Below, piece by piece: positions 1-64,000 of a stretch of 64,000 nt of DNA. The notes under the pieces were generated by a model that ran no database searches, was not told the DNA's origin, and worked only from the letters and a program-made list of their open reading frames with translations. Both the position numbers and the translations under genes were made by a program. The stretch spans positions 1 through 64,000 of the IMG/VR virus record IMGVR_UViG_3300009184_005291. One strand, 5' to 3'. Origin of the DNA: a virus. Positions within the stretch are counted from its first letter, which is position 1; each line of letters opens with the position of its first letter.

Positions 1-37
1 TGAGTAGTTGTTGATATTGTCTTTCTATATTAATCAT
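1..37 (-). CDS. 5' end of a gene cut by the window edge
   Basis: An ATG at 37-35 opens a frame that runs off the left edge after 12 codons (MINIERQYQQLL). Its ATG overlaps the TGA stop of the upstream gene (ATGA), the usual sign of translational coupling in this genome. The start resembles that of thymidylate synthases, but 12 residues are too few to assign a function. Confidence 0.4.
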   Translation of the reverse strand, partial: MINIERQYQQLL

Positions 38-339
38 TTTTCAAAATCACTAAATTTTAATCCCCACATTAACGAAACCATTCCCATTTCTCTTTCGCAT
101 AAGGTTTTATTCCAACGAAATACTCGTTTCATATAATCCATACCCCACTTTTTCCATTCCTCATTTTGTTCCATGGTCATTGTCCATTGGGCATACCAAT
201 CATCTTTTCTATCCTTTACATCATCGTAGGTTACTTGGTACCCTGCGATTTCAAACATTTTGTTGATTACATCTACAACAAATTGTTCTTGTTTCTGTTT
301 TGTAGTCAATCGTTTTGTCATAATTTTATAGTTTACCAA
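34..339 (-). CDS. hypothetical protein, 101 aa
   Basis: A small basic, Trp/Met-rich soluble protein with no recognised domain. It begins with a Lys/Gln-rich stretch (KRLTTKQKQEQF) and is probably mostly helical. A second in-frame ATG six codons in (position 321, MTKRLTT) may be the true start. It is the last complete gene of a leftward run of small genes starting near 3.7 kb, and its stop overlaps the next ATG. Function unknown. Confidence 0.7.
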   Translation of the reverse strand: MVNYKIMTKRLTTKQKQEQFVVDVINKMFEIAGYQVTYDDVKDRKDDWYAQWTMTMEQNEEWKKWGMDYMKRVFRWNKTLCEREMGMVSLMWGLKFSDFEK

Positions 340-407
340 ATTGTTGGTGATTTTGTTGAATATAATTGGAAATGGAGAATCCTAACCAAATCTCTTTTAG
401 AATAACC

Positions 408-581
408 TTAATCTTTTGAATCATCTTTTTCATCTTCGTCTTCATCGAATAAATCATATCCTTTGTAATCAGGATGATTTTTATGCATGTAATCTATACC
501 TCTTACCCACAGAAAAGAAATAACGATGGGAGTTATAAGTAAAAAGAAAATCGCTACTAATATTTCAACTGATATAGTCAT
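408..581 (-). CDS. small single-pass membrane protein, 57 aa
   Basis: A hydrophobic segment at about residues 5-26 (EILVAIFFLLITPIVISFLW) is followed by a short charged tail rich in Asp and Glu (DEDEDEKDDSKD). The gene is short but in the expected place: its start overlaps the end of the upstream gene by 17 bases, as elsewhere in this run. Likely N-out or N-in single-pass inner-membrane protein of unknown role. Confidence 0.65.
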   Translation of the reverse strand: MTISVEILVAIFFLLITPIVISFLWVRGIDYMHKNHPDYKGYDLFDEDEDEKDDSKD

Positions 582-1215
582 AAACATCTTCGTTTGTTTT
601 ATCCATCAAATCATTATACTGTTTTACAAGTCGGTTTACATCTCCCCAAATAATATTGGCATTTGGGTCAAGTTCCTTGATTTGTTCCGCCAATTCCTTT
701 TGTCTTCCTTGAGAAAAATATTCTCCTTCTATTGCGTTTGCCAGATTATGAAGATGTTCAGGAGCACTTATTGAAATTCTCAAATCATAATCCGCCCACT
801 TTGTTTTATAATCATTCATCATGATACCTTTGGTCAGTTTCACTTTCAAATTATGTAAAGTTAGGTTACGAACTCTGATAATAGAATTATCTGACCCAAA
901 CAAGTGCAAGAAACGAAGAAACCATCTTGGGCAACCTTTAGGTTTCGCTTCGTAATCCATTGCTAGTACCAAAGGGTACATTGCTTTGAATACAGTTCCG
1001 AGTTCTATGTAAGGTACAGAACCCAAATATTTATACTTCTCGTAAAAATTTTCTGGAAAAAATACTGCACGAATATCGTCCAAAGTAATATCTCTGGTAT
1101 AAATCATTCCTTTTTTTCTACCTCTCCAAAATAGAAGGCTTTGTAGAAAATTCAAAGCTTTCTCATCAAAAGGTCTATTGTCCTTGAATGGACCGAATTT
1201 ACTAGTTGTTTTCAT
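565..1215 (-). CDS. hypothetical protein, 216 aa
   Basis: I recognise no family. The N-terminal third is basic and aromatic (FWRGRKK near residue 30); the C-terminal third is more acidic and helical. No signal peptide or membrane segment. It overlaps both neighbours by a few bases within the leftward run of small genes, so it is probably cotranscribed with them. Confidence 0.7.
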   Translation of the reverse strand: MKTTSKFGPFKDNRPFDEKALNFLQSLLFWRGRKKGMIYTRDITLDDIRAVFFPENFYEKYKYLGSVPYIELGTVFKAMYPLVLAMDYEAKPKGCPRWFLRFLHLFGSDNSIIRVRNLTLHNLKVKLTKGIMMNDYKTKWADYDLRISISAPEHLHNLANAIEGEYFSQGRQKELAEQIKELDPNANIIWGDVNRLVKQYNDLMDKTNEDVYDYIS

Positions 1216-1534
1216 TTTGTTTAGATAGTTTATTTTCTAATTTACTTATTTTTTTCCCAAAAAGTTTGAATATTTTATATCTGATGTTTTCTACGTGTCT
1301 CATCGCAATCCACTTTCCAATAACACTACCACCAACGTAAAATGGAATAACCCACCAATCACCTTCAAACAGAAGGTCCAATGACCAATAAACTGTTGCT
1401 AAGGAGACTAAGTTAATGTAAACAGAATTATATAACAATAGAGTCAACCTGTTCTCGTACGTGTATTTTATCTCCAACACCTTAAAGATATTGAACATAA
1501 TTTGAAACACCAAAACCAAAAGATAATATTTCAT
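1202..1534 (-). CDS. small multi-pass membrane protein, 110 aa
   Basis: Three hydrophobic stretches are visible at about residues 2-20, 32-52 and 59-78, followed by a basic cytoplasmic-type tail ending in Lys/Asn/Glu. There is no catalytic motif. It overlaps the genes on either side by 4-14 bases. Family not recognised. Confidence 0.7.
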   Translation of the reverse strand: MKYYLLVLVFQIMFNIFKVLEIKYTYENRLTLLLYNSVYINLVSLATVYWSLDLLFEGDWWVIPFYVGGSVIGKWIAMRHVENIRYKIFKLFGKKISKLENKLSKQNENN

Positions 1535-1752
1535 AATTTATTTTGGTTCTCCCATTCTTCGATGATGTAGTTTATGTTGTCGGATAGATAATCTTGTTTT
1601 GATAACCATTCAATGAATTCTTTAGTCCCCAAATCATAAGATTGTTCCATACATTTTTCAACTGAATTTCTATCAAAAAATCCAGTATGCACAATGTGAT
1701 TATTTAATATTTTTTCTAAACTCGGTTTCATGATTCGATTTCTTTTTGCCAA
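1531..1752 (-). CDS. hypothetical protein, 73 aa
   Basis: Small soluble protein starting MAKRNRIMKPSLEKIL; the C-terminal half is acidic (EFIEWLSKQDYL). It overlaps the RNA ligase gene upstream by 25 bases and the next gene by 4. An internal ATG at residue 8 would shorten the overlap. Function unknown. Confidence 0.65.
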   Translation of the reverse strand: MAKRNRIMKPSLEKILNNHIVHTGFFDRNSVEKCMEQSYDLGTKEFIEWLSKQDYLSDNINYIIEEWENQNKL

Positions 1753-2783
1753 AATGGTCTACTGTACTCCGGTTTTATTAATTTCCAAATAAATGGAGAA
1801 ACGTCTTTCCCGTTCAACATACTGAATAATATTGATGGATGGTCATATCCTTTCGCATTCTCAGCAAAATCCTTTTGTTCTAAATTATTTGATTTCAGTT
1901 CATTGAAGATTTCAGTGTAATCTTTGAGTATATTTTCATATCTGGCAACCAAATCTTTAACCGTAGTTTTCACCCAAGAATCAAATTCATCAGGGACTCT
2001 GTCCAACAATACATTCAAGTCCTTATTGTCTTTCAAATATTCCCAAATGTCCACATTTGAAAACTCGGTCAATAATCTGTGAAGATAAACGTAATCTTCA
2101 CCCTTTATCTTCATTCTAAGACCACTTCTGAATTTAACAACATAACCCTCCCTTTCTTTGGAGATAGAGGATTTGAGGTTCTTATAATCTTGAATTCCGT
2201 CGTATTTTTTGATTACAGGTAATCCCGTTTCTTTATTTATCAATAATAATGAATCATGTTCGAGTTCTTTGCCATTAGCATTACTAATCATCGACAAAAC
2301 AACCAAAGATTCATCACTACCGTAATCACATACAATTCTATTCTGAGGGTAGATTATTTCGACTAAAGTAGTATATCCTTTCGGGATAGGCTCCACATTA
2401 TACTTCTCATCTAATATTTGTCTTGCTCTTATTGATTGTGAAGAAGTAAATGACCCTTTACTAGCGATAATCCATTTACCTTGATACCAAAACAAAATAC
2501 CTAAAGATCCATCAAGTTTTTCATATACTTCGAAATCTTCGTTGGGAATTTCTTGAGGGGAATGTTCTTCCAAATTGAAAAACTTATCAAATGATTTTGC
2601 TATCACATTACCTTGATTGTCCAAAATTAATCCTCTACAACTTTTGGTGATATTATCCCACAATTTTTCGTATTGGGTTTTTCTGGTGTAGTTGTATATA
2701 GATAAAGAAAGGGTTGGATGGTCATTTTTGACCACCAAACCCTTTTCAATGTAATCATTCAATATGTTTAAGTCGAAGTTCAT
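1728..2783 (-). CDS. RNA ligase, T4 Rnl1-like
   Basis: ATP-dependent RNA ligase that joins 3'-OH and 5'-phosphate RNA ends through a lysyl-AMP intermediate. The nucleotidyl-transferase motif I is KLDGS with catalytic Lys at about residue 89. It is followed by a conserved aromatic/glycine stretch (GILFWYQGKW), motif IV EGYVVKF and motif V (MKIKGEDYVYLHRL), the arrangement of T4 RnlA. Length, 351 aa, is close to Rnl1. In T4 this enzyme repairs anticodon-nicked tRNA; the large tRNA array at 10.8-19 kb supplies plausible substrates (inference). No polynucleotide kinase partner is visible in the window. Confidence 0.9.
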   Translation of the reverse strand: MNFDLNILNDYIEKGLVVKNDHPTLSLSIYNYTRKTQYEKLWDNITKSCRGLILDNQGNVIAKSFDKFFNLEEHSPQEIPNEDFEVYEKLDGSLGILFWYQGKWIIASKGSFTSSQSIRARQILDEKYNVEPIPKGYTTLVEIIYPQNRIVCDYGSDESLVVLSMISNANGKELEHDSLLLINKETGLPVIKKYDGIQDYKNLKSSISKEREGYVVKFRSGLRMKIKGEDYVYLHRLLTEFSNVDIWEYLKDNKDLNVLLDRVPDEFDSWVKTTVKDLVARYENILKDYTEIFNELKSNNLEQKDFAENAKGYDHPSILFSMLNGKDVSPFIWKLIKPEYSRPFWQKEIES

Positions 2784-2983
2784 TTTTTTTCAGTACCCCT
2801 AAAGATACGAAAAAAAAGTAGATAAAACACAAGTGAAATTAAAATTCCTCCCAAAATTGTCGAGATTGTCGAAACAAAAAAATTTGTAGATTCCGTCAAT
2901 GGTATAAGAGAAAAAACTAAAAAGATTCCCAACAAAAGTGGTGGCAAAAATCTTTTGATTAAAATTACAATTTTTTTCGTCAT
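2780..2983 (-). CDS. small membrane protein, 67 aa
   Basis: Two hydrophobic segments (about residues 6-26 and 36-60) joined by a short Ser/Thr loop, with a basic start (MTKKIVILIKRF) and a basic tail. The stop overlaps the start of the RNA ligase gene by 4 bases. Family not recognised; could be a holin-like or membrane-remodelling protein, but nothing specific supports this. Confidence 0.6.
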   Translation of the reverse strand: MTKKIVILIKRFLPPLLLGIFLVFSLIPLTESTNFFVSTISTILGGILISLVFYLLFFRIFRGTEKK

Positions 2984-2986
2984 AAT

Positions 2987-3211
2987 TTAATTTTGGATTA
3001 GCATGTTTGTATTAGAGACTGGAAATCTACCTACAGGTACTCTTATCTCTCCTTCTTCACTTGCTTGTTTAACCATGACTTCGTAGTATGTGTCCAAAAC
3101 TTTTACGGTTGGAACGTCTTGGAAAGTATAAAGAATTTTTGAATGATGTTCTCCTTCGTAAACTACGACGGATTTTGTTTTTGTGTTGAAAATTAGTGTT
3201 TGTAGTGCCAT
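2987..3211 (-). CDS. hypothetical protein, 74 aa
   Basis: Beta-rich small soluble protein (FNTKTKSVVVYEG at the start). It sits three bases upstream of the small membrane protein gene in the leftward run. No known motif. Confidence 0.65.
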   Translation of the reverse strand: MALQTLIFNTKTKSVVVYEGEHHSKILYTFQDVPTVKVLDTYYEVMVKQASEEGEIRVPVGRFPVSNTNMLIQN

Positions 3212-3222
3212 ATTTTTTTATT

Positions 3223-3411
3223 TTAGTAATATTGTTTTTGTATAACTATTCCGTAAGCAAAATTATAAAAAGAAACATTAAGACCAAAGGCCGGAGTGTT
3301 TACTCCTGATTCCAAGAAGTAATATTGATCATACCAAATAGATATACAGGGAATTAACCAATATTTTCCTATAACTTTTCTAAGTTTACTGTGATTTACT
3401 TTCCATTTCAT
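3223..3411 (-). CDS. hypothetical protein, 62 aa
   Basis: Small basic, Tyr/Trp-rich protein without a recognisable domain. Gene spacing of 11 bases to its downstream neighbour fits the leftward operon. Confidence is limited by its short length. Confidence 0.5.
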   Translation of the reverse strand: MKWKVNHSKLRKVIGKYWLIPCISIWYDQYYFLESGVNTPAFGLNVSFYNFAYGIVIQKQYY

Positions 3412-3441
3412 ATTGTTCTTTTTTATAAAGATAAGAAAAAA

Positions 3442-3696
3442 TTACTCAGAAACCAAAAATACTGGATTTTGTTCACCAGCATAAAGCCCGATGATGTTAT
3501 AATCAAAAAATTCCATCGCTTCAGTCATAGTCATTAAATCTCTTTCACATAAAATGTTAAGGATTTTGTTTTTGGAATAAAGGATGCGAGGTCCGTTTCC
3601 GAACTCCTCAACAATCCCAATGATTGCCTCGTCAAGTCCATCAAGGATGATGGCACCTTCAGCGTATTCGTGGATGTCGTAGTCGTTGATTGTCAT
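3442..3696 (-). CDS. hypothetical protein, 84 aa
   Basis: Acidic small protein, first gene of the leftward run that continues to the left window edge. The fold looks mixed alpha/beta (AIILDGLDEAIIGIVEEFG). A strong inverted-repeat structure lies directly upstream at 3709-3783 and may be part of its leader. Function unknown. Confidence 0.65.
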   Translation of the reverse strand: MTINDYDIHEYAEGAIILDGLDEAIIGIVEEFGNGPRILYSKNKILNILCERDLMTMTEAMEFFDYNIIGLYAGEQNPVFLVSE

Positions 3697-3708
3697 AGTA
3701 GTTAAATA

Positions 3709-3783
3709 ACAAGTGAGCCCGTAAACTGAGGCGATAAATAAATTACCAAGATACTATCGGATGAAAATACGGAACTCACTTGT
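3709..3783. ncRNA. structured intergenic element with nested stems
   Basis: A perfect 9-bp inverted repeat (ACAAGTGAG at 3709-3717, CTCACTTGT at 3775-3783) encloses nested CCGT/ACGG and CGATA/TATCG stems. The element lies between the divergent starts at 3696 and 3869. It could be a leader of the leftward operon, of the rightward gene, or a free RNA; strand cannot be told. No known riboswitch family recognised. Confidence 0.45.
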
Positions 3784-3844
3784 ATATTACAATAATAGAT
3801 TTTCCACTTAAAATTGTCAAATGAAAAAAATGAAAAAATAAAAG

Positions 3845-3852
3845 TATTTATA
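3845..3852 (+). promoter_or_regulatory. putative late promoter element TATTTATA
   Basis: TATTTATA, overlapping TATAAATA, lies 17 bases ahead of the ATG at 3869. The same element precedes many other genes in the window; see the late-promoter finding. Confidence 0.5.
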
Positions 3853-3868
3853 AATAAAACTATTAGTT

Positions 3869-5572
3869 ATGAGAGGATACTTTGGATTAGGACAGTTGTC
3901 TGCTGCTGAGAAGTCAGATATTTTAGACCAACACAAAAGTTTGTATAATGGATACCAAACCATGCAACCACAGGTCTCAAACACTCAACCATTATATACT
4001 TACGATTTCGCTGGTGATAAAGACGGATTGGTGGTAAACAACAAAGGTGAAGTAAAGAAATATACAAATATGGGAATTAACGAACAAGTTAACCAATCTA
4101 CAGGTCCGTATGATGAATGTTTCATTTCACAAGGAATACCTAAAGAAAAGATTCCTCAATTTTGTAAATCATGGGAAACTATGGGAAAGTGTGCAAGTGA
4201 AATGATGAAAGGGGAATTTTATAAGACTACCGAATTTATGGATAAAGTTGATGCCGCACTTGATTGTATGTTTAAGAAAATCAGAGAGGAGAAAGACTAT
4301 GGAATTAACGAACAAGTTGAATCCAAAGAAATGTGTGAGCAATGTGGAGGTCGAATGACCGAAGGCATTTGTGAACAATGTGGTGGAGGAGAAATGGAAG
4401 AAGCCACTGGTAAATTGGACGACATCTATGATGAGGAGGATTTGAATCCAAGCGCAGGTTTTGACTACATCGAAGGACCATCCAATAGTATTGATACCTT
4501 TGAAAAAATGCACCACATGAAAAAAATAAAATCAGAAGGTAAATACGAAGACGATGATAATGAAGATGACGCAGTTGTAGGATCAGAAGACATGCAAATC
4601 GATTCAAGTGAAATGTATGAAGATGAGACAGATGACAAACCTTATGAAAAAGGTAAAAGAGGTATGAAAGCATCCCGAGCAAGAGCTTCGTTCACTCCAA
4701 CACCACAAGAAAATGAAATTCTAAATAATTTATTCGGACAATATGGAGAAGATATTCCACCAATTGTAATCAGATACTTAAGAAAATTACCAAGAAAAAC
4801 ATTATTAAACCGTTTAGTTAAAGTAGGTCTTATTGATAAAGATTTATTACAGGGGAAAGAAACTATCGACGAACAAGGATATACAGGTGGTGGAAACGCT
4901 CCCGACATGGATATAAGTAACATCGAACCAGCTTACAACTTTAGAAGTAACGGTCCTGATGAAGTTTATCCAACTGAAGGAGAAATGGAAGAACAAACTC
5001 CTGAGGATAATACGAGGTATAGAAGAAGAGGAATTACTTATGACAACCTATTAAGTTTTATTGATTATGAAAAAACTCAATGGGATGCGTGTCATGATTT
5101 TAGTGATGAATTCGAATACGCTGACAACATTATTTCTTCGGCAATTGATAATTTCTTCGCTGAAACAGGACAAGATTATGAAAATGATGATCTTTTTGAT
5201 GAATTACATGATATTTGTAAAGATTGGTTTGGAGAGGAGTTACTTTCAAGTTATTACGAAGAGTGCGGAGGTCAAGAAGAGGAAGAAGAAGAGGACTTCA
5301 TGTTTATGGAATCAGCATTCGCAGATGAAATAGACGAAGTCGATGTATCAGGTTCTCAAGGTATTTACGGTGAAATGGAACCACCTTATGTTTTTGATCC
5401 CGAAGGACCTGGAAAAGCAGGACCATACCAAAGATCAAGTTATTACGAGGAAGAAGATGAGGATGAAGAATCCGAAGAAGATTTTGAACTTGATGAAGAT
5501 TTGAAAGAATCTTTTATGGAACAAAAAAATAAAGTCATGAAAATGATGAATCGAATGAAAATAATAAAATAA
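3869..5572 (+). CDS. acidic virion-type protein with zinc-ribbon motif
   Basis: 567 aa, very rich in Glu and Asp. The N-terminus (LSAAEKSDILDQHKSLYNGY) resembles the N-terminus of the protein at 45077 (SQEERNRIISLHES). Three INEQ or IDEQ sites (about residues 70-73, 146-149 and near 332) match the prohead-protease pattern [ILV]-x-E before Q. A two-CxxC zinc ribbon (CEQCGG ... CEQCGG) follows at about 155-172. Long acidic tracts and a basic C-terminal tail end the protein. Probably an internal head or scaffold-associated protein (inference); no enzyme motif seen. Followed by a strong terminator. Confidence 0.6.
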   Translation: MRGYFGLGQLSAAEKSDILDQHKSLYNGYQTMQPQVSNTQPLYTYDFAGDKDGLVVNNKGEVKKYTNMGINEQVNQSTGPYDECFISQGIPKEKIPQFCKSWETMGKCASEMMKGEFYKTTEFMDKVDAALDCMFKKIREEKDYGINEQVESKEMCEQCGGRMTEGICEQCGGGEMEEATGKLDDIYDEEDLNPSAGFDYIEGPSNSIDTFEKMHHMKKIKSEGKYEDDDNEDDAVVGSEDMQIDSSEMYEDETDDKPYEKGKRGMKASRARASFTPTPQENEILNNLFGQYGEDIPPIVIRYLRKLPRKTLLNRLVKVGLIDKDLLQGKETIDEQGYTGGGNAPDMDISNIEPAYNFRSNGPDEVYPTEGEMEEQTPEDNTRYRRRGITYDNLLSFIDYEKTQWDACHDFSDEFEYADNIISSAIDNFFAETGQDYENDDLFDELHDICKDWFGEELLSSYYEECGGQEEEEEEDFMFMESAFADEIDEVDVSGSQGIYGEMEPPYVFDPEGPGKAGPYQRSSYYEEEDEDEESEEDFELDEDLKESFMEQKNKVMKMMNRMKIIK

Positions 5573-5575
5573 AAA

Positions 5576-5604
5576 AAACCCCTCCGAAACGAGGGGTTTT
5601 TTTA
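5576..5604 (+). terminator. rho-independent terminator
   Basis: CCCCTC-cgaaac-GAGGGG stem flanked by A and T runs, just after the stop at 5572. Confidence 0.85.
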
Positions 5605-5670
5605 TTAAATTATATGAAAAATATGACTTTTCATATATTTTTTAATATTTGTTTATAAATTGATATTGTT

Positions 5671-5970
5671 ATGGAAATCAAGGAAATCGTATCTTATTAT
5701 TTTAATAATGAGACCAATTTAGTAGATGTATCATTTAGAACCATCGAAGATGATGAAGATGTTGTAAGAATCGATACAATAGATTATAGTGTAATAGAAA
5801 GTTATGGGTTTGACTTAATCACAGAATCTTTCGATTTTTTTGATGATGACATTGAGGATGATTTATTTGAAGAAACAATAATTGAATTAGATGAAGATAT
5901 ACTAATAACTTTTCTAAACGAATATTATATCATTAATCCATCGTCAATACCTAACCCTGAATTTTATTAA
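5671..5970 (+). CDS. acidic hypothetical protein, 99 aa
   Basis: Strongly acidic, Asp/Glu/Ile-rich soluble protein with a predicted beta-alpha mix. A TATAAAT sequence lies about 20 bases upstream. Converges with a lipoprotein gene whose stop overlaps this one by four bases. Function unknown. Confidence 0.65.
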   Translation: MEIKEIVSYYFNNETNLVDVSFRTIEDDEDVVRIDTIDYSVIESYGFDLITESFDFFDDDIEDDLFEETIIELDEDILITFLNEYYIINPSSIPNPEFY

Positions 5971-6497
5971 GGACCGACTCGAGTTAATGACATGGTCATA
6001 ACTTGTTTCTCACCTAATTTACCAGCAAACCAAGCTCCCGACGATTTCAATTGGATAGTTTCCAATCCGTCATCTTCAATGATAAATTTCATTGGGACAT
6101 AACTACCGTTTTTGGTGGTGTAATGATATTGAATGTATCCCGAATGAAATGGAGTTGTTCCTGTTATTGTATAAAAAATATAATTGGGATTTGTACCATA
6201 AAACCAAATGTCTTCACCTGAAGGAGTAACCCCTTGAAATTTCATTCTTACAGTTGAATAGTCAAAATGAATGTAAAAATTATTTATTTTAATTTCGTTA
6301 AACGGGTCAGGTAATTTGGAATTTTTGTACGTTGACCCTAACAAATACGACTCATCTCTAGTCTGATTTTGGTCAACATTCGTTATCTCCAACTTGGATA
6401 CAACATACTTCCCACTCAACGTGACATCTTTGATTTCGGTCACGTAAAGTTGGCATGAAGTAAAAAATAGAAGAGTTATTAGTATAATCTTTTTCAT
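5967..6497 (-). CDS. lipoprotein, 176 aa
   Basis: The ATG at 6497 (MKKIILITLLFFTSCQ) gives a typical lipoprotein signal peptide with the lipobox FTSC; an upstream ATG at 6530 would add 11 residues and spoil it. The mature part is beta-rich and Tyr-rich and looks secreted. It is one of three lipoproteins here (also 10973 and 19436). A phage lipoprotein may modify the host surface, for example in superinfection exclusion (inference). Confidence 0.75.
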   Translation of the reverse strand: MKKIILITLLFFTSCQLYVTEIKDVTLSGKYVVSKLEITNVDQNQTRDESYLLGSTYKNSKLPDPFNEIKINNFYIHFDYSTVRMKFQGVTPSGEDIWFYGTNPNYIFYTITGTTPFHSGYIQYHYTTKNGSYVPMKFIIEDDGLETIQLKSSGAWFAGKLGEKQVMTMSLTRVGP

Positions 6498-6545
6498 CCG
6501 CCAAATATAAAAAAAATTTTTTGATAACACAAAATATTTATTGAT

Positions 6546-6782
6546 ATGATATTAGACATCGACTTCCTTATTGATTTTTTTAATAAAAATTCCTTTACAG
6601 GAACCAAAGATGAAATGGGGGAACAAGAAGCCGCAGCAGCACCTACAGGAGGCGGAGGAGGTAAAGTTCCAAAATGGGCTGATTCATATCCAATAACAAG
6701 AGGTAAAGCAAATCGATTGGGAGCTTCGGGAGAAAAGTGGAATACCGACCTTAAAAGAGGATCCGCCAATCAGATTTGGTAA
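6546..6782 (+). CDS. small virion-type protein, 78 aa
   Basis: The short N-terminal part ends at MGEQ (residues 24-27), a candidate cleavage site, and is followed by Ala/Gly-rich sequence (AAAAPTGGGGGK). The basic C-terminal part contains RGKAN and RGSAN. It starts a plus-strand block of three larger proteins with the same N-terminal cleavage pattern. Probably a packaged head protein (inference). Confidence 0.6.
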   Translation: MILDIDFLIDFFNKNSFTGTKDEMGEQEAAAAPTGGGGGKVPKWADSYPITRGKANRLGASGEKWNTDLKRGSANQIW

Positions 6783-6790
6783 TTAACGTA

Positions 6791-6798
6791 TATTTATA
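6791..6798 (+). promoter_or_regulatory. putative late promoter element TATTTATA
   Basis: TATTTATA sits 19 bases upstream of the ATG at 6817. Confidence 0.5.
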
Positions 6799-6816
6799 AA
6801 ATAAAATATTAAAACT

Positions 6817-7728
6817 ATGGTACAACCAAAGTATAGCCCAGAGGAAGCACTAGAACGAGTGAAACTGATGATGAAGTATGATACTTCAAAAACTTTGAAT
6901 GAGAACAGAGAAATAATTTTTGAACAAAGTTATATTGATCCGTCCGCTGTTGGGGCGGGAGCCGTAACCGCTGCTGCTGGAGCATATGCTGGCGCCGCTA
7001 TCGGAACTGGCATATTTCCAATAGCCGGAACTGCCATAGGTGCCTTAGTTGGACTTGGTTTGGGGGCCTTAGGAAATTGGGCAACTAGTGCTGATAAAGG
7101 TGAAGATGGGTTCAGAAAAGTGATGGAGGCATGTAATGCCTCGGGTGCCTCTAAATTAGTTCCTAAATTATCTAAAACTGAGGTTAGAAATATTGCGTAC
7201 AAAATTGAAGACGCTAAAGGCGCTTGGAACGATGATGAAGATGCGATCGTAAGTGCTTTGATGGAAATACCAACAATTGCCGATTTATGTGCTGTTGATA
7301 AGAAAATCGCTGGCGGTCTTGCGGAGTTTTTGGATAATTTGACAGATGATCCTGAGGAGTGGAAGATGTTTACTCGGCCTTTGGAAGGAATAATTGAAGA
7401 TTCTGAGATTGTCTTAACACCTGAAGATCAAGAACAAGCCGATGGTGTATCAAATAGTGGAGGTTCTACTACAAGTGGATATAAATCTTGTTCAGGTACA
7501 TATAGTTACGGATGTAAATCAGATGCAATTAAAACTGTACAGGGATGTTTGAGTTTAGTTACGGACGGTAAGTTTGGCCCAAAAACACAGGCAGCTCTCA
7601 AAGCTAAGGGTTTCGATTCATTCACAGATGCTGACGTAAATAAAATTTGCAGTAAAACTACAGAAGAAGAACCTGAAGTTTCAGGAGAGTCGCCTTCGGA
7701 CGCTGACCAAAACAATCTTGAATTCTAA
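6817..7728 (+). CDS. virion protein with glycine zipper and peptidoglycan-binding-like domain
   Basis: 303 aa. The N-terminal 36 residues (SPEEALERVKLMMKYD, TLNEN, then IFEQ) look like a targeting propeptide ending at a candidate prohead-protease site. Residues about 44-90 form a Gly/Ala-rich glycine zipper able to insert in membranes. The C-terminus (about 225-285) resembles peptidoglycan-binding repeats (AIKTVQGCLSLVTDGKFGPK), with two Cys pairs. This combination suggests a protein packaged in the head and ejected to cross the envelope (inference). Spacing of 12 bases to the next gene indicates an operon. Confidence 0.6.
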   Translation: MVQPKYSPEEALERVKLMMKYDTSKTLNENREIIFEQSYIDPSAVGAGAVTAAAGAYAGAAIGTGIFPIAGTAIGALVGLGLGALGNWATSADKGEDGFRKVMEACNASGASKLVPKLSKTEVRNIAYKIEDAKGAWNDDEDAIVSALMEIPTIADLCAVDKKIAGGLAEFLDNLTDDPEEWKMFTRPLEGIIEDSEIVLTPEDQEQADGVSNSGGSTTSGYKSCSGTYSYGCKSDAIKTVQGCLSLVTDGKFGPKTQAALKAKGFDSFTDADVNKICSKTTEEEPEVSGESPSDADQNNLEF

Positions 7729-7740
7729 ATTCATACATAT

Positions 7741-8730
7741 ATGAAAAATTCTAATTATAAAATAAAAAAATCTTTGATTTCAGAACAAACAACCCCCAAC
7801 GTAAGACAACAATTGGAGAAATTTTTGTCAGACGGTTGTGTAAAAGTTGGTAAAATTGTTTCTATGCAATCAAAAAATCCGTTATTACAATTTGCAATCA
7901 AACAAGAAAGTACAAAAACACCTGGTAAATTTAGATATTTATTCGCAGATAATAGGATTGGATCTTTTAATGAAAACGGGAAATTCGAGTTTAATCCTTC
8001 TAAATTTTCTTGCCAAGGAGTACTACAATCTGCGGCTGCGGCAGTGACAGCATCACAACAAGCAGAAATAGATTCTAAAATTGCAACTGAAATGAAAAAA
8101 GGTTGGAAAAAATTAGAAACTTTGAAGTCGGAAGGTGTTGATTTGACAACTTTAGATAAAGTTTTCGACAAAATAGTAATAGGTAATGTGGCTCTTTTCA
8201 GACCAAAAGGGTCTTCAACAACTTTTACTCCAGGAACTTCAACTGTTGATTTTAATAATGACCAACAATCTTTTGTCGATACATTTATCGCTAAAGGATA
8301 TAAATTAAATCCAACAAGGTTAGAACAAAATTCTTTAGTTAAAGTTACTGGTGAACAACTAGGAGCACCGGCAGACCTTTTCCCTAATGGATTAGTTATG
8401 TGGTATGATCCAAATCAACAATCTACAATCAGAGGTGGAGAAAATAGTATTTTAAGTGATATCTTGGATAATCAATCTATCAATAGAACCACTTGTAGAA
8501 AAAATGTTAAGGATTTCTTCGAATTGTATCGAAGAAGAAATAGTGCTCAAGTCGATCCAGCAACAGTTGACAGAGCAAAAAGAATTGTACAAGCGTGTAG
8601 AGATGAGCATTATGGTAAATGGGGTGTTACAGGTGGCAAAAACGTTGATGACATGTTAGATGTTTTATCAGGACGTAAAGAAGGTGGACCATTATCAACA
8701 GGACCAACCGCAATTTTCAGAATTAAGTAA
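7741..8730 (+). CDS. virion-type protein with short basic propeptide, 329 aa
   Basis: The N-terminus is short and basic (KIKKSLISEQ), ending at LISE before Q at residues 12-16, a candidate cleavage site. The rest is Lys/Gln/Ser-rich and soluble, without recognised domains. It lies between two proteins of the same design, 12 and 8 bases away, so the three are probably expressed together as head-packaged proteins. Confidence 0.55.
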   Translation: MKNSNYKIKKSLISEQTTPNVRQQLEKFLSDGCVKVGKIVSMQSKNPLLQFAIKQESTKTPGKFRYLFADNRIGSFNENGKFEFNPSKFSCQGVLQSAAAAVTASQQAEIDSKIATEMKKGWKKLETLKSEGVDLTTLDKVFDKIVIGNVALFRPKGSSTTFTPGTSTVDFNNDQQSFVDTFIAKGYKLNPTRLEQNSLVKVTGEQLGAPADLFPNGLVMWYDPNQQSTIRGGENSILSDILDNQSINRTTCRKNVKDFFELYRRRNSAQVDPATVDRAKRIVQACRDEHYGKWGVTGGKNVDDMLDVLSGRKEGGPLSTGPTAIFRIK

Positions 8731-8738
8731 TTATAGAT

Positions 8739-9446
8739 ATGTTACAGAAAAAAATTAAAAAAAGTCTGATCGAGACCAAAAACAAAAAAGAATCTATTTT
8801 GATTGAACAAAAATTAATCAAAAGCAGAATCATGATGATTGTTGAAAATGAAGATAATATCAAAAATTTCAAATCATTACCCAAGTCAAAACAAGAAAAA
8901 ATTGCCTACAAACTTTTTGAAGAAATAAATTATCTTCAAGAAACCAATATATTAAACGAGCAATTAATGGACTTCTTGAGTAAAATTTTTGGAAATGCTT
9001 TCGGTGGTATCGCTCAAACAATAGTTGAACCTATGGTTAACTCTCTTTTGAGTGGAATAGGTCTTGAAGGATATTTCAAAGATTTTCTAGTTTCATTTAT
9101 TACTTCCAACCCTGCGAGACTGGCAAAGGCTCTCAAAAGTTGTGACGAACTAACAAAGTTAGTCGCAGAATCTTTGTCAGAAGCGGTGTTTATGATGATT
9201 CAAAGACAACAAGGATTGGAAGGTCAAGGATATACATTCTTGAGGAATGCTTTAGGTGGAGCAGTAAAAGATACTGCGTTTATCAAAAGCATAGAAACCC
9301 AAATAAGTGGTATTGTTTGTCAGTTGTTCGGTAAAATGAACGACAAAGCATCAGGTGTATATGACAAACTTAAAACCGATGTTGGGACACAGGGTCTTGG
9401 AGGTATATTACCTTCATTATCTTCATTAACGGGCCAAAGTAAGTAA
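8739..9446 (+). CDS. virion-type protein with propeptide, 235 aa
   Basis: Very basic N-terminus (KKIKKSLIETKNKK) with two candidate cleavage sites, LIEQ at residues 21-24 and LNEQ at 72-75. The remaining part is amphipathic and helical with Gly-rich hydrophobic stretches (IFGNAFGGIAQTI). Last gene of the block; a bidirectional terminator follows. Probably packaged in the head (inference). Confidence 0.55.
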   Translation: MLQKKIKKSLIETKNKKESILIEQKLIKSRIMMIVENEDNIKNFKSLPKSKQEKIAYKLFEEINYLQETNILNEQLMDFLSKIFGNAFGGIAQTIVEPMVNSLLSGIGLEGYFKDFLVSFITSNPARLAKALKSCDELTKLVAESLSEAVFMMIQRQQGLEGQGYTFLRNALGGAVKDTAFIKSIETQISGIVCQLFGKMNDKASGVYDKLKTDVGTQGLGGILPSLSSLTGQSK

Positions 9447-9503
9447 AATTATTTTGTGATAAACTGACGAGCAAAAAGTAAAGGGGGTGTTCTAAAGTCT
9501 AAG

Positions 9504-9533
9504 AAAAAGAAGGGTTATTTACCCTTCTTTTTT
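9504..9533. terminator. bidirectional terminator
   Basis: AAGAAGGGT-tattt-ACCCTTCTT with flanking A and T runs, between the convergent genes ending at 9446 and 9515; it overlaps the last codons of clpP. Confidence 0.8.
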
Positions 9534-10195
9534 GATTTTACGACCTCGTCAATGATACCGTATTCGAGAGCTTGGTTACTATCCAACCACAAATCTCTAC
9601 TAGCATCAATTTTAACTTGTTCAGGGTCTTTCCCACAGAACTCACCAAGTAAACCAAATAGAATATCATTCAATTTAGCCCACTCTCTCATTGTGATTTC
9701 CGCATCTTGGATGTTACCCACAGCACCACCCGAAGATTGGTGTAGCATTGTTCTAGAGTACTTCAAAGAACTTCTTTTTCCTTTGGTACCTGCTCCCAAC
9801 AATACAGACCCCATAGATGCCGCCATTCCTGTGTTCACAGTTCTAATGTCACAAGCAATGTAGTTCATTACATCAACCATAGATAGTCCTGATTTCACAC
9901 TTCCACCTGGACTGTCAATGTGCATCGTGATATCGGTTTTATCAACATTGTCCATGAACATCAATTGTGCCTGTACAATAGTTGACATTCTATCATCGAC
10001 AGGGCCAGCAACCCAAATGATTCTGTCTCTCATCAATCTTGAGAAGATGTCAATCTGAGTAGCTCTCATCTCTCTTTCTTCAAGAATGTAAGGAGTCATA
10101 GACGACTGAATTTGATTTGAGAAGTTGTGAAGATCCAATGATCCTTTACCCAAATGGTTTACGTAATAATTTTGAAATTCTTGTCCGATGTTCAT
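9515..10195 (-). CDS. clpP: ClpP protease
   Basis: Proteolytic subunit of the Clp system. The catalytic triad is visible as Ser127 (AASMGS), His152 (MLHQSSGG) and Asp201 (SRDLWL). HIDSPGGSV forms the usual oxyanion-region strand, and the end carries ALEYGIIDEV. Length 226 aa is normal to slightly long, with about 25 extra N-terminal residues. Its likely unfoldase is the ClpC-like protein at 26225, which keeps a ClpP-docking loop. May degrade tmRNA-tagged or host regulatory proteins during infection (inference). Confidence 0.93.
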   Translation of the reverse strand: MNIGQEFQNYYVNHLGKGSLDLHNFSNQIQSSMTPYILEEREMRATQIDIFSRLMRDRIIWVAGPVDDRMSTIVQAQLMFMDNVDKTDITMHIDSPGGSVKSGLSMVDVMNYIACDIRTVNTGMAASMGSVLLGAGTKGKRSSLKYSRTMLHQSSGGAVGNIQDAEITMREWAKLNDILFGLLGEFCGKDPEQVKIDASRDLWLDSNQALEYGIIDEVVKSKKKGK

Positions 10196-10234
10196 ATCTG
10201 TTTTATTTTTTACAAAGTTAATACATTTTTTAGT

Positions 10235-10720
10235 TTATCCAAAAGATTTTTGAAATTCTGTCCAAACGTTTAATAAGACCACGTCATCGTACATTATAGG
10301 TGGTTCATATGCTGACCTACTCATTGACATTTTAGCCTCCTCAGGGGTCTTATTATCCTTCTGTCGATTACATTTGGAACAACAAGTTACCAAGTTTGTC
10401 CATTCGTTTGTTCCTCCTCTAGATTTTGGTAATACGTGGTCTAAGGTTAAATGTTTTTTTGACCCACAATAAACACATTCATATCCATCTCTTTTGTAGA
10501 TTCTGCTACGGTTTGGTTTATTCAATCTTGTCCTATGTTTGATATATTTCAAAAGACGTATGATAACTGGTCGTACGTATTTGTTATACCCAGTAATGAT
10601 TGGATTTTCCCCAGATCTTACAATTTCTGCCTTACCTTTGGTGACCAACACAAATCCTCTATGAACACTTGTCACGTTCAAGGGTGTGTAGTCAGAATTC
10701 AAAACTAATACTCTACTCAT
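10235..10720 (-). CDS. HNH endonuclease, Bacteroidota type
   Basis: 161 aa. An N-terminal strand-rich segment (VLVLNSDYTPLN) precedes an HNH/zinc finger: CVYCGSKKHLTLDHVLPKS with CxxC, then DHVLP, then CCSKCNRQK with the second CxxC. The family is common on Bacteroidota chromosomes and in their phages. It may nick DNA in packaging or act as a stand-alone nuclease; it is not next to an intron. Confidence 0.85.
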   Translation of the reverse strand: MSRVLVLNSDYTPLNVTSVHRGFVLVTKGKAEIVRSGENPIITGYNKYVRPVIIRLLKYIKHRTRLNKPNRSRIYKRDGYECVYCGSKKHLTLDHVLPKSRGGTNEWTNLVTCCSKCNRQKDNKTPEEAKMSMSRSAYEPPIMYDDVVLLNVWTEFQKSFG

Positions 10721-10791
10721 TTATCAAATGTTTCAACAAAAGTAATTTATTTTTTTTAGAAACGAAAGTTGTTGTGAATGAAAAATTTTAT

Positions 10792-10799
10792 TACCTTTG
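10792..10799 (+). promoter_or_regulatory. Bacteroidota-type -7 element TACCTTTG
   Basis: Matches TAnnTTTG, with TTG-containing sequence about 20 bases upstream. It lies 75 bases before tRNA-Met and probably drives it. Confidence 0.5.
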
Positions 10800-10845
10800 T
10801 CATGTTGATTTGATGGAAGTACATCGTTGATTTTTACGATAAAGA

Positions 10846-10873
10846 ATATTATCATTGAAAACGAAGATAATAT
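10846..10873 (+). other. inverted repeat abutting tRNA-Met
   Basis: ATATTATC and GATAATAT form a perfect 8-bp hairpin that ends at the base before the tRNA 5' end; perhaps a processing signal. Confidence 0.4.
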
Positions 10874-10945
10874 GGACCCGTAGCTCAGAGGAAGAGCAGC
10901 GCTCTCATAAAGCGAAGGTCGGGATATCATGATTCCCCGGGTCCA
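10874..10945 (+). tRNA. tRNA-Met (CAU)
   Basis: Acceptor GGACCCG pairs with CGGGTCC, the D-stem is GCTC/GAGC, and the anticodon loop is CTCATAA. The T-loop is ATCATGA instead of the usual TTCGAAT type, and the T-stem has one mismatch. CCA is not encoded. It could be an initiator, elongator or lysidine-modified Ile tRNA. Confidence 0.8.
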
Positions 10946-10972
10946 CAAACAATTAAACTAAAACAAACTACA

Positions 10973-11704
10973 ATGAAAATCAAAAAATTAATCCTATCAG
11001 TTGTAACCCTATCCGTATTTTTAATTTCTTGTTCTAAAGAAGAAATTAATGGTAGTGAAATCACTCCTATCAATAATATGGAACATGCGACCATGTCAAC
11101 ATCAAGTATTGGTGGAGAACAAACACCTTTGAGAGCATATATTTTTGTGGAACCAATGTCGAAACATGTGATGATTAAAAACCATTTGAATAAGTTACCA
11201 TTTATTGGAAGACTCCCATTTGTTGGATTTCATGGTGTTAATGCAGGTGCATGGAAAGATAACTTACCAAATTATATTAATATGACTCATTGGATTGATG
11301 GTAGATTACCACAAATTATGCAAGTTGACATTCCCCAAACAAGTGGAGGAATCGATACATTTGGTAATCCTGTTCAAGCTTTCAATTTCAAAACTGTTAA
11401 AATAACAAAAAATACAGTAAATGATAAATTTTCTTGGATTATAGTTCTTATACCAATTAATGCGATGAGTAACGATACAAAAAGACAAAGAAGGATACGT
11501 ATTGATGAAAAGGCGGGTAATATAACAAAATCTTCAACAATTTTTACAACTGATAATGTTATGTCAGAAACTGTGATTAACTATAATGGTAATCGTATTC
11601 CGGCAGGTCAATATAGGGTTTATTCAACTTATCCATCAAGTGGTATGAGACTGAATTTGAACTCAACAAATGATGTTTATATTAGAGGTTTTAGTAACCA
11701 ATAA
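10973..11704 (+). CDS. lipoprotein, 243 aa
   Basis: Signal peptide with lipobox ISCS (KLILSVVTLSVFLISCS) followed by a Ser/Thr-rich linker. The mature domain is beta-rich and looks exported (YIFVEPMSKHVM, IRIDEKAG). No family recognised. It lies between tRNA-Met and tRNA-Thr, separated by 27 and 7 bases, so it may share their transcript. Possible host-surface modifier (inference). Confidence 0.75.
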   Translation: MKIKKLILSVVTLSVFLISCSKEEINGSEITPINNMEHATMSTSSIGGEQTPLRAYIFVEPMSKHVMIKNHLNKLPFIGRLPFVGFHGVNAGAWKDNLPNYINMTHWIDGRLPQIMQVDIPQTSGGIDTFGNPVQAFNFKTVKITKNTVNDKFSWIIVLIPINAMSNDTKRQRRIRIDEKAGNITKSSTIFTTDNVMSETVINYNGNRIPAGQYRVYSTYPSSGMRLNLNSTNDVYIRGFSNQ

Positions 11705-11711
11705 TTAATAC

Positions 11712-11786
11712 GCTCCTAAAGCATTGCTGGCGATGCACATGACTTGTAATCATGATAACTTGGTTCGATTCCGAGTGGGAGCTCCA
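11712..11786 (+). tRNA. tRNA-Thr (UGU), CCA encoded
   Basis: Acceptor GCTCCTA/TGGGAGC, anticodon stem CATGA/TCATG with loop CTTGTAA, T-loop TTCGATT. The 3' TCCA is in the DNA. Confidence 0.92.
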
Positions 11787-11788
11787 AC

Positions 11789-11915
11789 AGTACTTACTAC
11801 GCTACCCATAAGAACAGCGTCCCAGGGTAAGTCGTGTACCTCGATGTTAACCGTAAGAACAACACAGAGGTTGTATCGTGATATAAGTGAATAGCCCAAG
11901 GTATAAGCTAAAATC
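11789..11915 (+). ncRNA. structured RNA between tRNA-Thr and tRNA-Ser
   Basis: Directly downstream of tRNA-Thr. An ACTTAC/GTAAGT stem encloses an ACGCT/AGCGT hairpin. It is followed by an ACCTC/GAGGT hairpin and a GTGAT/ATCAC arm. The two loops share TAAGAACA. A terminator ends it. Family unknown. Confidence 0.45.
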
Positions 11916-11920
11916 ACACC

Positions 11921-11965
11921 CCTAACCTCTATTCAAATGACGATTTGATTATGTTAGGTTTTTTT
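11921..11965 (+). terminator. rho-independent terminator
   Basis: CCTAAC/GTTAGG outer stem with inner TCAAAT/ATTTGA stem, followed by seven T. It ends just before tRNA-Ser, which therefore needs its own promoter or readthrough. Confidence 0.8.
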
Positions 11966-12053
11966 GGAGAGATGGCAGAGTTGGCCGATTGCACCTGACT
12001 TGAAATCAGGAGTACCTGTGAGGGTACCGTGGGTTCGAATCCTACTCTCTCCT
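11966..12053 (+). tRNA. tRNA-Ser (UGA)
   Basis: Acceptor GGAGAGA/TCTCTCC, anticodon stem CCTGA/TCAGG with loop CTTGAAA, long variable arm (GTACC/GGTAC), T-loop TTCGAAT. CCA not encoded. Confidence 0.92.
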
Positions 12054-12060
12054 CATCATA

Positions 12061-12155
12061 ATTGTGACGATTCGAAAGAATGACGGAACGGACGCTAAGA
12101 ATGAAATGGAAACTGAAGGATTATCCTTGGAAACAAACCGTACAGACGTTACAAT
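12061..12155 (+). ncRNA. structured RNA after tRNA-Ser
   Basis: A 9-bp closing stem (ATTGTGACG/CGTTACAAT, one G-U) encloses an ATTC-GAAA-GAAT hairpin with a GNRA loop, an ACGG/CCGT stem and an AAGG/CCTT hairpin. A T-rich tract follows. Similar in layout to the elements at 16813 and 18391. No family recognised. Confidence 0.5.
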
Positions 12156-12177
12156 CTTTTTCACAAATTAAATCATA

Positions 12178-12531
12178 ATGGCACATCCAAACTTACATGC
12201 AAAATCATCCGCCAAAAAGTTTGGTGGAAAACCTGAGGACTACATTCATTTACATGAATGGTTAGACGAAACCAAGTCATGGTTTGGTGATTCCTTACAT
12301 AGAATGTTTCGGCACCATAGTGAGGGGATATTCGAAATGGAAAAAAGGTTTGGTACCGAATTCAAAAACTCAGATGGAAAAACGGTTTATACTCGTTATG
12401 TTGGAGAACAACATATCAAGGAAGATTGTAATAACTACATTCCATCAGCCAAAGAATGGGTTAACAACATGATGTCCAATCAAAGACCACAGTGGATGTT
12501 GAAGACCATTAAATTAGAATTCGAAGACTGA
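12178..12531 (+). CDS. DUF6915 family protein
   Basis: 117 aa with the family pattern HAKSSAKKFGGKPEDY near the N-terminus, then a His-rich helix (RMFRHHSEGIFEMEKRFG) and RYVGEQHIKEDC. Function of the family is unknown; it is found in bacteria and phages. The conserved His and Glu residues could bind metal (inference). Lies between an ncRNA and a hypothetical gene. Confidence 0.8.
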   Translation: MAHPNLHAKSSAKKFGGKPEDYIHLHEWLDETKSWFGDSLHRMFRHHSEGIFEMEKRFGTEFKNSDGKTVYTRYVGEQHIKEDCNNYIPSAKEWVNNMMSNQRPQWMLKTIKLEFED

Positions 12532-12542
12532 TATTTATTTGT

Positions 12543-13241
12543 ATGTCACAAAATATATTAACACCAGAAGAAAAAAAATATTTAGGAAAAATATCAAGGT
12601 TTCTTAGATCGATGGGAATGAGATATGGAGAAATTCAATTTGAAATGGAACCGGACCAAGAGGGAATTGCGTACAGTCCAAACGATTTTCCAACTCATTT
12701 TGAAAATAATTATACCGCAGAAATACCGGACGGCCTTGTACCAATATTGAAAAAAATTATTGACTATGTTGATGATGATGGGTTATATAGCGAGGTACCT
12801 TATGATGGTTACCTCATTTATCAAAGATTTGACATTACAATTAATGCTATGTCAGGAGAAATATCTTTAACACACTCCTATAGTTATCAAATTGAGGGAG
12901 GTTCACAAGGTATCGAATACGATGATATGATTGAAGAGTGGGAAGAAAAAGGAGTTTTCAATGATACCGAAATTCCTGAAGACAATTATTTGGTCTTGAA
13001 GTATAATGGAGGTGGAGATAGTGGATACATCGAATCGAATTTTGAGAATGGAGAACCTGTACCAACCGAAGTAGAAGAATGGTGTTATCAACAATTGGAA
13101 GATAACTTCGCAGGCTGGGAGATAAATGAAGGATCTCAAGGTGAATTCCAATTTGATTTTAATGAAAAAACAGTTATATTATCACACGCATACAACATTG
13201 AAGAATCTAGATCCAACACACTGTGGGAAGAAGAATTTTAG
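12543..13241 (+). CDS. acidic hypothetical protein, 232 aa
   Basis: Soluble, acidic and rich in Tyr/Glu (MRYGEIQFEMEPDQEG). No known domain. A GATATTTATTTG sequence combining both promoter types of this genome lies just ahead of its ATG. Spacing of 17 bases to the methyltransferase gene suggests cotranscription. Confidence 0.65.
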   Translation: MSQNILTPEEKKYLGKISRFLRSMGMRYGEIQFEMEPDQEGIAYSPNDFPTHFENNYTAEIPDGLVPILKKIIDYVDDDGLYSEVPYDGYLIYQRFDITINAMSGEISLTHSYSYQIEGGSQGIEYDDMIEEWEEKGVFNDTEIPEDNYLVLKYNGGGDSGYIESNFENGEPVPTEVEEWCYQQLEDNFAGWEINEGSQGEFQFDFNEKTVILSHAYNIEESRSNTLWEEEF

Positions 13242-13258
13242 AATGATTTATTAAATTT

Positions 13259-13909
13259 ATGGTGGAAACAACAATTATCAACGAAGATTTTAGAAACTGC
13301 GACATACCAACAGGATTAACAATAACCGACCCACCTTATAATCAAGAATATTCATACAACGAATACAAAGACAAGTTAACTGAACAGGATTATATTGAGT
13401 TATTATCCAAAATCCCAACTCCTTGTGTCATTATTCATTACCCAGAAGAAACAATCAACTTGTTACCAAAGGCAATAAATGATAAATGTGAACAGGTTGT
13501 TTGTTGGGTGTATAACTCCAACACAGGGAAACAAAGTCGATTGATATCATGGTGGGGTTGTAAGCCGGACTTCAGGAAAGTCAGACAGGAATATAAAAAT
13601 CTCAAAGACAAACGTATTCAAAAAAGAATTGCTGAAGGAAAGACTGGTGCCAAACTTTATGATTGGTGGGAAATTAATCAGGTAAAGAATGTCAGCAAAG
13701 AAAAAACCGAACACCCTTGTCAAATTCCTGAGGAAGTAATCCGAAGAATTATTTTGACAACCGCACAACCAAATCAAACAATTATTGATGTGTTCGGTGG
13801 AAGTGGGACGACAAGTAAGGTAGCTCAAGAGTTGGGATTCAACTCAATTAGTTATGAAATCGATGAGAAGTATTGTGAAATTATGAAACATCGGGTTGAA
13901 AGTATCTGA
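13259..13909 (+). CDS. DNA amino-methyltransferase
   Basis: Transfers methyl from S-adenosylmethionine to adenine N6 or cytosine N4. DPPY (motif IV) occurs near residue 23 and the SAM-binding FGGSGTT motif near residue 180, so the order is that of the beta class. Length, 216 aa, is short, with a small target-recognition part. No restriction partner is adjacent. It may protect phage DNA or act in regulation. tRNA-Leu with its intron follows 26 bases downstream. Confidence 0.88.
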   Translation: MVETTIINEDFRNCDIPTGLTITDPPYNQEYSYNEYKDKLTEQDYIELLSKIPTPCVIIHYPEETINLLPKAINDKCEQVVCWVYNSNTGKQSRLISWWGCKPDFRKVRQEYKNLKDKRIQKRIAEGKTGAKLYDWWEINQVKNVSKEKTEHPCQIPEEVIRRIILTTAQPNQTIIDVFGGSGTTSKVAQELGFNSISYEIDEKYCEIMKHRVESI

Positions 13910-13918
13910 AACTTTCAT

Positions 13919-13926
13919 TATATTTG
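13919..13926 (+). promoter_or_regulatory. Bacteroidota-type -7 element TATATTTG
   Basis: TAnnTTTG match ending 9 bases before the tRNA-Leu 5' end. Confidence 0.6.
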
Positions 13927-13935
13927 TAGAATAAT

Positions 13936-14256
13936 GTCCGGGTGATGAAATCGGTAGACATGCAAGACTTTAGAGGTAGACATGAATACTTTTATTAAAG
14001 TATTAAAGTTTACAAAATTGAGTGCCTGAGGGGAAACCTTCAGAGTAGAATTCCTCAAATTCGGTGAACCTTTTGAAATGGGAATACCGAGCGAAGCCCG
14101 AGAGGGAACGTGTAGAGACTAGACGGGGAACACCTAAATCGAGAGATATGGTGAAGGTATAGTCCAGACCACAAACCGTGAGGGTAGTGAAAACTATAGT
14201 GGTAAGAAAATCTTGTGGCTTAGGCCGTGCGGGTTCAAGTCCCGCCCCGGATACCA
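13936..14256 (+). tRNA. tRNA-Leu (UAA), interrupted by a group I intron
   Basis: Exon 1 is 13936-13970 (acceptor GTCCGGG, ends CTT); exon 2 is 14207-14256 (AAAATCTTG, long variable arm, T-loop TTCAAGT, CCCGGATACCA). Joining them gives anticodon stem CAAGA/TCTTG and loop CTTAAAA, so the intron sits between U34 and A35. CCA is encoded. Confidence 0.9.
13971..14206 (+). other. group I intron, tRNA-Leu(UAA) type
   Basis: A 236-base intron without an ORF. Core elements in order: P-like AATTCGGTGAACC (14058-14070), Q-like ATACCGAGCGAAGCC (14084-14098), R-like GTAGAGACTAGACGG (14112-14126) and S-like AAGGTATAGTCC (14154-14165). The base before the 5' splice site is U and the last intron base is G, as required. 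Elements and insertion site match the cyanobacterial/plastid tRNA-Leu intron group (known family); self-splicing is inferred. Confidence 0.88.
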
Positions 14257-14292
14257 AACACTATCGTTCTTTGGAATAAAGGAGAAAATTAT

Positions 14293-14544
14293 ATGGATTT
14301 AGTATCATTTATTTTAGGAATGTCTATAGTTGTGGTCATTGCTGTGGCAGTGGTTGCGGTTATTGCTTTTGTTAGAGTGAATAAACAGAAGGAAGAAATT
14401 AAACAAATAAATCAGTTTCTCGCAAGAGAAATTGAAAATCAAATGAGAGATCGTGATAGAATTATTGACGATATTTATCGAACAATCGATTCACGACTTG
14501 ATAAACTTGAAAGTAGATTGAACGCCGCAAGGCATAAAGATTAA
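14293..14544 (+). CDS. single-pass membrane protein, 83 aa
   Basis: The ATG at 14293 is preceded by GGAG at a suitable distance, so it is preferred to an upstream ATG that lies inside tRNA-Leu. A strongly hydrophobic segment (about residues 5-27) is followed by a charged coiled-coil-like tail (RDRIIDDIYRTIDSRLDKLE). Possibly a spanin-like or membrane-anchored regulator; function unknown. Confidence 0.7.
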   Translation: MDLVSFILGMSIVVVIAVAVVAVIAFVRVNKQKEEIKQINQFLAREIENQMRDRDRIIDDIYRTIDSRLDKLESRLNAARHKD

Positions 14545-14582
14545 ATAAAAACTTTCAAAGACGATAGTGTTATTCACATATT

Positions 14583-14744
14583 ATGTTCGGATTATTCAAG
14601 AAAAAAACAGAAAAAGAAAAATTACAGGAAACTTATGAGAAAATGATGGCAGATGCTTATAAATTATCTCATACAAACAGAACCGCATCTGACAAACTTC
14701 TGGCTGAAGCCGAAGAACTTGCGAAAAAAATATACGGTCAGTAA
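14583..14744 (+). CDS. Lacal_2735-like small protein (DUF6435), 53 aa
   Basis: MFGLFKKKTEKEKLQ at the start and a helical AYKLSHTNRTASDKL motif are characteristic of a short protein family typical of Flavobacteriia. Function is unknown. It ends six bases before tRNA-Arg. Its presence is good evidence for the host lineage. Confidence 0.75.
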   Translation: MFGLFKKKTEKEKLQETYEKMMADAYKLSHTNRTASDKLLAEAEELAKKIYGQ

Positions 14745-14749
14745 TATTT

Positions 14750-14824
14750 GTCCCCGTAGCTCAGCTGGATAGTAGCGATTGCCTTCTAAGCAATAGGTCA
14801 CACGTTCGAATCGTGTCGGGGATA
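14750..14824 (+). tRNA. tRNA-Arg (UCU)
   Basis: Acceptor GTCCCCG/CGGGGAT, anticodon stem ATTGC/GCAAT with loop CTTCTAA, T-loop TTCGAAT. The D-arm is slightly enlarged. CCA not encoded. Confidence 0.9.
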
Positions 14825-14837
14825 CAAAATATTTCAG

Positions 14838-14845
14838 TATATTTG
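14838..14845 (+). promoter_or_regulatory. Bacteroidota-type -7 element TATATTTG
   Basis: Lies just ahead of the tandem-hairpin RNA at 14853, giving it an apparent promoter of its own. Confidence 0.5.
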
Positions 14846-14852
14846 TATTGTG

Positions 14853-14938
14853 ATTGAGGAGCACGATTTAGATACACAAGCTCAATTACAAACTGGGTGA
14901 CACGGGAACGATTCAGATACTAGTGTTACCCTTTTTTT
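14853..14938 (+). ncRNA. tandem-hairpin RNA ending in a terminator
   Basis: Hairpin 1 is ATTGAG/CTCAAT (14853-14886); hairpin 2 is GGGTGACAC/GTGTTACCC (14895-14931) followed by T7. Their large loops share ACGATTTAGATAC and ACGATTCAGATAC. It has its own promoter and terminator, so it could be an independent small RNA of about 90 bases. Family unknown. Confidence 0.55.
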
Positions 14939-15135
14939 ATTAGATATCAGAATAAATAATTTTACAAAATAAAAATATTTCATACATTAGAAGTACTTAT
15001 CAATACAATGAGAACTACAAGTCAACATATTAACAGTAATAGTCAACAAGAGAATTGTTGTTATGAAAGTATTTGCCCTGTAGTTCGGATGTCATAGAAA
15101 GTAATTTTTTAATTTAAGTTAAATTAAATTTTTAG
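14939..15135. other. AT-rich intergenic stretch
   Basis: No convincing gene. A 29-codon frame at 15008-15097 (MRTTSQHINSN at its start) and an AT-rich imperfect palindrome near 15110 are the only visible structures. Confidence 0.4.
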
Positions 15136-15136
15136 A

Positions 15137-15170
15137 CCCCGAACTCTTAAAAAAAGTTTGGGGTTTTTTT
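15137..15170 (+). terminator. rho-independent terminator
   Basis: CCCCGAAC/GTTTGGGG stem followed by seven T. Confidence 0.85.
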
Positions 15171-15202
15171 ATGACATGTTTTTGTTCTTTGAAATATTGT
15201 AG

Positions 15203-15210
15203 TATCTTTG
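15203..15210 (+). promoter_or_regulatory. Bacteroidota-type promoter TTTG-N18-TATCTTTG
   Basis: Upstream TTTG at 15181-15184 and TATCTTTG at 15203-15210, 13 bases before tRNA-Glu: the clearest host-type promoter in the window. Confidence 0.7.
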
Positions 15211-15222
15211 TAAGACAAACAT

Positions 15223-15296
15223 GCTCCGGTCGTCTAATTGGTTAGGACATCCCCCTTTCACGGGGAAGCTTACGGGTTCGAGTCCCGTCCGGAGTA
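15223..15296 (+). tRNA. tRNA-Glu (UUC)
   Basis: Acceptor GCTCCGG/CCGGAGT, anticodon stem TCCCC/GGGGA with loop CTTTCAC, T-loop TTCGAGT. CCA not encoded. Confidence 0.93.
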
Positions 15297-15301
15297 CTGA
15301 C

Positions 15302-15375
15302 ACGAGAGGCAACCGAAGGCATACTAGACACTGTTTAGGCAATGGGAACGATCACACAGAATACCTCTCTCTCGT
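15302..15375 (+). ncRNA. structured RNA after tRNA-Glu
   Basis: ACGAGAG (15302-15308) pairs with CTCTCGT (15369-15375). The interior contains GGGAACGAT followed by CAGAATAC, close to the loop motif of the RNA at 14853. Starts six bases after tRNA-Glu. Family unknown. Confidence 0.4.
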
Positions 15376-15395
15376 AGGTAAGTTTCAAGTTCTGT

Positions 15396-15426
15396 TGACT
15401 GTGGGGAAAGTCCCACTCTATAGTCA
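15396..15426 (+). other. hairpin overlapping a tRNA-like 5' end
   Basis: TGACT-GTGGG-gaaagt-CCCAC-AGTCA. The right arm is also the first bases of the tRNA-like gene at 15422, so the two folds exclude each other. Confidence 0.4.
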
Positions 15427-15510
15427 GGTGGTGTAATGGTAGCACTCGGTGAAGTAGACGCAGTAATGTAGTCCCAATCCGTAGTACAGGTTCGAATCCT
15501 GTTCTTACTA
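15422..15510 (+). tRNA. tRNA-like gene, isotype unresolved
   Basis: The 5' acceptor AGTCAGG pairs with TCTTACT (one mismatch). The D-arm is of Gln/Gly type (GTGTAATGGTAGCAC) and the T-arm is regular (ACAGG-TTCGAAT-CCTGT). The middle is too long, 44 bases between D-stem and T-stem, and gives no regular anticodon arm. It could be a tRNA with an insert or a decayed gene. Confidence 0.45.
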
Positions 15511-15524
15511 CAAATAAAAAATAT

Positions 15525-15659
15525 ATGAAATGGATTATTAGACAATTTGGAAACGTATGGTGTTTATTTGTACATGGCTTTGTTTTAGATAAACACAAAA
15601 TGCATAAAGCATATGGACCACAAGAATGTCAAAAATGTGGTAGGTGGTGGGATTTATAA
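15525..15659 (+). CDS. small CxxC protein, 44 aa
   Basis: ATG at 15525 with a CQKCGRWW zinc-knuckle-like end and an aromatic N-terminal half (WCLFVHGFVL). Short but uninterrupted, between a tRNA-like gene and the next small gene. Function unknown. Confidence 0.45.
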   Translation: MKWIIRQFGNVWCLFVHGFVLDKHKMHKAYGPQECQKCGRWWDL

Positions 15660-15666
15660 TAGTCAG

Positions 15667-15891
15667 GTGAAAAAATTAAAAGTTGTGGAAAAAGAAATAA
15701 GTAAAGAAACTGATGAGTTTATTGATAAATTAGACCATCTGTGTTGGGAACATGGCTTTGAAATTTGGCCAACTGACACTATTAACAAAAGAAATGAAGA
15801 CGGCTCATATCCCACCTTTACTATTCATAATATAGGTAGTGGTGAAACAGTAAGATTGATATATGTCGATGGTGACGGAAGAGGTAAATAA
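15667..15891 (+). CDS. hypothetical protein, 74 aa
   Basis: I chose the GTG at 15667, seven bases after the preceding stop. An in-frame ATG at 15613 would overlap the CxxC gene. The N-terminal helix is basic to acidic (KKLKVVEKEISKE), followed by a beta-rich half (TIHNIGSGETVRLIYVDG). No family recognised. Confidence 0.55.
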   Translation: MKKLKVVEKEISKETDEFIDKLDHLCWEHGFEIWPTDTINKRNEDGSYPTFTIHNIGSGETVRLIYVDGDGRGK

Positions 15892-15898
15892 TTAGGCT

Positions 15899-16006
15899 AG
15901 TCAGGTGGCGGAATTGGTAGACGCTAGGGAGTTGGTACAAAAACTCTATCAGATGCATTGATAATGTACCTCATACATCATACAGGTTCGAATCCGGTTC
16001 TAACTA
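15899..16006 (+). tRNA. tRNA-like gene with long insert, isotype unresolved
   Basis: The 5' acceptor AGTCAGG (same as the gene at 15422) pairs with TCTAACT. The D-arm is Leu-type (GGCGGAATTGGTAGACGC). An arm GAGTT/AACTC has an 8-base loop (GGTACAAA) lacking a normal U33-anticodon frame. Two extra hairpins (ATCA/TGAT, ATGTA/TACAT) sit in the variable region. T-loop TTCGAAT. Confidence 0.5.
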
Positions 16007-16078
16007 CGCAAAAAACAAATAAGATGGAGTTTCTTTACCCTTTCGAGGATGAGTTTTAGAAATCTAAATTATTATATG

Positions 16079-16149
16079 GTGGCCGTAGCCTAGTGGGAGG
16101 GCGGAAGTTTGTGGCACTTCAGGTAAGAGTTCGATTCTCTTCGGTCACA
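16079..16149 (+). tRNA. tRNA-His (GUG)
   Basis: Acceptor GTGGCCG/CGGTCAC, with a G just upstream that could be G-1, the tRNA-His identity base. Anticodon stem GAAGT/ACTTC with loop TTGTGGC, T-loop TTCGATT. Position 73 is A, not the usual C. Confidence 0.88.
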
Positions 16150-16154
16150 CAACA

Positions 16155-16220
16155 GTCAGGTGGTGTAAATGGCAGCACACAGTAGTTAACTGAGGAGCGG
16201 GTTAGAAACCCGTCCTGACA
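16155..16220 (+). tRNA. tRNA-Asn-like (GUU), atypical
   Basis: Acceptor GTCAGG/CCTGAC, T-arm CGGG-TTAGAAA-CCCG. The best anticodon arm is CACAG/CTGAG with loop TAGTTAA, giving GUU but with A instead of the invariant U33 and one A-A mismatch. Confidence 0.5.
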
Positions 16221-16230
16221 CCTTATCAAT

Positions 16231-16304
16231 GGTCAGATACCCAAGTGGCTTAAGGGGCTTGTCTGCAAAACAAGTATCCATCGGTTCGAATCCGATTCTG
16301 ACCT
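16231..16304 (+). tRNA. tRNA-Cys (GCA)
   Basis: Acceptor GGTCAGA/TCTGACC, discriminator U as expected for Cys, anticodon stem CTTGT/ACAAG with loop CTGCAAA, T-loop TTCGAAT. Confidence 0.92.
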
Positions 16305-16322
16305 CATTTAATTAATTAAAAT

Positions 16323-16739
16323 ATGAAAATTGTAATTGTAAGCGGTTATTTTAATCCTGTTCATAAGGGACATATTGAATATTTCAATAAGTCCAAAGAA
16401 CATGGTGATAAACTCTATGTTATCGTCAATAACGACAAACAGAGAGAGTTGAAAGGTAGTAAAGAATTCCAAGATGAAGATGAAAGAATGTTCATCATCC
16501 AAAACCTTAAAATGGTTGATAGAGTATTTCTTTCAGTTGACACAGATCGAACTGTGTGTAAGACAATCGAATTGATCCATTCTTTTGGGGATAGGGACGA
16601 CGAATTCTTATTTGCCAATGGTGGGGACCAAAACAATAATAGCATCCCTGAGACACCTATTTGTGATTGGTTGGGGGTTAAATTGATTGATGGACTTGGA
16701 GATAAAATCCAATCTTCATCTTGGTTGTTGAAGAAGTAA
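16323..16739 (+). CDS. cytidylyltransferase-family nucleotidylyltransferase
   Basis: 138 aa with the HxGH signature (FNPVHKGHIEYF) at about residues 11-22, typical of enzymes that join a nucleotide to a phosphorylated substrate (glycerol-3-phosphate cytidylyltransferase, pantetheine-phosphate adenylyltransferase and relatives). The C-terminal ISSTx loop is replaced by IQSSSWLLKK, near the usual place. Substrate cannot be told. It lies inside the tRNA array and ends immediately before tRNA-Trp, so both may be on one transcript. Confidence 0.85.
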   Translation: MKIVIVSGYFNPVHKGHIEYFNKSKEHGDKLYVIVNNDKQRELKGSKEFQDEDERMFIIQNLKMVDRVFLSVDTDRTVCKTIELIHSFGDRDDEFLFANGGDQNNNSIPETPICDWLGVKLIDGLGDKIQSSSWLLKK

Positions 16740-16810
16740 ACATCTATGGTGAAATGGCATCATACCGGATTCCAAACCCGTTGTTCCAAGTTCGAGTCTT
16801 GGTGGGTGTG
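16740..16810 (+). tRNA. tRNA-Trp (CCA)
   Basis: Acceptor ACATCTA/TGGGTGT, discriminator G as in Trp tRNAs, anticodon region ATTCCAAA read as CCA, T-arm CCAAG-TTCGAGT-CTTGG. The anticodon stem is irregular; Gly(UCC) is the alternative reading. Confidence 0.75.
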
Positions 16811-16812
16811 CA

Positions 16813-16903
16813 AAATGTAAACTTCAGTACCCACACAGCAGTGGAGATGGGCTAAGTTAGATACGATTCCTCGTAGCTGGGAGTAGAATGCTGAAGAACA
16901 TTT
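16813..16903 (+). ncRNA. multibranched RNA after tRNA-Trp
   Basis: AAATGT/ACATTT plus CTTCAG/CTGAAG form a 12-bp closing stem. Inside are a CCAC-acagca-GTGG hairpin and a TACGA-ttcc-TCGTA hairpin. It starts two bases after tRNA-Trp. Same general layout as the elements at 12061 and 18391; no known family. Confidence 0.55.
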
Positions 16904-16910
16904 ATAGGTT

Positions 16911-16989
16911 GATTGGGGAAGGAATGTATGTTAACCTGATGATGGAGGTGGTACATTTGGAGTTTGGAATCATCGTAGTAATGCCAATC
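16911..16989 (+). ncRNA. second structured segment
   Basis: GATTGG (16911-16916) pairs with CCAATC (16984-16989); the segment follows directly on the previous one and precedes a terminator. An internal CTGATGA resembles hammerhead core sequence, but the rest of that core is absent. Confidence 0.35.
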
Positions 16990-16991
16990 GT

Positions 16992-17026
16992 AAAAGGAGA
17001 TGTCCACTGAACCATCTTCTCCTTTT
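16992..17026 (+). terminator. rho-independent terminator
   Basis: AAAAGGAGATG pairs with CATCTTCTCCTTTT; ends the tRNA-Trp/ncRNA transcript. Confidence 0.75.
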
Positions 17027-17077
17027 CCTAATCTTTCAAAAAAAAATAAATAATTTTTTATTTTGATAGAAAAGTTT

Positions 17078-17085
17078 TATCTTTG
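17078..17085 (+). promoter_or_regulatory. Bacteroidota-type -7 element TATCTTTG
   Basis: Perfect TAnnTTTG 16 bases before the HNH start. Confidence 0.6.
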
Positions 17086-17101
17086 TCTAAAATAATAAAT
17101 T

Positions 17102-17530
17102 ATGACCATTTCTGAGACACAAAAAAATAAATTTTATGAGTTAGGGAATACATTACCAAAATGTGTAAATCCTGGATGTGAAAATGATGTTGCAGTCAGA
17201 AACTGGGGAAATTGGTCATTCAAATCAGAATGTTCTCGGTGTCAATCAGACAGAAAAAAGGGATTAATAAGGGAGGGTATCACAATTCATAAAAAAGAAT
17301 ATTGTGAAAATATTGACGGTCATTTAGGATTCAAATGCCCTGTTCCCACAAAAGAAAGTTGGAAAGGGTTTGAAATAGGATGTTTAGATTTGGACCACAT
17401 AAATGGAGACCATAATAATAATTCAATTGAAAATGTTAAAACATATTGTAAATTGTGCCATAATAAAAAGAGCGTCGAAAGCGGCGATTGTTCTAATAAA
17501 AAAAAATCCGCAAGAATTTTTAATCACTAA
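17102..17530 (+). CDS. HNH endonuclease, likely partner of the methyltransferase
   Basis: 142 aa. Zinc-binding CVNPGCEND and CSRCQSDRKK pairs precede the HNH core LDLDHINGDHNNNS and CKLCHNKKS. Its stop overlaps the methyltransferase start by one base (TAATG), giving tight coupling. The pair resembles a small restriction-modification unit, or a homing-type nuclease with a protective methylase. Recognition site unknown. Confidence 0.78.
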   Translation: MTISETQKNKFYELGNTLPKCVNPGCENDVAVRNWGNWSFKSECSRCQSDRKKGLIREGITIHKKEYCENIDGHLGFKCPVPTKESWKGFEIGCLDLDHINGDHNNNSIENVKTYCKLCHNKKSVESGDCSNKKKSARIFNH

Positions 17531-18327
17531 TGGAACAAAAAATTATTCATGAAGATTGTATTCAGGGGCTTAAAAAAATAAAAAATGAGATTATAAATCT
17601 AACATGGACATCACCACCATATTATAACGCTAAATCATATAGTGAATGGCCAACATATCAAGACTATCTTGATTTCTTAAAAGATGTTTTCTCTGAAGTT
17701 TTTAGAGTTACTTTGCCAGGTAGAATGTGTATTGTGAATCTTTCACCTGTAATTGTTCAAAGAGAATCTAGATCACATGAAAGTAAAAGATTGGCAATCC
17801 CTTTTCATTTTTTCACAATTATGGAATCTTTGGGTTGGAAATATATTGATGATATTGTTTGGGTTAAACCCGAAGGTTCTGCCATAAATAGAAACGGGGG
17901 GTTTTATCAACATCGTAAACCTGTTGCGTATAAACCTAATTTAGTATCTGAAACTATTTTTGTATTTCAAAAACCAGCGAATTTTTTGATAGACAAAATT
18001 GTTAGGTCATATAATGGTGAAGATTTGGAAAAATCATTAGTTAAAGGTCACTATGAAAGGAGTAATGTTTGGTTAATCAACCCTGAAACAAAATCAAAAC
18101 ATTTAGCTCCATACCCTGAAAAACTATCGGATAATATAATCCAATATTATTCTTTCTACGGAGATATTGTTTTAGACCCTTTTTTGGGATCAGGAACAAC
18201 TTTACTTTCCTGTGAAAAATATGGTAGGAATGGTATTGGTTATGAAATTCATAAGGAATATGTGGAAATGTCTGAAAAAAGAATAGAAGAATATAGAAAG
18301 AACAATAATCAACAAGAATTATTTTAA
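17530..18327 (+). CDS. DNA methyltransferase, N4-cytosine/N6-adenine type
   Basis: 265 aa. Motif IV TSPPYY (about residue 28), and SAM-binding DPFLGSGTT near residue 217, in the order of the beta class; SPPY is common among N4-cytosine enzymes. KIIHEDC at the start is the usual opening of phage and R-M methylases. Coupled to the upstream HNH gene. A host-type promoter lies ahead of the pair. Confidence 0.88.
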   Translation: MEQKIIHEDCIQGLKKIKNEIINLTWTSPPYYNAKSYSEWPTYQDYLDFLKDVFSEVFRVTLPGRMCIVNLSPVIVQRESRSHESKRLAIPFHFFTIMESLGWKYIDDIVWVKPEGSAINRNGGFYQHRKPVAYKPNLVSETIFVFQKPANFLIDKIVRSYNGEDLEKSLVKGHYERSNVWLINPETKSKHLAPYPEKLSDNIIQYYSFYGDIVLDPFLGSGTTLLSCEKYGRNGIGYEIHKEYVEMSEKRIEEYRKNNNQQELF

Positions 18328-18337
18328 GAAAACTTAC

Positions 18338-18345
18338 TATCTTTG
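18338..18345 (+). promoter_or_regulatory. Bacteroidota-type -7 element TATCTTTG
   Basis: TAnnTTTG just after the methyltransferase stop; probably drives the tRNA-Gln to tRNA-Ile group. Confidence 0.55.
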
Positions 18346-18389
18346 TCGCGATTTGGACTCTACAGCAGGTTCGAGTCCTATCGGTCCCA
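18346..18389 (+). pseudogene. 3' remnant of a tRNA
   Basis: Ends AGGTTCGAGTCCT-atcggtccca, like a T-arm plus acceptor 3' strand, but no matching 5' half lies upstream. Probably a decayed tRNA. Confidence 0.4.
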
Positions 18390-18390
18390 C

Positions 18391-18471
18391 AAGACAGACA
18401 CACGCTTCCCACGGTGTTAAAGTACAAGGATAATGAAGAGAATAATACGTCTCCTAAGGTCTGTCTAAACT
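18391..18471 (+). ncRNA. duplicated structured RNA, copy 1
   Basis: AGACAGAC (18392-18399) pairs with GTCTGTCT (18459-18466). Inside are an ACAC/GTGT hairpin and an AGGA/TCCT arm. All 81 bases are identical to 19644-19724. It directly precedes tRNA-Gln. Family unknown. Confidence 0.6.
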
Positions 18472-18541
18472 GTCTCATGGTGTAACGGTAGCACAAGTCA
18501 CTTTGGTTGACTTAGTTCAGGTTCGAATCCTGATGAGATAT
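18471..18541 (+). tRNA. tRNA-Gln (UUG)
   Basis: U1-A72 acceptor TGTCTCA/TGAGATA, a feature of Gln tRNAs. D-arm GTGTAACGGTAGCAC, anticodon stem AGTCA/TGACT with loop CTTTGGT, T-arm TCAGG-TTCGAAT-CCTGA. Confidence 0.9.
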
Positions 18542-18547
18542 CAAGTT

Positions 18548-18594
18548 ATTCATGTTCCAAAACATGAAAAAACAGTAAGTTTTGGAACATGAAT
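18548..18594. repeat. perfect 16-bp inverted repeat
   Basis: ATTCATGTTCCAAAAC (18548-18563) and its exact complement (18579-18594) with a 15-base loop, filling the gap between tRNA-Gln and tRNA-Ser. There is no T tract, so it is not an ordinary terminator. Confidence 0.8.
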
Positions 18595-18679
18595 AGAGAA
18601 TTGCCTGAGTGGTTAAAGGAGCAGATTGCTAATCTGTCATCTCGAAAGGGATGCATTGGTTCGAATCCAATATTCTCTG
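18595..18679 (+). tRNA. tRNA-Ser (GCU)
   Basis: Acceptor AGAGAAT/ATTCTCT, discriminator G, anticodon stem CAGA/TCTG with loop TTGCTAA, long variable arm (CATC/GATG), T-loop TTCGAAT. Confidence 0.92.
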
Positions 18680-18684
18680 CATTT

Positions 18685-18827
18685 TGTAAGGTGTTGAAAT
18701 TGGCAGACAATCCCCGCCTGTCTCGTGGGGGAGGATCATCTGATAAACGAAGGATAATGGGTTGACCACAATCATGTAATGTCCTTTGGCTAAAGACCTC
18801 GTGGTGGTTCGAATCCATCTCTTACAG
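18685..18827 (+). tRNA. tRNA-Asp (GUC) with about 70-base variable-region insert
   Basis: Acceptor TGTAAGG/TCTTACA, discriminator G as in Asp. Anticodon stem CCCGC/GTGGG with loop CTGTCTC, close to ordinary Asp anticodon arms. T-arm GGTGG-TTCGAAT-CCATC. The D-arm is of Leu type. Between anticodon stem and T-stem lie about 70 bases with GAGG/CCTC, AAGGA/TCCTT and CTTT/AAAG pairings instead of the usual 5. Confidence 0.65.
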
Positions 18828-18836
18828 CATAAAAAA

Positions 18837-18910
18837 GCGGGTATAGCTCAATTGGCTAGAGTGCCGTCCTTCCAAGTCGGAAGTTGTGAGTTCGAATCTC
18901 ACTACCCGCT
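18837..18910 (+). tRNA. tRNA-Gly (UCC)
   Basis: Acceptor GCGGGTA/TACCCGC, discriminator U as in Gly, anticodon loop CTTCCAA, T-arm GTGAG-TTCGAAT-CTCAC. Confidence 0.92.
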
Positions 18911-18926
18911 CTTTTACTTACAATAA

Positions 18927-19000
18927 TGGAATATAGCTCAGTTGGTTAGAGCGCTATCCTGATACGGTAGATGTCGGTGGTTCGAGTCCACCTATTCCAA
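18927..19000 (+). tRNA. tRNA-Ile (GAU)
   Basis: Acceptor TGGAATA/TATTCCA, anticodon stem CTATC/GGTAG with loop CTGATAC, T-arm GGTGG-TTCGAGT-CCACC. The next gene's ATG starts two bases later. Confidence 0.92.
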
Positions 19001-19001
19001 C

Positions 19002-19337
19002 ATGGAAAATGTAATCAAGAAAAATAAAAACAAGGTAAAACTTGAGAAGATTGTAAAGGAGTATAATGATGCAAGTTCTTATGAAATTTGGGAGGGTGTC
19101 CGAGATAATTTTATCTTTGGATTCATCGCGGCAACCTTGGTTGTTTTTATCGCAACTCAGACTGATTTGGCGGTTTTAATAGGTTATTTGACTTATTATT
19201 TCTTTATGGGTAAAATTGTTAATAGACCTAAATATGTTACAGATTTGGGTAAGTTAATTGTATTTCCAATACCCTCGGCTCTCGGTGCTTTTGCGGGGTA
19301 TAAACTTTCATATTACTTTTTACAATATTTAAGTTAA
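19002..19337 (+). CDS. two-pass membrane protein, 111 aa
   Basis: A basic N-terminus (KKNKNKVKLEKIVKEYN) is followed by hydrophobic stretches at about 33-58 and 82-105. Its start lies two bases after tRNA-Ile, so it must be read from the tRNA transcript or lack a leader. No family recognised. Confidence 0.65.
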   Translation: MENVIKKNKNKVKLEKIVKEYNDASSYEIWEGVRDNFIFGFIAATLVVFIATQTDLAVLIGYLTYYFFMGKIVNRPKYVTDLGKLIVFPIPSALGAFAGYKLSYYFLQYLS

Positions 19338-19435
19338 AAAAAAGGTTTGAAAAAAAACTAAATTATTTGACTCTTCCGTGAAAATTCAATATATTTATAG
19401 TTCGTAAATTAAATTAAAAACAAAAAACAAAAAAA

Positions 19436-19627
19436 ATGAAAAAAATTTTAGTAGTATTCACAATCCTTTCTACAATCGTTCTTGCTTCTTGTGGAGGTAA
19501 GGGTGTTTCAACTGAAGGAACTGATTCTGTATCAGTAGATTCAACTGAAGTAGCTGTTGACACAGTTGCTGTTGAAGTTGTAGATAGCGTTGAGGTTGAA
19601 GCCGATCTAGTTGAGGCTGTAAAGTAA
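19436..19627 (+). CDS. small acidic lipoprotein, 63 aa
   Basis: Signal peptide with lipobox LASC (ILSTIVLASC). The mature part is almost only Val, Glu, Asp, Ser, Thr and Ala (VAVDTVAVEVVDSVEVEADL), typical of tiny Bacteroidota lipoproteins. Possibly acquired from the host. Upstream lies TATATTTATAG, the genome's late-type element. Confidence 0.75.
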   Translation: MKKILVVFTILSTIVLASCGGKGVSTEGTDSVSVDSTEVAVDTVAVEVVDSVEVEADLVEAVK

Positions 19628-19643
19628 TTTTACCACAACAAAA

Positions 19644-19724
19644 AAGACAGACACACGCTTCCCACGGTGTTAAAGTACAAGGATAATGAAGAGAATAATA
19701 CGTCTCCTAAGGTCTGTCTAAACT
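19644..19724 (+). ncRNA. duplicated structured RNA, copy 2
   Basis: Identical over 81 bases to 18391-18471, including the AGACAGAC/GTCTGTCT closing stem, and again directly followed by a tRNA-Gln sequence (here truncated). Confidence 0.6.
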
Positions 19725-19767
19725 ATCCTATGGTGTAACGGTAGCACAAGAGATTTTGGTTCTCTTA
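19724..19767 (+). pseudogene. truncated tRNA-Gln (UUG)
   Basis: 5' half and anticodon arm of a second tRNA-Gln (D-arm GTGTAACGGTAGCAC; stem AGAGA/TCTCT, loop TTTTGGT). The stem differs from copy 1 by paired changes, so it was once under selection. T-arm and acceptor 3' strand are missing, replaced by a terminator. Confidence 0.8.
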
Positions 19768-19799
19768 AAAAAAAACCCACCTTTCGGTGGGTTTTTTTA
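19767..19799. terminator. bidirectional terminator
   Basis: CCCACC-tttc-GGTGGG between A and T runs, shared by the rightward RNA segment and the leftward peptidase gene. Confidence 0.85.
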
Positions 19800-21038
19800 T
19801 AACATCTTTTTTATTTTTTCTATATTCTCGTTTACTTTTTTTCGATTGAATGGGTCTTTCAAAAAGTTTAATACGAATGGGTCAACTTGTTTTTTATCTG
19901 CGACACCACCAAATCGTTTTTCAGTTCTATCACCTTCTTTGTTATATTTATCTTGGAATATGCTGAGAGGAGCCTTCATTAATGCTGCCATTAATGGATC
20001 CCAATATTCAGGTTCTGACGAACCTTTCTTTTTTTCAGTGTCTTTTTCAACTTCTTTTCCTATTGTTTTTACATTCTCATATGTAATAGGTATTCTAGAC
20101 CATTTATGATCATACAATGTAACCTCAACATCAGAATCTGTGTTACCTAATACACTACCGGCACTTACAACATCTCCAGTTGAAAGGGAAGGATTTGATA
20201 TTCCACAATATTGTAGATATTTGGTCCCATTATTATCATATTCAATTGTTGTCTGATTTACACAACCTGAAAAAAATTTTCTATTATTAATTTTTCCCGA
20301 AATAGGAGATTTAATTTTTGGATTGTCATCTTTTGGAATTATAATTCTACCATATCTGTCCGAGGTATTTTTCCCAAAATTTCTATTTTCAAATATCCCT
20401 AGTTTTTCATAATTTACGTTACCGACTAATGGTGCGTATTCTGTTGGGCCACTTGGTCCAAATGAAATAACATCTGACACGTCGCTCGATGATGTACTCG
20501 AACTTGTTGTTGTTCCTGATTTTTTTTCTGGAGTTGTGATAGGGCCTGTCAAATTTATCCCTTCTTTGTTTAAGTAGTCCATCGGATTAATCGGTTGACC
20601 ATCTTTTTCCAATCCAAAGTGCAAATGTGGCCCATCACTTCTGCCTCGTCCAACATCATTCGGGCCTCCTCCGCTTATACCTATAATGTCGCCTTGTCTT
20701 ACTTGTTGACCAGGAGAAACATTAATTTTTTTCAAATGACAATATTTAGTTTTGAACCCGCTAGAGTGATTGATTTTTACAGTACCTCCACAATCATCAT
20801 CCAATATTGCTCCAACTTCTACAATACCGTCGGCTGCGGATTTGACATTTGCATTATTCGCAGTCAAATCTACTCCACGATGAAGTCTTCCCCACCTCGG
20901 GCCAAATGGTGAGGTTACGGATGTATTATCCACAGGAGAAATAAACGCAGCCTCATTAATTGATGAAACTTCTTTGATAGAATTTTTTAACAATTCAAGT
21001 TCCTCAAATATTCTTGAAATATTTTTTTCGATACTCAT
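19797..21038 (-). CDS. M23-family peptidase, two-domain
   Basis: The ATG at 21038 is chosen because a GTATTTATT element lies just upstream; an earlier ATG at 21074 would include it. Residues 27-30 (INEA) are a candidate prohead-protease site. The M23/LytM domain follows: SPFGPRWGRLHRGVDL supplies the His and Asp zinc ligands and GPHLHFGL the HxH motif. A Ser/Thr linker leads to a second M23-like beta domain (IIIPKDDNPKIKSPISG) lacking both zinc motifs. Probably a virion-associated or lytic peptidoglycan hydrolase. Confidence 0.82.
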   Translation of the reverse strand: MSIEKNISRIFEELELLKNSIKEVSSINEAAFISPVDNTSVTSPFGPRWGRLHRGVDLTANNANVKSAADGIVEVGAILDDDCGGTVKINHSSGFKTKYCHLKKINVSPGQQVRQGDIIGISGGGPNDVGRGRSDGPHLHFGLEKDGQPINPMDYLNKEGINLTGPITTPEKKSGTTTSSSTSSSDVSDVISFGPSGPTEYAPLVGNVNYEKLGIFENRNFGKNTSDRYGRIIIPKDDNPKIKSPISGKINNRKFFSGCVNQTTIEYDNNGTKYLQYCGISNPSLSTGDVVSAGSVLGNTDSDVEVTLYDHKWSRIPITYENVKTIGKEVEKDTEKKKGSSEPEYWDPLMAALMKAPLSIFQDKYNKEGDRTEKRFGGVADKKQVDPFVLNFLKDPFNRKKVNENIEKIKKML

Positions 21039-21077
21039 ATTAATAAATACCCGAGTTAAATAAAAAAAGACCAACTA

Positions 21078-21404
21078 TTAGTCGGCCTTCTTTGTATACG
21101 TAAGTCTTTTAATTTTAACTTGAGTCGGTTCAGGTAATCCTGTTAATAAGGTTGATTCCTCTTCCTTAACTGGTTTTGGGTTTTCATCCGGTTTAACCTC
21201 GGTCAATCCAAATCTAATATGTTTGTACCAAACTCGTTCATGTATGTAATATTGAATTGGTTTCCATACTAATTCAATTATACTAAAGGCGGCTCCTATT
21301 TCTATGGAGTCGGTTACTAACCACATAGTAATAAATCCAATACTCGTACTCAAAATACGATATGATATGGTTTTTGCTAAGTGTCTTTTTGGTGAAACGG
21401 TCAT
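21078..21404 (-). CDS. DUF2061 membrane protein
   Basis: Family signature KTISYRILSTSIGF ... IEIGAAFSIIELVWKPIQYY followed by HERVWY. Two membrane helices. The C-terminal Pro/Glu-rich tail (about 35 residues) is outside the usual domain. Family role unknown. Confidence 0.85.
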   Translation of the reverse strand: MTVSPKRHLAKTISYRILSTSIGFITMWLVTDSIEIGAAFSIIELVWKPIQYYIHERVWYKHIRFGLTEVKPDENPKPVKEEESTLLTGLPEPTQVKIKRLTYTKKAD

Positions 21405-21445
21405 GGAATTTGTATTAAAATTTATTATAAAATAATAGTATATTA

Positions 21446-21640
21446 TTAACTATTATCAAAGTTAGTTTTGTTTAATTCTTTTATAGTAATTTCATTATGT
21501 TTCCACATTTTCCATGTGTTAAATTCTTTGAGAGATTCTAAAGTTTTTTCATGAACCAAAACAAAACCTTCGGGAGCAACTCCACCAAACTTACGAACTT
21601 CACCTTCTTCTTCCAATATTTTTTTTATGTTAACTAGCAT
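21446..21640 (-). CDS. hypothetical protein, 64 aa
   Basis: Small helical charged protein (LVNIKKILEEEGEVRK). ATATTTATC lies directly ahead of its ATG. It overlaps the stop of the HAD gene upstream by 7 bases. Function unknown. Confidence 0.55.
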   Translation of the reverse strand: MLVNIKKILEEEGEVRKFGGVAPEGFVLVHEKTLESLKEFNTWKMWKHNEITIKELNKTNFDNS

Positions 21641-22239
21641 GATAAATATTTTATTATTTTTTCTTTTATTCCACTTTGTTTGATTCCTTCATCACATTGA
21701 GGAGTCCAAACAAAGTTCTCCAATCCCCAATCTCTGTCGTATGGCCCATAATAACTCGCATCAACATGAGTACCCATATGAAGGTCATCAACTGCAACCC
21801 AATGTGTAACTTCGGGATGTGATTTTAACCATTCTTTAATCTCAAAGTGTCTTTCTTGTTCTTGACCATCGGTCCTATTCCAATCAAAATCAGACGGAAC
21901 ACGACCTTCATCTAACCAATTTGTGTAATGAAACACTTCGGTGAATCCGATTGGTTTTTTGATGATACCTTGAGATGTGTAGTATTCTCCCAACTCTTCC
22001 AATGTACCATGTAATCTCCAATCGGAACTTACCACGATTTCAGCACCAGTGGTTTCCAATATTTGATTTAGGATTTTAACCGCCTTTACGTCAAAGTTAT
22101 CGAAACGATACTCAACTGGTAATTGGTTATTATGGTCAAAGACTGGATTTTCACCTAATTTTTTTTGTTTTTTATGTCGGGAACCCCAGTTATTACTGAG
22201 ACAAATTACCCCATCATTATCTAAGAATATTACTTTCAT
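21634..22239 (-). CDS. HAD-superfamily hydrolase
   Basis: The ATG at 22239 places MKVIFLDNDGVICL at the start, the HAD nucleophile motif DxDxV; an ATG at 22269 would add ten unneeded residues. Motif II is VVSSDWR and a late acidic motif is HWVAVDDL. Resembles the HAD domain family seen in phage RNA-repair and nucleotidase proteins. Likely a phosphatase of unknown substrate. Confidence 0.8.
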   Translation of the reverse strand: MKVIFLDNDGVICLSNNWGSRHKKQKKLGENPVFDHNNQLPVEYRFDNFDVKAVKILNQILETTGAEIVVSSDWRLHGTLEELGEYYTSQGIIKKPIGFTEVFHYTNWLDEGRVPSDFDWNRTDGQEQERHFEIKEWLKSHPEVTHWVAVDDLHMGTHVDASYYGPYDRDWGLENFVWTPQCDEGIKQSGIKEKIIKYLSC

Positions 22240-22240
22240 T

Positions 22241-22588
22241 TTATTTCCAAAATACTTGTACTGAAACAATTATGAATGCTAAAATTAAACAGATTATTGT
22301 CTTCGGAGTCATATTTTCTTGAAACAAGGTAGATGACAAAATTGTGAATATGACAACACCTAAAGCAAATCCAATCAATCTGCTAGGCCAAATCTGACCT
22401 CCAAATCCTTGTACATAAAGATTAACGGATTTGATGTAAAGGTAACTGATTGGAATACCTGATAGTAAGAGTAACCAAAGGTATTTCTCTGACCAACCAT
22501 ATTTGATTGACCCTTGTAGCTGTATAAATGATCCTATTTGACCTAAAATCATTAACAGTGTCGCTAGTATTATTTTTGTGATATCCAT
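22241..22588 (-). CDS. four-helix membrane protein, EamA/DMT-like half
   Basis: 115 aa with four hydrophobic segments (about 4-22, 36-54, 69-89, 94-113), the size and layout of single DMT-type half transporters. GQIGSFIQLQG and ALGVVIFT stretches fit. No substrate can be inferred. Confidence 0.6.
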   Translation of the reverse strand: MDITKIILATLLMILGQIGSFIQLQGSIKYGWSEKYLWLLLLSGIPISYLYIKSVNLYVQGFGGQIWPSRLIGFALGVVIFTILSSTLFQENMTPKTIICLILAFIIVSVQVFWK

Positions 22589-22602
22589 TTTGTAAAGATA
22601 AA

Positions 22603-22632
22603 AAAAATCCCTTGAATATTCGAGGGATTTTT
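22603..22632 (-). terminator. rho-independent terminator
   Basis: AAAATCCCT/AGGGATTTT stem with flanking A/T runs, after the stop at 22631. Confidence 0.75.
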
Positions 22633-23077
22633 AATTTTTGATAAGGTTTATGATTTTTTTTATTTTCGTTTTATTTTCTCTGACACCTGCTTTGAGAGAA
22701 AGAATTTTTTCTACTTCGAATCGTAAAAGTTCTTTGGAATTTGTTGAGGACACTCCATGTTTGAGAACCTCTTCCACCCCATGGGATCTGTGATACGCAT
22801 CCAAGTGAGTTGAGGACACTCCATGTTTGAGAACCTCTTCCACCCATTCCTCTATAACAGGTTCATATTCTTTCCGTTCCATGCCAAACAACGGAAAAAA
22901 ATCATTGAAGAATGAGTATCTCCACCATAGAACTCCCACACTTTTTAGTTCCAAATACCAATACTTATTTGCACGATCGATGAACCAAATCGAGTTATTA
23001 TCATCCACAATGATTTCAGCCTGACCTAAATCTTGGTCTAACTTTTTGAAAATGATTTTTTTAAGCCTTTCGTGCAT
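22631..23077 (-). CDS. hypothetical protein with internal 22-residue duplication
   Basis: 148 aa. VEEVLKHGVSST occurs twice, 22 residues apart, encoded by identical 37-base segments (22743-22779 and 22809-22845). The N-terminal part (IIVDDNNSIWFIDRANKYW) looks like a small alpha/beta domain. Function unknown; the duplication is recent and in frame. Confidence 0.65.
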   Translation of the reverse strand: MHERLKKIIFKKLDQDLGQAEIIVDDNNSIWFIDRANKYWYLELKSVGVLWWRYSFFNDFFPLFGMERKEYEPVIEEWVEEVLKHGVSSTHLDAYHRSHGVEEVLKHGVSSTNSKELLRFEVEKILSLKAGVRENKTKIKKIINLIKN

Positions 23078-23156
23078 ATTGGTTGATGTCTATGTGATAC
23101 AAAAATACTAATATTTTACGTAATTCAAAAATTAAGGTTTCCTTCGAAAGGGAATT

Positions 23157-23190
23157 AAAAAAAAAAGGGAGTCATTGACTCCCTTTTTTA
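23157..23190 (-). terminator. terminator of the tmRNA gene
   Basis: GGGAGTCA/TGACTCCC with A6 and T6 flanks, directly after the tmRNA 3' end. Confidence 0.85.
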
Positions 23191-23197
23191 TTGATTG

Positions 23198-23610
23198 TGG
23201 AGGTGCAGGTTACCGCCACCTGGTCTTACCCGCCATATCAAAAATGGACTACACGTTTAGGTCAAGGTTTGTGATACCTTCCGAAATAGATGGTTCCTAT
23301 TTTGACATCGTTACCAACAACTGTGTCGAGTTCACTTGTAATAAGGTAGCCCTCTGAACGTGACCTTTGATACGCTTCGGGTGGTATCGCACCTTGGAGG
23401 GCTTCTGTTCCTAGGTTATATGCCCATTCGACCTGACGTTGTATCTACTTATCAAGCAGTTACAACAGATGCTTCTCTAGTTAAACCTAAAGCAGACATC
23501 TTAGCAAGAGTATTGCCGTTTACTTTCTTCACCGTGGATTTAAGTCATAGATGAATTCTGACTACGTGCCCATTGATTATACAAACGTTAATCAATTCTA
23601 TTTCACCCCC
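23198..23610 (-). ncRNA. ssrA: tmRNA (transfer-messenger RNA)
   Basis: About 413 bases. The 5' GGGGGTG (23610-23604) pairs with 3' CACCTCC (23205-23199). The T-stem CAGGT/ACCTG is perfect but has the loop GGCGGTA instead of TTCGAAT. The hallmark TAAACGTGTAG lies at 23259-23249. A short frame ends ...REASVVTA then TGA-TAA (about 23523-23449), giving a hydrophobic tag end. CCA is not encoded. Rescues stalled ribosomes and tags their products for proteolysis; partner proteases may be the phage ClpC and ClpP. Confidence 0.88.
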
Positions 23611-23619
23611 ATTGTTGTA

Positions 23620-23627
23620 CAAATGTA
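23620..23627 (-). promoter_or_regulatory. ssrA: Bacteroidota-type -7 element TACATTTG
   Basis: TAnnTTTG ending 9 bases before the tmRNA 5' end. Confidence 0.55.
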
Positions 23628-23671
23628 AGTATAAATATCTCCAAATCCAACCGAATTGATATTTATTTCAT

Positions 23672-24718
23672 ATGATAAGTTTAGAAACATTTGTTGCTCT
23701 GAGAAATTACGTCAAAGGAAAAATTGACGCTCATCAACTTATGGATGCAGACAAATTGTTTGATTCGATTAAAGAGAATTATAGATATCCTGCTGAAAGT
23801 ATTATTCGTATTGACTTCAGAAACAAAGAAGATCTTCTCAAAACCTTGGGATTAGCGGATGACGATATATATTTTTATTTTGATGTGACAAGTCCTTATA
23901 ATAGTTATGAGTTCATAGATCATTACTCCGCTATAGAAGAGTTCAAAGATGGGTATGGATTTTACAATTATTTAGATGAAGAAAATAAATATACCTTGTC
24001 TCAAATATCTCGTGCGATTTTACCAAAAAAAGTTGACTTTGGAGATGATGAATTTTTACAAGAATTATCCGCAGTTTTATTACAAAACTTCAAACAAGAA
24101 ACTGAAGATATAATTGATGAATACGCGGCCGAGAAAAATTATCAAATGAACCGAGAGGCATATAAAGTTGTAGAAAAGGAATTACAGGATTACACTGATT
24201 CATTAGCATTTGAGGTCACCGATTCGGGATTAAGAATTAGTGTTGGTCAACTAATACAACTTTATTTGATGGAGAATGCAATTCATATACCATTAAAAAA
24301 ATTGCTTGAAAAAGTTTTTGAATCTAACAAACAATATTTTGGATGGTCTGATGATATCTACGAATACGCCAATGATGACGATTTTGATTCGGTAAGTTTT
24401 AATAAATATGCTGGAAGAATATTAGATAATATTTTAGACAGAATCGTAGACGCTGGAGAAGAATTGGGAGTAGACATAAATGACTTTACCTCCATGACGG
24501 CAAGAATCGAAAAAAAGTTCAAAGCTGGAGAATGGTATTTTTTACCAAAAGACAAGACCAAACAGACTAGATTCAAAGTGGAGGGATTTGAATTTCCTAA
24601 TATGAAAATATCGGTATTATTACAAAAAGGATTGAAAGAAAAAAAAGTATCATTATCAGAACAAAATTTTTATAATTTATTATATCAACCATCATTATTC
24701 AGTTTGGATGAAATCTAA
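23672..24718 (+). CDS. hypothetical protein, 348 aa
   Basis: Large soluble acidic, helix-rich protein (AVLLQNFKQETEDIIDEY). No recognised domain. GATATTTATTTC lies ahead of its start, so it is probably a late gene. It is followed closely by the M20 peptidase gene. Confidence 0.65.
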   Translation: MISLETFVALRNYVKGKIDAHQLMDADKLFDSIKENYRYPAESIIRIDFRNKEDLLKTLGLADDDIYFYFDVTSPYNSYEFIDHYSAIEEFKDGYGFYNYLDEENKYTLSQISRAILPKKVDFGDDEFLQELSAVLLQNFKQETEDIIDEYAAEKNYQMNREAYKVVEKELQDYTDSLAFEVTDSGLRISVGQLIQLYLMENAIHIPLKKLLEKVFESNKQYFGWSDDIYEYANDDDFDSVSFNKYAGRILDNILDRIVDAGEELGVDINDFTSMTARIEKKFKAGEWYFLPKDKTKQTRFKVEGFEFPNMKISVLLQKGLKEKKVSLSEQNFYNLLYQPSLFSLDEI

Positions 24719-24738
24719 TTTATTTGTATCTTTATAAG

Positions 24739-25572
24739 ATGAACGATATAAATTTGCTCAAAGAAGTTTTGAGCGTACCTACAAAAACTAATCAAGAACA
24801 TCGGATGGTTGAATTTTTGGTTAATTGGTTAACTGAAAACAACATTGAACATTATGTCGATGACAAAATGAATGTCTATGCTACCAAGCAAGAGACATCT
24901 GATATTCCTGAAGATTTTTATTTTCCTTGTGTAATTTCACACACTGATACTGTCCACCACATAGATACAATTAACATCAGAGAAATGATGTTGGAAAATG
25001 CTCAAGGAGAACTTAAACCTTCTTTGAAAGCATTCAACGATATAGATTTGCCTACAGGTATTGGAGGAGATGATAAATGTGGTGTATTTGCTTGTTTAAC
25101 TTTATTAAAGGAATTACCAAATCTTAAAGCAGCATTCTTTGTTTCAGAAGAAACTGGATGTCACGGATCTCGTGCTGCAGATTCTAAATTTTTCGAAAAT
25201 GTTGGATATGGTATTCAGTTTGATGCTCCTGAAAATTGGATGATTACTGAAAAATGTTTTGGACAAGTATTATTCGACAGAGAAACAGAATTTTTTGAAA
25301 AAATTGATAAGGTTTTGACTGAGGGTATGGATAATGATAGAATGCAATATATGGTTCATCCGTACACAGATGTTTATGCTTTGAGAAGTAAATTTGACTT
25401 TTCTTGTATCAATTTTTCTATTGGTTATTATGATTACCATACTCCGAACGAATACGTAGTAATCGAAGATGTATTCAACGGAATAGAAATGGGTAGAAAA
25501 ATGATTGAAGAATTAGGATATAAGTTACATTTCAAAAAATCAGTCCCTAAAGGACAGTGGCATCCATTTTAA
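24739..25572 (+). CDS. M20/M28-type zinc aminopeptidase family protein
   Basis: ATG at 24739 follows TATCTTTATAAG almost directly, so the leader is very short. Metal-binding SHTDTVHH, then GGDDKCGV, then the catalytic Glu in SEETGCHGS and the late ligand YHTPNEY are in the order of M20 peptidases (peptidase T group). Length, 277 aa, lacks part of the dimerisation domain. Likely hydrolyses peptides or related amides; use in infection unknown. Confidence 0.82.
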   Translation: MNDINLLKEVLSVPTKTNQEHRMVEFLVNWLTENNIEHYVDDKMNVYATKQETSDIPEDFYFPCVISHTDTVHHIDTINIREMMLENAQGELKPSLKAFNDIDLPTGIGGDDKCGVFACLTLLKELPNLKAAFFVSEETGCHGSRAADSKFFENVGYGIQFDAPENWMITEKCFGQVLFDRETEFFEKIDKVLTEGMDNDRMQYMVHPYTDVYALRSKFDFSCINFSIGYYDYHTPNEYVVIEDVFNGIEMGRKMIEELGYKLHFKKSVPKGQWHPF

Positions 25573-26181
25573 TTAGATAAAATCCTCTAACTTATCTATG
25601 TGTCTTTTAACAATCGGGTGGTCTTGAATATCTTCATATTGACCTCCCGATTTTTTTATTTGTTTAATGTCGTTTATAATTTGTTGGATACCTCCACGAA
25701 CCATTTTGGACATCGAAGGATATTGTTGTACGTAAGGAGAAAGAGAAAATAATTTTTTCGCGATTTCTATTGGTATATTTAACTCGATTACGATTTTTGC
25801 CACCATATTTTTAGCAAACGCATCCGCATCCAATTCCATTTCCCAATATTGTTTATATAGTGCCTCAAAATCTTCTAAGTCGAAATCAGTTAGTGGATTG
25901 AGCATTTTCAAATCTCTCATTTGTTCTTCGTGCCTGAGTTCGTGAAATATGGTATACAGGAAATCTCCGATAGTCTCCATTTGTATTGGAGAACATATAA
26001 TTACTTGGTCACGAGTTCTCACTCCTTTGAATCCCGACGAACAAGAGTTCAAAAATTTTACGTTAATCTCATTATCTCGAATATAGTTTACGACAAAGTT
26101 TTCGATTGCATCAACTTTGGATTCTAATTCTGATGGGAAAGAATTTTTGAACTTTTCTAATAGTCTGGAAAAATTACTCAT
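25573..26181 (-). CDS. HExxH zinc metallopeptidase-like protein
   Basis: 202 aa. TIFHELRHEEQM carries HExxH, and EMELDADAFA about 45 residues on gives the third ligand, as in gluzincin-like families. A helical C-terminus follows. No signal peptide, so cytoplasmic or virion-internal. TATATTTATAATT lies directly ahead of the ATG. Confidence 0.8.
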   Translation of the reverse strand: MSNFSRLLEKFKNSFPSELESKVDAIENFVVNYIRDNEINVKFLNSCSSGFKGVRTRDQVIICSPIQMETIGDFLYTIFHELRHEEQMRDLKMLNPLTDFDLEDFEALYKQYWEMELDADAFAKNMVAKIVIELNIPIEIAKKLFSLSPYVQQYPSMSKMVRGGIQQIINDIKQIKKSGGQYEDIQDHPIVKRHIDKLEDFI

Positions 26182-26188
26182 AATTATA

Positions 26189-26221
26189 AATATAAAAAAA
26201 GGGGGAATTATCCCCCTTTTT
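26189..26221 (-). terminator. terminator after clpC-like gene
   Basis: AAAAGGGGG-aattat-CCCCCTTTT hairpin ahead of the next gene. Confidence 0.85.
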
Positions 26222-26224
26222 AAT

Positions 26225-28240
26225 TTACCGTCCTTTCTTGACTACTTTGACTACTTCATCTTCGACTTTAATCACATAGGTTTTACCTGGTATGATTTTG
26301 TCGGTCAGAACTTCTTCAGATAATAAGTCTTCAACCTTATCTTGAATCGCTCTCTTGAGTGGTCTAGCACCGTATACCTCATCATATCCGATTTTTGATA
26401 GGTAATTCAAAAGTGATTCATCGTAAGTAATCTTATACTTCATTTCTTCAAGACGCTTCATCAACTTTTTAAGTTCGATGTCGGTGATTTTCTTAATGTC
26501 ATCTTGTGATAGAGAATTGAAAACGATAGTATCATCGATACGATTGATGAATTCAGGAGAGAAGAAATTTTTCATTTCTTTCATCAAGATTTCCTTCTTC
26601 GCTTCTTCGTTACTATAGGTATTGTTGGAGAATCCAATACCAGTTCCAAAGTCTTGTAATTTCTTCACACCAAGATTTGAGGTCAAGATGATAAGGGTAT
26701 TCTTGAAGTTAATCTTTCTACCCAAACTATCTGTAACGTGACCATCGTCCAAGATTTGAAGTAATACTGTAAACACATCTTTGTGAGCTTTTTCAACCTC
26801 ATCAAACAAGATGACAGAGTAAGGTTTATTCTTAACCTTTTCGGTCAACAATCCACCTTCTTCGTATCCAACATAGCCTGGAGGTGCCCCAACCAATTTG
26901 GATACGGTGTGTTTTTCTTGATATTCGGACATATCAACACGGATTAACGAATCTTCACTACCGAACATTTCTTTCGCTAGTTGTTTCGCTAAGTGAGTTT
27001 TACCAACACCTGTGGAACCCAAGAATACGAACGAACCAATTGGACGATTTGGATCTTTGATACCAAGTCGATTTCTCTTGATGGATTTTGCGACCTTGAT
27101 TACCGCAGCATCTTGACCAATTACGGTTCCAACAATATGTTTGTCCAAATTGATAAGTGCTTTAGTATCGTCAACCGACATTCTGCTCACAGGGATTTTA
27201 GTCATGTTTGATACCACATCATAAACATCCTCCAAGGTAATCTTTTGTTTGTCTTTGGACATTTGTTCTTCAAACTTTTGTTTTTCTTGTTCCAATTTGT
27301 CCAACAACTTTTTCTCTTTGTCTCTTAGATGTGCCGCTTGTTCGTAATTCTGTTTCTTAACAACATCCATTTTCTGTTGTTTAAGTTCTGCAGCTTTACG
27401 TTTCAAGTCTTCAATCGCTTCAGGAACTTTAAGTTCAGTCTGCATCTTAGCTCCAACTTCATCCAAAATGTCGAATGCTTTGTCAGGAAATTCACGGTCG
27501 GTAATATATCTGTCCGCCAACTTCACACAAGTTTCGATTACTTCATTTGAATAAATTACCTTGTGGTATGTTTCGTATTTATCTCGAACGTTATTCAAAA
27601 TTTGAATTGTTTCTGCTACGGTAGAAGGTTCCACAATCACTTTCTGAAATCTACGCTCCAACGCTCCATCTTTTTCAATGTGTTTTCTGAACTCATCCAA
27701 AGTTGTTGCACCGATTACTTGAATTTCACCACGAGATAATGCCGGTTTGAAGATGTTGGAACCATCCATAGTTCCTGATGAATTACCTGAACCAACTAAA
27801 GTATGAATTTCATCGATGAACACGATAATGTTCGGGTTCGCCTGAAGTTCTTCAATGATTACTTTCATTCTTTCCTCGAATTGACCACGGTATTTTGTAC
27901 CGGCAACAACTGAAGTCAAGTCCAAATTCACAAGTCGTTTATCCAACAAATTACGTGGACATTCACCATTCACAATTTTCATTGCTAAACCTTCAGCAAT
28001 AGCGGTCTTACCACAACCAGGTTCTCCGATAATGATTGGGTTATTCTTTTTTCTTCGTGAAAGAATCTGAGCAATTCTTAGGATTTCTCTATCCCTTCCG
28101 ATTACGGGATCTAGCTTACCTTCTTCGGCAAGTTTATTCAAATCTCTACTGAAATTGTCTAGTACAGGAGTCGAGCTGTCCGCAGCGGACTTCTGTTTTT
28201 TACTCATCATTTTGTCTTCGTCGTCCATTAAGTCGTTCAT
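26225..28240 (-). CDS. ClpC-like AAA+ unfoldase without N-domain
   Basis: 671 aa. Two AAA+ modules: Walker A GEPGCGKT (72-79) with Walker B IVFIDEIH, and GSTGVGKT (409-416) with SVILFDE. A UVR-type middle segment (NYEQAAHLRDKEKK, about 298-311) marks ClpC rather than ClpB. The loop TGIGFSNN carries IGF at about 535-537, the tripeptide that docks on ClpP. The usual N-terminal substrate/adaptor domain is missing; the protein starts with about 30 charged residues. Probably feeds the phage (or host) ClpP. Divergent from a UVR protein gene. Confidence 0.92.
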   Translation of the reverse strand: MNDLMDDEDKMMSKKQKSAADSSTPVLDNFSRDLNKLAEEGKLDPVIGRDREILRIAQILSRRKKNNPIIIGEPGCGKTAIAEGLAMKIVNGECPRNLLDKRLVNLDLTSVVAGTKYRGQFEERMKVIIEELQANPNIIVFIDEIHTLVGSGNSSGTMDGSNIFKPALSRGEIQVIGATTLDEFRKHIEKDGALERRFQKVIVEPSTVAETIQILNNVRDKYETYHKVIYSNEVIETCVKLADRYITDREFPDKAFDILDEVGAKMQTELKVPEAIEDLKRKAAELKQQKMDVVKKQNYEQAAHLRDKEKKLLDKLEQEKQKFEEQMSKDKQKITLEDVYDVVSNMTKIPVSRMSVDDTKALINLDKHIVGTVIGQDAAVIKVAKSIKRNRLGIKDPNRPIGSFVFLGSTGVGKTHLAKQLAKEMFGSEDSLIRVDMSEYQEKHTVSKLVGAPPGYVGYEEGGLLTEKVKNKPYSVILFDEVEKAHKDVFTVLLQILDDGHVTDSLGRKINFKNTLIILTSNLGVKKLQDFGTGIGFSNNTYSNEEAKKEILMKEMKNFFSPEFINRIDDTIVFNSLSQDDIKKITDIELKKLMKRLEEMKYKITYDESLLNYLSKIGYDEVYGARPLKRAIQDKVEDLLSEEVLTDKIIPGKTYVIKVEDEVVKVVKKGR

Positions 28241-28303
28241 AATGTTTTTTAGTTTTTACAAAGTAATAACAAATTTAGTTCTTATCCAAATGATTTGACA
28301 AAT

Positions 28304-28342
28304 TGTCAGAAATATTTATTTTTATTAAATCTTTTTCTGACA
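28304..28342. promoter_or_regulatory. inverted repeat in the clpC/UVR divergent region
   Basis: TGTCAGAA (28304-28311) and TTCTGACA (28335-28342), spaced by 23 AT-rich bases including TATTTAT. A candidate operator controlling both directions. Confidence 0.45.
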
Positions 28343-28418
28343 TAATGTCATATAAAAACCATCGGCATAAATCTTGAAACAAAGATAACAAATAAACTTA
28401 AAATAAAAAACTAAAATT

Positions 28419-28790
28419 ATGTTTGGTAACAGAAGATCGTATAACGACATTTTTAGAGCATTCGATGAAATGTTCACACAATTAACCCCAAATAACGGTG
28501 AGTGGAAAACTCAAAGTAAAGTTTCAGAAGATGGAACAATGAAAATAACTACGTATTACTACGACAACGCTAAAACAAACCCAACTTCAAAAAATCTGAA
28601 ACAACAACTTGAAATCGCAATTGAAAATGAAGATTTTGAAAAAGCGGTTGAACTAAGAGACCAAATCAAGAAATTGGATATCAATCAAAAGGAAATCAAC
28701 AAACTTGAAGAGGAACTCAAAAAATCAATCGAACAACAAAACTTTGAAAAATCAATTGAGATTCGAGACCAACTCAAAAAACTAAAGTAA
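28419..28790 (+). CDS. UVR-motif protein, candidate ClpC adaptor
   Basis: 123 aa. Two UVR motifs are clear: NEDFEKAVELRDQIKKL (about residues 68-84) and QNFEKSIEIRDQLKKL (about 107-122), separated by a charged helix. UVR helices mediate protein contacts in UvrB/UvrC, ClpC and the adaptor McsA. Its position back to back with the ClpC-like gene suggests it acts as adaptor or regulator of that unfoldase (inference). The N-terminal 60 residues are unrelated to McsA zinc fingers. Confidence 0.75.
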   Translation: MFGNRRSYNDIFRAFDEMFTQLTPNNGEWKTQSKVSEDGTMKITTYYYDNAKTNPTSKNLKQQLEIAIENEDFEKAVELRDQIKKLDINQKEINKLEEELKKSIEQQNFEKSIEIRDQLKKLK

Positions 28791-28793
28791 AAT

Positions 28794-28825
28794 AATCCCC
28801 ACTCAAAAGGTGGGGATTTTTATTT
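28794..28825 (+). terminator. rho-independent terminator
   Basis: AATCCCCAC/GTGGGGATT hairpin followed by T-rich sequence. Confidence 0.85.
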
Positions 28826-28869
28826 TATATTGATTATCATACATAAAAAGTTTTATAATATTTATATTT

Positions 28870-29202
28870 ATGAAACCATTCGAAAGATATCTAACTCACT
28901 TAACCGACTTAAGAAAATTTTTGGACACATATTTGGAAATGAGACAATATTTCCAAGAATTAGATTTTTCTGAAAAGGACATGGAAAGTCCTCCAATGTA
29001 TACTGAAAAAATGTTTTTATATCATGAGAGATTAAATCGGCTCCATACTGACGTATTAAAACAAGTTAATGATTTTGGGTTTGATGTTTCTGAAGAAGAA
29101 TTTGATGATTTTATAGTACCACGACTGAAAAAGATAAACGAACTAATACCCCTTAAAGATGGCAATAGTAAAAGAACAGATATTGGGAACGAAGATTATT
29201 AA
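28870..29202 (+). CDS. hypothetical protein, 110 aa
   Basis: Helical soluble protein (LRKFLDTYLEMRQYFQ). TATTTATATTT lies ahead of the ATG. The KTSC gene overlaps its last 44 bases. No recognised domain. Confidence 0.65.
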   Translation: MKPFERYLTHLTDLRKFLDTYLEMRQYFQELDFSEKDMESPPMYTEKMFLYHERLNRLHTDVLKQVNDFGFDVSEEEFDDFIVPRLKKINELIPLKDGNSKRTDIGNEDY

Positions 29203-29401
29203 TGAAATTAAATCTTCCAATATAAAAAAAACTGAATACGACACCGAAACCAAAAAACTCGTTATAGAATTTAATAATGGATTCAAATATGAGTACGATG
29301 ATGTTCCACATCAGATTTACACTAAATTTAGAATGTCAGAGTCTCAAGGGAAGTTTTTTACCACTGACATATCCAAGGCCTACAAGTACAAGAAGTTGTA
29401 G
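29159..29401 (+). CDS. KTSC-domain protein, 80 aa
   Basis: The KTSC fold is visible from SSNIKKTEYDTETKKL through FKYEYDDVPHQIYTKF to SQGKFF. These small proteins are widespread in phages and bacteria; function is uncertain, with a suggested link to nucleic-acid or lysyl-tRNA-synthetase-like domains. Overlaps the previous gene. Confidence 0.85.
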   Translation: MAIVKEQILGTKIINEIKSSNIKKTEYDTETKKLVIEFNNGFKYEYDDVPHQIYTKFRMSESQGKFFTTDISKAYKYKKL

Positions 29402-29409
29402 TATTTATA
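29402..29409 (+). promoter_or_regulatory. putative late promoter element TATTTATA
   Basis: Four bases ahead of the ATG at 29413, so the element cannot act as a normal -10 for this start unless the message is leaderless. Confidence 0.35.
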
Positions 29410-29412
29410 TAA

Positions 29413-30156
29413 ATGAATAACTTCCAAAAAATTCTTAATAGTTTTTCAGTACAGGAAACTCTCAACCCAAAAATTTGGCAGAATCCTGATGACCCTCAGA
29501 AATCAAAAATGATTCCTAAGGTGAAAAACGCATTGATGAGAATTGCGGAAGAATTTATTGAATATCTTGGAGAAGAAGTCTTTGTTGAAGATATTGTTTT
29601 GACTGGTTCATTAGCAAATTTTAATTGGTCTGAGTATTCAGATTTTGATTTACACATTATTGTTGATTTTCAACAATTCGAAGATGAGTCACCATTATAT
29701 AAAGAACTATATAATCTAAAGAAACAAGTATTCAACGACAAACACGATATCAAAATATTTGGATATGATGTTGAACTCTATGCTCAAGATAACGAGGAAC
29801 CACATTTTGCAACAGGTGTCTATTCTGTGATGAACGATGAATGGGTGACAAAACCTAAAAAGTTAGAAAATGAAATCGACAAAGCAGTTTTGGAGAAGAA
29901 AATCAAAAACTGGACAGAAAAAATAGACAAAGTAATTGAGACCGATGAACCTGAAGATGATAAAAAGTTAATCGATTCAATTAAAGATAAATTGAAAGAT
30001 TATAGAAAATCTGGATTAGAAAAGGAGGGGGAGCTCTCATATGAAAACTTGGTTTTTAAGTTTTTAAGAAGGTCAGGGCATATTCAAAAATTATTTGATA
30101 TTTCGAATAAAGCTCTCGATAAAGAGCTTTCTATCGAGAGAAAAATAGAAGACTGA
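29413..30156 (+). CDS. nucleotidyltransferase-domain protein
   Basis: 247 aa. DIVLTGSLANFNWSEYSDFD carries the GS...SDxD signature of the polymerase-beta nucleotidyltransferase fold, with a third Asp expected in KIFGYDVELYA. Similar proteins lie in structural blocks of many T4-like phages. C-terminal half is helical and charged. Substrate unknown. Confidence 0.78.
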   Translation: MNNFQKILNSFSVQETLNPKIWQNPDDPQKSKMIPKVKNALMRIAEEFIEYLGEEVFVEDIVLTGSLANFNWSEYSDFDLHIIVDFQQFEDESPLYKELYNLKKQVFNDKHDIKIFGYDVELYAQDNEEPHFATGVYSVMNDEWVTKPKKLENEIDKAVLEKKIKNWTEKIDKVIETDEPEDDKKLIDSIKDKLKDYRKSGLEKEGELSYENLVFKFLRRSGHIQKLFDISNKALDKELSIERKIED

Positions 30157-30188
30157 TACTTAGAACTTAATAATTGTGAATAATCATA

Positions 30189-30196
30189 TATTTATA
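30189..30196 (+). promoter_or_regulatory. putative late promoter element TATTTATA
   Basis: Fourteen bases ahead of the ATG at 30210. Confidence 0.5.
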
Positions 30197-30209
30197 AAGA
30201 AAAACTTAA

Positions 30210-31619
30210 ATGGCTTTTAATTATTATATTGCGTCTTCTTGTAACTCTTCCACAAATTTATATGTAAAGTCGGAGGAAAATCTTATTGTGGGTAAAATCT
30301 ACGACTTAATCATCGAAGGTGGTGGGAACGGATGTTATTCAATTGATCCTGGTGTTGAAACACCATTGGCATTGACCGCAACAATTTTTAATGGACCATG
30401 GAATAATTGTCCTGAATGTTTGGGAGATATAACCCCAACCCCAACGGCATCAAATACTCCAACACCAACTGTTACTACAACTAATACTCAAACTCCAACT
30501 AACACTGCAACAAAAACTCCAACACCTACGCCAACTAATACACAAACTGCGACACAAACTTCTACTCCTACAGTAACTCCAACTAATACTACAACTCCGA
30601 CTGTAACTCCAACAAAAACAACAACTCCAACTAATACTACAACTCCGACTGTAACTCCAACAAAAACAACAACTCCGACTGTTACTACAACTAATACTCA
30701 AACTCCAACTAACACTGCAACAAAAACTCCAACACCTACGCCAACTAATACTACAACTCCGACTGTAACTCCAACAAAAACAACAACTCCGACTGTAACA
30801 CCAACTAATACCTCTACTCCAACAGTTACTCCAACAAATACTGTCACACCAACAAAATCTCCTTTACCTTTCACTTATTATATTATAACTCCGTGTGCGG
30901 GTGGAGAAGCGTTCTATGCCAAATTTATAGGTAACCTCATAAATAATAAAATTTATGATTTATCATTCGAAGACGCAAGTCATCAATGTTATACTGTTGT
31001 TGATGGATTTGAAACTCCATTAGCCCTAACAGTGACAATTTTTAACGGTCCTTGGAATACTTGTGTCGAGTGTCTTGATGATATAACTCCAACACCAACG
31101 GCATCAAATACTCCAACACCAACTCTTACTCCAACTAATACTCAAACACCAACTAACACTGCTACAAAAACTCCAACACCTACGCCAACTAACACACAAA
31201 CGCCAACTAATACTTCAACACAAACTCAAACACCAACTAACACATCGTCGGCAACAAGAACACCGACACCAAGTGTAACGTCAACTCAAACACAGACACC
31301 AACAAATACCGCAACAAGAACTCCGACTCCGAGCATCACTTCATCACCTACAGGAACAGCTGGACTGACACCTACACCAACAGGAACACCGGCATCGACT
31401 CCAACATCGACTCCAACACCAAGTGTAACTCCGTATCTTGTTATTGAAGTGAACCAACAATATGAATATACTCTTGGTATGTTGGGTTCATTTAGCGGAG
31501 GAACTGCACCGTCAGGTTCAACAGTTCCATATCAAGTCATGACTAGTGAAGATGGGGATGAAGTAATTGTACAACTAAACGCAATTTCTTTAGGAGGATT
31601 TCAAGGATTAAATAATTAA
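30210..31619 (+). CDS. Thr/Pro-repeat protein with duplicated small domain
   Basis: 469 aa. Two copies of a domain of about 65 residues (IYDLIIEGGGNGCYS and IYDLSFEDASHQCYT, both leading to ATIFNGPWNN-CPECL or equivalent) are each followed by a long TPTxT repeat tract, about 135 and 105 residues. A short C-terminal beta domain ends it. Looks like an extended surface fibre or decoration protein, possibly glycosylated (inference). DNA of the tracts is itself repetitive (30430-30870 and 31080-31430). Confidence 0.65.
   Translation: MAFNYYIASSCNSSTNLYVKSEENLIVGKIYDLIIEGGGNGCYSIDPGVETPLALTATIFNGPWNNCPECLGDITPTPTASNTPTPTVTTTNTQTPTNTATKTPTPTPTNTQTATQTSTPTVTPTNTTTPTVTPTKTTTPTNTTTPTVTPTKTTTPTVTTTNTQTPTNTATKTPTPTPTNTTTPTVTPTKTTTPTVTPTNTSTPTVTPTNTVTPTKSPLPFTYYIITPCAGGEAFYAKFIGNLINNKIYDLSFEDASHQCYTVVDGFETPLALTVTIFNGPWNTCVECLDDITPTPTASNTPTPTLTPTNTQTPTNTATKTPTPTPTNTQTPTNTSTQTQTPTNTSSATRTPTPSVTSTQTQTPTNTATRTPTPSITSSPTGTAGLTPTPTGTPASTPTSTPTPSVTPYLVIEVNQQYEYTLGMLGSFSGGTAPSGSTVPYQVMTSEDGDEVIVQLNAISLGGFQGLNN
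30430..30870 (+). repeat. Thr/Pro-coding tandem repeat tract
   Basis: Imperfect units based on ACTCCAAC and ACTACAACT encode TPT, TNT and TVT motifs; long segments recur almost unchanged (for example around 30590 and 30650). Confidence 0.8.
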
Positions 31620-31649
31620 AAAAAACAAAAAATATAAATAAATCATAAT

Positions 31650-32879
31650 ATGGGAGATTTGAAACCACTTGGCAGTGAAAAATTGACTGGACAAGACAAA
31701 ATAAAAAGAATCATGGAAATTGCTCGTTTCAATGAAGTGATACCAACAAATATTAATGAAACCGCAAGATCTGAATATTCAATTTCTTTAGCCGATGGTA
31801 ATCGGTATGAAATCGTTAAGGAAAGACAGGGTTATATTATTAAAAAAACCATTTCGGAATCTGAGACTGATTATATTGAGCCAATGAAAAATAGAAAATA
31901 CTATTCTTCATATTCTCAAGCATTCAAAAGATTAAATTTAGTTGCCGGAGAGTTGAACAGAATAAACGAAAACGAAGAAGGAGTTTCTTTATACGGAGAA
32001 CAAAAAAAGTTCACGTTAAAAACTCCTAAACCTGCTGAAGCTCCAGCGCCAGCGGCTGAAGTACCTGCAACTCCACCACCAGTTCCCGCTCCAGCATTAC
32101 CTCCATCCCCAAGTGCAGAAATGCCTGCAGGTGATGATATGGGTATGGGAGATATGGGTATGGAAGATATGGGTATGGCCCCTGAAGCGGAAGTTGAGGT
32201 TGACGCAACTATGGATGTTGAATCTCCTGAAACTGGTGAAGAAGAGACAGTAAGTTTCAGAACTATCCAAAAACTTACAGGTAAATTGACACAGAAAATC
32301 AGAACTTTGGATACACAAGAAGGAATGACTTCTGAAGATATTAAGTATGTAATCAACATGGTATTATCATCATTAGACCTTAAATCATTGTCTGAAGAGG
32401 ATAAAGAAGACATCATGGGTAAGTTCGATGAAGAATCTGAAGACTTAAGTGGTGATGATATGGGTGGATTGGATATGACTGACGATAGTGAAGTTGAAGA
32501 TATCCAAGCTGACATGGACGTTCCAGTGGAATCCGAAATGGAAGAAGGTGGATATGGAAATGGAGCTATCATCGATAGTATTTTCGGAGAATCTACGGTT
32601 GACAAAGTAATCTCTAAGTATTTCGAAATATCTAAAAAAGAAATTCTTGAAAGTAAGGAAAAAAATTTACAAAAGAAAAAAAGTGTAATTTCTCAATCAA
32701 AAAAACAGATGGAAGAAGTTATTAGACTGAGTGAAACTATTGAACAAGAATTAACGGCTAAAAAATTCTTAAATGAAAACTCCAACGCAAAAATTGTTGG
32801 ACTTACAAATAAGAAAAATTTAGTGTTTGAGAATAAAGGAAAACAGATTAAAATATCACCTGAAGGATTATTAGTATGA
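31650..32879 (+). CDS. virion-type protein, Pro/Ala and acidic tracts, 409 aa
   Basis: The N-terminal region has an N-terminal helix pattern (DKIKRIMEIARF) resembling the propeptide helices of other proteins here, and LYGEQ near residue 112 as a candidate cleavage site. Pro/Ala-rich (PAPAAEVPATPPPVPAP) and Asp/Gly/Met-rich tracts follow, then a basic helical C-terminus. TATAAATA lies 19 bases upstream. Probably internal head or scaffold-related (inference). Confidence 0.55.
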   Translation: MGDLKPLGSEKLTGQDKIKRIMEIARFNEVIPTNINETARSEYSISLADGNRYEIVKERQGYIIKKTISESETDYIEPMKNRKYYSSYSQAFKRLNLVAGELNRINENEEGVSLYGEQKKFTLKTPKPAEAPAPAAEVPATPPPVPAPALPPSPSAEMPAGDDMGMGDMGMEDMGMAPEAEVEVDATMDVESPETGEEETVSFRTIQKLTGKLTQKIRTLDTQEGMTSEDIKYVINMVLSSLDLKSLSEEDKEDIMGKFDEESEDLSGDDMGGLDMTDDSEVEDIQADMDVPVESEMEEGGYGNGAIIDSIFGESTVDKVISKYFEISKKEILESKEKNLQKKKSVISQSKKQMEEVIRLSETIEQELTAKKFLNENSNAKIVGLTNKKNLVFENKGKQIKISPEGLLV

Positions 32880-33271
32880 GCAATTTGATATACGTAAATG
32901 GTTTAGGACCCAACTATAAGGGAGACAATCTTTACGAATTCATTTTCTCTGATAGTCTTGATGTTTGGGGAGATTCTTGGGAAAGTAGACCGGCTAACGG
33001 TTATCCAAGTCCTCCCGAATTACATCATATTAAAAAAGTAGGAGTTCTGAGAAATACTGATGTAAAATTGGAATTGATTCAGAACTCCGATTTTTTTTCT
33101 ATGGAAGATGCAATTGACGATGTGGTCGCATTAGCCTGGGAAACAGACGAAGATGGAAATCATAAAAGAATGGTTTTTAGATTTGGAATGTCCGAACAAC
33201 AAATAAAAGACAAACTCTACGAAAGAGATTTGATATTAGAATTCGAAAAAAAAGTAGTTTATGAAAGTTAA
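32876..33271 (+). CDS. hypothetical protein, 131 aa
   Basis: Soluble acidic protein with a beta-rich N-terminus (NLIYVNGLGPNYKG). ATGA overlap with the gene before it and an 11-base overlap with the next one show translational coupling in the late block. Function unknown. Confidence 0.65.
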   Translation: MSNLIYVNGLGPNYKGDNLYEFIFSDSLDVWGDSWESRPANGYPSPPELHHIKKVGVLRNTDVKLELIQNSDFFSMEDAIDDVVALAWETDEDGNHKRMVFRFGMSEQQIKDKLYERDLILEFEKKVVYES

Positions 33272-34103
33272 TAAAAAAGCACTTGAATTAATCGATAAAG
33301 GATTATCCGCAAATACTGTTAAAAAATTAACAGAATCTCAAATTAACATTCTTCATTCCAAACTATTCAATGAAGCAGTTACAACTACCACAACTACATC
33401 ATATAACATATCGACTGATGATGTAAAAAAAGGTGTAACATTACCAGAGGTACCTGGGAAAAAAATGACAATTCAACAAACTCAAACAGGAATAAAGGCT
33501 ACTCCAACTGAAGAAGTAAAAGAAACTGATGAGGTTGAAGTAACCTCCGACCCAAACAAGGAAACTGAAACTCAAGACCCAAAACAAGTGGGACCATCAT
33601 CAGATGATGGATTTGGTGATGAAACTGATGGAATGGGTATGTTTGAAAGTGAAGCAGACCTTAAGCCAGGACAACCAAATCCATGGGCAATATGTCATGC
33701 TCAGGTTGGGCCTAAAAAAACAAGAAAATTTGAAAGATGCGTAAAATCAGTAAAAAAACAGTTGGAAGAAGGAAAAAATCCTGTATCTTTGTTTATAGAA
33801 TCTGAAATTACTAAAATCGTGGAAAGAAACATACTACCGAGAATTACGAAAGGTGACTTATTGAAATATCTTTCAGAGGCATCTCATACCAAAATGAAGA
33901 AGGATACTGTAGAAGCAGCGGAACCAACTATTGCTCCGTCTAAACCAATTACTAAACCTGACACAAAACCAAGAACGAGACCATCTCACCCAGGCAAAAA
34001 TCCATTCCCTGGTGAAAAAGAAGCTCCGAGAGCTGGTAAAGTTTCGCCTGATGAAGCTAAGGACAAATTAATTGATGTGATATTAAATTTACTAAAAAAA
34101 TAA
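33261..34103 (+). CDS. virion-type protein, 280 aa
   Basis: N-terminal helix (KKALELIDKGLSANTVKKL) ending near LFNEA at residues 35-39, a candidate cleavage site, then Thr-rich, acidic and finally Pro/Lys-rich regions. A conserved-looking PWAICHAQVGPKKTRKFERC segment with two Cys lies in the middle; this type of motif recurs in T4-like phage head-region proteins. Probably packaged. Confidence 0.55.
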   Translation: MKVNKKALELIDKGLSANTVKKLTESQINILHSKLFNEAVTTTTTTSYNISTDDVKKGVTLPEVPGKKMTIQQTQTGIKATPTEEVKETDEVEVTSDPNKETETQDPKQVGPSSDDGFGDETDGMGMFESEADLKPGQPNPWAICHAQVGPKKTRKFERCVKSVKKQLEEGKNPVSLFIESEITKIVERNILPRITKGDLLKYLSEASHTKMKKDTVEAAEPTIAPSKPITKPDTKPRTRPSHPGKNPFPGEKEAPRAGKVSPDEAKDKLIDVILNLLKK

Positions 34104-34105
34104 TC

Positions 34106-35437
34106 ATGGCTAAGAAATTAAAAGAACAAATAGATTACGGAAATACTCCTGAAAGAATGGACCCTAATCTTGAAAGAAAATTAGGAGATCCTGAAAGTCT
34201 ATATGCTCAGAACCCTGCAATGAAAAAAGGAGCTGAAGATGTTCAGAGGTTAGTTAGCCAAAGATTTCAGAAAGTTGCGGACAAACTGAGACAAGTTACC
34301 GGAATTGGAAATCTTAACTCCAAACAAGTTCAAGGAATGATTTATCAGGAAATGATGAGTAAACTTCCAAGAATTATGTCAATCGAAGCCCGCCATAAAG
34401 ATGAATTAATTCAATTAGCAATTGACGCTAGTTTGGAGGAGGGTGAGGTTCCTGAAAACACCTATCAGATTGAAGGATTTTTAGGTGAAAGTATTGACGC
34501 TTCGAATTTTAGATATCAACCTGACGAAGAAGAGGACGAAGAAGAAGAGGATGACGAAGATGAAAAAATGAGTATCCCTTCTTTTGATGTCGAAGATTTA
34601 ACCGATGAAGAAGAATTAGAATTAGAAAAACACAAAAGAAATATAATTAACGCTATCATTCAAGGAGCGGCAAAAAAAGGACATTACCTTTTTCAGAAGC
34701 CCAATGTGAAGGCAAGATTAGATGCAATTGACCCATCACTATATCCAAGTTATTTGGGTATAATGGCAATAAACGACTTTATGTACTTCACCATGGAACA
34801 GATGATTGAAATGATGAGTCAGACCGGTCAAGGTGTCGCAGGTAAAATGTCATTAGAAGATGCTGATGATGAAGGTGGAGAAGGTGATGATGATGCCCCC
34901 GACACAAAAATTGTTGCAGAAGGAATGATTTTTCCAATTTTGTGCCATGAGATTATCAAAGGATTAGAGGCGGTTAAAGGTAGATACGGACAATCACAAA
35001 ATCCAAGTATCAGACAAAAAGTGAAAGGTGCCGTGGATTTGTTATCAAACGAACCAATGCAACTTAGAATCGGTCCTGAAATTGTAGAAAAAATTAGACT
35101 TGCATTACCTGATGAGATGTTCTCTGAGTCAAATAAGGGATTAATCAATTGGTTTCATATTTCATTATATCAGTTAGCCGCTCAAGAATTTTTACAACTT
35201 ATGGGAGATGTTATCTCTGCAGATGGATCTAAAGTCAAAAGAGCGACTTCAAGATTTAGGGAAATTATGAAAGAAGCGATGCAACTTAAGGCGGAATATG
35301 ACGAGTATGTTGCCAGCAAAGAAGAGGAAGAAATGGGAGATTTCTTAGGAAGTTTAGGGCCTAATGAACCTGATGATGACGATGACGATTTTCTCGATGA
35401 TTTCTTAGGTAGTATGAACATATCAAGACCTAAATAA
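34106..35437 (+). CDS. virion-type protein next to terminase, 443 aa
   Basis: Starts MAKKLKEQID with LKEQ, a candidate cleavage site at residues 5-8. The N-terminal half is helical; acidic repeats (EEEDEEEEDDEDE) divide it from a more hydrophobic helical domain (AINDFMYFTMEQMIEMM), and an Asp-rich tail ends the protein. It lies directly ahead of terL in the late operon. No family recognised. Confidence 0.55.
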   Translation: MAKKLKEQIDYGNTPERMDPNLERKLGDPESLYAQNPAMKKGAEDVQRLVSQRFQKVADKLRQVTGIGNLNSKQVQGMIYQEMMSKLPRIMSIEARHKDELIQLAIDASLEEGEVPENTYQIEGFLGESIDASNFRYQPDEEEDEEEEDDEDEKMSIPSFDVEDLTDEEELELEKHKRNIINAIIQGAAKKGHYLFQKPNVKARLDAIDPSLYPSYLGIMAINDFMYFTMEQMIEMMSQTGQGVAGKMSLEDADDEGGEGDDDAPDTKIVAEGMIFPILCHEIIKGLEAVKGRYGQSQNPSIRQKVKGAVDLLSNEPMQLRIGPEIVEKIRLALPDEMFSESNKGLINWFHISLYQLAAQEFLQLMGDVISADGSKVKRATSRFREIMKEAMQLKAEYDEYVASKEEEEMGDFLGSLGPNEPDDDDDDFLDDFLGSMNISRPK

Positions 35438-35445
35438 TTCAGTGT

Positions 35446-37206
35446 GTGAACAAAGAACAATTAATTATAGAATATACGAAGTGTATGAGGAGTACTCCTT
35501 ATGCACTTCGTTCTTATTTACAGACATACGATAATACAGTATCAAAGTATGTCCCATTAGAACTTTTTCCTGACCAAGTTTCACTACTTGAAGATTACGA
35601 AAGCTACAACGAAAACATTGCATTAAAATACAGACAAGCGGGGGTTTCAACTGTAACCGCGGCTTGGGCGTCAAAAAAACTTGCGTTTGCAAGAAAGGAA
35701 AAACCTGAAAAAGTTCTAATCATCGCCAACAAGTTGGATACTTCTGTGGAAATGGCCAACAAAATAAGGGCATTTATTGAACAATGGCCTGATTGGGTTG
35801 ATATAAGATTCTCTGTGGAAAAAAACTCCCAAAGACATTTCAAACTAAATAATGGATGTGAAGTTAAAGCGGTGGCAACATCCAAAGATGCTCTTAGAGG
35901 TTATACACCAACAATTCTTATTTTTGACGAAGCCGCCTTTATCGAGGCAGATGGAGACTTTTGGTCTGCTTGTATGGCTTCACTATCCACGGGTGGTAAA
36001 GTTATTGTAGTTTCCACACCAAACGGTTACGACCCAATCTATTATGAAATATATGACCAAGCATTAAGAGGAATGAATGATTTCAAAATCTCTGAAATGT
36101 TTTGGTATCGAGACCCTCGTTATACCAAAGATTTGTACATGGTAAAGACAAATGATTTGGTTCATTATCTTTTGAATCGAGAAGATTATCCAATAGATAC
36201 CGTAATTAACTTATCCAATAATAATCCTTATGATAGAGACCATACTATTGTAACAGATTATATTTCCCAAGGATATAAACCTTGTTCTGCATGGTTTGAG
36301 GGAATGGTAAAAAAGCTCAAGTACGATAGACGTAAAGTTGCTCAAGAACTTGAATGTAACTTCTTAGGATCGGGTGATAACGTATTCGATTCAGATCTAA
36401 TGCAGAACATTTCCAAAAACCAATTAAGACCTCCACAAGCTAAACTTATGGGTAACGCTCTGTGGATTTTTAAGGAACCTGTAAATGGACATAAATATGT
36501 TATGGGGGTTGACGTTTCTCGTGGTGACTCTGAGGATTTTTCATCAATCCAAATTATTGATTTTGATGAACGGGAACAAGTATTAGAATATGTTGGTAAA
36601 ATCCCTCCCGATGTTTTAGCAGAAATTGCTTATAAGTGGGGGACAATGTACAATGCATTCTGTGTAATTGATATTACAGGAGGTATGGGAGTTTCAACCG
36701 CCAGAAAAATGCAAGAATTACAATATCAACCCGGATTGTATGTTGATGGAGTCGATACTTCTAACAAATGGAAGTGGGACCCGAAAATAAATGAAAAAAT
36801 TCCTGGTATCAACTTCAACACAAAAAGAGTTCAAATTATAGCCGCATTTGAAGAGGGGGTTAGACACGGATTTAAGATATATTCACATAGAACGTATAAT
36901 GAGATGAATACCTTTGTATATATTCATGGAAGACCTGATCACCAAAAAGGACAACATGATGATTGTATCATGGGTCTTTCCATGGCAATTTATGTTGCAG
37001 AGAAGTCATTTCAGTCATTAACAAAAGTTGTTAACCACACAAAAGCCATGTTGAATTCGTGGTCTACTGTGATGAATGAAAATAAAAATACTTCAGATTT
37101 TTTTAATCCATTGGTACCTCAGATGGGAAGAGACTCCAACTTGAGTAATAATGGGGCATCCAAAGCGGATTACCAAAAATATGGTTGGTTATTTGGTGCT
37201 AAATAA
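35446..37206 (+). CDS. terL: terminase large subunit (gp17-like)
   Basis: Packaging motor ATPase/nuclease, 586 aa. Starts with GTG at 35446. Walker A is deviant: RQAGVST (63-69), where the usual Lys is Val. Walker B is ILIFDEAAF with Asp161/Glu162, followed by the coupling motif VSTPNG. The RNase-H-like nuclease domain shows MGVDVSRGDSEDF and the late QHDDCIMG acidic pair. Followed by portal as in T4. Confidence 0.92.
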   Translation: MNKEQLIIEYTKCMRSTPYALRSYLQTYDNTVSKYVPLELFPDQVSLLEDYESYNENIALKYRQAGVSTVTAAWASKKLAFARKEKPEKVLIIANKLDTSVEMANKIRAFIEQWPDWVDIRFSVEKNSQRHFKLNNGCEVKAVATSKDALRGYTPTILIFDEAAFIEADGDFWSACMASLSTGGKVIVVSTPNGYDPIYYEIYDQALRGMNDFKISEMFWYRDPRYTKDLYMVKTNDLVHYLLNREDYPIDTVINLSNNNPYDRDHTIVTDYISQGYKPCSAWFEGMVKKLKYDRRKVAQELECNFLGSGDNVFDSDLMQNISKNQLRPPQAKLMGNALWIFKEPVNGHKYVMGVDVSRGDSEDFSSIQIIDFDEREQVLEYVGKIPPDVLAEIAYKWGTMYNAFCVIDITGGMGVSTARKMQELQYQPGLYVDGVDTSNKWKWDPKINEKIPGINFNTKRVQIIAAFEEGVRHGFKIYSHRTYNEMNTFVYIHGRPDHQKGQHDDCIMGLSMAIYVAEKSFQSLTKVVNHTKAMLNSWSTVMNENKNTSDFFNPLVPQMGRDSNLSNNGASKADYQKYGWLFGAK

Positions 37207-37207
37207 C

Positions 37208-37215
37208 TATTTATA
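37208..37215 (+). promoter_or_regulatory. putative late promoter element TATTTATA
   Basis: Twenty-eight bases ahead of the portal ATG. Confidence 0.5.
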
Positions 37216-37242
37216 TTACTGAGGTAAAGAGTAAATTAGATT

Positions 37243-39087
37243 ATGGCAGAACAAAATATGACGGTTTGGCAAAGACTGTCACAAACATTTGGACCTAACT
37301 CATTATTAAATCAAGACTATCCAACATTCAAGTTTGATAAAAAGGAACTCCTACGCACAAAAAGTAGAGAGGAGTATGAGAAAGAAAAACTTCAAGCACA
37401 ACAAACATATTATCTTACCAATCAGTGGTCTAAGGTTGAAAATAACCTTTATTCTCAGGCGATTTATTATGAACCTACAAGGTTATCTGCTCAGTATGAC
37501 TACGAATCAATGGAATACACTCCTGAGATTTCCGCAGCATTAGACATTTATGCCGAAGAGTCAACTACAACAAATGAGGACGGTTTCATATTACAAATTT
37601 ATTCAGAATCTAAAAGAATTAAGGGAGTTCTTGCCGATTTATTTAACAATGCTTTAGACATCAACACCAATTTACCTATGTGGACAAGAAACACATGTAA
37701 ATATGGTGATAACTTTGTATATCTGAAATTAGACCCTGAAAAAGGAATTGTTGGGGTACAACAATTACCGACTATTGAAATTGAAAGACATGAGGTTGGA
37801 GCAAGTGGTAAAATATCTGTCGATGTAAAAAATGAAGTAGATAAAGATAAAAAGGCGTTACACTTCACATGGAAAAATAAAAATATGGAATTCCAATCTT
37901 GGGAAATTGCTCACTTCAGATTATTAGGTGATGACAGAAAACTTCCATATGGAACTTCCATGTTAGAAAAAGCAAGACGTATTTGGAAACAACTTTTACT
38001 ATCAGAAGATGCGATGTTAATTTATCGTACATCAAGAGCCCCTGAGAGAAGAATGTTCAAAGTATTCGTTGGAAACATGAATGATGACGATGTTGAGGCT
38101 TATGTACAACGTGTTGCCAACAAGTTCAAAAGAGAACAAATTGTTGATAGTAAAACAGGTAACGTAGATATGAGATTCAATCAAATGGCGGTTGACCAAG
38201 ATTATTTTATTCCTGTAAGAGACCCCGCAGCGCCAGACCCAATCTCAACATTACCTGGAGCAACTAACTTATCTGAAATTGCCGATATTGAATATATCCA
38301 AAAGAAATTGTTAACCGCCCTCCGAGTACCAAAGGCTTTCTTAGGATTTGAAGAAGTTGTTGGTGATGGTAAAAATTTGGCGTTACAAGATATACGATTT
38401 GCTCGTACCATCAACAGAATTCAAAAGAGTATGATTGCCGAATTGAATAAAATTGCAATTGTACATTTATTTTTATTAGGATTTGAAGACGAACTTTCAA
38501 ATTTCACAATTGGATTAACAAATCCATCTACTCAAGCGGATTTACTTAAAATTGATGTTTGGAAAGAGAAAGTATTATTGTATAAAGATTTGGTTTCTGA
38601 TCCAGGAAATGGAATTCAGGCAACTTCATCTACATGGGCTAAGAAGCATATTTTTGGATGGTCAGATGACGAAGTTCGTTTGGACTTACAACAACAAAGA
38701 ATTGAAAGAGCCGTTGGAGAAGAATTAAAAGCGACTCCAACTGTTATAACAAAAACTGGATTGTTTGATAATATTGACAAATTATATGGTAGCCAAACAG
38801 GGTCAACACCAACGGCAGGAGCTTCTACGACAATGGACGGAGGAGAGGAATTAGGATCTCCACCATCATTTGGAGGAGGTGGTGGTGAGATACCTGGAGG
38901 AGAACCCGAGTTACCTCCAGCAGGTGAAGCTCCTCCCGCCGAAATAACACCAGAATCAAGGAAAAAAGATCTAAATATTTTAGTGGAAAATAATTTAATT
39001 GAAGGGTCTCGAATAATAAATTTGGGTCAGGGACAAGATTCTTTAGGAGAAATTTCAAAACACTTAGATAAGTTATTAAATTCATAA
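37243..39087 (+). CDS. portal protein (gp20-like)
   Basis: 614 aa. T4-type portal features: YTPEISAALDIYAEES, then MWTRNTCKYGDNFVYL, HFRLLGDDRKLPYGTS and KAFLGFEE. The C-terminal 90 residues are Pro/Gly-rich and probably flexible. Forms the dodecameric ring at the head vertex that docks the terminase. Gene order terminase-portal-protease-scaffold-capsid matches T4. Confidence 0.92.
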   Translation: MAEQNMTVWQRLSQTFGPNSLLNQDYPTFKFDKKELLRTKSREEYEKEKLQAQQTYYLTNQWSKVENNLYSQAIYYEPTRLSAQYDYESMEYTPEISAALDIYAEESTTTNEDGFILQIYSESKRIKGVLADLFNNALDINTNLPMWTRNTCKYGDNFVYLKLDPEKGIVGVQQLPTIEIERHEVGASGKISVDVKNEVDKDKKALHFTWKNKNMEFQSWEIAHFRLLGDDRKLPYGTSMLEKARRIWKQLLLSEDAMLIYRTSRAPERRMFKVFVGNMNDDDVEAYVQRVANKFKREQIVDSKTGNVDMRFNQMAVDQDYFIPVRDPAAPDPISTLPGATNLSEIADIEYIQKKLLTALRVPKAFLGFEEVVGDGKNLALQDIRFARTINRIQKSMIAELNKIAIVHLFLLGFEDELSNFTIGLTNPSTQADLLKIDVWKEKVLLYKDLVSDPGNGIQATSSTWAKKHIFGWSDDEVRLDLQQQRIERAVGEELKATPTVITKTGLFDNIDKLYGSQTGSTPTAGASTTMDGGEELGSPPSFGGGGGEIPGGEPELPPAGEAPPAEITPESRKKDLNILVENNLIEGSRIINLGQGQDSLGEISKHLDKLLNS

Positions 39088-39108
39088 TATTTATTTGAAA
39101 AAGACACA

Positions 39109-39807
39109 ATGACCTTCGGAATAGTAAAATCCCTAATAGAAAAAAATCTCTTGGAATCATACAAAAATGAAATGGAATTCAAGAAGACTTTACGAGAATT
39201 CAAACACAACGTTTTGAATAATAAAGCTATGTCTAAAGCGTACGACATTTATAGTCAACTGAGTTCACCTCAAGGTTTAGGTGAACAAGATGCAAAAGAT
39301 TTTATTGAAGAAGGGATTTCTTTATTAAACAAAATTTTACCAAGTATTAAACTTCCAATTACTCTTTCCGAAAAAACTGAAAACAATTATACCGAAATTG
39401 ATACATTAGTTTATAACCAAGGTGTTAATTTACTTGAAAGATTAAATGCGAAGAAAAATATTTTGAAGGTGGTTACATCAACTAAAGAAACAATTAAAGA
39501 AAATATTAATATTCCGATTAGTTCTATGGTTACCATAGCAAACCAAACAGTTAATAACTACATACTTAGTTTAGATGAAAATTCTAAAAAAGAATTTTTT
39601 CAAATAGTTTCTGAAGATGTCAAAACTTTGGAAGCAAAATTTGAAACAATTAAGGAAAGTGCAATATCTAAATTGACGGAACTCCAAAATAGTGAAGATT
39701 CGCAAGATATTAAAACAAAAATTTCAGAAACAATCGATAAAGTTAAGTCTGAAAAGTTTGACCAATTGAATTTTTTGAAATTAAAAAATTTGGAAGAATC
39801 AATTTGA
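39109..39807 (+). CDS. hypothetical head-region protein, 232 aa
   Basis: Helical, Lys/Glu/Ile-rich soluble protein. LGEQ near residue 57 is a candidate protease site. It sits where T4 has small prohead-core genes 67/68 and may play that role (positional inference only). Its end overlaps the opposite-strand bS21 gene by 9 bases. Confidence 0.55.
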   Translation: MTFGIVKSLIEKNLLESYKNEMEFKKTLREFKHNVLNNKAMSKAYDIYSQLSSPQGLGEQDAKDFIEEGISLLNKILPSIKLPITLSEKTENNYTEIDTLVYNQGVNLLERLNAKKNILKVVTSTKETIKENINIPISSMVTIANQTVNNYILSLDENSKKEFFQIVSEDVKTLEAKFETIKESAISKLTELQNSEDSQDIKTKISETIDKVKSEKFDQLNFLKLKNLEESI

Positions 39808-39990
39808 TTGGTCTTTAATACTTTGAATATATTTCGCTTTTAGAATCTGTGCTCTTCTAAGTACAGATTTTTTTGTATATTCTCTTTTCTCGAATAAAAT
39901 CTGATTTTGCTTTGTTTTGATTACTTTTGACTTTAGGGTTTTGAGGGCTTTCTCAATATTGTTACCCTGATTAATTTTAATTATTATCAT
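39799..39990 (-). CDS. ribosomal protein bS21 homologue
   Basis: 63 aa, the usual size. MIIIKINQGNNIEKALKTLK matches the bS21 N-terminus and RRAQILKAKYIQSIKD its C-terminal helix. The central basic region (FEKREYTKKSVLRR) matches too. bS21 binds the 30S platform near the mRNA 3'-end exit; phage copies may replace the host protein and bias initiation (family knowledge plus inference). It lies on the opposite strand within the capsid block. Confidence 0.87.
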   Translation of the reverse strand: MIIIKINQGNNIEKALKTLKSKVIKTKQNQILFEKREYTKKSVLRRAQILKAKYIQSIKDQSN

Positions 39991-40089
39991 ATATTAGAAA
40001 TATCTTCAAGTATAAAAAAATTTTGACATTTATGTATATATTGTATATTTTTTCATTAACAAAAATAAACATACGTAATATCATTATTA

Positions 40090-40527
40090 ATGAAAAAAGG
40101 AAAAAGTGTTAAACTTAACCTATTCAATCCTATTAAGTCCCAATACGGGACAGTAGATTCCAAAAACTTAAAATCGGTTTATATAAATATTCAATCATGG
40201 GTTACACCAAAAGATGAGTTAGATAATTGGAACCGAATTGTATCTGGTTTAGGAAGAGAAATAAAAAATTCAGTTTTTGAATCAATTGATTCAAAAATTT
40301 TTCAAGAAAAAAATATTGTTGATTTGGACCTAAGAACAAGTGGAATTTCTAAAGGGAAAAAATCATTTTTCAACTTAGAAATTAATCTATACACTCTCCG
40401 AGAGATGGATTTCAAATCTGATGAAATAAAAGAATCCATAAAAAACATTGTCAAATCAATCTATAAAAATAACGTAGTTCAGAACAAATACTTCGAATTT
40501 TCAATTTCTAAAAAAGACGAAATTTAG
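40090..40527 (+). CDS. hypothetical protein, 145 aa
   Basis: Basic N-terminus and a predicted ferredoxin-like alternation of strands and helices. No recognised domain. TTTATGTATATATTG lies about 60 bases upstream. Located between portal and protease. Confidence 0.6.
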   Translation: MKKGKSVKLNLFNPIKSQYGTVDSKNLKSVYINIQSWVTPKDELDNWNRIVSGLGREIKNSVFESIDSKIFQEKNIVDLDLRTSGISKGKKSFFNLEINLYTLREMDFKSDEIKESIKNIVKSIYKNNVVQNKYFEFSISKKDEI

Positions 40528-40566
40528 CAAACTATCTGAATCCGTATATTTATCTTAAAAGATTAG

Positions 40567-41283
40567 ATGAAAAATTTAAGAATTTTAGAAGCGAGCGAGC
40601 TTGGCCACGGTATATTAATTGAAATGGACGCTGGTTGGGTTTCTCCGAAAGATGCTCAGAATATTGACATTATAAAAGAAGCATCCAATTTAGATTATAG
40701 AAATCCATTTGAATTTTACGCAGTACTTCAAAAATATGATACTCCAAATAGAAATGGTAGAACATATCCTGAGAGGATTCTAAAAAGAGAGGCAGATAGA
40801 TATAAACAATCTATTTCTAAGGGGTTGTCAACATCTGAATTAAATCACCCTGAATCATCATTAATTGACTTGGACAGAGTATCTCACATCATTACCGATA
40901 TATGGTGGGATAAAAATATACTCATGGGAAAACTCAAATTATTGACATCTCCAGGGTTTCACGAAAGAGGGATTGTTTCGACTAAAGGAGACCAAGCCGC
41001 CAACCTAATGAGACAAGGGGTAACTTTAGGTATTTCTTCAAGAGGTGTTGGGTCGTTGAAGAAAGTAGGAGAAAGAAATGAAGTACAAGATGACTTTGAA
41101 CTAATCTGTTTTGATTTGGTATCTTCACCTTCAACTCCAGGAGCATATCTTTTTACTAATCCTGATGAACGAAGTAAATATGAAGAAAATTTAGAGGAGG
41201 AAATAAAATCTAAACAAAATAATGAGTACGCTGAAAAGTCAGTTGACTTAATGAAAAAATTAGACGATTTTTTAAGAAAATAA
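40567..41283 (+). CDS. prohead protease (gp21-like)
   Basis: 238 aa serine protease of the herpesvirus-assemblin-like fold used by T4. Catalytic candidates are His94 (SELNHPESS) and Ser157/Ser158 (LGISSRGVGS). It also contains ILEAS and IKEAS, so it could self-process at [IL]-x-E sites. It should cleave scaffold, capsid protein and the many proteins here bearing [ILV]-x-E before A or Q. Confidence 0.9.
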   Translation: MKNLRILEASELGHGILIEMDAGWVSPKDAQNIDIIKEASNLDYRNPFEFYAVLQKYDTPNRNGRTYPERILKREADRYKQSISKGLSTSELNHPESSLIDLDRVSHIITDIWWDKNILMGKLKLLTSPGFHERGIVSTKGDQAANLMRQGVTLGISSRGVGSLKKVGERNEVQDDFELICFDLVSSPSTPGAYLFTNPDERSKYEENLEEEIKSKQNNEYAEKSVDLMKKLDDFLRK

Positions 41284-41287
41284 AATT

Positions 41288-41497
41288 ATGGAAGAAAAAT
41301 ATTTTGTAGCAAAAATTCAGTACGATTTTCCTGATGAAAACACAGGTAAGATTAAAAAAGTTAGAGAAGAGAAACTAGTAAAAGGTTACTCTGTCACAGA
41401 CGTTGAAGCAAAAGTAACCAAGAAATATGAGGGGTTCACTCATGATTGGAGAATCACTGCTGTGTCTGAAAGTAAAATCGACGAGGTAATTGAGTAA
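41288..41497 (+). CDS. DUF4494-like protein, 69 aa
   Basis: KYFVAKIQYDFPDENTGKIK followed by EEKLVKGYSVTDVEAKV fits the DUF4494 pattern, a small family mainly of Bacteroidota and their phages. Starts four bases after the protease stop. Function unknown. Confidence 0.65.
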   Translation: MEEKYFVAKIQYDFPDENTGKIKKVREEKLVKGYSVTDVEAKVTKKYEGFTHDWRITAVSESKIDEVIE

Positions 41498-41523
41498 TCA
41501 ACATTATTAAACTGAAACAAATG

Positions 41524-41548
41524 AAGTGGTCTATTGACCACTTTTTTT
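41524..41548 (+). terminator. rho-independent terminator
   Basis: AAGTGGT-ctattg-ACCACTT followed by T-rich sequence. Confidence 0.8.
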
Positions 41549-41590
41549 ATTTTAGGGATATCGTGAAATGACTTTTTTTCATTTTGGTAC

Positions 41591-41598
41591 TATTTATA
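41591..41598 (+). promoter_or_regulatory. putative late promoter element TATTTATA
   Basis: Twenty-four bases ahead of the scaffold ATG; after the terminator, it allows separate expression of scaffold and capsid genes. Confidence 0.55.
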
Positions 41599-41622
41599 TG
41601 ATAAATTAAACAATTTTTTTCT

Positions 41623-43161
41623 ATGCAAGAAAATAAAAACTTAGTACAGGAGGCGTTAATTCAAATGAAAAATGTTGAAGAAGCTATCGCCCAGAACGCA
41701 AAAGGAATACTTGCTTCTACTATGAAGGAAGAAATCAACCAATTAGTAAAAGAATCTCTATCAGAACAAGACATGGAAGATGAGGTTGAATTAGATACAG
41801 ACATCGAAATGGATGAACCTGTTGATAATGAAGATGATATGGAAATGGACATGGAATTTGACATGGACATGGATATGGATTCAGAAGAAAGTCCAATAGA
41901 TTTGACTGACGCTTCTGACGAAGAAATTCTGAAGGTGTTCAAGGCCATGGGTGAAGAAGATGGCATCATCGTAAAAAAAGATGGTGAAGATATTCACTTA
42001 ACCGATAATGACACCGATTCTGAATACTTAGTTAAGCTTGGTGAGTCTGAAGAAGACGAAGAAGAATTAGACGAAACAATGCACATGGATGAAATGGATG
42101 ACATGGATCTTGACACAGAAGATGTTATCAATGCAATTTTCTCTAAAGATGGCGATGTTGAAGACATCGACATGGAGGATGAAGAAGTTATGTACGAAAT
42201 TGAATTTAACGAAGAAGATGATGACATGATGGAACAAGAAGATGATGACATGATGGAAGAAGAAGATGACGACATGATGGAAGAAGAAGATTTGGACGAA
42301 TCTTACAACCACAGAAGATCTGTTAGAGAAGGTAAATCGACAGTAAAACCTAAGGGTGTTGGAATTGGGTCTGGACCAAAATTCACTTACAAAGATAAAG
42401 CTAAAGGCGGATTCGATGAAAAGAAGAAAGAAGGACCAAAATCAGTTGGTACTGGTAAACCAAAATTCGAATACAAGAAAGGTGAAAATATGGAACAAAA
42501 ATCCAAAGTTGTTAAGGCAGAAACAAAAGAAGGTCAAGGATACAAAGACAAAGAGGATGAAAGATTGGCAATGAAACATGGTAAAATTGCTTCAAAAGAT
42601 CTTAAAACTACTAAGGCTCGTAGAGATGACGCAGGTTTTGAAAAAAGAGAAACCAAAGAGGCGGCTAGAACTTATGGAATGGGTTCAAAAGAAGGACGAG
42701 GACTAAGAAAAGGTATTACTAATAACAGAAATTATGTTTATGGTAAAAACGGAGTAAAAGTTGAATCCACAGAATCAGAAGTTAATGTGTTGAGAGAAAA
42801 GAATGAAGAGTACAGAAAAGCATTAAATATTTTCAGAGAAAAACTTAATGAAGTTGCTATCTTCAACTCAAACTTGGCATATGCTACAAGATTGTTCACT
42901 GAACATTCGACCACTAAAAAAGAGAAAATTAATATTCTTAGAAGATTCGATAATGTAGATACTTTGAAAGAATCTAAAAATCTTTATAGGTCAATTAAAG
43001 ATGAATTGTCTAAAACTGAAAGTACACCAATTAACGAATCAGTAGAAGCTAAATTAAACAAGAATGTTTCTACAGGTTCATCAACTACCCTAATTGAATC
43101 AAAAACTTATGAGAATCCTCAATTCTTAAGAATGAAAGATTTGATGAGTAAAATTGGGTAA
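41623..43161 (+). CDS. prohead scaffold-type protein (gp22-like position)
   Basis: 512 aa. Helical N-terminus with LSEQ at 46-49 (candidate cleavage), then a very acidic Met/Asp/Glu repeat region of about 180 residues (DDDMMEEEDDDMMEEE), then a basic, Gly/Lys-rich middle, then a coiled-coil-like C-terminus (NEEYRKALNIFREKLNEV). Its place between protease and capsid protein is that of T4 gp22. Probably digested during maturation. Confidence 0.75.
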   Translation: MQENKNLVQEALIQMKNVEEAIAQNAKGILASTMKEEINQLVKESLSEQDMEDEVELDTDIEMDEPVDNEDDMEMDMEFDMDMDMDSEESPIDLTDASDEEILKVFKAMGEEDGIIVKKDGEDIHLTDNDTDSEYLVKLGESEEDEEELDETMHMDEMDDMDLDTEDVINAIFSKDGDVEDIDMEDEEVMYEIEFNEEDDDMMEQEDDDMMEEEDDDMMEEEDLDESYNHRRSVREGKSTVKPKGVGIGSGPKFTYKDKAKGGFDEKKKEGPKSVGTGKPKFEYKKGENMEQKSKVVKAETKEGQGYKDKEDERLAMKHGKIASKDLKTTKARRDDAGFEKRETKEAARTYGMGSKEGRGLRKGITNNRNYVYGKNGVKVESTESEVNVLREKNEEYRKALNIFREKLNEVAIFNSNLAYATRLFTEHSTTKKEKINILRRFDNVDTLKESKNLYRSIKDELSKTESTPINESVEAKLNKNVSTGSSTTLIESKTYENPQFLRMKDLMSKIG

Positions 43162-43203
43162 TCAAAATTAAATAAACAAATAAAACAAAACAAAATACTA
43201 AAA

Positions 43204-44997
43204 ATGGGAGCATTATTAGAATCAGGTCTTGTAGGTAACATCGGTCTTAAGCACCTTAAAGTTATCAAAGAAGACACAATCAACAAATGGGACAAATTAG
43301 GATTCTTAGAGGGTCTTAAGGGTCACATGAGAGAGAACGTAGCTCAACTTTATGAAAACCAAGCTTCTCACTTAATCAACGAAGCATCATCTACATCTGA
43401 TACAGGTGCATTTGAGACAGTGGTTTTCCCTATCGTTAGAAGAGTTTTCTCTAAATTATTAGCAAACGATATCGTTTCAGTACAAGCAATGAACTTACCA
43501 ATCGGTAAATTATTCTACTTCGTACCTAACATCCAATCTTATGAGAATGGACAGAATCAACACTGGGCTCCTTACGGATCACCAAACGCTGCGGCTGACC
43601 AAACTCCTAATTCAGGATATGATTACAACTTAACTAAAGACCTTTACGATAGATTCTACGAAGGTAACGAACCAGCGTTGGATCCACCAGGTTTATTCGA
43701 CTATTCAAAAGGACAGTTTTCAGCGATTACTGCTGACGTTACAACTGTAGCATGGGCTGGAAGCAACTTGATTCCTTCAGCGTATACTCTTTCTGATTAC
43801 AGAAAAGTATTGATAGTTATGTCAGGTTTTGCTTCTGATGGAGCAGGTAAGTTAATTGGTCCTGATGGTCAACCAATGGATAACGAAGCATTCTTATCTG
43901 ATTTGACTGTTTATGGTTCAGCTGGTAACGTTTACACTTCAGCTAACACATCAAACCCTTACTTATTCAGAGTTGTAACTCAGAGATATGGTAAAGGTAT
44001 TGTAGAATATGGTAATAACAACCAAACGTTGGTATTCCCTAACAGTAAGACAGATGGTGGTCAGTTTGACAACGTTTGTGACGCTGAAGGTAAAATCTAC
44101 TTAGAAGTTGATTTACAAGTACCAGTATGTATCACTTGCGGTGGTTCATTAGATGGTTACACTGGTTCAACATTCGCGTCAACAATCGCAACTAACTCTC
44201 AAGCATTCTCAGCAACTTATAGAATCTATAAGAACTTGGAATTCGAAGACAGAATTGGTGAAGTTTCTTTTGACCTTATGTCAGTAACAGTTTCTGTAAC
44301 TGAAAGAAAATTAAGAGCTCAGTGGTCTCCAGAAATGGCTCAGGACGTTGCGGCATTCCACAACATCGACGCTGAAGCTGAATTAACAGCATTGTTATCT
44401 GAGCAAGTTGCTGCTGAAATCGATAGAGAAATCTTGAGAGACCTTAGAAAAGCTGCAGCTTGGAACTTAAGATGGGATTACAATGGATGGAAGAGATTAG
44501 GTTCTTCTGCAGTACCTTATACTCAGAAAGACTGGAACCAAACTCTTATCACAGCAATCAACCAAATTTCTGCACAAATCCACAAGTCAACATTGAGAGG
44601 TGGAGCTAACTGGATCGTTGTTTCTTCTGAAATCAGTGCTATCTTTGATGACTTGGAATACTTCCACGTATCAAACGCAGCTCCTGAGCAGGATCAGTAC
44701 AACATGGGTATTGAAAGAGTTGGTACATTAGCAGGTCGTTACCAAGTGTATAGAGACCCTTACTTCCCACCTAACCAAGTGTTGATGGGTCACAAAGGAA
44801 CTTCTCTATTGGACACAGGTTACATCTACGCACCGTATGTACCTCTACAATTAACTCCTACAATGTACAATCCGTTTAACTTTACTCCGATTAAGGGTAT
44901 TATGACGAGATACGCTAAGAAAGTTGTCAACAATCGCTTTTACGGACGAATTACAGTTGATGGTGTTAGAACATTTGACTTGAGAGAATTGAGATAA
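43204..44997 (+). CDS. major capsid protein (gp23-like)
   Basis: 597 aa. Residues 58-61 (INE then A) match the T4 gp23 maturation site in place and sequence, followed by FETVVFPIVRRVFSKLL as in gp23. A central insert with LDPPGLFDYSK and CITCGGS is followed by conserved LRAQWSPEMAQDVAAFH and the C-terminal FTPIKGIMTRYAKKVVNNRF. Its codon use is the most strongly biased in the window, as expected for the most abundant protein. Confidence 0.93.
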   Translation: MGALLESGLVGNIGLKHLKVIKEDTINKWDKLGFLEGLKGHMRENVAQLYENQASHLINEASSTSDTGAFETVVFPIVRRVFSKLLANDIVSVQAMNLPIGKLFYFVPNIQSYENGQNQHWAPYGSPNAAADQTPNSGYDYNLTKDLYDRFYEGNEPALDPPGLFDYSKGQFSAITADVTTVAWAGSNLIPSAYTLSDYRKVLIVMSGFASDGAGKLIGPDGQPMDNEAFLSDLTVYGSAGNVYTSANTSNPYLFRVVTQRYGKGIVEYGNNNQTLVFPNSKTDGGQFDNVCDAEGKIYLEVDLQVPVCITCGGSLDGYTGSTFASTIATNSQAFSATYRIYKNLEFEDRIGEVSFDLMSVTVSVTERKLRAQWSPEMAQDVAAFHNIDAEAELTALLSEQVAAEIDREILRDLRKAAAWNLRWDYNGWKRLGSSAVPYTQKDWNQTLITAINQISAQIHKSTLRGGANWIVVSSEISAIFDDLEYFHVSNAAPEQDQYNMGIERVGTLAGRYQVYRDPYFPPNQVLMGHKGTSLLDTGYIYAPYVPLQLTPTMYNPFNFTPIKGIMTRYAKKVVNNRFYGRITVDGVRTFDLRELR

Positions 44998-45020
44998 TCG
45001 AAATTTCGATATGGTAAAAA

Positions 45021-45045
45021 GGGACAAGAAATTGTCCCTTTTTTT
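45021..45045 (+). terminator. rho-independent terminator after capsid gene
   Basis: GGGACAA-gaaa-TTGTCCC followed by seven T. Confidence 0.9.
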
Positions 45046-45054
45046 ATGTTCTGA

Positions 45055-45062
45055 TATTTATA
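45055..45062 (+). promoter_or_regulatory. putative late promoter element TATTTATA
   Basis: Between the capsid terminator and the ATG at 45077. Confidence 0.55.
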
Positions 45063-45076
45063 ATAAATTGTATATT

Positions 45077-46255
45077 ATGATTAAGCAAACTTGGGAAATA
45101 TCACAAGAAGAACGAAATAGAATTATTTCACTTCACGAATCCGCAACAAAGAATCTTTATTTAGTGTCTGAACAAAATACTGCCGAACCTGAAAAAGATT
45201 CAATTAGTTTGACCAAACGGGTTGAATTTCCAAGTGGATTTCATAGTTCATCTGCAGTAAATCTTGAAACCCTCATAGATTTGTCCAAAATTGAAGAATT
45301 CTTAAAAAAATATAAAGATAAAAAGATAGTTATTAAACTAAAGTCAAGTGAATCACAGGTTCCAAATAATGATAACGAGGTTACTCCAAAGAAAAGACTT
45401 AACCCTGGAGACCTTAGTAAAATGAGATATCAAACTATTCAAACTTTTATGACTGAATGGTTAAATGGTCTTGTTTCTAAAGGTATTATTTCTCAAGTTC
45501 CTAAATTTATAAACACTGAACCTCATATTGACACAACTACGCCTTGGGATCCAAAATCATCTCCTAAAGATCCAAAATATACTAAACATCAGTTTGTTGA
45601 GATTGAGGTAAACGCGGAAGGTCAGATAGAGCCGAAAAAAACTTTAACACCTGAGTTTCAGAAGGTCGAAACTTCGAGAACAGAATATTCAACGACAAAC
45701 AATTATAATACTGCTTTATTTTATAACTATAGTTATGCACCAGGTGCTGTCCTTGGTATGAGTCAGTCGGAAGCTGAGTCTTTGCCTGGAGCTTTATTAA
45801 CTATGAATAGGGAATTTGTACTTGATACTCCAGCACCAAAATTAAATCTACCATCATTCCCAATAAAAATAACCCCAAATGGTGGACAAACTGTACCCGT
45901 AATAGTTTTGAAACAAAAGAAAGGTAATGAAGTACCCGATTCACCAAATTATTGGATAAAATGGAACGCATATGTTTCAGACTCATATACCCTTGAAATT
46001 CCATTTCCGAAAGATAGTAAAGAATTTCAATCTGCTTGGCTATTCATGTATTTTTATATTAATTCACCAAATTCATTCCCTCAAGATTGGAAATTTATTG
46101 CAAACAAACCTGAAAATGTAGATTGGAATTTAGTTGATGTTGAATTACAAAGTGGCGGGGAACAAAAATACAGTAAGACTATCGCAACCCAAAAAGATGT
46201 ATGGAGTAAATATCCTATGGATTGGTATGCTAATATGGTAAAGAAAGTTTATTGA
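45077..46255 (+). CDS. virion-type protein with SLHES propeptide, 392 aa
   Basis: The ATG at 45077 follows a TATTTATA element; an earlier in-frame ATG at 45011 lies inside the capsid terminator. Residues 8-32 (EISQEERNRIISLHES then YLVSE before Q) form a propeptide-like segment ending at a candidate cleavage site. The rest is beta-rich with Ser/Thr/Pro stretches. Probably packaged in or attached to the head (inference). Confidence 0.6.
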   Translation: MIKQTWEISQEERNRIISLHESATKNLYLVSEQNTAEPEKDSISLTKRVEFPSGFHSSSAVNLETLIDLSKIEEFLKKYKDKKIVIKLKSSESQVPNNDNEVTPKKRLNPGDLSKMRYQTIQTFMTEWLNGLVSKGIISQVPKFINTEPHIDTTTPWDPKSSPKDPKYTKHQFVEIEVNAEGQIEPKKTLTPEFQKVETSRTEYSTTNNYNTALFYNYSYAPGAVLGMSQSEAESLPGALLTMNREFVLDTPAPKLNLPSFPIKITPNGGQTVPVIVLKQKKGNEVPDSPNYWIKWNAYVSDSYTLEIPFPKDSKEFQSAWLFMYFYINSPNSFPQDWKFIANKPENVDWNLVDVELQSGGEQKYSKTIATQKDVWSKYPMDWYANMVKKVY

Positions 46256-46260
46256 ATTCA

Positions 46261-46782
46261 TCAATTCAACGCAATAAAAGAGAAATAATAATGATTTTCA
46301 GTTTTTTGATAAGAAAGGTAAAATCTTTTTGTTTTCTCATCGAGAAGAAGTTCGTTGTGTGATTCGGAATGTTTCCATTTTAAGAAACAATATTTTACAA
46401 CATCGTATTCTGTCGAAGTTTCCATTGACATCTTGTTCAAGATTTCTTCGATTTCTTTTACGTTTGAAAACCAATTTCCTATTCCGTCTTTTTTAGGGAT
46501 ATTTATTTTCATAATATTTTCCCCCCCGTATGTAAAATCAGAAATATACGAATGTATATTTTCATTAAATCCATTGTGACTGTAATCTTCCACTATACTT
46601 TTACTACGTAAATCGGCAAATTCTTTCATAGAGTAATCGATTTTAACTGGATTCAATCCATTTGAACATCTATACTCATTTAAGATTTGTTCAAAATTAA
46701 TAATAATGGGAGTACTGTCATTATTTGGATTCTTGAACCCAAATAATAAAAATGAAAGCAATAGAATAACAATTTTTTTCAC
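46261..46782 (-). CDS. secreted CAP-domain protein, 173 aa
   Basis: Signal peptide (KKIVILLLSFLLFGF). The CAP (SCP/PR1) fold is suggested by NEYRCSNGLNPVKID, then SHNGF, YGGENI and finally WKHSESHNELLL. Such exported proteins occur in bacteria with diverse roles. As a phage product it may act in the periplasm or on the cell surface (inference). Confidence 0.68.
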   Translation of the reverse strand: MKKIVILLLSFLLFGFKNPNNDSTPIIINFEQILNEYRCSNGLNPVKIDYSMKEFADLRSKSIVEDYSHNGFNENIHSYISDFTYGGENIMKINIPKKDGIGNWFSNVKEIEEILNKMSMETSTEYDVVKYCFLKWKHSESHNELLLDEKTKRFYLSYQKTENHYYFSFIALN

Positions 46783-46787
46783 AAAGA

Positions 46788-47012
46788 TTATTTTTTTTCA
46801 GTAAAGTGGTTATTCATTATTCTTAATGATTTAGAAACAATTTCAGATTCTTGTAATGAGAAAATTCTTGAATTGTGAGAGTATTCTAATGCTTTGATAA
46901 TCATGTAATATGCCTGTTCCAAGTTCATGTCATCACACAGGGTGTTTACATCGTTTGGAGTGTAATACGCGATACTATCGAATAGTAATCCTATTGGTTG
47001 TTTTTGTTCCAT
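46788..47012 (-). CDS. hypothetical protein, 74 aa
   Basis: Small acidic helical protein. It precedes the CAP gene by five bases and is divergent from the gene at 47050, with a TATTTATTG in the shared spacer. Function unknown. Confidence 0.55.
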   Translation of the reverse strand: MEQKQPIGLLFDSIAYYTPNDVNTLCDDMNLEQAYYMIIKALEYSHNSRIFSLQESEIVSKSLRIMNNHFTEKK

Positions 47013-47049
47013 TATTTTGAATTGACGGTATATTTATTGTTACAAAGTT

Positions 47050-47736
47050 ATGAAAAAAAATTCAATAAAAGAAGCGACAGGTTCTGGTAGTTCCGGAAAA
47101 TTTAAGGTACCTATTGTTCTTGCCCCACAGCCATGGGAAAAGAATCAATTAGCACCATTCACAGACCCTTTATATTCGTATACAAATGCCGAATTAGCCT
47201 ACGAAGAAGCGGACGGAGACTTCATAGAATCTCCTGAAAAAAGGGCTCAAATTGAAAAAAGAACTAAAAAATTATCTAAAATGACTGATTATTTGAAACA
47301 ATTTTATACTGGACAAAATGACGAAGAGGGATCGGCACTTAATCCAACTATGAGTGGTGACCCATTAAAAGAATCATTATTGAAAGAAGATTTGGCGGTT
47401 TGGTTCGGTACTAAGAAAAAACCTAAAGGATCGAAACAGCCTTCAGGACCATGGGTTAATATTTGTAGAAAAAAGGAAGGAGGAGGGCATCCTCCTTGTG
47501 GTAGACCTGAAGCAGATAGTAAGGGATATCCTAAATGTCGTGCTAAAGGAGTCGCCGCAAACATGACCGACGCCCAAAAGAAATCAGCATGTTCACAGAA
47601 AAGACGTGCCGAGAAAAAAGACCCCAAAGTTGGAACTGGAAACAAACCAACTATGACATCTTATAAACCAAAAAAATCCCAAAATGAATCATTAAGGGAT
47701 TTAATTCTTAAAATTTTGAAAGAAAACATTAGATAA
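47050..47736 (+). CDS. virion-type protein with Cys-rich basic domain, 228 aa
   Basis: IKEA at residues 6-9 is a candidate cleavage site. The C-terminal half (WVNICRKKEGGGHPPCGRPE, then YPKCRAK and ACSQKRRAEKK) is a Cys/Lys-rich DUF5872-like module common in phage head-region proteins, possibly nucleic-acid binding. The tail ends with a leucine-rich helix (LRDLILKILKENIR). Confidence 0.6.
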   Translation: MKKNSIKEATGSGSSGKFKVPIVLAPQPWEKNQLAPFTDPLYSYTNAELAYEEADGDFIESPEKRAQIEKRTKKLSKMTDYLKQFYTGQNDEEGSALNPTMSGDPLKESLLKEDLAVWFGTKKKPKGSKQPSGPWVNICRKKEGGGHPPCGRPEADSKGYPKCRAKGVAANMTDAQKKSACSQKRRAEKKDPKVGTGNKPTMTSYKPKKSQNESLRDLILKILKENIR

Positions 47737-48124
47737 GCTTTTCTAAAATTTTCTTCAGTGAGTGTTGTACTTGGCTATGCATTTCCTTTTCAAATTTCAT
47801 TCTTGCTTCTTCTACTTTGTTATCAAACATTCTGTTTAATTTCTCAGACATCAAATCAGAAACTACAATGTCGTAGTTATACACGTGATTTGTTATATTT
47901 ATCCTGTTTTCGTGAAGAACCACAAACATTTGTAGAAACTCATTTTTGATATATCTTTTTTGTGAGAGAGGGGCAATTAAAAATTTAGAACTTTCATGAT
48001 TGATTAACTTACGGCAAATTGAAGATGCAGTTTTTTCATTCTCATCAAGTTCTACTTGTGGTACAAGTTTTCTTTTGAATCTAATAAAAAATCTAGTCCA
48101 AATTTTTTTGAAGAATTTTTTCAT
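47729..48124 (-). CDS. hypothetical protein, 131 aa
   Basis: Basic helical protein (KKFFKKIWTRFFIRFKRK at the start). It overlaps the end of the convergent gene by 8 bases. The N-terminus is strongly cationic and amphipathic and could bind membranes. Function unknown. Confidence 0.6.
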   Translation of the reverse strand: MKKFFKKIWTRFFIRFKRKLVPQVELDENEKTASSICRKLINHESSKFLIAPLSQKRYIKNEFLQMFVVLHENRINITNHVYNYDIVVSDLMSEKLNRMFDNKVEEARMKFEKEMHSQVQHSLKKILEKLI

Positions 48125-48176
48125 GATGATGGGTATGATTTGATAGTCTTACAAAAGTAATAAAATTCTTCGACAA

Positions 48177-48205
48177 AAAAAAGAAGAACCTAAATTCTTC
48201 TTTTT
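48177..48205. terminator. terminator-like hairpin
   Basis: AAAAGAAGAA-cctaaa-TTCTTCTTTT between two minus-strand genes; probably ends the gene starting at 48677. Confidence 0.65.
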
Positions 48206-48209
48206 ATTT

Positions 48210-48677
48210 TTAACAATAAGCCCCTGAGCAATGTTTTTTACCGTCTAAACCCGGCATCTTACCTTTACATACTTGGACTCCATAACCGTTCGAATAAGCG
48301 GAAGGAAAAACTTTGAATTTCCCTTTCGCAGCCGCGAGTCCTCTAGCACAAAGTTTGGTTCCAGTTTTCTTTCTACCTTCAGTCATTTCTTCATAATCAA
48401 CATATTGGTCCATTTTTCTTTTCTCATTCATTATGAAATCAAAAACTTGGTCCATGTTTGTCTTTGCTTCTGAAACGTGGTCGTCAGCCCAATCATGTCC
48501 ATCTTGTATAATTTGGTCAATCATTTCTTCATCCATTTCTAATAACATTTTACACTGTCTGGCAATTTGTTTTAGGTTACTGAAGAACATATAATTTTCA
48601 GTTTCTTGTTGTTCACTCAAAACTCGTTTAACTAAATGTGATAAATCCTTTTCTGTTAATTTCACTATTTTACTCAT
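48210..48677 (-). CDS. virion-type protein with KLTEKDL propeptide, 155 aa
   Basis: IVKLTEKDLSHLVKRVLSEQ at the start is a pattern I associate with many marine and freshwater phage proteins; LSE before Q at 20-23 is a candidate cleavage site. The C-terminal Cys-containing module (AAAKGKFKVFPSAYSNGY, then VCKGKMPG) is a common phage virion motif. Probably packaged with the DNA (inference). Confidence 0.62.
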   Translation of the reverse strand: MSKIVKLTEKDLSHLVKRVLSEQQETENYMFFSNLKQIARQCKMLLEMDEEMIDQIIQDGHDWADDHVSEAKTNMDQVFDFIMNEKRKMDQYVDYEEMTEGRKKTGTKLCARGLAAAKGKFKVFPSAYSNGYGVQVCKGKMPGLDGKKHCSGAYC

Positions 48678-50182
48678 GATTGTTTTGTATTTACGATTGA
48701 AAATGTTAATTGTCTCTTATAAGTATCTTTTTCTCCTGAAGTGTTCACTTGAATATCAACAAAATATTGATTTGGAATTTTGTCTCTCATATCAAATATG
48801 AAGTAATATTCATTTGGTGTTCTGTTCAATGGAGTCCAATCTTGTACTAATACTTCAGTTGTTCCTTCCATTACATAAACTCTGTAGAACCCTGAAACAT
48901 CCAATAGAAGTACCTGTCCTGTGTATGCCTTTTTGATTGTTACTCCAACTTTTCTGATATCAGTATTAAGTATCTTTTCGTTTTGTAAGATACCATAGAA
49001 ATCAAATCCAAATATTTCAGGTTCTTTAGACACTGAACCGATTTGGATACCTGAGGTATATGGTTGTAATGTAAATTGATTAGTCACATTAGGGATAGAT
49101 TGTCCATTGATTGTAAGACCTGACCATACATCATAAAAAATACATGGTGTTGGATAGTTGGAAAACCCATTTGGAACGGTTACTTCATAAACACCTTTGG
49201 TTTTTAGACAGGTGGTTAAGGAACCCATACCCGCCACTGCGGTACCATTTCTATCTTCAATTCTTACAAAAGGGTCTGAATCAAGATTCGCGAAATCCCC
49301 ATTTTGATAAACGTATAAGAATAACTTATTTTCCTGATTTTTTAAGAATAGATTTCTATCATCCGTAATTAAGTCATTGTAATTTGTTAATAGATATGGT
49401 TGATAAAATGTTTGAGTGTGTCTTGAAAAGAACGCCACACTATAACTTTCTGTTAGGCCTGTAATATTTTCTATTTGAGGGAGATATGATATACCCCAAC
49501 CTGTGACTCCAGTTATTGACCCATTTAATATACCGTTGATTTCATTGGTCATATCCATATTCAAATCTTCGTTTCCGAGTTCGAAATGTTGTCTTGCGAC
49601 GATGGTCAAACCTGAATAGTTTACAGCCCCTTCATTCTTATTGTTGTAGATACCATTTTGAGACCATCCAGAGAGAGTTGTCGTTTGATACCAGTTAGAT
49701 GGTCGTGTAGAATATGCTCGACTGTCAACGTACGTTAAAGGGGAAATTCCACCGTTCGCACTATTTTGTGCAATATTGAAATCATTGTAATCATACCCTA
49801 CACCTTCATCCCACAATTGTGGATTACCTGTTGCTCCTGAAAATTTGGGGATTCTCCATAATATTAAGTCGAACGAGGTCGATCTTCTTCTTTCGTTTGA
49901 CATGAATGAATTTAATAATTCATTATCAAATGATGACGTGTTTGTCATTTGGAGAGTGTGTGTCATTGCTGAAGTACACCCTGTAGATATAACACCTGAA
50001 CTTATGTTTTCTTCTAATAAAGATAAATCTAAATCAAAGATAAATCTTGTGTAACCAAAGTTTGGGACAATTAAATCCGAAGCACCAAAATTCAACTCAA
50101 TTACAGGGTTTCTACCCGTATTTACGTATGAGTTTGAAATGATGGTATTGTTTTTATTTATATAAGACCTTAAGATTGACAT
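48674..50182 (-). CDS. putative baseplate or tail structural protein, 502 aa
   Basis: Beta-rich protein with Asn/Thr/Ser/Gly-rich sequence, no signal peptide, in the minus-strand tail-type block. Starts with RSYINKNNTIISNS. C-terminal part (WTPLNRTPNEYYFIFDM) looks like an Ig-like domain. GATATTTATTAG lies ahead of the ATG. Role inferred only from composition and neighbours. Confidence 0.55.
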   Translation of the reverse strand: MSILRSYINKNNTIISNSYVNTGRNPVIELNFGASDLIVPNFGYTRFIFDLDLSLLEENISSGVISTGCTSAMTHTLQMTNTSSFDNELLNSFMSNERRRSTSFDLILWRIPKFSGATGNPQLWDEGVGYDYNDFNIAQNSANGGISPLTYVDSRAYSTRPSNWYQTTTLSGWSQNGIYNNKNEGAVNYSGLTIVARQHFELGNEDLNMDMTNEINGILNGSITGVTGWGISYLPQIENITGLTESYSVAFFSRHTQTFYQPYLLTNYNDLITDDRNLFLKNQENKLFLYVYQNGDFANLDSDPFVRIEDRNGTAVAGMGSLTTCLKTKGVYEVTVPNGFSNYPTPCIFYDVWSGLTINGQSIPNVTNQFTLQPYTSGIQIGSVSKEPEIFGFDFYGILQNEKILNTDIRKVGVTIKKAYTGQVLLLDVSGFYRVYVMEGTTEVLVQDWTPLNRTPNEYYFIFDMRDKIPNQYFVDIQVNTSGEKDTYKRQLTFSIVNTKQS

Positions 50183-50203
50183 TTATCTTTTAACTAATAA
50201 ATA

Positions 50204-51739
50204 TCAATTAAGTCTAATATTTTTACTTAGAATTTTGTTAACCGCATTATTGAGTTCGGTTAGAATTGTTTGTGTGTTTGTTCCTTCTTGAGTTACGGGT
50301 ACTGGCGGAAGACCTGGATATGCGTGAGTGTGAGTTACCAAGAATTTTACAATCAAATTAATTAATTCCAAAAGTTCCTCCCCCCTAACCATACTTGAAG
50401 TTTTTGGTAATAATTCTTTTGTAAATTTTTCAGGACTTATACCATATAAAGTATCATCAAAGTTTATCTTACCCTTACCCGGAATTTGCGAGTTGTGAGA
50501 TACCAAGAATAAAACATCACTTCCCAAAGCACCATATGAAGATTCTTGATTAACATACTTTTGTTGGGGGACTACAAATTTTTTCGGAGTTCTTGGAGTT
50601 CCAACTTTTCCTTTTGCATAAATTAAACCATAACCACCTTTCAGAGCGGGATCCAATTTAATCCCTTTGTAAATGTCACTAATGTTACTAACTTCTATTG
50701 GTGTTGCAGATGAACCTAACGGTGTTGATGGGTTCAACTTTGAATACATAAGTGGACTTGGTCTGTAATAAATCGGAAATTTATTACTTGCGTTATTATC
50801 GTTGAATAACCTCACACCACTTTTAGTTACGTCTGTTTCATTACAAGTTTTTATAAAGTTATTAATAAATTTGATAGTTTCTGATTTGGACAACATTGCG
50901 AACGATTCAATTGCGACCAATTTTTTAAGGTTTTCAGAAATTTCGCTGTCCACTGAAATAAATTTGGAATTGATTAAAGGGTTTGGTTTTAATTGATATA
51001 AATAAACCGAACCTGAAAATTTGTCCTGAGTGTTCTCTGGGTTTGTAACTACCCATTCAATTAAATATTTGGTTAATAAAACATCTTCTTGTAATTCAAA
51101 ATAAACTTTCGGATCTAAATTTTGTAAGGTACTTTGAAACTTTGAAAGTTGTAAAAACCCTCTTTGTTGATTTGCAACAGGTATTACATTTGGTTGTAAT
51201 TGTTCCCCTTTGAATTTACCGGCTCTGATTAAAATTTCATCTTGTTTAACAATTACGTCAGCACTTCCCCGTCCCAAAAGAGCGTTGTCCCCTGGTTGTG
51301 GAAACACACCTTTATGGACTGACTGATCAGTAAATGTTCCATCTTGATTTTTTAATGGCTTAGGGTTTTTGATTTGCATACCTGTACCTGTGAATTTATT
51401 TCCTCCGAAATAATATTCGTTGAAGGTCGCGGTTGGGCTTGAAAACGTATTTTGAACGTAATACTGATTTTGGTACTGGAAATCTTTGTTTACATAAATT
51501 ACTTGGACTAATTCGTTAACTTTTGGAACTGAATATACAAAGTATGGTAGTAGAGCGTTAAATACTAAAGGGTCTCTTGAGGTCCATATATCTTTTTCTT
51601 CGTTCCATGGTGGATCAGAAATGCCTTTCAATATGTCATCATAGTTGTCAATAAGTCTAATACCTCTGATACGACCCAACATCATAGGGTCTTCAGTATT
51701 TAATACTCTACATTGAAAAAATATTGAGTTATCTTTCAT
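50204..51739 (-). CDS. baseplate hub/spike protein (gp5-like N-domain)
   Basis: 511 aa. The N-terminus has the OB-fold pattern of T4 gp5 (CRVLNTEDPMMLGRIRGI), then DPPWN and VPKVNELVQVIYVNKD. GDNALLGRGSADVIVKQDEI resembles the strand region before the spike. No lysozyme domain or triple beta-helix repeats are visible. Probably sits at the tail tip. Confidence 0.7.
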   Translation of the reverse strand: MKDNSIFFQCRVLNTEDPMMLGRIRGIRLIDNYDDILKGISDPPWNEEKDIWTSRDPLVFNALLPYFVYSVPKVNELVQVIYVNKDFQYQNQYYVQNTFSSPTATFNEYYFGGNKFTGTGMQIKNPKPLKNQDGTFTDQSVHKGVFPQPGDNALLGRGSADVIVKQDEILIRAGKFKGEQLQPNVIPVANQQRGFLQLSKFQSTLQNLDPKVYFELQEDVLLTKYLIEWVVTNPENTQDKFSGSVYLYQLKPNPLINSKFISVDSEISENLKKLVAIESFAMLSKSETIKFINNFIKTCNETDVTKSGVRLFNDNNASNKFPIYYRPSPLMYSKLNPSTPLGSSATPIEVSNISDIYKGIKLDPALKGGYGLIYAKGKVGTPRTPKKFVVPQQKYVNQESSYGALGSDVLFLVSHNSQIPGKGKINFDDTLYGISPEKFTKELLPKTSSMVRGEELLELINLIVKFLVTHTHAYPGLPPVPVTQEGTNTQTILTELNNAVNKILSKNIRLN

Positions 51740-51938
51740 TTCTATCTTGATAAACTTTTAATACTTTATTATACAATTCTTCAACACTATCTAAATAGAA
51801 AGTACTTTTAATTATAGATTCTTTTGTAGAATCAAAATCTGAAGATAACAAATCTAAATATTCCACCAATTTTGTGTTTGGTAAATCTTTTAGGCTTGAT
51901 TGGCTATCCAATATTTCCTTAAATTTTTCGTCTTTCAT
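51729..51938 (-). CDS. hypothetical protein, 69 aa
   Basis: Small acidic helical protein overlapping the start of the hub gene by 11 bases; three bases after the large baseplate-type gene. Possibly a chaperone or minor baseplate protein; function unknown. Confidence 0.6.
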   Translation of the reverse strand: MKDEKFKEILDSQSSLKDLPNTKLVEYLDLLSSDFDSTKESIIKSTFYLDSVEELYNKVLKVYQDRNER

Positions 51939-51940
51939 AT

Positions 51941-54049
51941 TTATAATTTTTTTCCAAAACCGAGTAAACCTACATTAGCAATTTCAATTTTTCCATTTTC
52001 AGATTCCTCTTGGTCAACAGCTTTATTTGTCGCTAAATTGTATAGTAACATTAAATTAGGTGAACCATCTGGTAAAGTTCCGGTTGGAACACCTAGTCCT
52101 TGTAAAAGTTGAATAGCATTTATTGTTGCCCTTTCAGGTGAATAACCTGGTAATACACTAGATAATAATAAGAGTGGTAGTGGGATTTCATTTCGTAGAG
52201 GAGTATTTGCATTCAAACCTTGACCCACTAAGTTCAATAGAAGTAATATATTATCCAAAAGACTTTTACATTTTCTATAATCATTTACTAATTGTGATAC
52301 TATCAAAGCAAGTTGTGCCAATCTTAAAATTATTGCGTATTTTTTCAATAATTTAGATCTCGAAATATCAGATATTATTATGGAAACTAAATTAACAATA
52401 TCTTTTTTTAATATTTCATAAAGAACTTGTAAAAACTCAGCGTTTATTTGAGAAATGACCTGAATAGAAAACGCTTTATATTTTTTCAAAAAATCCTCCC
52501 CACTGTTAACAATATTACTACCTTGTTTTCCAACATCCGATCCATCGTTTCCTATTGTTGATAAGGATTCATTAGCATCAGTTGTAGTTTCATTAACTTC
52601 AGTCACCGCTTGATTATACGTAAAGGTTGCACCTGATTGTATTACGGATAATAAAGTATAAAGTGGTAGTAAATTTTTTGGAGTTAATACTGCCGAAGCA
52701 ACTGCTAAAGGTATTTTCTTGATGACATTTTTATCTATCGATACTTTCACATTCAAGTTTGCTGGCGCGGTAATGGACCAATCAGGATTATCTGAAATAG
52801 AATCAATAATTTGACCAAGAATTTCAACTTGTTGTTCTACGGTATTTCCACTTTCAGTATTTCTAAAATTAATTAATTCATCAATCAAAACTTCAGAATT
52901 CACAGGAAGTTTTATGTTATCACAATCCTCAAATTCAATAATACCATTTTGAACATTTGAAATTTCGATGTCGATATTTCTTAAATCAATTTCATTAAGT
53001 TCAAAAAATGAATCATCAACACCATCTAATTCGGCGACTTTGGCAACTCCACTAACATCTATTTCCCTTCTGTCATCAAAACATAACCCTAAAATTCTCT
53101 GTACTATTAGAGAAAATCTGGATTGGTTATTTATTTCTCCAAATCCAACTTGGGCGTTATAATTAATTGCCCCCGAAATAATATTGACAATTTGAGCACC
53201 AATATCAACCGAATCCACCAATTTAATTGTACTGTAATAATCGGAAATAAACTCTCCAACATTATTTGTTATATTACCAGAATTATCTTCTCTATCAATT
53301 AAAAATACTCTGTAATAATCACCAGTTACACCAAAACTATTGGTGTTAGTATATTGTAAATCAAAAAGGTCTTGTCCTGATTTCCCTAAATAATTTTTCC
53401 CATTTATTTGATTAAACGACCTTCCAGCATTATCGGAAGTCATCATATTGAATAATTGTTTATTCATTGGGAATGGTTCAGGCCCACCATACGGTCGAAA
53501 TATTGGATCGGCAGACGGGTCTGGTTTTTCATAATATATTTTACCAAAATTAGTTTCTGGAGACTGCTTTAGATTTGAAAAAAAATCTAAAGAATTGACT
53601 GGTATATATATTCCTTCTTGTTGTGGTCTTAAAGGGATTGGTTGTAATGATAAACTTTCCGAAGATACTCCGTTATAAGTTTGTTCAATAGAGCATCCAA
53701 GAGCTTTGATTGTTTCTGTTTTAAGAATACCTGAAACTTTTGGTTCTATTTTAGCTGCGGCCTCTAATATTTTTGTTCTAAGATATCTTAGTGTGGCATT
53801 TCCATTCCCTTGAGTTTGCCCTAAAAATCCCAATAGTTGATCCATAGAATTTGGTGGGTTTCTTTGGAATCGTTTTTGGAATTCACTTACTTTGTCGAGT
53901 TGACTCGAAATTTGAGAAGTTGCATCAGACGCAGAATTTCCCAATTTACCTAATAAACCTTTTTCAGAAGTAGATACCTCTCTATAGGTTTTATAGGCAT
54001 CAATTTTACTTTGAATTGATTGTTGAGTTGAATTTATATCTAATGGCAT
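51941..54049 (-). CDS. large putative baseplate/tail protein, 702 aa
   Basis: A coiled-coil-like N-terminus (SIQSKIDAYKTYREV) is followed by mixed domains; near the C-terminus are long hydrophobic helices (AIILRLAQLALIVSQL and LLLLNLVGQGL). In the same operon as the gp5-like gene. Could be a baseplate wedge protein or a tail component that contacts the membrane. No firm family assignment. Confidence 0.55.
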   Translation of the reverse strand: MPLDINSTQQSIQSKIDAYKTYREVSTSEKGLLGKLGNSASDATSQISSQLDKVSEFQKRFQRNPPNSMDQLLGFLGQTQGNGNATLRYLRTKILEAAAKIEPKVSGILKTETIKALGCSIEQTYNGVSSESLSLQPIPLRPQQEGIYIPVNSLDFFSNLKQSPETNFGKIYYEKPDPSADPIFRPYGGPEPFPMNKQLFNMMTSDNAGRSFNQINGKNYLGKSGQDLFDLQYTNTNSFGVTGDYYRVFLIDREDNSGNITNNVGEFISDYYSTIKLVDSVDIGAQIVNIISGAINYNAQVGFGEINNQSRFSLIVQRILGLCFDDRREIDVSGVAKVAELDGVDDSFFELNEIDLRNIDIEISNVQNGIIEFEDCDNIKLPVNSEVLIDELINFRNTESGNTVEQQVEILGQIIDSISDNPDWSITAPANLNVKVSIDKNVIKKIPLAVASAVLTPKNLLPLYTLLSVIQSGATFTYNQAVTEVNETTTDANESLSTIGNDGSDVGKQGSNIVNSGEDFLKKYKAFSIQVISQINAEFLQVLYEILKKDIVNLVSIIISDISRSKLLKKYAIILRLAQLALIVSQLVNDYRKCKSLLDNILLLLNLVGQGLNANTPLRNEIPLPLLLLSSVLPGYSPERATINAIQLLQGLGVPTGTLPDGSPNLMLLYNLATNKAVDQEESENGKIEIANVGLLGFGKKL

Positions 54050-54052
54050 AGT

Positions 54053-54421
54053 TTATCTCATTTTGTATGATTCCTCATCTTTGGAAACATCTTTTTCAAT
54101 GAGATTCTGTATTAAATCATCGTCTAAGTCTGCAAGAGAGAATGATTCCTCTTTGTTGTTATTTGATTTCTCCCAAATACTTGACTGTAGTTTTGATAAA
54201 CTAATTTTTTTCTCTACACAATCGTTTACAATTTTTTGTTGTTTTTCGATTACAGGACCAATAGTAGTCATGTCGGAAGGTTCTTTCAATAACGCCAACA
54301 TTTTATTTTGAATTCTAATGGCAGTCTGTCTTTGCTCAACAAGTTCATTATAGATTTCTTGCATGAGTGATAATATAGAATCTTTAGTGAAATTGATTTC
54401 TTTTCTTTGAGGTCTCGGCAT
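54053..54421 (-). CDS. coiled-coil hypothetical protein, 122 aa
   Basis: Charged heptad-like helices (SLMQEIYNELVEQRQTA) with an acidic C-terminus. It lies between the late sigma factor and the baseplate genes; TATTTATA lies directly upstream (54425-54432). Function unknown. Confidence 0.6.
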   Translation of the reverse strand: MPRPQRKEINFTKDSILSLMQEIYNELVEQRQTAIRIQNKMLALLKEPSDMTTIGPVIEKQQKIVNDCVEKKISLSKLQSSIWEKSNNNKEESFSLADLDDDLIQNLIEKDVSKDEESYKMR

Positions 54422-54424
54422 ATC

Positions 54425-54432
54425 TATAAATA
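54425..54432 (-). promoter_or_regulatory. putative late promoter element TATTTATA
   Basis: Read on the minus strand, four bases before the ATG at 54421; expected to drive the tail operon 54421 to 48674. Confidence 0.45.
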
Positions 54433-54440
54433 CTTTTTTA

Positions 54441-55187
54441 TCAGTTTTTAATTTTTGACTGAATTACTATATATAATTTTTTGAATCTTTTAATAGAACT
54501 ACGTATTTCTTTGGTGCTCAAATTAGTCATTTCTCTTAAGGATAAAAGAATAACATTTTTGTTGAATTTATTATTATCCGCACCTGAGAATATTGATTCG
54601 TAATTATCAAACAAATCAATTAGAGCATATCCTAATTTCTTTTCATTATCGTTTAGTTGTTCTGATTCGATATAATCTTTTAGCTCCTCCAAATATTTAT
54701 TGATAACATAATCAGTTTCAATAATATCATCATCTATTCGATAAGACATATCAGGTCTTTCTTCAAGACTTGATGAAATATCTTCATATGATATTTTTCT
54801 ATTAGTTTCTTTTTGGTCTTTTATAATCTGTCCCATCAGATAATTTTTACAGATAGTACCAAAATAAGAATAAGCCTTTTTGTTTTTATCAGGCTTAAAC
54901 TTGTCGACTTTAGTCATCAGAAATGAATGAGTATCTGTATGAATTTCCTCAAAATCCATATCTTTACGATATAACTTGTATCGTCGTATGATTGAGGAAA
55001 TCATTTTATCTAAAGGTAACCTTAAAAATTGATTATATATTTTATTCTTTTCGTATGAAGTTTCGGCGATTAGAAAGTTTCTAACCGCCTCTTCTTCTCT
55101 TACATCAAAATAATTTTCTTTAACCGCCTTTCTACCTCTTTTTTTTGATAAAACATCCTCTGTGGTAGCAGAGAGTGAATTTAGCAT
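54441..55187 (-). CDS. late-transcription sigma factor (gp55-like)
   Basis: 248 aa. FEEIHTDTHSFLMTKVDKF followed by KKAYSYFGTICKNYLMGQII is a sigma region 2-like core, as in T4 gp55 and related phage sigma factors. A basic start (KKRGRKAVKENYF) precedes it; no classical region 4 is obvious, though a helix-turn-helix-like end (MTNLSTKEIRSSIKRF) is present. Likely directs host RNA polymerase to the TATTTAT late elements (inference). Confidence 0.85.
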   Translation of the reverse strand: MLNSLSATTEDVLSKKRGRKAVKENYFDVREEEAVRNFLIAETSYEKNKIYNQFLRLPLDKMISSIIRRYKLYRKDMDFEEIHTDTHSFLMTKVDKFKPDKNKKAYSYFGTICKNYLMGQIIKDQKETNRKISYEDISSSLEERPDMSYRIDDDIIETDYVINKYLEELKDYIESEQLNDNEKKLGYALIDLFDNYESIFSGADNNKFNKNVILLSLREMTNLSTKEIRSSIKRFKKLYIVIQSKIKN

Positions 55188-55993
55188 TAAATATTATCAG
55201 ATTGATATTTTATGGATCTGTCGTCCGTGAAAAAATATTCTCTTTTGGCGGTTTGAATCCAAAACTTAACCTCGTCCTCAACCATTTTATTATCACCAAA
55301 CTTATAGTTCCAGAAAACAGAACCTTCTCTTAGATTTACGTGTTTGTACCCTAGTCTTGGAATTGTCATTATTGATACTGAGTTATAAGTTAATCTTAAA
55401 AGAAATTCATAAATAAAAGTTAATTTTATAGATGGTTTGAAGCCACCAAAATCTTCTACGATTGTTTTTTTGAATACAGAACCAGCAGTTTGAAAATTTT
55501 GATATTCTTGTAATGTATCATTAGTCAAAATTCCCATTTCTTGTGAGAAATTGGCTGCGAATGTTGCTTCATTTGTAAAACCTGCGAATAATCCCTTTTC
55601 ATCTGTCTCAACGACTACGGGTAAAAACATCTGAACATCAGGAAATGATTCAACATATTGTTTTACATTTTTGAACCAAATGGAGGAATATTCGTCGTCG
55701 AATTCAAAAAGAGATACCCATGTTCCTTTAGCGTTTTTTATTCCGAAGTTTACTTGGTTAGCATAACTAGGGTCTTTATCCCACAATAATTTTGTGACAT
55801 TCAAATCACCAAAATCATAAGAATTCAAATGGTCGATTAGAGATTGCTCTTGTGTATGTACTATTACTAATTCTTCAAAACTAACTGTTTGATTTTTTAG
55901 AGAAGTTATTGCTTTTTCAAAGTATTCATCAAAATCTTTCGCTTTGGAAGATTTGATAGGAAGTATTACTGATAGTGATAATGTATTGTTCAT
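55187..55993 (-). CDS. family 2 glycosyltransferase
   Basis: ATG at 55993 puts the GT-A core LSLSVILPIKSSKAKDF at the start; an upstream ATG at 56059 is inside the preceding gene. The DxD-like motif is SLFEFDDEYS and the acceptor-side motif QTAGSVFKK. Transfers a sugar from a nucleotide donor. Part of a sugar cluster running to the right edge. Confidence 0.82.
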   Translation of the reverse strand: MNNTLSLSVILPIKSSKAKDFDEYFEKAITSLKNQTVSFEELVIVHTQEQSLIDHLNSYDFGDLNVTKLLWDKDPSYANQVNFGIKNAKGTWVSLFEFDDEYSSIWFKNVKQYVESFPDVQMFLPVVVETDEKGLFAGFTNEATFAANFSQEMGILTNDTLQEYQNFQTAGSVFKKTIVEDFGGFKPSIKLTFIYEFLLRLTYNSVSIMTIPRLGYKHVNLREGSVFWNYKFGDNKMVEDEVKFWIQTAKREYFFTDDRSIKYQSDNI

Positions 55994-55994
55994 G

Positions 55995-57047
55995 TTATTC
56001 TTCTGTTTTGGAAATTTGATTTTCAAAGGCGTCCGCTCTATTTGACAAATAACCGTCAAATAATGAAACTATAGATGATTCAAACTTTTGTTTATCCGTA
56101 TATCTCTCAACGGTCTCCTTCATTTTTTCAAATATTTGTGGGTCAATATTATCTTCTAACCAATTTTGTGCGTAATCTGCTACCAAATCAGGTAATAAAG
56201 TTTGGTCTGTAACCCAAATACCATTTTCTTCACTCATCCAATCAGGAGACAAATTTGGAACTTTACCTATAACTGGAACGTTTGATTTCATAGATTCTAA
56301 TGGGAAGGTTCCAAATGCACTGTGGTCATCTATCCAAACACTTAGAAAACAGTCTCTCAAAGAATTAGCAAATTCTTTTTCTGACAATCCTCTCAAATCT
56401 CTGAAAGTAAACCATCTGTATTGAGGAAATTTTAGATAAAATGTTTTGATTAGGTTAATAGCATCACTTTGGTCTTTAGAATGAACCCCAATTATTGGCA
56501 TTGCCGGTGTTGACTTAGGTGTAAATTCTTCACCGATTAATGGGTCAATAATATCAAATGAAATTTGTCTCATAACTCTCTCAATGTATTCTTTTTGCTT
56601 ACTTGAAGTTGTGATACATTTCAAGAATCCAAATTGATTCCATGTTTGACCAGGTTGTAAAGTTTCTAACATATGAGAGTATTGTTGAGTAAGAACAATT
56701 TTAGCACATGGAAGTTGTTTTACTTGTTCCATAATGAATCCGAACACTTCAGGAATAACTAAGAAATCTTCTGGAGATATTTCTAAATTTTGACCTTCAA
56801 TTGCTTTATGAGGTAATGACATGTATTCTTCGTCTAACCACGCCACAACACCCGCATAATCAGATTTTTCGTGAAGTATGATTGGGTTGAACCCATTATC
56901 TTTTAATGTTTTTGCCATTTGATATATGAGTCTCACTGATGCCTTAGCGTTACCTTTAGTGTCTTGAACTAAAAAATAAATTCTGGCTTGTTTTCCTCTT
57001 AATATCTCAATGGACTGTTTTACTTTTTCTTGAAGTTGGTTTTCCAT
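55995..57047 (-). CDS. GT-B-type glycosyltransferase
   Basis: 350 aa. The Rossmann-type N-half (IYFLVQDTKGNAKASVRLIY) and the C-half with FGTFPLESMKSNVPVIGKVP (nucleotide-sugar binding E and surroundings) fit family 1/4-like enzymes. Follows the family 2 gene by two bases. Donor and acceptor unknown; DNA, virion or host surface glycan are possible. Confidence 0.75.
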   Translation of the reverse strand: MENQLQEKVKQSIEILRGKQARIYFLVQDTKGNAKASVRLIYQMAKTLKDNGFNPIILHEKSDYAGVVAWLDEEYMSLPHKAIEGQNLEISPEDFLVIPEVFGFIMEQVKQLPCAKIVLTQQYSHMLETLQPGQTWNQFGFLKCITTSSKQKEYIERVMRQISFDIIDPLIGEEFTPKSTPAMPIIGVHSKDQSDAINLIKTFYLKFPQYRWFTFRDLRGLSEKEFANSLRDCFLSVWIDDHSAFGTFPLESMKSNVPVIGKVPNLSPDWMSEENGIWVTDQTLLPDLVADYAQNWLEDNIDPQIFEKMKETVERYTDKQKFESSIVSLFDGYLSNRADAFENQISKTEE

Positions 57048-57048
57048 A

Positions 57049-57333
57049 TTAATAATGATTGATAAGTTTTTTATTTAATAAACTATTAAATGCGATTCTG
57101 AATGGAATACTAACGTTCGAAGTTCCCTTCATTCCTAGTTTTTCATCCACTATTTCTTGCTCAGTGAGAACTGTATCTAACAACATTTTCACCATCTCGT
57201 ATTTAATAATGTTAATTTTTGTTTCCGTAAATCCTGATTCTGAGTCATCTGAGTCATCATTCTGGCTCATATCAAGATAAGTTTCAATTTCATCTAAGTC
57301 GATAAAATAATTTTCACCTAATACTTGTATCAT
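57049..57333 (-). CDS. hypothetical protein, 94 aa
   Basis: Acidic helical protein with IKYEMVKMLLDTVLTEQEIV in the middle. Coupled to the next gene upstream by a 4-base overlap. Function unknown. Confidence 0.6.
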   Translation of the reverse strand: MIQVLGENYFIDLDEIETYLDMSQNDDSDDSESGFTETKINIIKYEMVKMLLDTVLTEQEIVDEKLGMKGTSNVSIPFRIAFNSLLNKKLINHY

Positions 57334-57929
57334 GTTATTTCTTGTATTTTTAGTTTTAACTCCTTAAGACTTGAAATATGAAAATCAGATTCAACATTTT
57401 GATTATATAATGTGTTGAATTTAATTACAATTTTGTTTTTTGGATGATTCAATAATAGTTTAGGATTAGCAGTAAGTAAAATGTCTACAGAATCCCACAA
57501 TGAATTAATCGTGCTTTCACTATAAAATTTTACGGATTCTACTAAACATCCAAACTTAGAAATAAAAAATAATGATGCTGGTTTAGATTTACCAATTTCA
57601 TCAGATACAACAATAATGTCGTGTAATTCTCTCATATCTAAATAAAATTCATTCAATTCCAAAAGACCTGAGGGTTCTACAGATCCGGCATGTCCAAAAA
57701 TTTCCATAGTATGCTCCTTATAAAGAAAATCGTACAATTCATCTTCATTCTTGAACTTCAGATGTTTACTAATGTCTAAAGAAGTTAAATCGGATATAAC
57801 TTCATATTCGAAATCTTCTTCTCCGGTTTCTTCTTTGAATGGATTATTTAGATACCACTTTTCATACTCTTGTTGTATTTTTTTTAGAGTATCCCTTAGA
57901 ACCCCATTCAATTCTACACCTATTCTCAT
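57330..57929 (-). CDS. HAD-like protein with altered active site
   Basis: 199 aa. The start MRIGVELNGVLRDT resembles a HAD motif I, but the two nucleophile Asp are Glu and Asn. Motif II is VVSDEIG and a conserved Lys follows in GKSKPASLFF. It is therefore probably not a standard phosphatase; it could bind a ligand. Overlaps the PhoH gene by 4 bases. Confidence 0.55.
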   Translation of the reverse strand: MRIGVELNGVLRDTLKKIQQEYEKWYLNNPFKEETGEEDFEYEVISDLTSLDISKHLKFKNEDELYDFLYKEHTMEIFGHAGSVEPSGLLELNEFYLDMRELHDIIVVSDEIGKSKPASLFFISKFGCLVESVKFYSESTINSLWDSVDILLTANPKLLLNHPKNKIVIKFNTLYNQNVESDFHISSLKELKLKIQEIT

Positions 57930-58660
57930 TCTTCGTATTTTTCTAATATTTTAGATATTAAAGGATTTCTTACAATATCTGTGGATTTGAATTCAAAAAC
58001 TCCAATATCATTCATATTTTGAAATTTTTTGAGAGCATCCCATAATCCAGTTTGTGTTTTATCTTTGTGTCTATCAAATTGTTCCAAATCACCTGATATG
58101 AAAAATTTGGAATTAAATCCAATTCTTGTTAATAATAATTTCATTTGACTCGGAGTTGAATTTTGAGCCTCTTCGAAAATTAAGATAGAGTTGTCAATAT
58201 TCATTCCCCTCATATAAGCCAAGGCGAAAACTTCTATTGCTTCAATCTCTTTTAATTTTTCTCTTACATCTTTACCAATTATTTTATTCAAAAGGTAATA
58301 TGATGGGAAAATGTATGGGTCAAGTTTTTCTTCAACACCACCCGGTAAACTACCCAACTTTTCTTCAGCTTCAACTGCGGGTCTAACAATTATGATTTTC
58401 TCATAAGGAGTATTAGGGTCAGACAACAAATCAACAGCACATTTCATTGCGATATAACTTTTACCAACACCCGCTGGTCCTGAGCATATACATATTTGAT
58501 TATTTACCAGTTTTTCATAATATTCTTTTTGACTTTCAGATAAAAATTTTTCTTTTGTTTTTCGTTTGATTATTGAACAAATTTGTTGTTTTTTATTTTT
58601 AATCGGAGCATCTTCACTTGGTAAAGTTGCAGTTGGTTTTGGTTTTGTTAGTCTACCCAT
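57926..58660 (-). CDS. PhoH-like ATPase
   Basis: 244 aa. Walker A GPAGVGKS, then IIIVRPAVEAEEKLGSLPG and the Walker B ILIFEEAQN, with FISGDLEQFDR as sensor motif, all typical of PhoH. Common in T4-like phages. The family is linked to RNA metabolism; precise role in infection is not known. Confidence 0.92.
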   Translation of the reverse strand: MGRLTKPKPTATLPSEDAPIKNKKQQICSIIKRKTKEKFLSESQKEYYEKLVNNQICICSGPAGVGKSYIAMKCAVDLLSDPNTPYEKIIIVRPAVEAEEKLGSLPGGVEEKLDPYIFPSYYLLNKIIGKDVREKLKEIEAIEVFALAYMRGMNIDNSILIFEEAQNSTPSQMKLLLTRIGFNSKFFISGDLEQFDRHKDKTQTGLWDALKKFQNMNDIGVFEFKSTDIVRNPLISKILEKYEE

Positions 58661-58665
58661 TTTTT

Positions 58666-59760
58666 TTATTTAACTTTATGTCTTTTAGAATTCATAATTT
58701 CTCTTTTGTAAATTGTTTCTCCCCCATCAGGACTTTCATAAATCCATTTAGTTTCTAGTTTTTTTTTATCAACTTGAGATTTAATCCATTGATAAGTTTT
58801 TTTCAATCCAACTGATAGTGGTTCACTTACTTCCCATCCGATTTTTTCTCTGTAAAGTTTGTTATCGGAATTTCTTCCTTTAACTCCTAATGGACACTTG
58901 AATCCATATTTTTGAATAAACTCTTCTCCTTCGATATTTGTAATTTTAATATCTTTTTCTGATATTGAAATTGCCATACTTGCTAACTGATTGATTGTTA
59001 CCATTTCTTCACTACCAATATTAACAGGACCTTCGAAATCTGAATCCATTAATCTAAGAACCGCTTCAACACATTCATCCACATATAAGAATGAACGGGT
59101 TTGAAGTCCATTTCCCCAAACTTCAATTTCTCCACCATTTTCTGTTTCAGCAGCTTTTCTACACATTGCTGCTGGTGATTTTTCTCTACCACCTATCCAT
59201 GTACCTTGCGGCCCAAAAATATTGTGAAACCTTGCCACTCTTACGTTCAATCCATAGTTTCTACTGAATGCCAAAAACAATCTTTCAGAGAACAATTTTT
59301 CCCATCCATACTCCGAGTCTGGATTTGCAGGATATGCGGAAGATTCTTCACAGTTTGGATTTTCAGGATCTAACTGATTGTGTTCGGGATACATACAAGC
59401 TGATGATGAATAGAATAGTTTTCCAACTTTTTTCTTAACTGCCTCATGAGCAACGTTAAGGTTGATAGTCGCGGAATTGTACATAACGTCAGCATCATGT
59501 TCACCAGTAAAGATGTACAATGCTCCACCCATATCTGCCGCAAGTTGATAAACCTCATCAACACCTTCTTCTATTACTAGTTCAACTACTTTTGGGTCAG
59601 TCAAGTCACCTAGAATGAACTCATGACAAATTTCATCATGGAAGAAATATTCATGTTTTTTTATATCACATATTCTGACGTGATTACCTTCTTCTTTTAA
59701 TCTTTTGGCGAGATGTCCACCTATGAACCCTCCTCCACCTAATACTACGATTTTTTTCAT
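58666..59760 (-). CDS. GDP-mannose 3,5-epimerase-like
   Basis: NAD-binding GGGGFIGGHLAKRL at the start. The catalytic and substrate motifs SSSACMYPE, SEYGWEKL (the Tyr-x3-Lys pair) and RFHNIFGPQGTWIGGRE closely follow those of GDP-mannose 3,5-epimerase. GLQTRSFLYVDECVEAVLRL completes the match. Would convert GDP-mannose to GDP-L-galactose or gulose. Length, 364 aa, is normal. Confidence 0.88.
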   Translation of the reverse strand: MKKIVVLGGGGFIGGHLAKRLKEEGNHVRICDIKKHEYFFHDEICHEFILGDLTDPKVVELVIEEGVDEVYQLAADMGGALYIFTGEHDADVMYNSATINLNVAHEAVKKKVGKLFYSSSACMYPEHNQLDPENPNCEESSAYPANPDSEYGWEKLFSERLFLAFSRNYGLNVRVARFHNIFGPQGTWIGGREKSPAAMCRKAAETENGGEIEVWGNGLQTRSFLYVDECVEAVLRLMDSDFEGPVNIGSEEMVTINQLASMAISISEKDIKITNIEGEEFIQKYGFKCPLGVKGRNSDNKLYREKIGWEVSEPLSVGLKKTYQWIKSQVDKKKLETKWIYESPDGGETIYKREIMNSKRHKVK

Positions 59761-59773
59761 TTTATTAATTAAT

Positions 59774-60676
59774 TTAATTCATTTGATATTGTAAGTATAA
59801 ATTCTTTCCCTGAAAAATAACCTTTTTATCTACACATTCTACATTAGATTTGGCGTACCAGTTTGTATTTTTTGGTATATCAAGGTCATTAGAAAAAACA
59901 ATTTTTTTACCACAACATATTTTAAGTTTGATTGGTAATATGTTATCAGTAACATTAATGAAATCAACTCTGTCTTCAGATATATCCAAAATCTTCAACT
60001 TAGTTTCATTGTAATTATTAAATCTAACATATTGAAGATTTATTGGGATTTTTTTCACTGAGACATTATTATTATCTAAGTGATTTTTTAGATTAGTTTC
60101 ATTGTGAGTTGTAAAATTATTATCATCACTTTTTGATAACCAATAATTTAATCTTGTCATGTATATCTCCATCAAATGTCTTGGACCAACGGCAAACCTA
60201 TCATTGTATCCTCCGAAAGAGTCTTCTGATGGTAATAGAATTTCATTTCCTAATAACTCCCAATTGAAATGAGACTTTATTTCTAAATCAGGTCTCAATC
60301 TCATTATATAGTCAAAAACCATATTATTATTCACTTCATATTCTTTAACTAAATTGTAAACCGAAGAAATTTGATTTAACTGATAATAGATTAATTTAGG
60401 GTCGATTTCACTATTAAGAATGAAACTTTCGTGAACATATTTTTTTTTCTGAAAACTTAAGTCAGGCAAAATTGGGTCTTCCTCAATCTTTATTGTGGAA
60501 GACATCTCAAAAAATTCTACAGGGATAGTAATAGGGGTTTTATCTTCTTTTACAAAAGATGTAAAAAATTTTAATTCAAATTTTGTATTTGTGAGAATTA
60601 AATTATCGAATATGGAAGGTAAACACCTATCAAAAGTTCTAAATTGACCTGATATACAAACCGCGACTTTTTTCAT
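59774..60676 (-). CDS. putative glycosyltransferase, 300 aa
   Basis: KVAVCISGQFRTFDRCLPS at the start and DYIMRLRPDLEI followed by YNDRFAVG are the pattern of a GT-A-like family seen in giant viruses and phage sugar clusters. Between two other sugar genes, one base overlap with the next. Specificity unknown. Confidence 0.7.
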   Translation of the reverse strand: MKKVAVCISGQFRTFDRCLPSIFDNLILTNTKFELKFFTSFVKEDKTPITIPVEFFEMSSTIKIEEDPILPDLSFQKKKYVHESFILNSEIDPKLIYYQLNQISSVYNLVKEYEVNNNMVFDYIMRLRPDLEIKSHFNWELLGNEILLPSEDSFGGYNDRFAVGPRHLMEIYMTRLNYWLSKSDDNNFTTHNETNLKNHLDNNNVSVKKIPINLQYVRFNNYNETKLKILDISEDRVDFINVTDNILPIKLKICCGKKIVFSNDLDIPKNTNWYAKSNVECVDKKVIFQGKNLYLQYQMN

Positions 60677-61611
60677 TAATCAAAGTATTTTTGATATATG
60701 TCAAAATATTCGACAGTTTTTGATGGAAGCAAATCCCTAAAATCTTTTATGTTATCTATTAGATTCAACGTACCTCTATATCCGATTACTTCATTTTCTA
60801 AATTCCTAACTAGGTCTTGTGGATTTCTTGCTTGATAAACAGATGCTTTTGCGAAAATTACTGAATTAGGAAAGTAATGTTGCATCACATACGCTCCCCA
60901 AATATCATCCATTCTTCCTGTATATGGAAATACCGAGTAATATTTCAGAATACTTCTGTGTAAAAATGTATTTTGTGAGTTGAATGGAGTTAGTTGTTTT
61001 GTGGTGAATGGTTCAAATGGTTTGAATTTTACTATTGGTTTTTTACTTAATCTACAGATGGCATCGATGTCTGGATCACCATCCCAAAATTCAGCTTGAA
61101 CTAAAGGTGTTATTTTAATTTTACCTTTGTATTCAATATTGTTTTTAACTTGTAGATATTCAATTGGGAATCCTCTATGCCACAAATCATTGTGTTCGGT
61201 TGTAGAAATTGCATCAAAATAAGGACATGATAAGTTTTCGAATTCGTCAACTTCAATTTCTTGATTCAATAAAATATTATCTCCCCATGATTCATATGGA
61301 ATATTATCATCATCAACAGTTGCCACAATGTCCGCACCATTTTGGTAAGCATATACAAATCCGATGTTACGTCTTTGAATTGTTTTCCATCCGATTATTT
61401 CTGATAATTCAGGATATAACTCCGTTTGATATTCAGGAGTTAGATATACAACATTTTGAAAATCGGATACTAATTGTTGATACATTTCATGAGGAGTTTT
61501 AGTATCTCCGACAATTACGAAAGTAAAATCTTTTTTATCTGCTATTGTTGCGAACTTAAGAGTTGCCTCAGTTGGTTCATTGATTGTTGTTGTAATTATA
61601 AATTTTTTCAT
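60676..61611 (-). CDS. STELLO-like glycosyltransferase
   Basis: 311 aa. KKFIITTTINEPTEAT at the start, GWKTIQRRNIGFVYAYQNGA, then the metal-binding VDDDN, and FNSQNTFLHRSI fit the STELLO/DUF288 group. A nucleotide-sugar transferase of unknown acceptor. Confidence 0.75.
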   Translation of the reverse strand: MKKFIITTTINEPTEATLKFATIADKKDFTFVIVGDTKTPHEMYQQLVSDFQNVVYLTPEYQTELYPELSEIIGWKTIQRRNIGFVYAYQNGADIVATVDDDNIPYESWGDNILLNQEIEVDEFENLSCPYFDAISTTEHNDLWHRGFPIEYLQVKNNIEYKGKIKITPLVQAEFWDGDPDIDAICRLSKKPIVKFKPFEPFTTKQLTPFNSQNTFLHRSILKYYSVFPYTGRMDDIWGAYVMQHYFPNSVIFAKASVYQARNPQDLVRNLENEVIGYRGTLNLIDNIKDFRDLLPSKTVEYFDIYQKYFD

Positions 61612-61612
61612 G

Positions 61613-62221
61613 TTAATAGATTAAGTAAATATGGTTACCTTCTTTTGTGTTTATGATATTATAGTTTGGATTTATATCTCGAAGTAATGTTTCAAATTCA
61701 GATAAGGTAGGGAAATTACCTTGTCCAAGGTCTCTACAATCGTCAATTAACATCACGTGGTCGTTACGGTTACTTGCAGATTTGATGGACTTTAATTCTT
61801 CAGTCAAAGGACCGTCTAACATGCTATGGGCATCTAAGAGAATAAAAAATCTTTCGTCAGGTAATTCTTCTAATGCAGATTTCAAAGTATCTTCTGAGGT
61901 TCCAAAAAGGAAGGTTAAGTTTTCATATTTTTGCCCGAGTTCTTGATAAAGTTCTCGATAACTTCTACCATCATATGGGTTTCTATCCGGAAATAATTCA
62001 ACCGTGAAAGCAACATCAAAATGTTCGGCAAGAAAAATTGATGTTCTAGCATCGTGTGTACCAGTTTCAATCGCAAAATTTATATCACTTAGGTTTGGTA
62101 TTTCATTTTGATATTGATATAATAATGAAATAAATAAGTTTGGGATTGGTAGACTTTTTTTATGTGTTTCTGACATCTGTTCCCATCTCGGGTCACCAGA
62201 ATAATCTAAATTAAGTTTCAT
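61613..62221 (-). CDS. SAM-dependent methyltransferase-like protein
   Basis: 202 aa. The FAIETGTHDARTSIFL segment resembles the glycine-rich SAM motif, with an acidic VELFPD, and FFILLDAHSMLDGPL. This group sits in sugar-modification clusters (cephalosporin-hydroxylase-like methyltransferases). Probably O-methylates a sugar or polysaccharide (inference). Confidence 0.65.
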   Translation of the reverse strand: MKLNLDYSGDPRWEQMSETHKKSLPIPNLFISLLYQYQNEIPNLSDINFAIETGTHDARTSIFLAEHFDVAFTVELFPDRNPYDGRSYRELYQELGQKYENLTFLFGTSEDTLKSALEELPDERFFILLDAHSMLDGPLTEELKSIKSASNRNDHVMLIDDCRDLGQGNFPTLSEFETLLRDINPNYNIINTKEGNHIYLIY

Positions 62222-62222
62222 A

Positions 62223-63257
62223 TTAGTTATTTTTTATAATACATTTTAATATTTCATCTTTGTAGTCTGCTACGGTGTCAAAAGCTTTTTGAATGTTTTC
62301 AAAATCAAATTCGTGAGATATAATTTTTTCAATTTCTTCATCTCCTGTGTAATTCAAAACACAATCGTCTAATGTTTGATTAGACCTACGTACATTCTTA
62401 ATAGTTAATTCTTTAGTCCTCATTCTGTGAGGATTGTAAGAAACAAAATCTGCCTCAGGAATTCCTATCAATGCCACCCTACCATTTACTGCCGCAACAT
62501 TTATACATCCATCAATAGATTCTGTTGACCCACCGGTATCGATAGTCAAAGTCGCCCCCATACCGTGAGTTAATTCTTTAATTTTTTTAGAGTAATCCTC
62601 GGCCAATAAAAATGATTCTTTAGCACCGAATTTTTTAGCGAAATCCACTCTATAGGGTAGTTTATCAATCATGTATATATCTTTAAGACCCATTTTTTTT
62701 AGAATGGAAAACATACATAAACCAATTGGACCTGCTCCAAATATTGCAGCCGATTCAGTGAATTTTGGTTCAATTAAATTCGCGGTATGAAGACAAACCC
62801 CGAGTGGTTCGAGTAAACTTGCCAAATTAAAAGACATTGAGTCTGGAATTTTTACTAACTGTAATTCTTCAACAACAACATAGTCAGAAAACGCACCTTG
62901 GGAATTCGCCCCCATGAAAGTTCCTTTTTCACATAGATTGTGTTTACCTTTCAATGACCAGTAAGAAGTTATACAAGGCATACCTGGTTCAACCGCAACT
63001 CTATCTCCGTCTTTGAACTTACTTGATCCGTTGGCATCTACAACAACACCTGAGGGTTCATGTCCAATATACATCGGTAATGGATTTTTGAAAGAACCAA
63101 GTCCTCCCTCTTTGAAGTAGTGCATATCGGACCCACAAATTCCAACGGATTTCATGGCAACTAATAATTGTCCTTCTTTTAATTTTGGAATTTCTTCCTC
63201 GAAAATTTCAATTTTTCGAATTTGAGTTAGTTTTGCGACTCTGTTCTTCATAATCAA
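62223..63257 (-). CDS. zinc-dependent sugar/polyol dehydrogenase
   Basis: 344 aa, medium-chain dehydrogenase. Catalytic zinc ligands lie in GICGSDMHYF and GHEPSG, NAD(P)-binding in GAGPIGLCM. Sorbitol- or threonine-dehydrogenase-like. The structural-zinc Cys set is mostly absent. Overlaps the aminotransferase gene by 50 bases, so the start may be slightly downstream (63251). Confidence 0.85.
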   Translation of the reverse strand: MIMKNRVAKLTQIRKIEIFEEEIPKLKEGQLLVAMKSVGICGSDMHYFKEGGLGSFKNPLPMYIGHEPSGVVVDANGSSKFKDGDRVAVEPGMPCITSYWSLKGKHNLCEKGTFMGANSQGAFSDYVVVEELQLVKIPDSMSFNLASLLEPLGVCLHTANLIEPKFTESAAIFGAGPIGLCMFSILKKMGLKDIYMIDKLPYRVDFAKKFGAKESFLLAEDYSKKIKELTHGMGATLTIDTGGSTESIDGCINVAAVNGRVALIGIPEADFVSYNPHRMRTKELTIKNVRRSNQTLDDCVLNYTGDEEIEKIISHEFDFENIQKAFDTVADYKDEILKCIIKNN

Positions 63258-64000
63258 TATATGCTTTTTTTAAGACATCACATATGTAATTAACTTCATC
63301 TAATCTTAATTCAGGATAAAGTGGTGGGCATATGTGATGTTTACAATAGTAATCAGTATTTGGTAAATTTACAGAGGTAAATTGTTTTTTGTATAAAGGT
63401 TGGTGGTGAACAGGTATTTTATATACTTCACCAGTCAGAGTTATGTTCCTCTCTTTACAATACTTTTTCAACCAATCCCCTTCTATTGGAGTTATAACAA
63501 TTGCTTTATAGTTGGCACAAACTCCTTCACCATCTTGTCTAATTACCTTGTAATTTGTGTTTTCCAAATTTTTTTGGTATCTCTCAAGTAGTAGGGTTCT
63601 CCTTTCTATTCTACTGATGACTCTATCCAATTCGATACATCCTAAGAGTGAAGTGAATTCATTAATCTTAAAATTATTTCCTTCGGGATTAGCGATTATT
63701 CCGCCATCATTAATATCTCTTCCGAAATTTTTTAATGACTTCATTTTTTCATAATATTTTTTGTTGTTGGTAGTAATCATACCACCTTCACCAGTAGTCA
63801 TAACTTTGGTTGGAAAAAAAGAAAAGGTTCCAATATCTCCAATAGTTCCTGCTTTCAAATTTCCTTTAGATGAAAAATGTGCGTGAGCCGCGTCTTCTAT
63901 CAATGGAACTCGGTTTTTCTTACAAACATTTAATATTTTTTTTATGTCGTGACTTATAATACCTCCGATATGAACAATAATTACTGCTCCGACTTCAGGT
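63208..64000 (-). CDS. DegT/DnrJ/EryC1 sugar aminotransferase, N-terminus cut by edge
   Basis: The frame is open to the right edge. GAVIIVHIGG and VPLIEDAAHAHFSS precede GTFSFFPTKVMTTGEGG, where the Lys is the PLP-binding residue. C-terminal HHQPLYKKQF and ICPPLYPEL motifs fit nucleotide-sugar aminotransferases. Would transaminate a keto-sugar nucleotide for the same glycan as the neighbouring genes. Confidence 0.88.
   Translation of the reverse strand, partial: PEVGAVIIVHIGGIISHDIKKILNVCKKNRVPLIEDAAHAHFSSKGNLKAGTIGDIGTFSFFPTKVMTTGEGGMITTNNKKYYEKMKSLKNFGRDINDGGIIANPEGNNFKINEFTSLLGCIELDRVISRIERRTLLLERYQKNLENTNYKVIRQDGEGVCANYKAIVITPIEGDWLKKYCKERNITLTGEVYKIPVHHQPLYKKQFTSVNLPNTDYYCKHHICPPLYPELRLDEVNYICDVLKKAYIDYEEQSRKTNSNSKN

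What the first reader, a model, noticed from the sequence alone, without database searches (positions are those of the whole stretch)
13936..14256. Group I intron in a phage tRNA-Leu(UAA) at the cyanobacterial/plastid site
Seen: exons 13936-13970 and 14207-14256 join to a complete tRNA-Leu with loop CTTAAAA. A 236-base intron lies between U34 and A35. It has P-, Q-, R- and S-like core segments in the right order and spacing, U before the 5' site and G at the 3' end, and no ORF. Known: this position and core type mark the ancient tRNA-Leu intron of cyanobacteria and plastids. A copy in a phage that infects Bacteroidota would be a new vehicle for that intron.
Basis: partly seen in the sequence, partly recalled or inferred. 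Interest (0 to 1): 0.9.

Follow-up and report, generated by a model that had tools for sequence, protein, structure and literature searches.

The report
Self-splicing intron in a phage tRNA-Leu
A bacterial virus carries a leucine tRNA gene split by a 236-base RNA that should cut itself out; the element is real and recently acquired, and it belongs to a little-noticed but common pool of such introns shared by phages, plasmids and bacterial chromosomes rather than being a special copy of the cyanobacterial/plastid one.

Summary
Window 13936-13970 + 14207-14256 is a tRNA-Leu(UAA), and 13971-14206 is a group I intron: an Rfam RF00028 match, and a 41-sequence alignment in which 98.4% of proposed pairs form and 32 of 52 pairs covary, including the P3/P7 pseudoknot. 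Close phage relatives hold the same tRNA at the same place without the intron, and DNA alignments break exactly at 13970|14207. This natural empty site shows insertion. Against one relative, 230 bases downstream are identical while the tRNA exons differ by about 14%, so the whole tRNA gene probably arrived with the intron, recently.

The insertion site matches the cyanobacterial/plastid site, but the intron is about 60% identical to classical cyanobacterial copies, 82% to Bacteroidota chromosomal copies and 85% to other phage copies. Phages are not rare carriers: one scan of IMG/VR hit its limit at about 120 contigs, and two GenBank phages carry it unannotated. Relatives encode HNH endonucleases in the P1 loop; this copy looks like an endonuclease-loss derivative. 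It is a new member of a known kind. I found no paper describing group I introns in phage tRNAs. Splicing is inferred, not shown.

The parts
13896..13926 (+). Bacteroidota-type promoter-like site TTG-N20-TATATTTG, ending 10 nt before the tRNA
   Evidence: Pattern match; 7 in the window against 2.06 expected, 0 of 100 shuffles as many. Consensus from general knowledge; not tested functionally.
13936..13970 (+). tRNA-Leu(UAA) 5' exon, ending in U34
   Evidence: ARAGORN on the joined exons; boundary fixed by intronless relatives
13971..14206 (+). 236-nt group I intron, no homing endonuclease
   Evidence: RF00028 50.8 bits, E 3.7e-12; covariation; empty site
13976..14013 (+). Hairpin in the P1 loop (extended P1), where relatives L068 and L146 carry an HNH endonuclease gene
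   Evidence: Minimum-energy fold and comparison of the intron ends with L068 and L146
14020..14022 (+). Internal guide sequence GAG; pairs with exon CUU (13968-13970), with the U-G pair at the 5' splice site
   Evidence: 3-bp P1, 100% paired in 41 sequences; pairs U-G and C-G invariant
14023..14047 (+). P2 hairpin with GAAA loop
   Evidence: 9 of 10 pairs covary
14051..14056 (+). P3 5' strand (partner 14125-14130)
   Evidence: 6 of 6 pairs covary, 100% paired
14060..14091 (+). P4 (P and Q segments) enclosing P5; no P5abc extension
   Evidence: 98-100% paired, 4 pairs covary
14091..14111 (+). P6 with GAGA loop
   Evidence: 100% paired, 3 pairs covary
14117..14121 (+). P7 5' strand (R segment, GACUA); partner S segment 14160-14164 (UAGUC); guanosine-binding helix
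   Evidence: 100% paired; the fifth pair varies A-U, U-A and G-C
14131..14153 (+). P8
   Evidence: 99% paired, 3 of 4 pairs covary
14168..14203 (+). P9 domain with GAAA-capped inner hairpin
   Evidence: 100% paired, 6 pairs covary
14206..14206 (+). Terminal guanosine (omega G)
   Evidence: Invariant in 41 sequences
14207..14256 (+). tRNA-Leu(UAA) 3' exon, starting at A35, with encoded CCA
   Evidence: ARAGORN on the joined exons; boundary from intronless relatives

Best explanation
[quoted passage not shown] The transcript starts just upstream of the tRNA. The intron folds; exon CUU pairs with guide GAG (P1); an external GTP bound at P7 attacks after U34; the freed U34 attacks after the terminal G; and the exons join to give a normal tRNA for UUA/UUG codons (inferred from conserved anatomy, not shown). 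The intron was acquired recently: the whole tRNA gene with its intron replaced an intronless tRNA-Leu at this slot (shown by comparison; the direction is inferred). It belongs to a pool of tRNA-Leu(UAA) introns found in phages, plasmids and bacterial chromosomes. In some of these an HNH endonuclease gene in the P1 loop probably drives homing into intronless tRNA genes. This copy has probably lost that gene and keeps only a P1 hairpin (inferred).
For: tRNA and intron. Structure by covariation with two controls. Exact empty site in six relatives; no RF00028 match in ten relatives' whole records. Replacement tract: window and L283 are identical at 14257-14486 but differ at 12 bases plus 2 missing bases within the tRNA exons. 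Promoter-like site. After splicing in silico, 87 of 88 viral and 92 of 92 genome loci give tRNA-Leu(taa). HNH in long introns; 21 of 86 viral and 17 of 92 genome introns are long. P1-loop flanks shared with L068/L146. Tree. UUA is 45% of Leu codons sampled.
Against: No splicing was observed. The RF00028 score is barely above gathering. The endonuclease-loss step rests on short matches (about 10 nt on each side) in an A+T-rich loop. The tRNA slot is variable among relatives anyway (exon identity 77-100%), so the replaced exons could predate the intron. The host is predicted, not known. The tree rests on about 200 columns and AU tests are not decisive.
Confidence: 0.9

Rival explanations
1. The intron descends directly from the ancient cyanobacterial/plastid tRNA-Leu intron lineage and reached the phage from cyanobacteria.
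For: Same tRNA and same insertion site as cyanobacterial copies; the AU test does not formally reject window plus cyanobacteria as a clade (p 0.18, 0.089). One cyanobacterium, Phormidium tanganyikae, has a copy of the wider type (L257/L348).
Against: 59-63% identity to classical cyanobacterial copies against 82% to Chitinophagaceae and 85% to phage L068. The window sits in a supported clade (95/84) of phage and Bacteroidota introns. A classical cyanobacterial core string has no match in IMG/VR, though that exact 29-mer is a narrow probe.
Confidence: 0.05
2. The intron is dead: it no longer splices and the tRNA gene is a pseudogene.
For: No expression data; the RF00028 score is marginal.
Against: All core pairs form, invariant positions are intact, the tRNA is complete with CCA, and a promoter-like site is retained.
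Confidence: 0.05
3. The intron is kept for a benefit, for example by masking the anticodon loop from host anticodon nucleases until splicing, or by protecting the site from homing endonucleases that cut intronless tRNA-Leu.
For: The site is the anticodon loop; relatives carry HNH genes in the same intron; carriers are many and varied.
Against: Neutral or selfish spread explains the patchy distribution equally well; close relatives lack it; nothing here tests fitness.
Confidence: 0.1
4. Assembly chimera: the intron was joined to the phage contig by mis-assembly.
For: The record is a metagenomic virus contig, and tRNA genes are prone to mis-assembly.
Against: The junctions fall exactly on the splice sites inside a tRNA with matched stems; synteny is unbroken on both sides; the same arrangement recurs independently in the isolated phage Atu_ph07.
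Confidence: 0.03

Closest known systems
Group I introns in tRNA-Leu(UAA) of cyanobacteria and plastids (Anabaena type, IC3; Xu 1990 and Paquin 1997, cited in PMC3984707)
   Same: Same tRNA, same position after U34, short P1 with U-G, no P5abc, ORF-less, 200-300 nt
   Different: Only 59-63% identical in the core; separate clade
tRNA-Leu(UAA) group I introns in Bacteroidota chromosomes (e.g. Sediminibacterium L151) and other phyla
   Same: Same tRNA, same site, same fold; about 82% identical in Chitinophagaceae
   Different: Chromosomal host gene (L151 lies among metabolic genes); a different P1-loop hairpin
Unannotated tRNA-Leu(UAA) introns in Agrobacterium phage Atu_ph07 and the 735-kb huge phage LR756501
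   Same: Same tRNA and site in phage genomes
   Different: 74-77% identical. The Atu_ph07 paper does not mention introns (PMC6102473); nor does the huge-phage paper's main text (PMC7162821)
tRNA introns of Lak megaphages (Devoto 2019, PMC6784885)
   Same: Introns in tRNAs of phages of Bacteroidota (Prevotella); reported as the first in phages
   Different: In tRNA-Tyr, tRNA-Thr and others, called 'enigmatic', with no group I assignment in the main text
Phage group I introns in protein genes (T4 td, Twort and others; Hausner 2014, PMC3984707)
   Same: Group I ribozymes in phages, some with HNH endonucleases
   Different: Hausner 2014 states that all phage introns then known lay in protein genes

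Membership tests
Group I intron | Conserved core P3-P9 with P, Q, R and S segments and the P3/P7 pseudoknot | tested here: met
   RF00028 match; 52-pair structure 98.4% formed, 32 pairs covary
Group I intron | U before the 5' splice site paired to G in the guide sequence; terminal G | tested here: met
   U34-G14020 pair and G14206 invariant in 41 sequences
Group I intron | GTP-dependent self-splicing | not testable with these tools
   Needs in vitro transcription and splicing
tRNA-Leu(UAA) intron at the U34/A35 site | Insertion directly after the first anticodon base of tRNA-Leu(UAA) | tested here: met
   Joined exons; empty-site comparison; same site in cyanobacterial copies
Cyanobacterial/plastid lineage of that intron | Closest kin among cyanobacterial copies | tested here: not met
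   59-63% identity; nests with phage and Bacteroidota copies. AU tests do not reject alternatives
Subgroup IC3 | IC3 core signature and short peripheral domains | tested here: inconclusive
   Short P5 without P5abc, simple P2 and P9, alignable with cyanobacterial introns; no subgroup model was available
Mobile (homing) group I intron | Intron-encoded homing endonuclease | tested here: not met
   No such gene in 13971-14206; relatives L068, L053 and L192 have HNH ORFs
Mobile (homing) group I intron | Presence/absence polymorphism at one site among close relatives | tested here: met
   Intronless at the same slot in close relatives

The most novel reading that the evidence does not exclude
Phage tRNA-Leu(UAA) genes are a major unrecognised reservoir and shuttle for anticodon-loop group I introns, carrying them with HNH endonucleases between phages, conjugative plasmids and bacterial chromosomes of many phyla; the scattered chromosomal copies, perhaps including the ancestor of the cyanobacterial and plastid intron, would then derive from this mobile pool.
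Probability: 0.25. Interest if true: 0.75.

Novelty: new member of a known kind. Interest (0 to 1): 0.5.

Why it matters
The tRNA-Leu(UAA) intron is a textbook case of an 'ancient' intron kept by descent. A phage copy with an exact empty site in near relatives, a short replacement tract and endonuclease-bearing kin in both phages and hosts shows that this very site can be refilled recently by mobile copies. It gives a concrete system to test how such introns move. It also suggests that standard tRNA annotation of phages misses a recurring gene form: tRNAscan-SE's authors say their program was not designed to detect self-splicing introns (PMC8450103), so some phages listed as lacking tRNA-Leu(UAA) may have one.

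Tried and rejected
Default ARAGORN on the window misses the gene, and its intron mode places the intron wrongly as tRNA-Leu(tag). ARAGORN intron mode also gives many spurious 'introns' between neighbouring tRNAs in relatives, none with a group I core; these were ignored. A classical cyanobacterial core string had no hit in IMG/VR. RNAalifold's outermost helix (exon GACU with AGUC) was rejected as an artefact of forbidding the P7 pseudoknot and replaced by P1 plus P7. A donor of the tRNA exons was sought and not found (best 88%, intronless phage tRNAs). A free-standing HNH in the same record that might mobilise the intron was sought: 10235-10720 scores on PF01844, but by eye its sequence does not resemble the intron-encoded HNHs, so no link is claimed. 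BLAST leads in protein genes (Pelagibacter phage and crAss-like phages) are other introns, not tRNA introns.

Full report
OBSERVATION. Joining 13936-13970 to 14207-14256 gives a tRNA-Leu that ARAGORN reads as anticodon TAA, with a complete cloverleaf and an encoded CCA. The 236 bases between them match the Rfam group I model RF00028 at 50.8 bits, E 3.7e-12. That is only just above the gathering score of 50, and the fast whole-window scan did not report it, so the match alone would be thin evidence. Two further lines make it firm.

STRUCTURE. I aligned the intron, with 5 and 6 exon bases, to 40 others from phages and bacteria and counted pairs for a P1-P9 structure with the P3/P7 pseudoknot written in. 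98.4% of cells form standard pairs; 32 of 52 pairs change on both sides. The covariation score is 0.550, against 0.172 for shuffles and at most 0.100 when partners are slid. All six P3 pairs covary, as do most of P2, P8 and the inner P9 hairpin. The P1 pairing CUU/GAG, with U-G at the splice site, the P7 GACU/AGUC pairs and the terminal G are invariant or nearly so. Caveat: the structure was partly derived from this alignment by RNAalifold, which favours it; the shuffle and slide controls and the match to the known group I layout argue that this is not the reason.

NATURAL EMPTY SITE. The gene just upstream (13259-13909, an N6/N4 DNA methylase) has many relatives in IMG/VR, the nearest at 94-99% identity. 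In the nearest ones a tRNA-Leu(TAA) starts about 30 nt after that gene, as in the window, but without an intron. Aligned DNA stops at 13970 and resumes at 14207 in L268, L269, L270, L272, L273 and L283. RF00028 finds nothing in ten relatives' whole records. So the 236 bases are an insertion, and the splice sites deduced from RNA rules equal the insertion points seen in DNA.

HOW IT ARRIVED. Against L283, the 230 bases after the tRNA (14257-14486) are identical, whereas the 85 exon bases differ at 12 positions plus 2 missing bases. The anticodon arm itself is unchanged. The tRNA gene therefore seems to have been replaced together with the intron, which fits co-conversion or exchange of the whole tRNA gene. 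No donor of the exons was found. The slot is variable among relatives anyway (exon identity 77-100%), so exon replacement and intron gain could be separate events.

WHERE ITS RELATIVES ARE. One pattern joining the S segment to the 3' splice site and exon gave about 120 IMG/VR stretches before the scan hit its limit, and 115 in the GTDB genome collection. Where the 5' exon could be located, in-silico splicing gave tRNA-Leu(taa) in 87 of 88 viral and 92 of 92 genome loci. The genome loci are in Bacteroidota, Pseudomonadota, Bdellovibrionota, Acidobacteriota, Bacillota, Chloroflexota, one cyanobacterium and others. Many are metagenome bins, so some contigs could be phages or mis-binned, but L151 (Sediminibacterium) lies among ordinary chromosomal genes. 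Several viral carriers bear phage-family genes. Two GenBank phages also carry the intron in tRNA-Leu(taa), unannotated: the isolate Agrobacterium phage Atu_ph07, where a hypothetical CDS is drawn over part of it, and the 735-kb huge phage LR756501.

NOT PARTICULARLY CYANOBACTERIAL. Real cyanobacterial copies were fetched and sit at the same site. They are 59-63% identical to the window intron; Chitinophagaceae copies are about 82% and phage L068 85%. In a 136-row tree the window lies in a supported set (95/84) of 15 phage and 10 Bacteroidota introns, while classical cyanobacterial introns form a separate long clade. AU tests on these 200 columns are not decisive (p 0.18; p 0.089), so I say 'not supported', not 'excluded'. 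The site match may reflect shared deep ancestry or repeated invasion of one vulnerable site.

ENDONUCLEASE. About a quarter of the viral and a fifth of the genome introns are long, and nearly all of those contain an HNH-type ORF by eye, confirmed by Pfam in three. In L068 and L146, the window's nearest HNH-bearing kin with a similar P1 loop, it sits in that loop. The window's P1 loop has no such gene but keeps an AGGTAGACA start and an AAAGTTTAC end that resemble the two flanks of the HNH gene there, closed by a hairpin. The simplest reading is loss of the endonuclease gene from such a form. The matches are short, so this is a suggestion.

HOST AND EXPRESSION. A Bacteroidota-type promoter-like sequence, TTG-N20-TATATTTG, ends 10 bases before the tRNA; the pattern occurs 7 times in the window against 2.06 expected. 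The nearest annotated isolate terminases are from Flavobacterium phages, at 26% identity. UUA is 45% of the leucine codons counted in 14 large ORFs. A Bacteroidota host is likely but not shown.

KNOWN OR NEW. The ribozyme class, the tRNA and the site are all known. In phages, a 2014 review states that every intron then known lay in protein genes (PMC3984707). Lak megaphages were then reported to have 'enigmatic' introns in other tRNAs, as the first in phages (PMC6784885). A 2026 jumbo-phage survey mentions intronic sequences in tRNAs without classifying them (PMC13037316). I found no paper in this open-access library that describes group I introns in phage tRNA-Leu; subscription papers could not be read. 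Hence 'new member of a known kind', with the wider distribution being the more interesting part.

Noticed in passing
L346:1465-1763 (plasmid pCTX-M3, NC_004464.2): About 1,270 plasmids, mostly of Enterobacteriaceae, hold a related group I intron. In pCTX-M3 (IncL/M) it is a 213-nt intron in a tRNA-Leu(UAA) with no gene listed over it, so conjugative plasmids appear to carry this split tRNA too.
   Followed up: partly
L005:400-750 (LR756511.1, 595-kb phage): The 3' half of an intron-split tRNA follows an HNH-like coding stretch; the 5' exon was not recovered by ARAGORN.
   Followed up: no
L006:482-767 (Microcoleus phage My-WqHQDG): Annotated tRNA-Arg of 286 nt is a tRNA-Arg(CCT) with an intron whose core resembles the window's, another phage tRNA intron at a different tRNA.
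   Followed up: partly
L024, reverse strand, about 1500-1570: A viral tRNA-Leu with a roughly 30-nt insert in the anticodon loop, far too short for a group I intron.
   Followed up: no
L004:547-729 and L007:546-726: Marine podovirus capsid genes (Pelagibacter phage HTVC120P and an uncultured one) seem to be split by group I introns; the HTVC120P core is 74% identical to the window's.
   Followed up: no
window 9515-19001: A cluster of about 14 tRNAs interleaved with small genes, including a Clp protease (9515-10195), an HNH protein (10235-10720) and two N6/N4 DNA methylases; the cluster is rearranged among relatives.
   Followed up: no
window 10874-10945: A tRNA found by Rfam (47.5 bits) but missed by default ARAGORN.
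   Followed up: no
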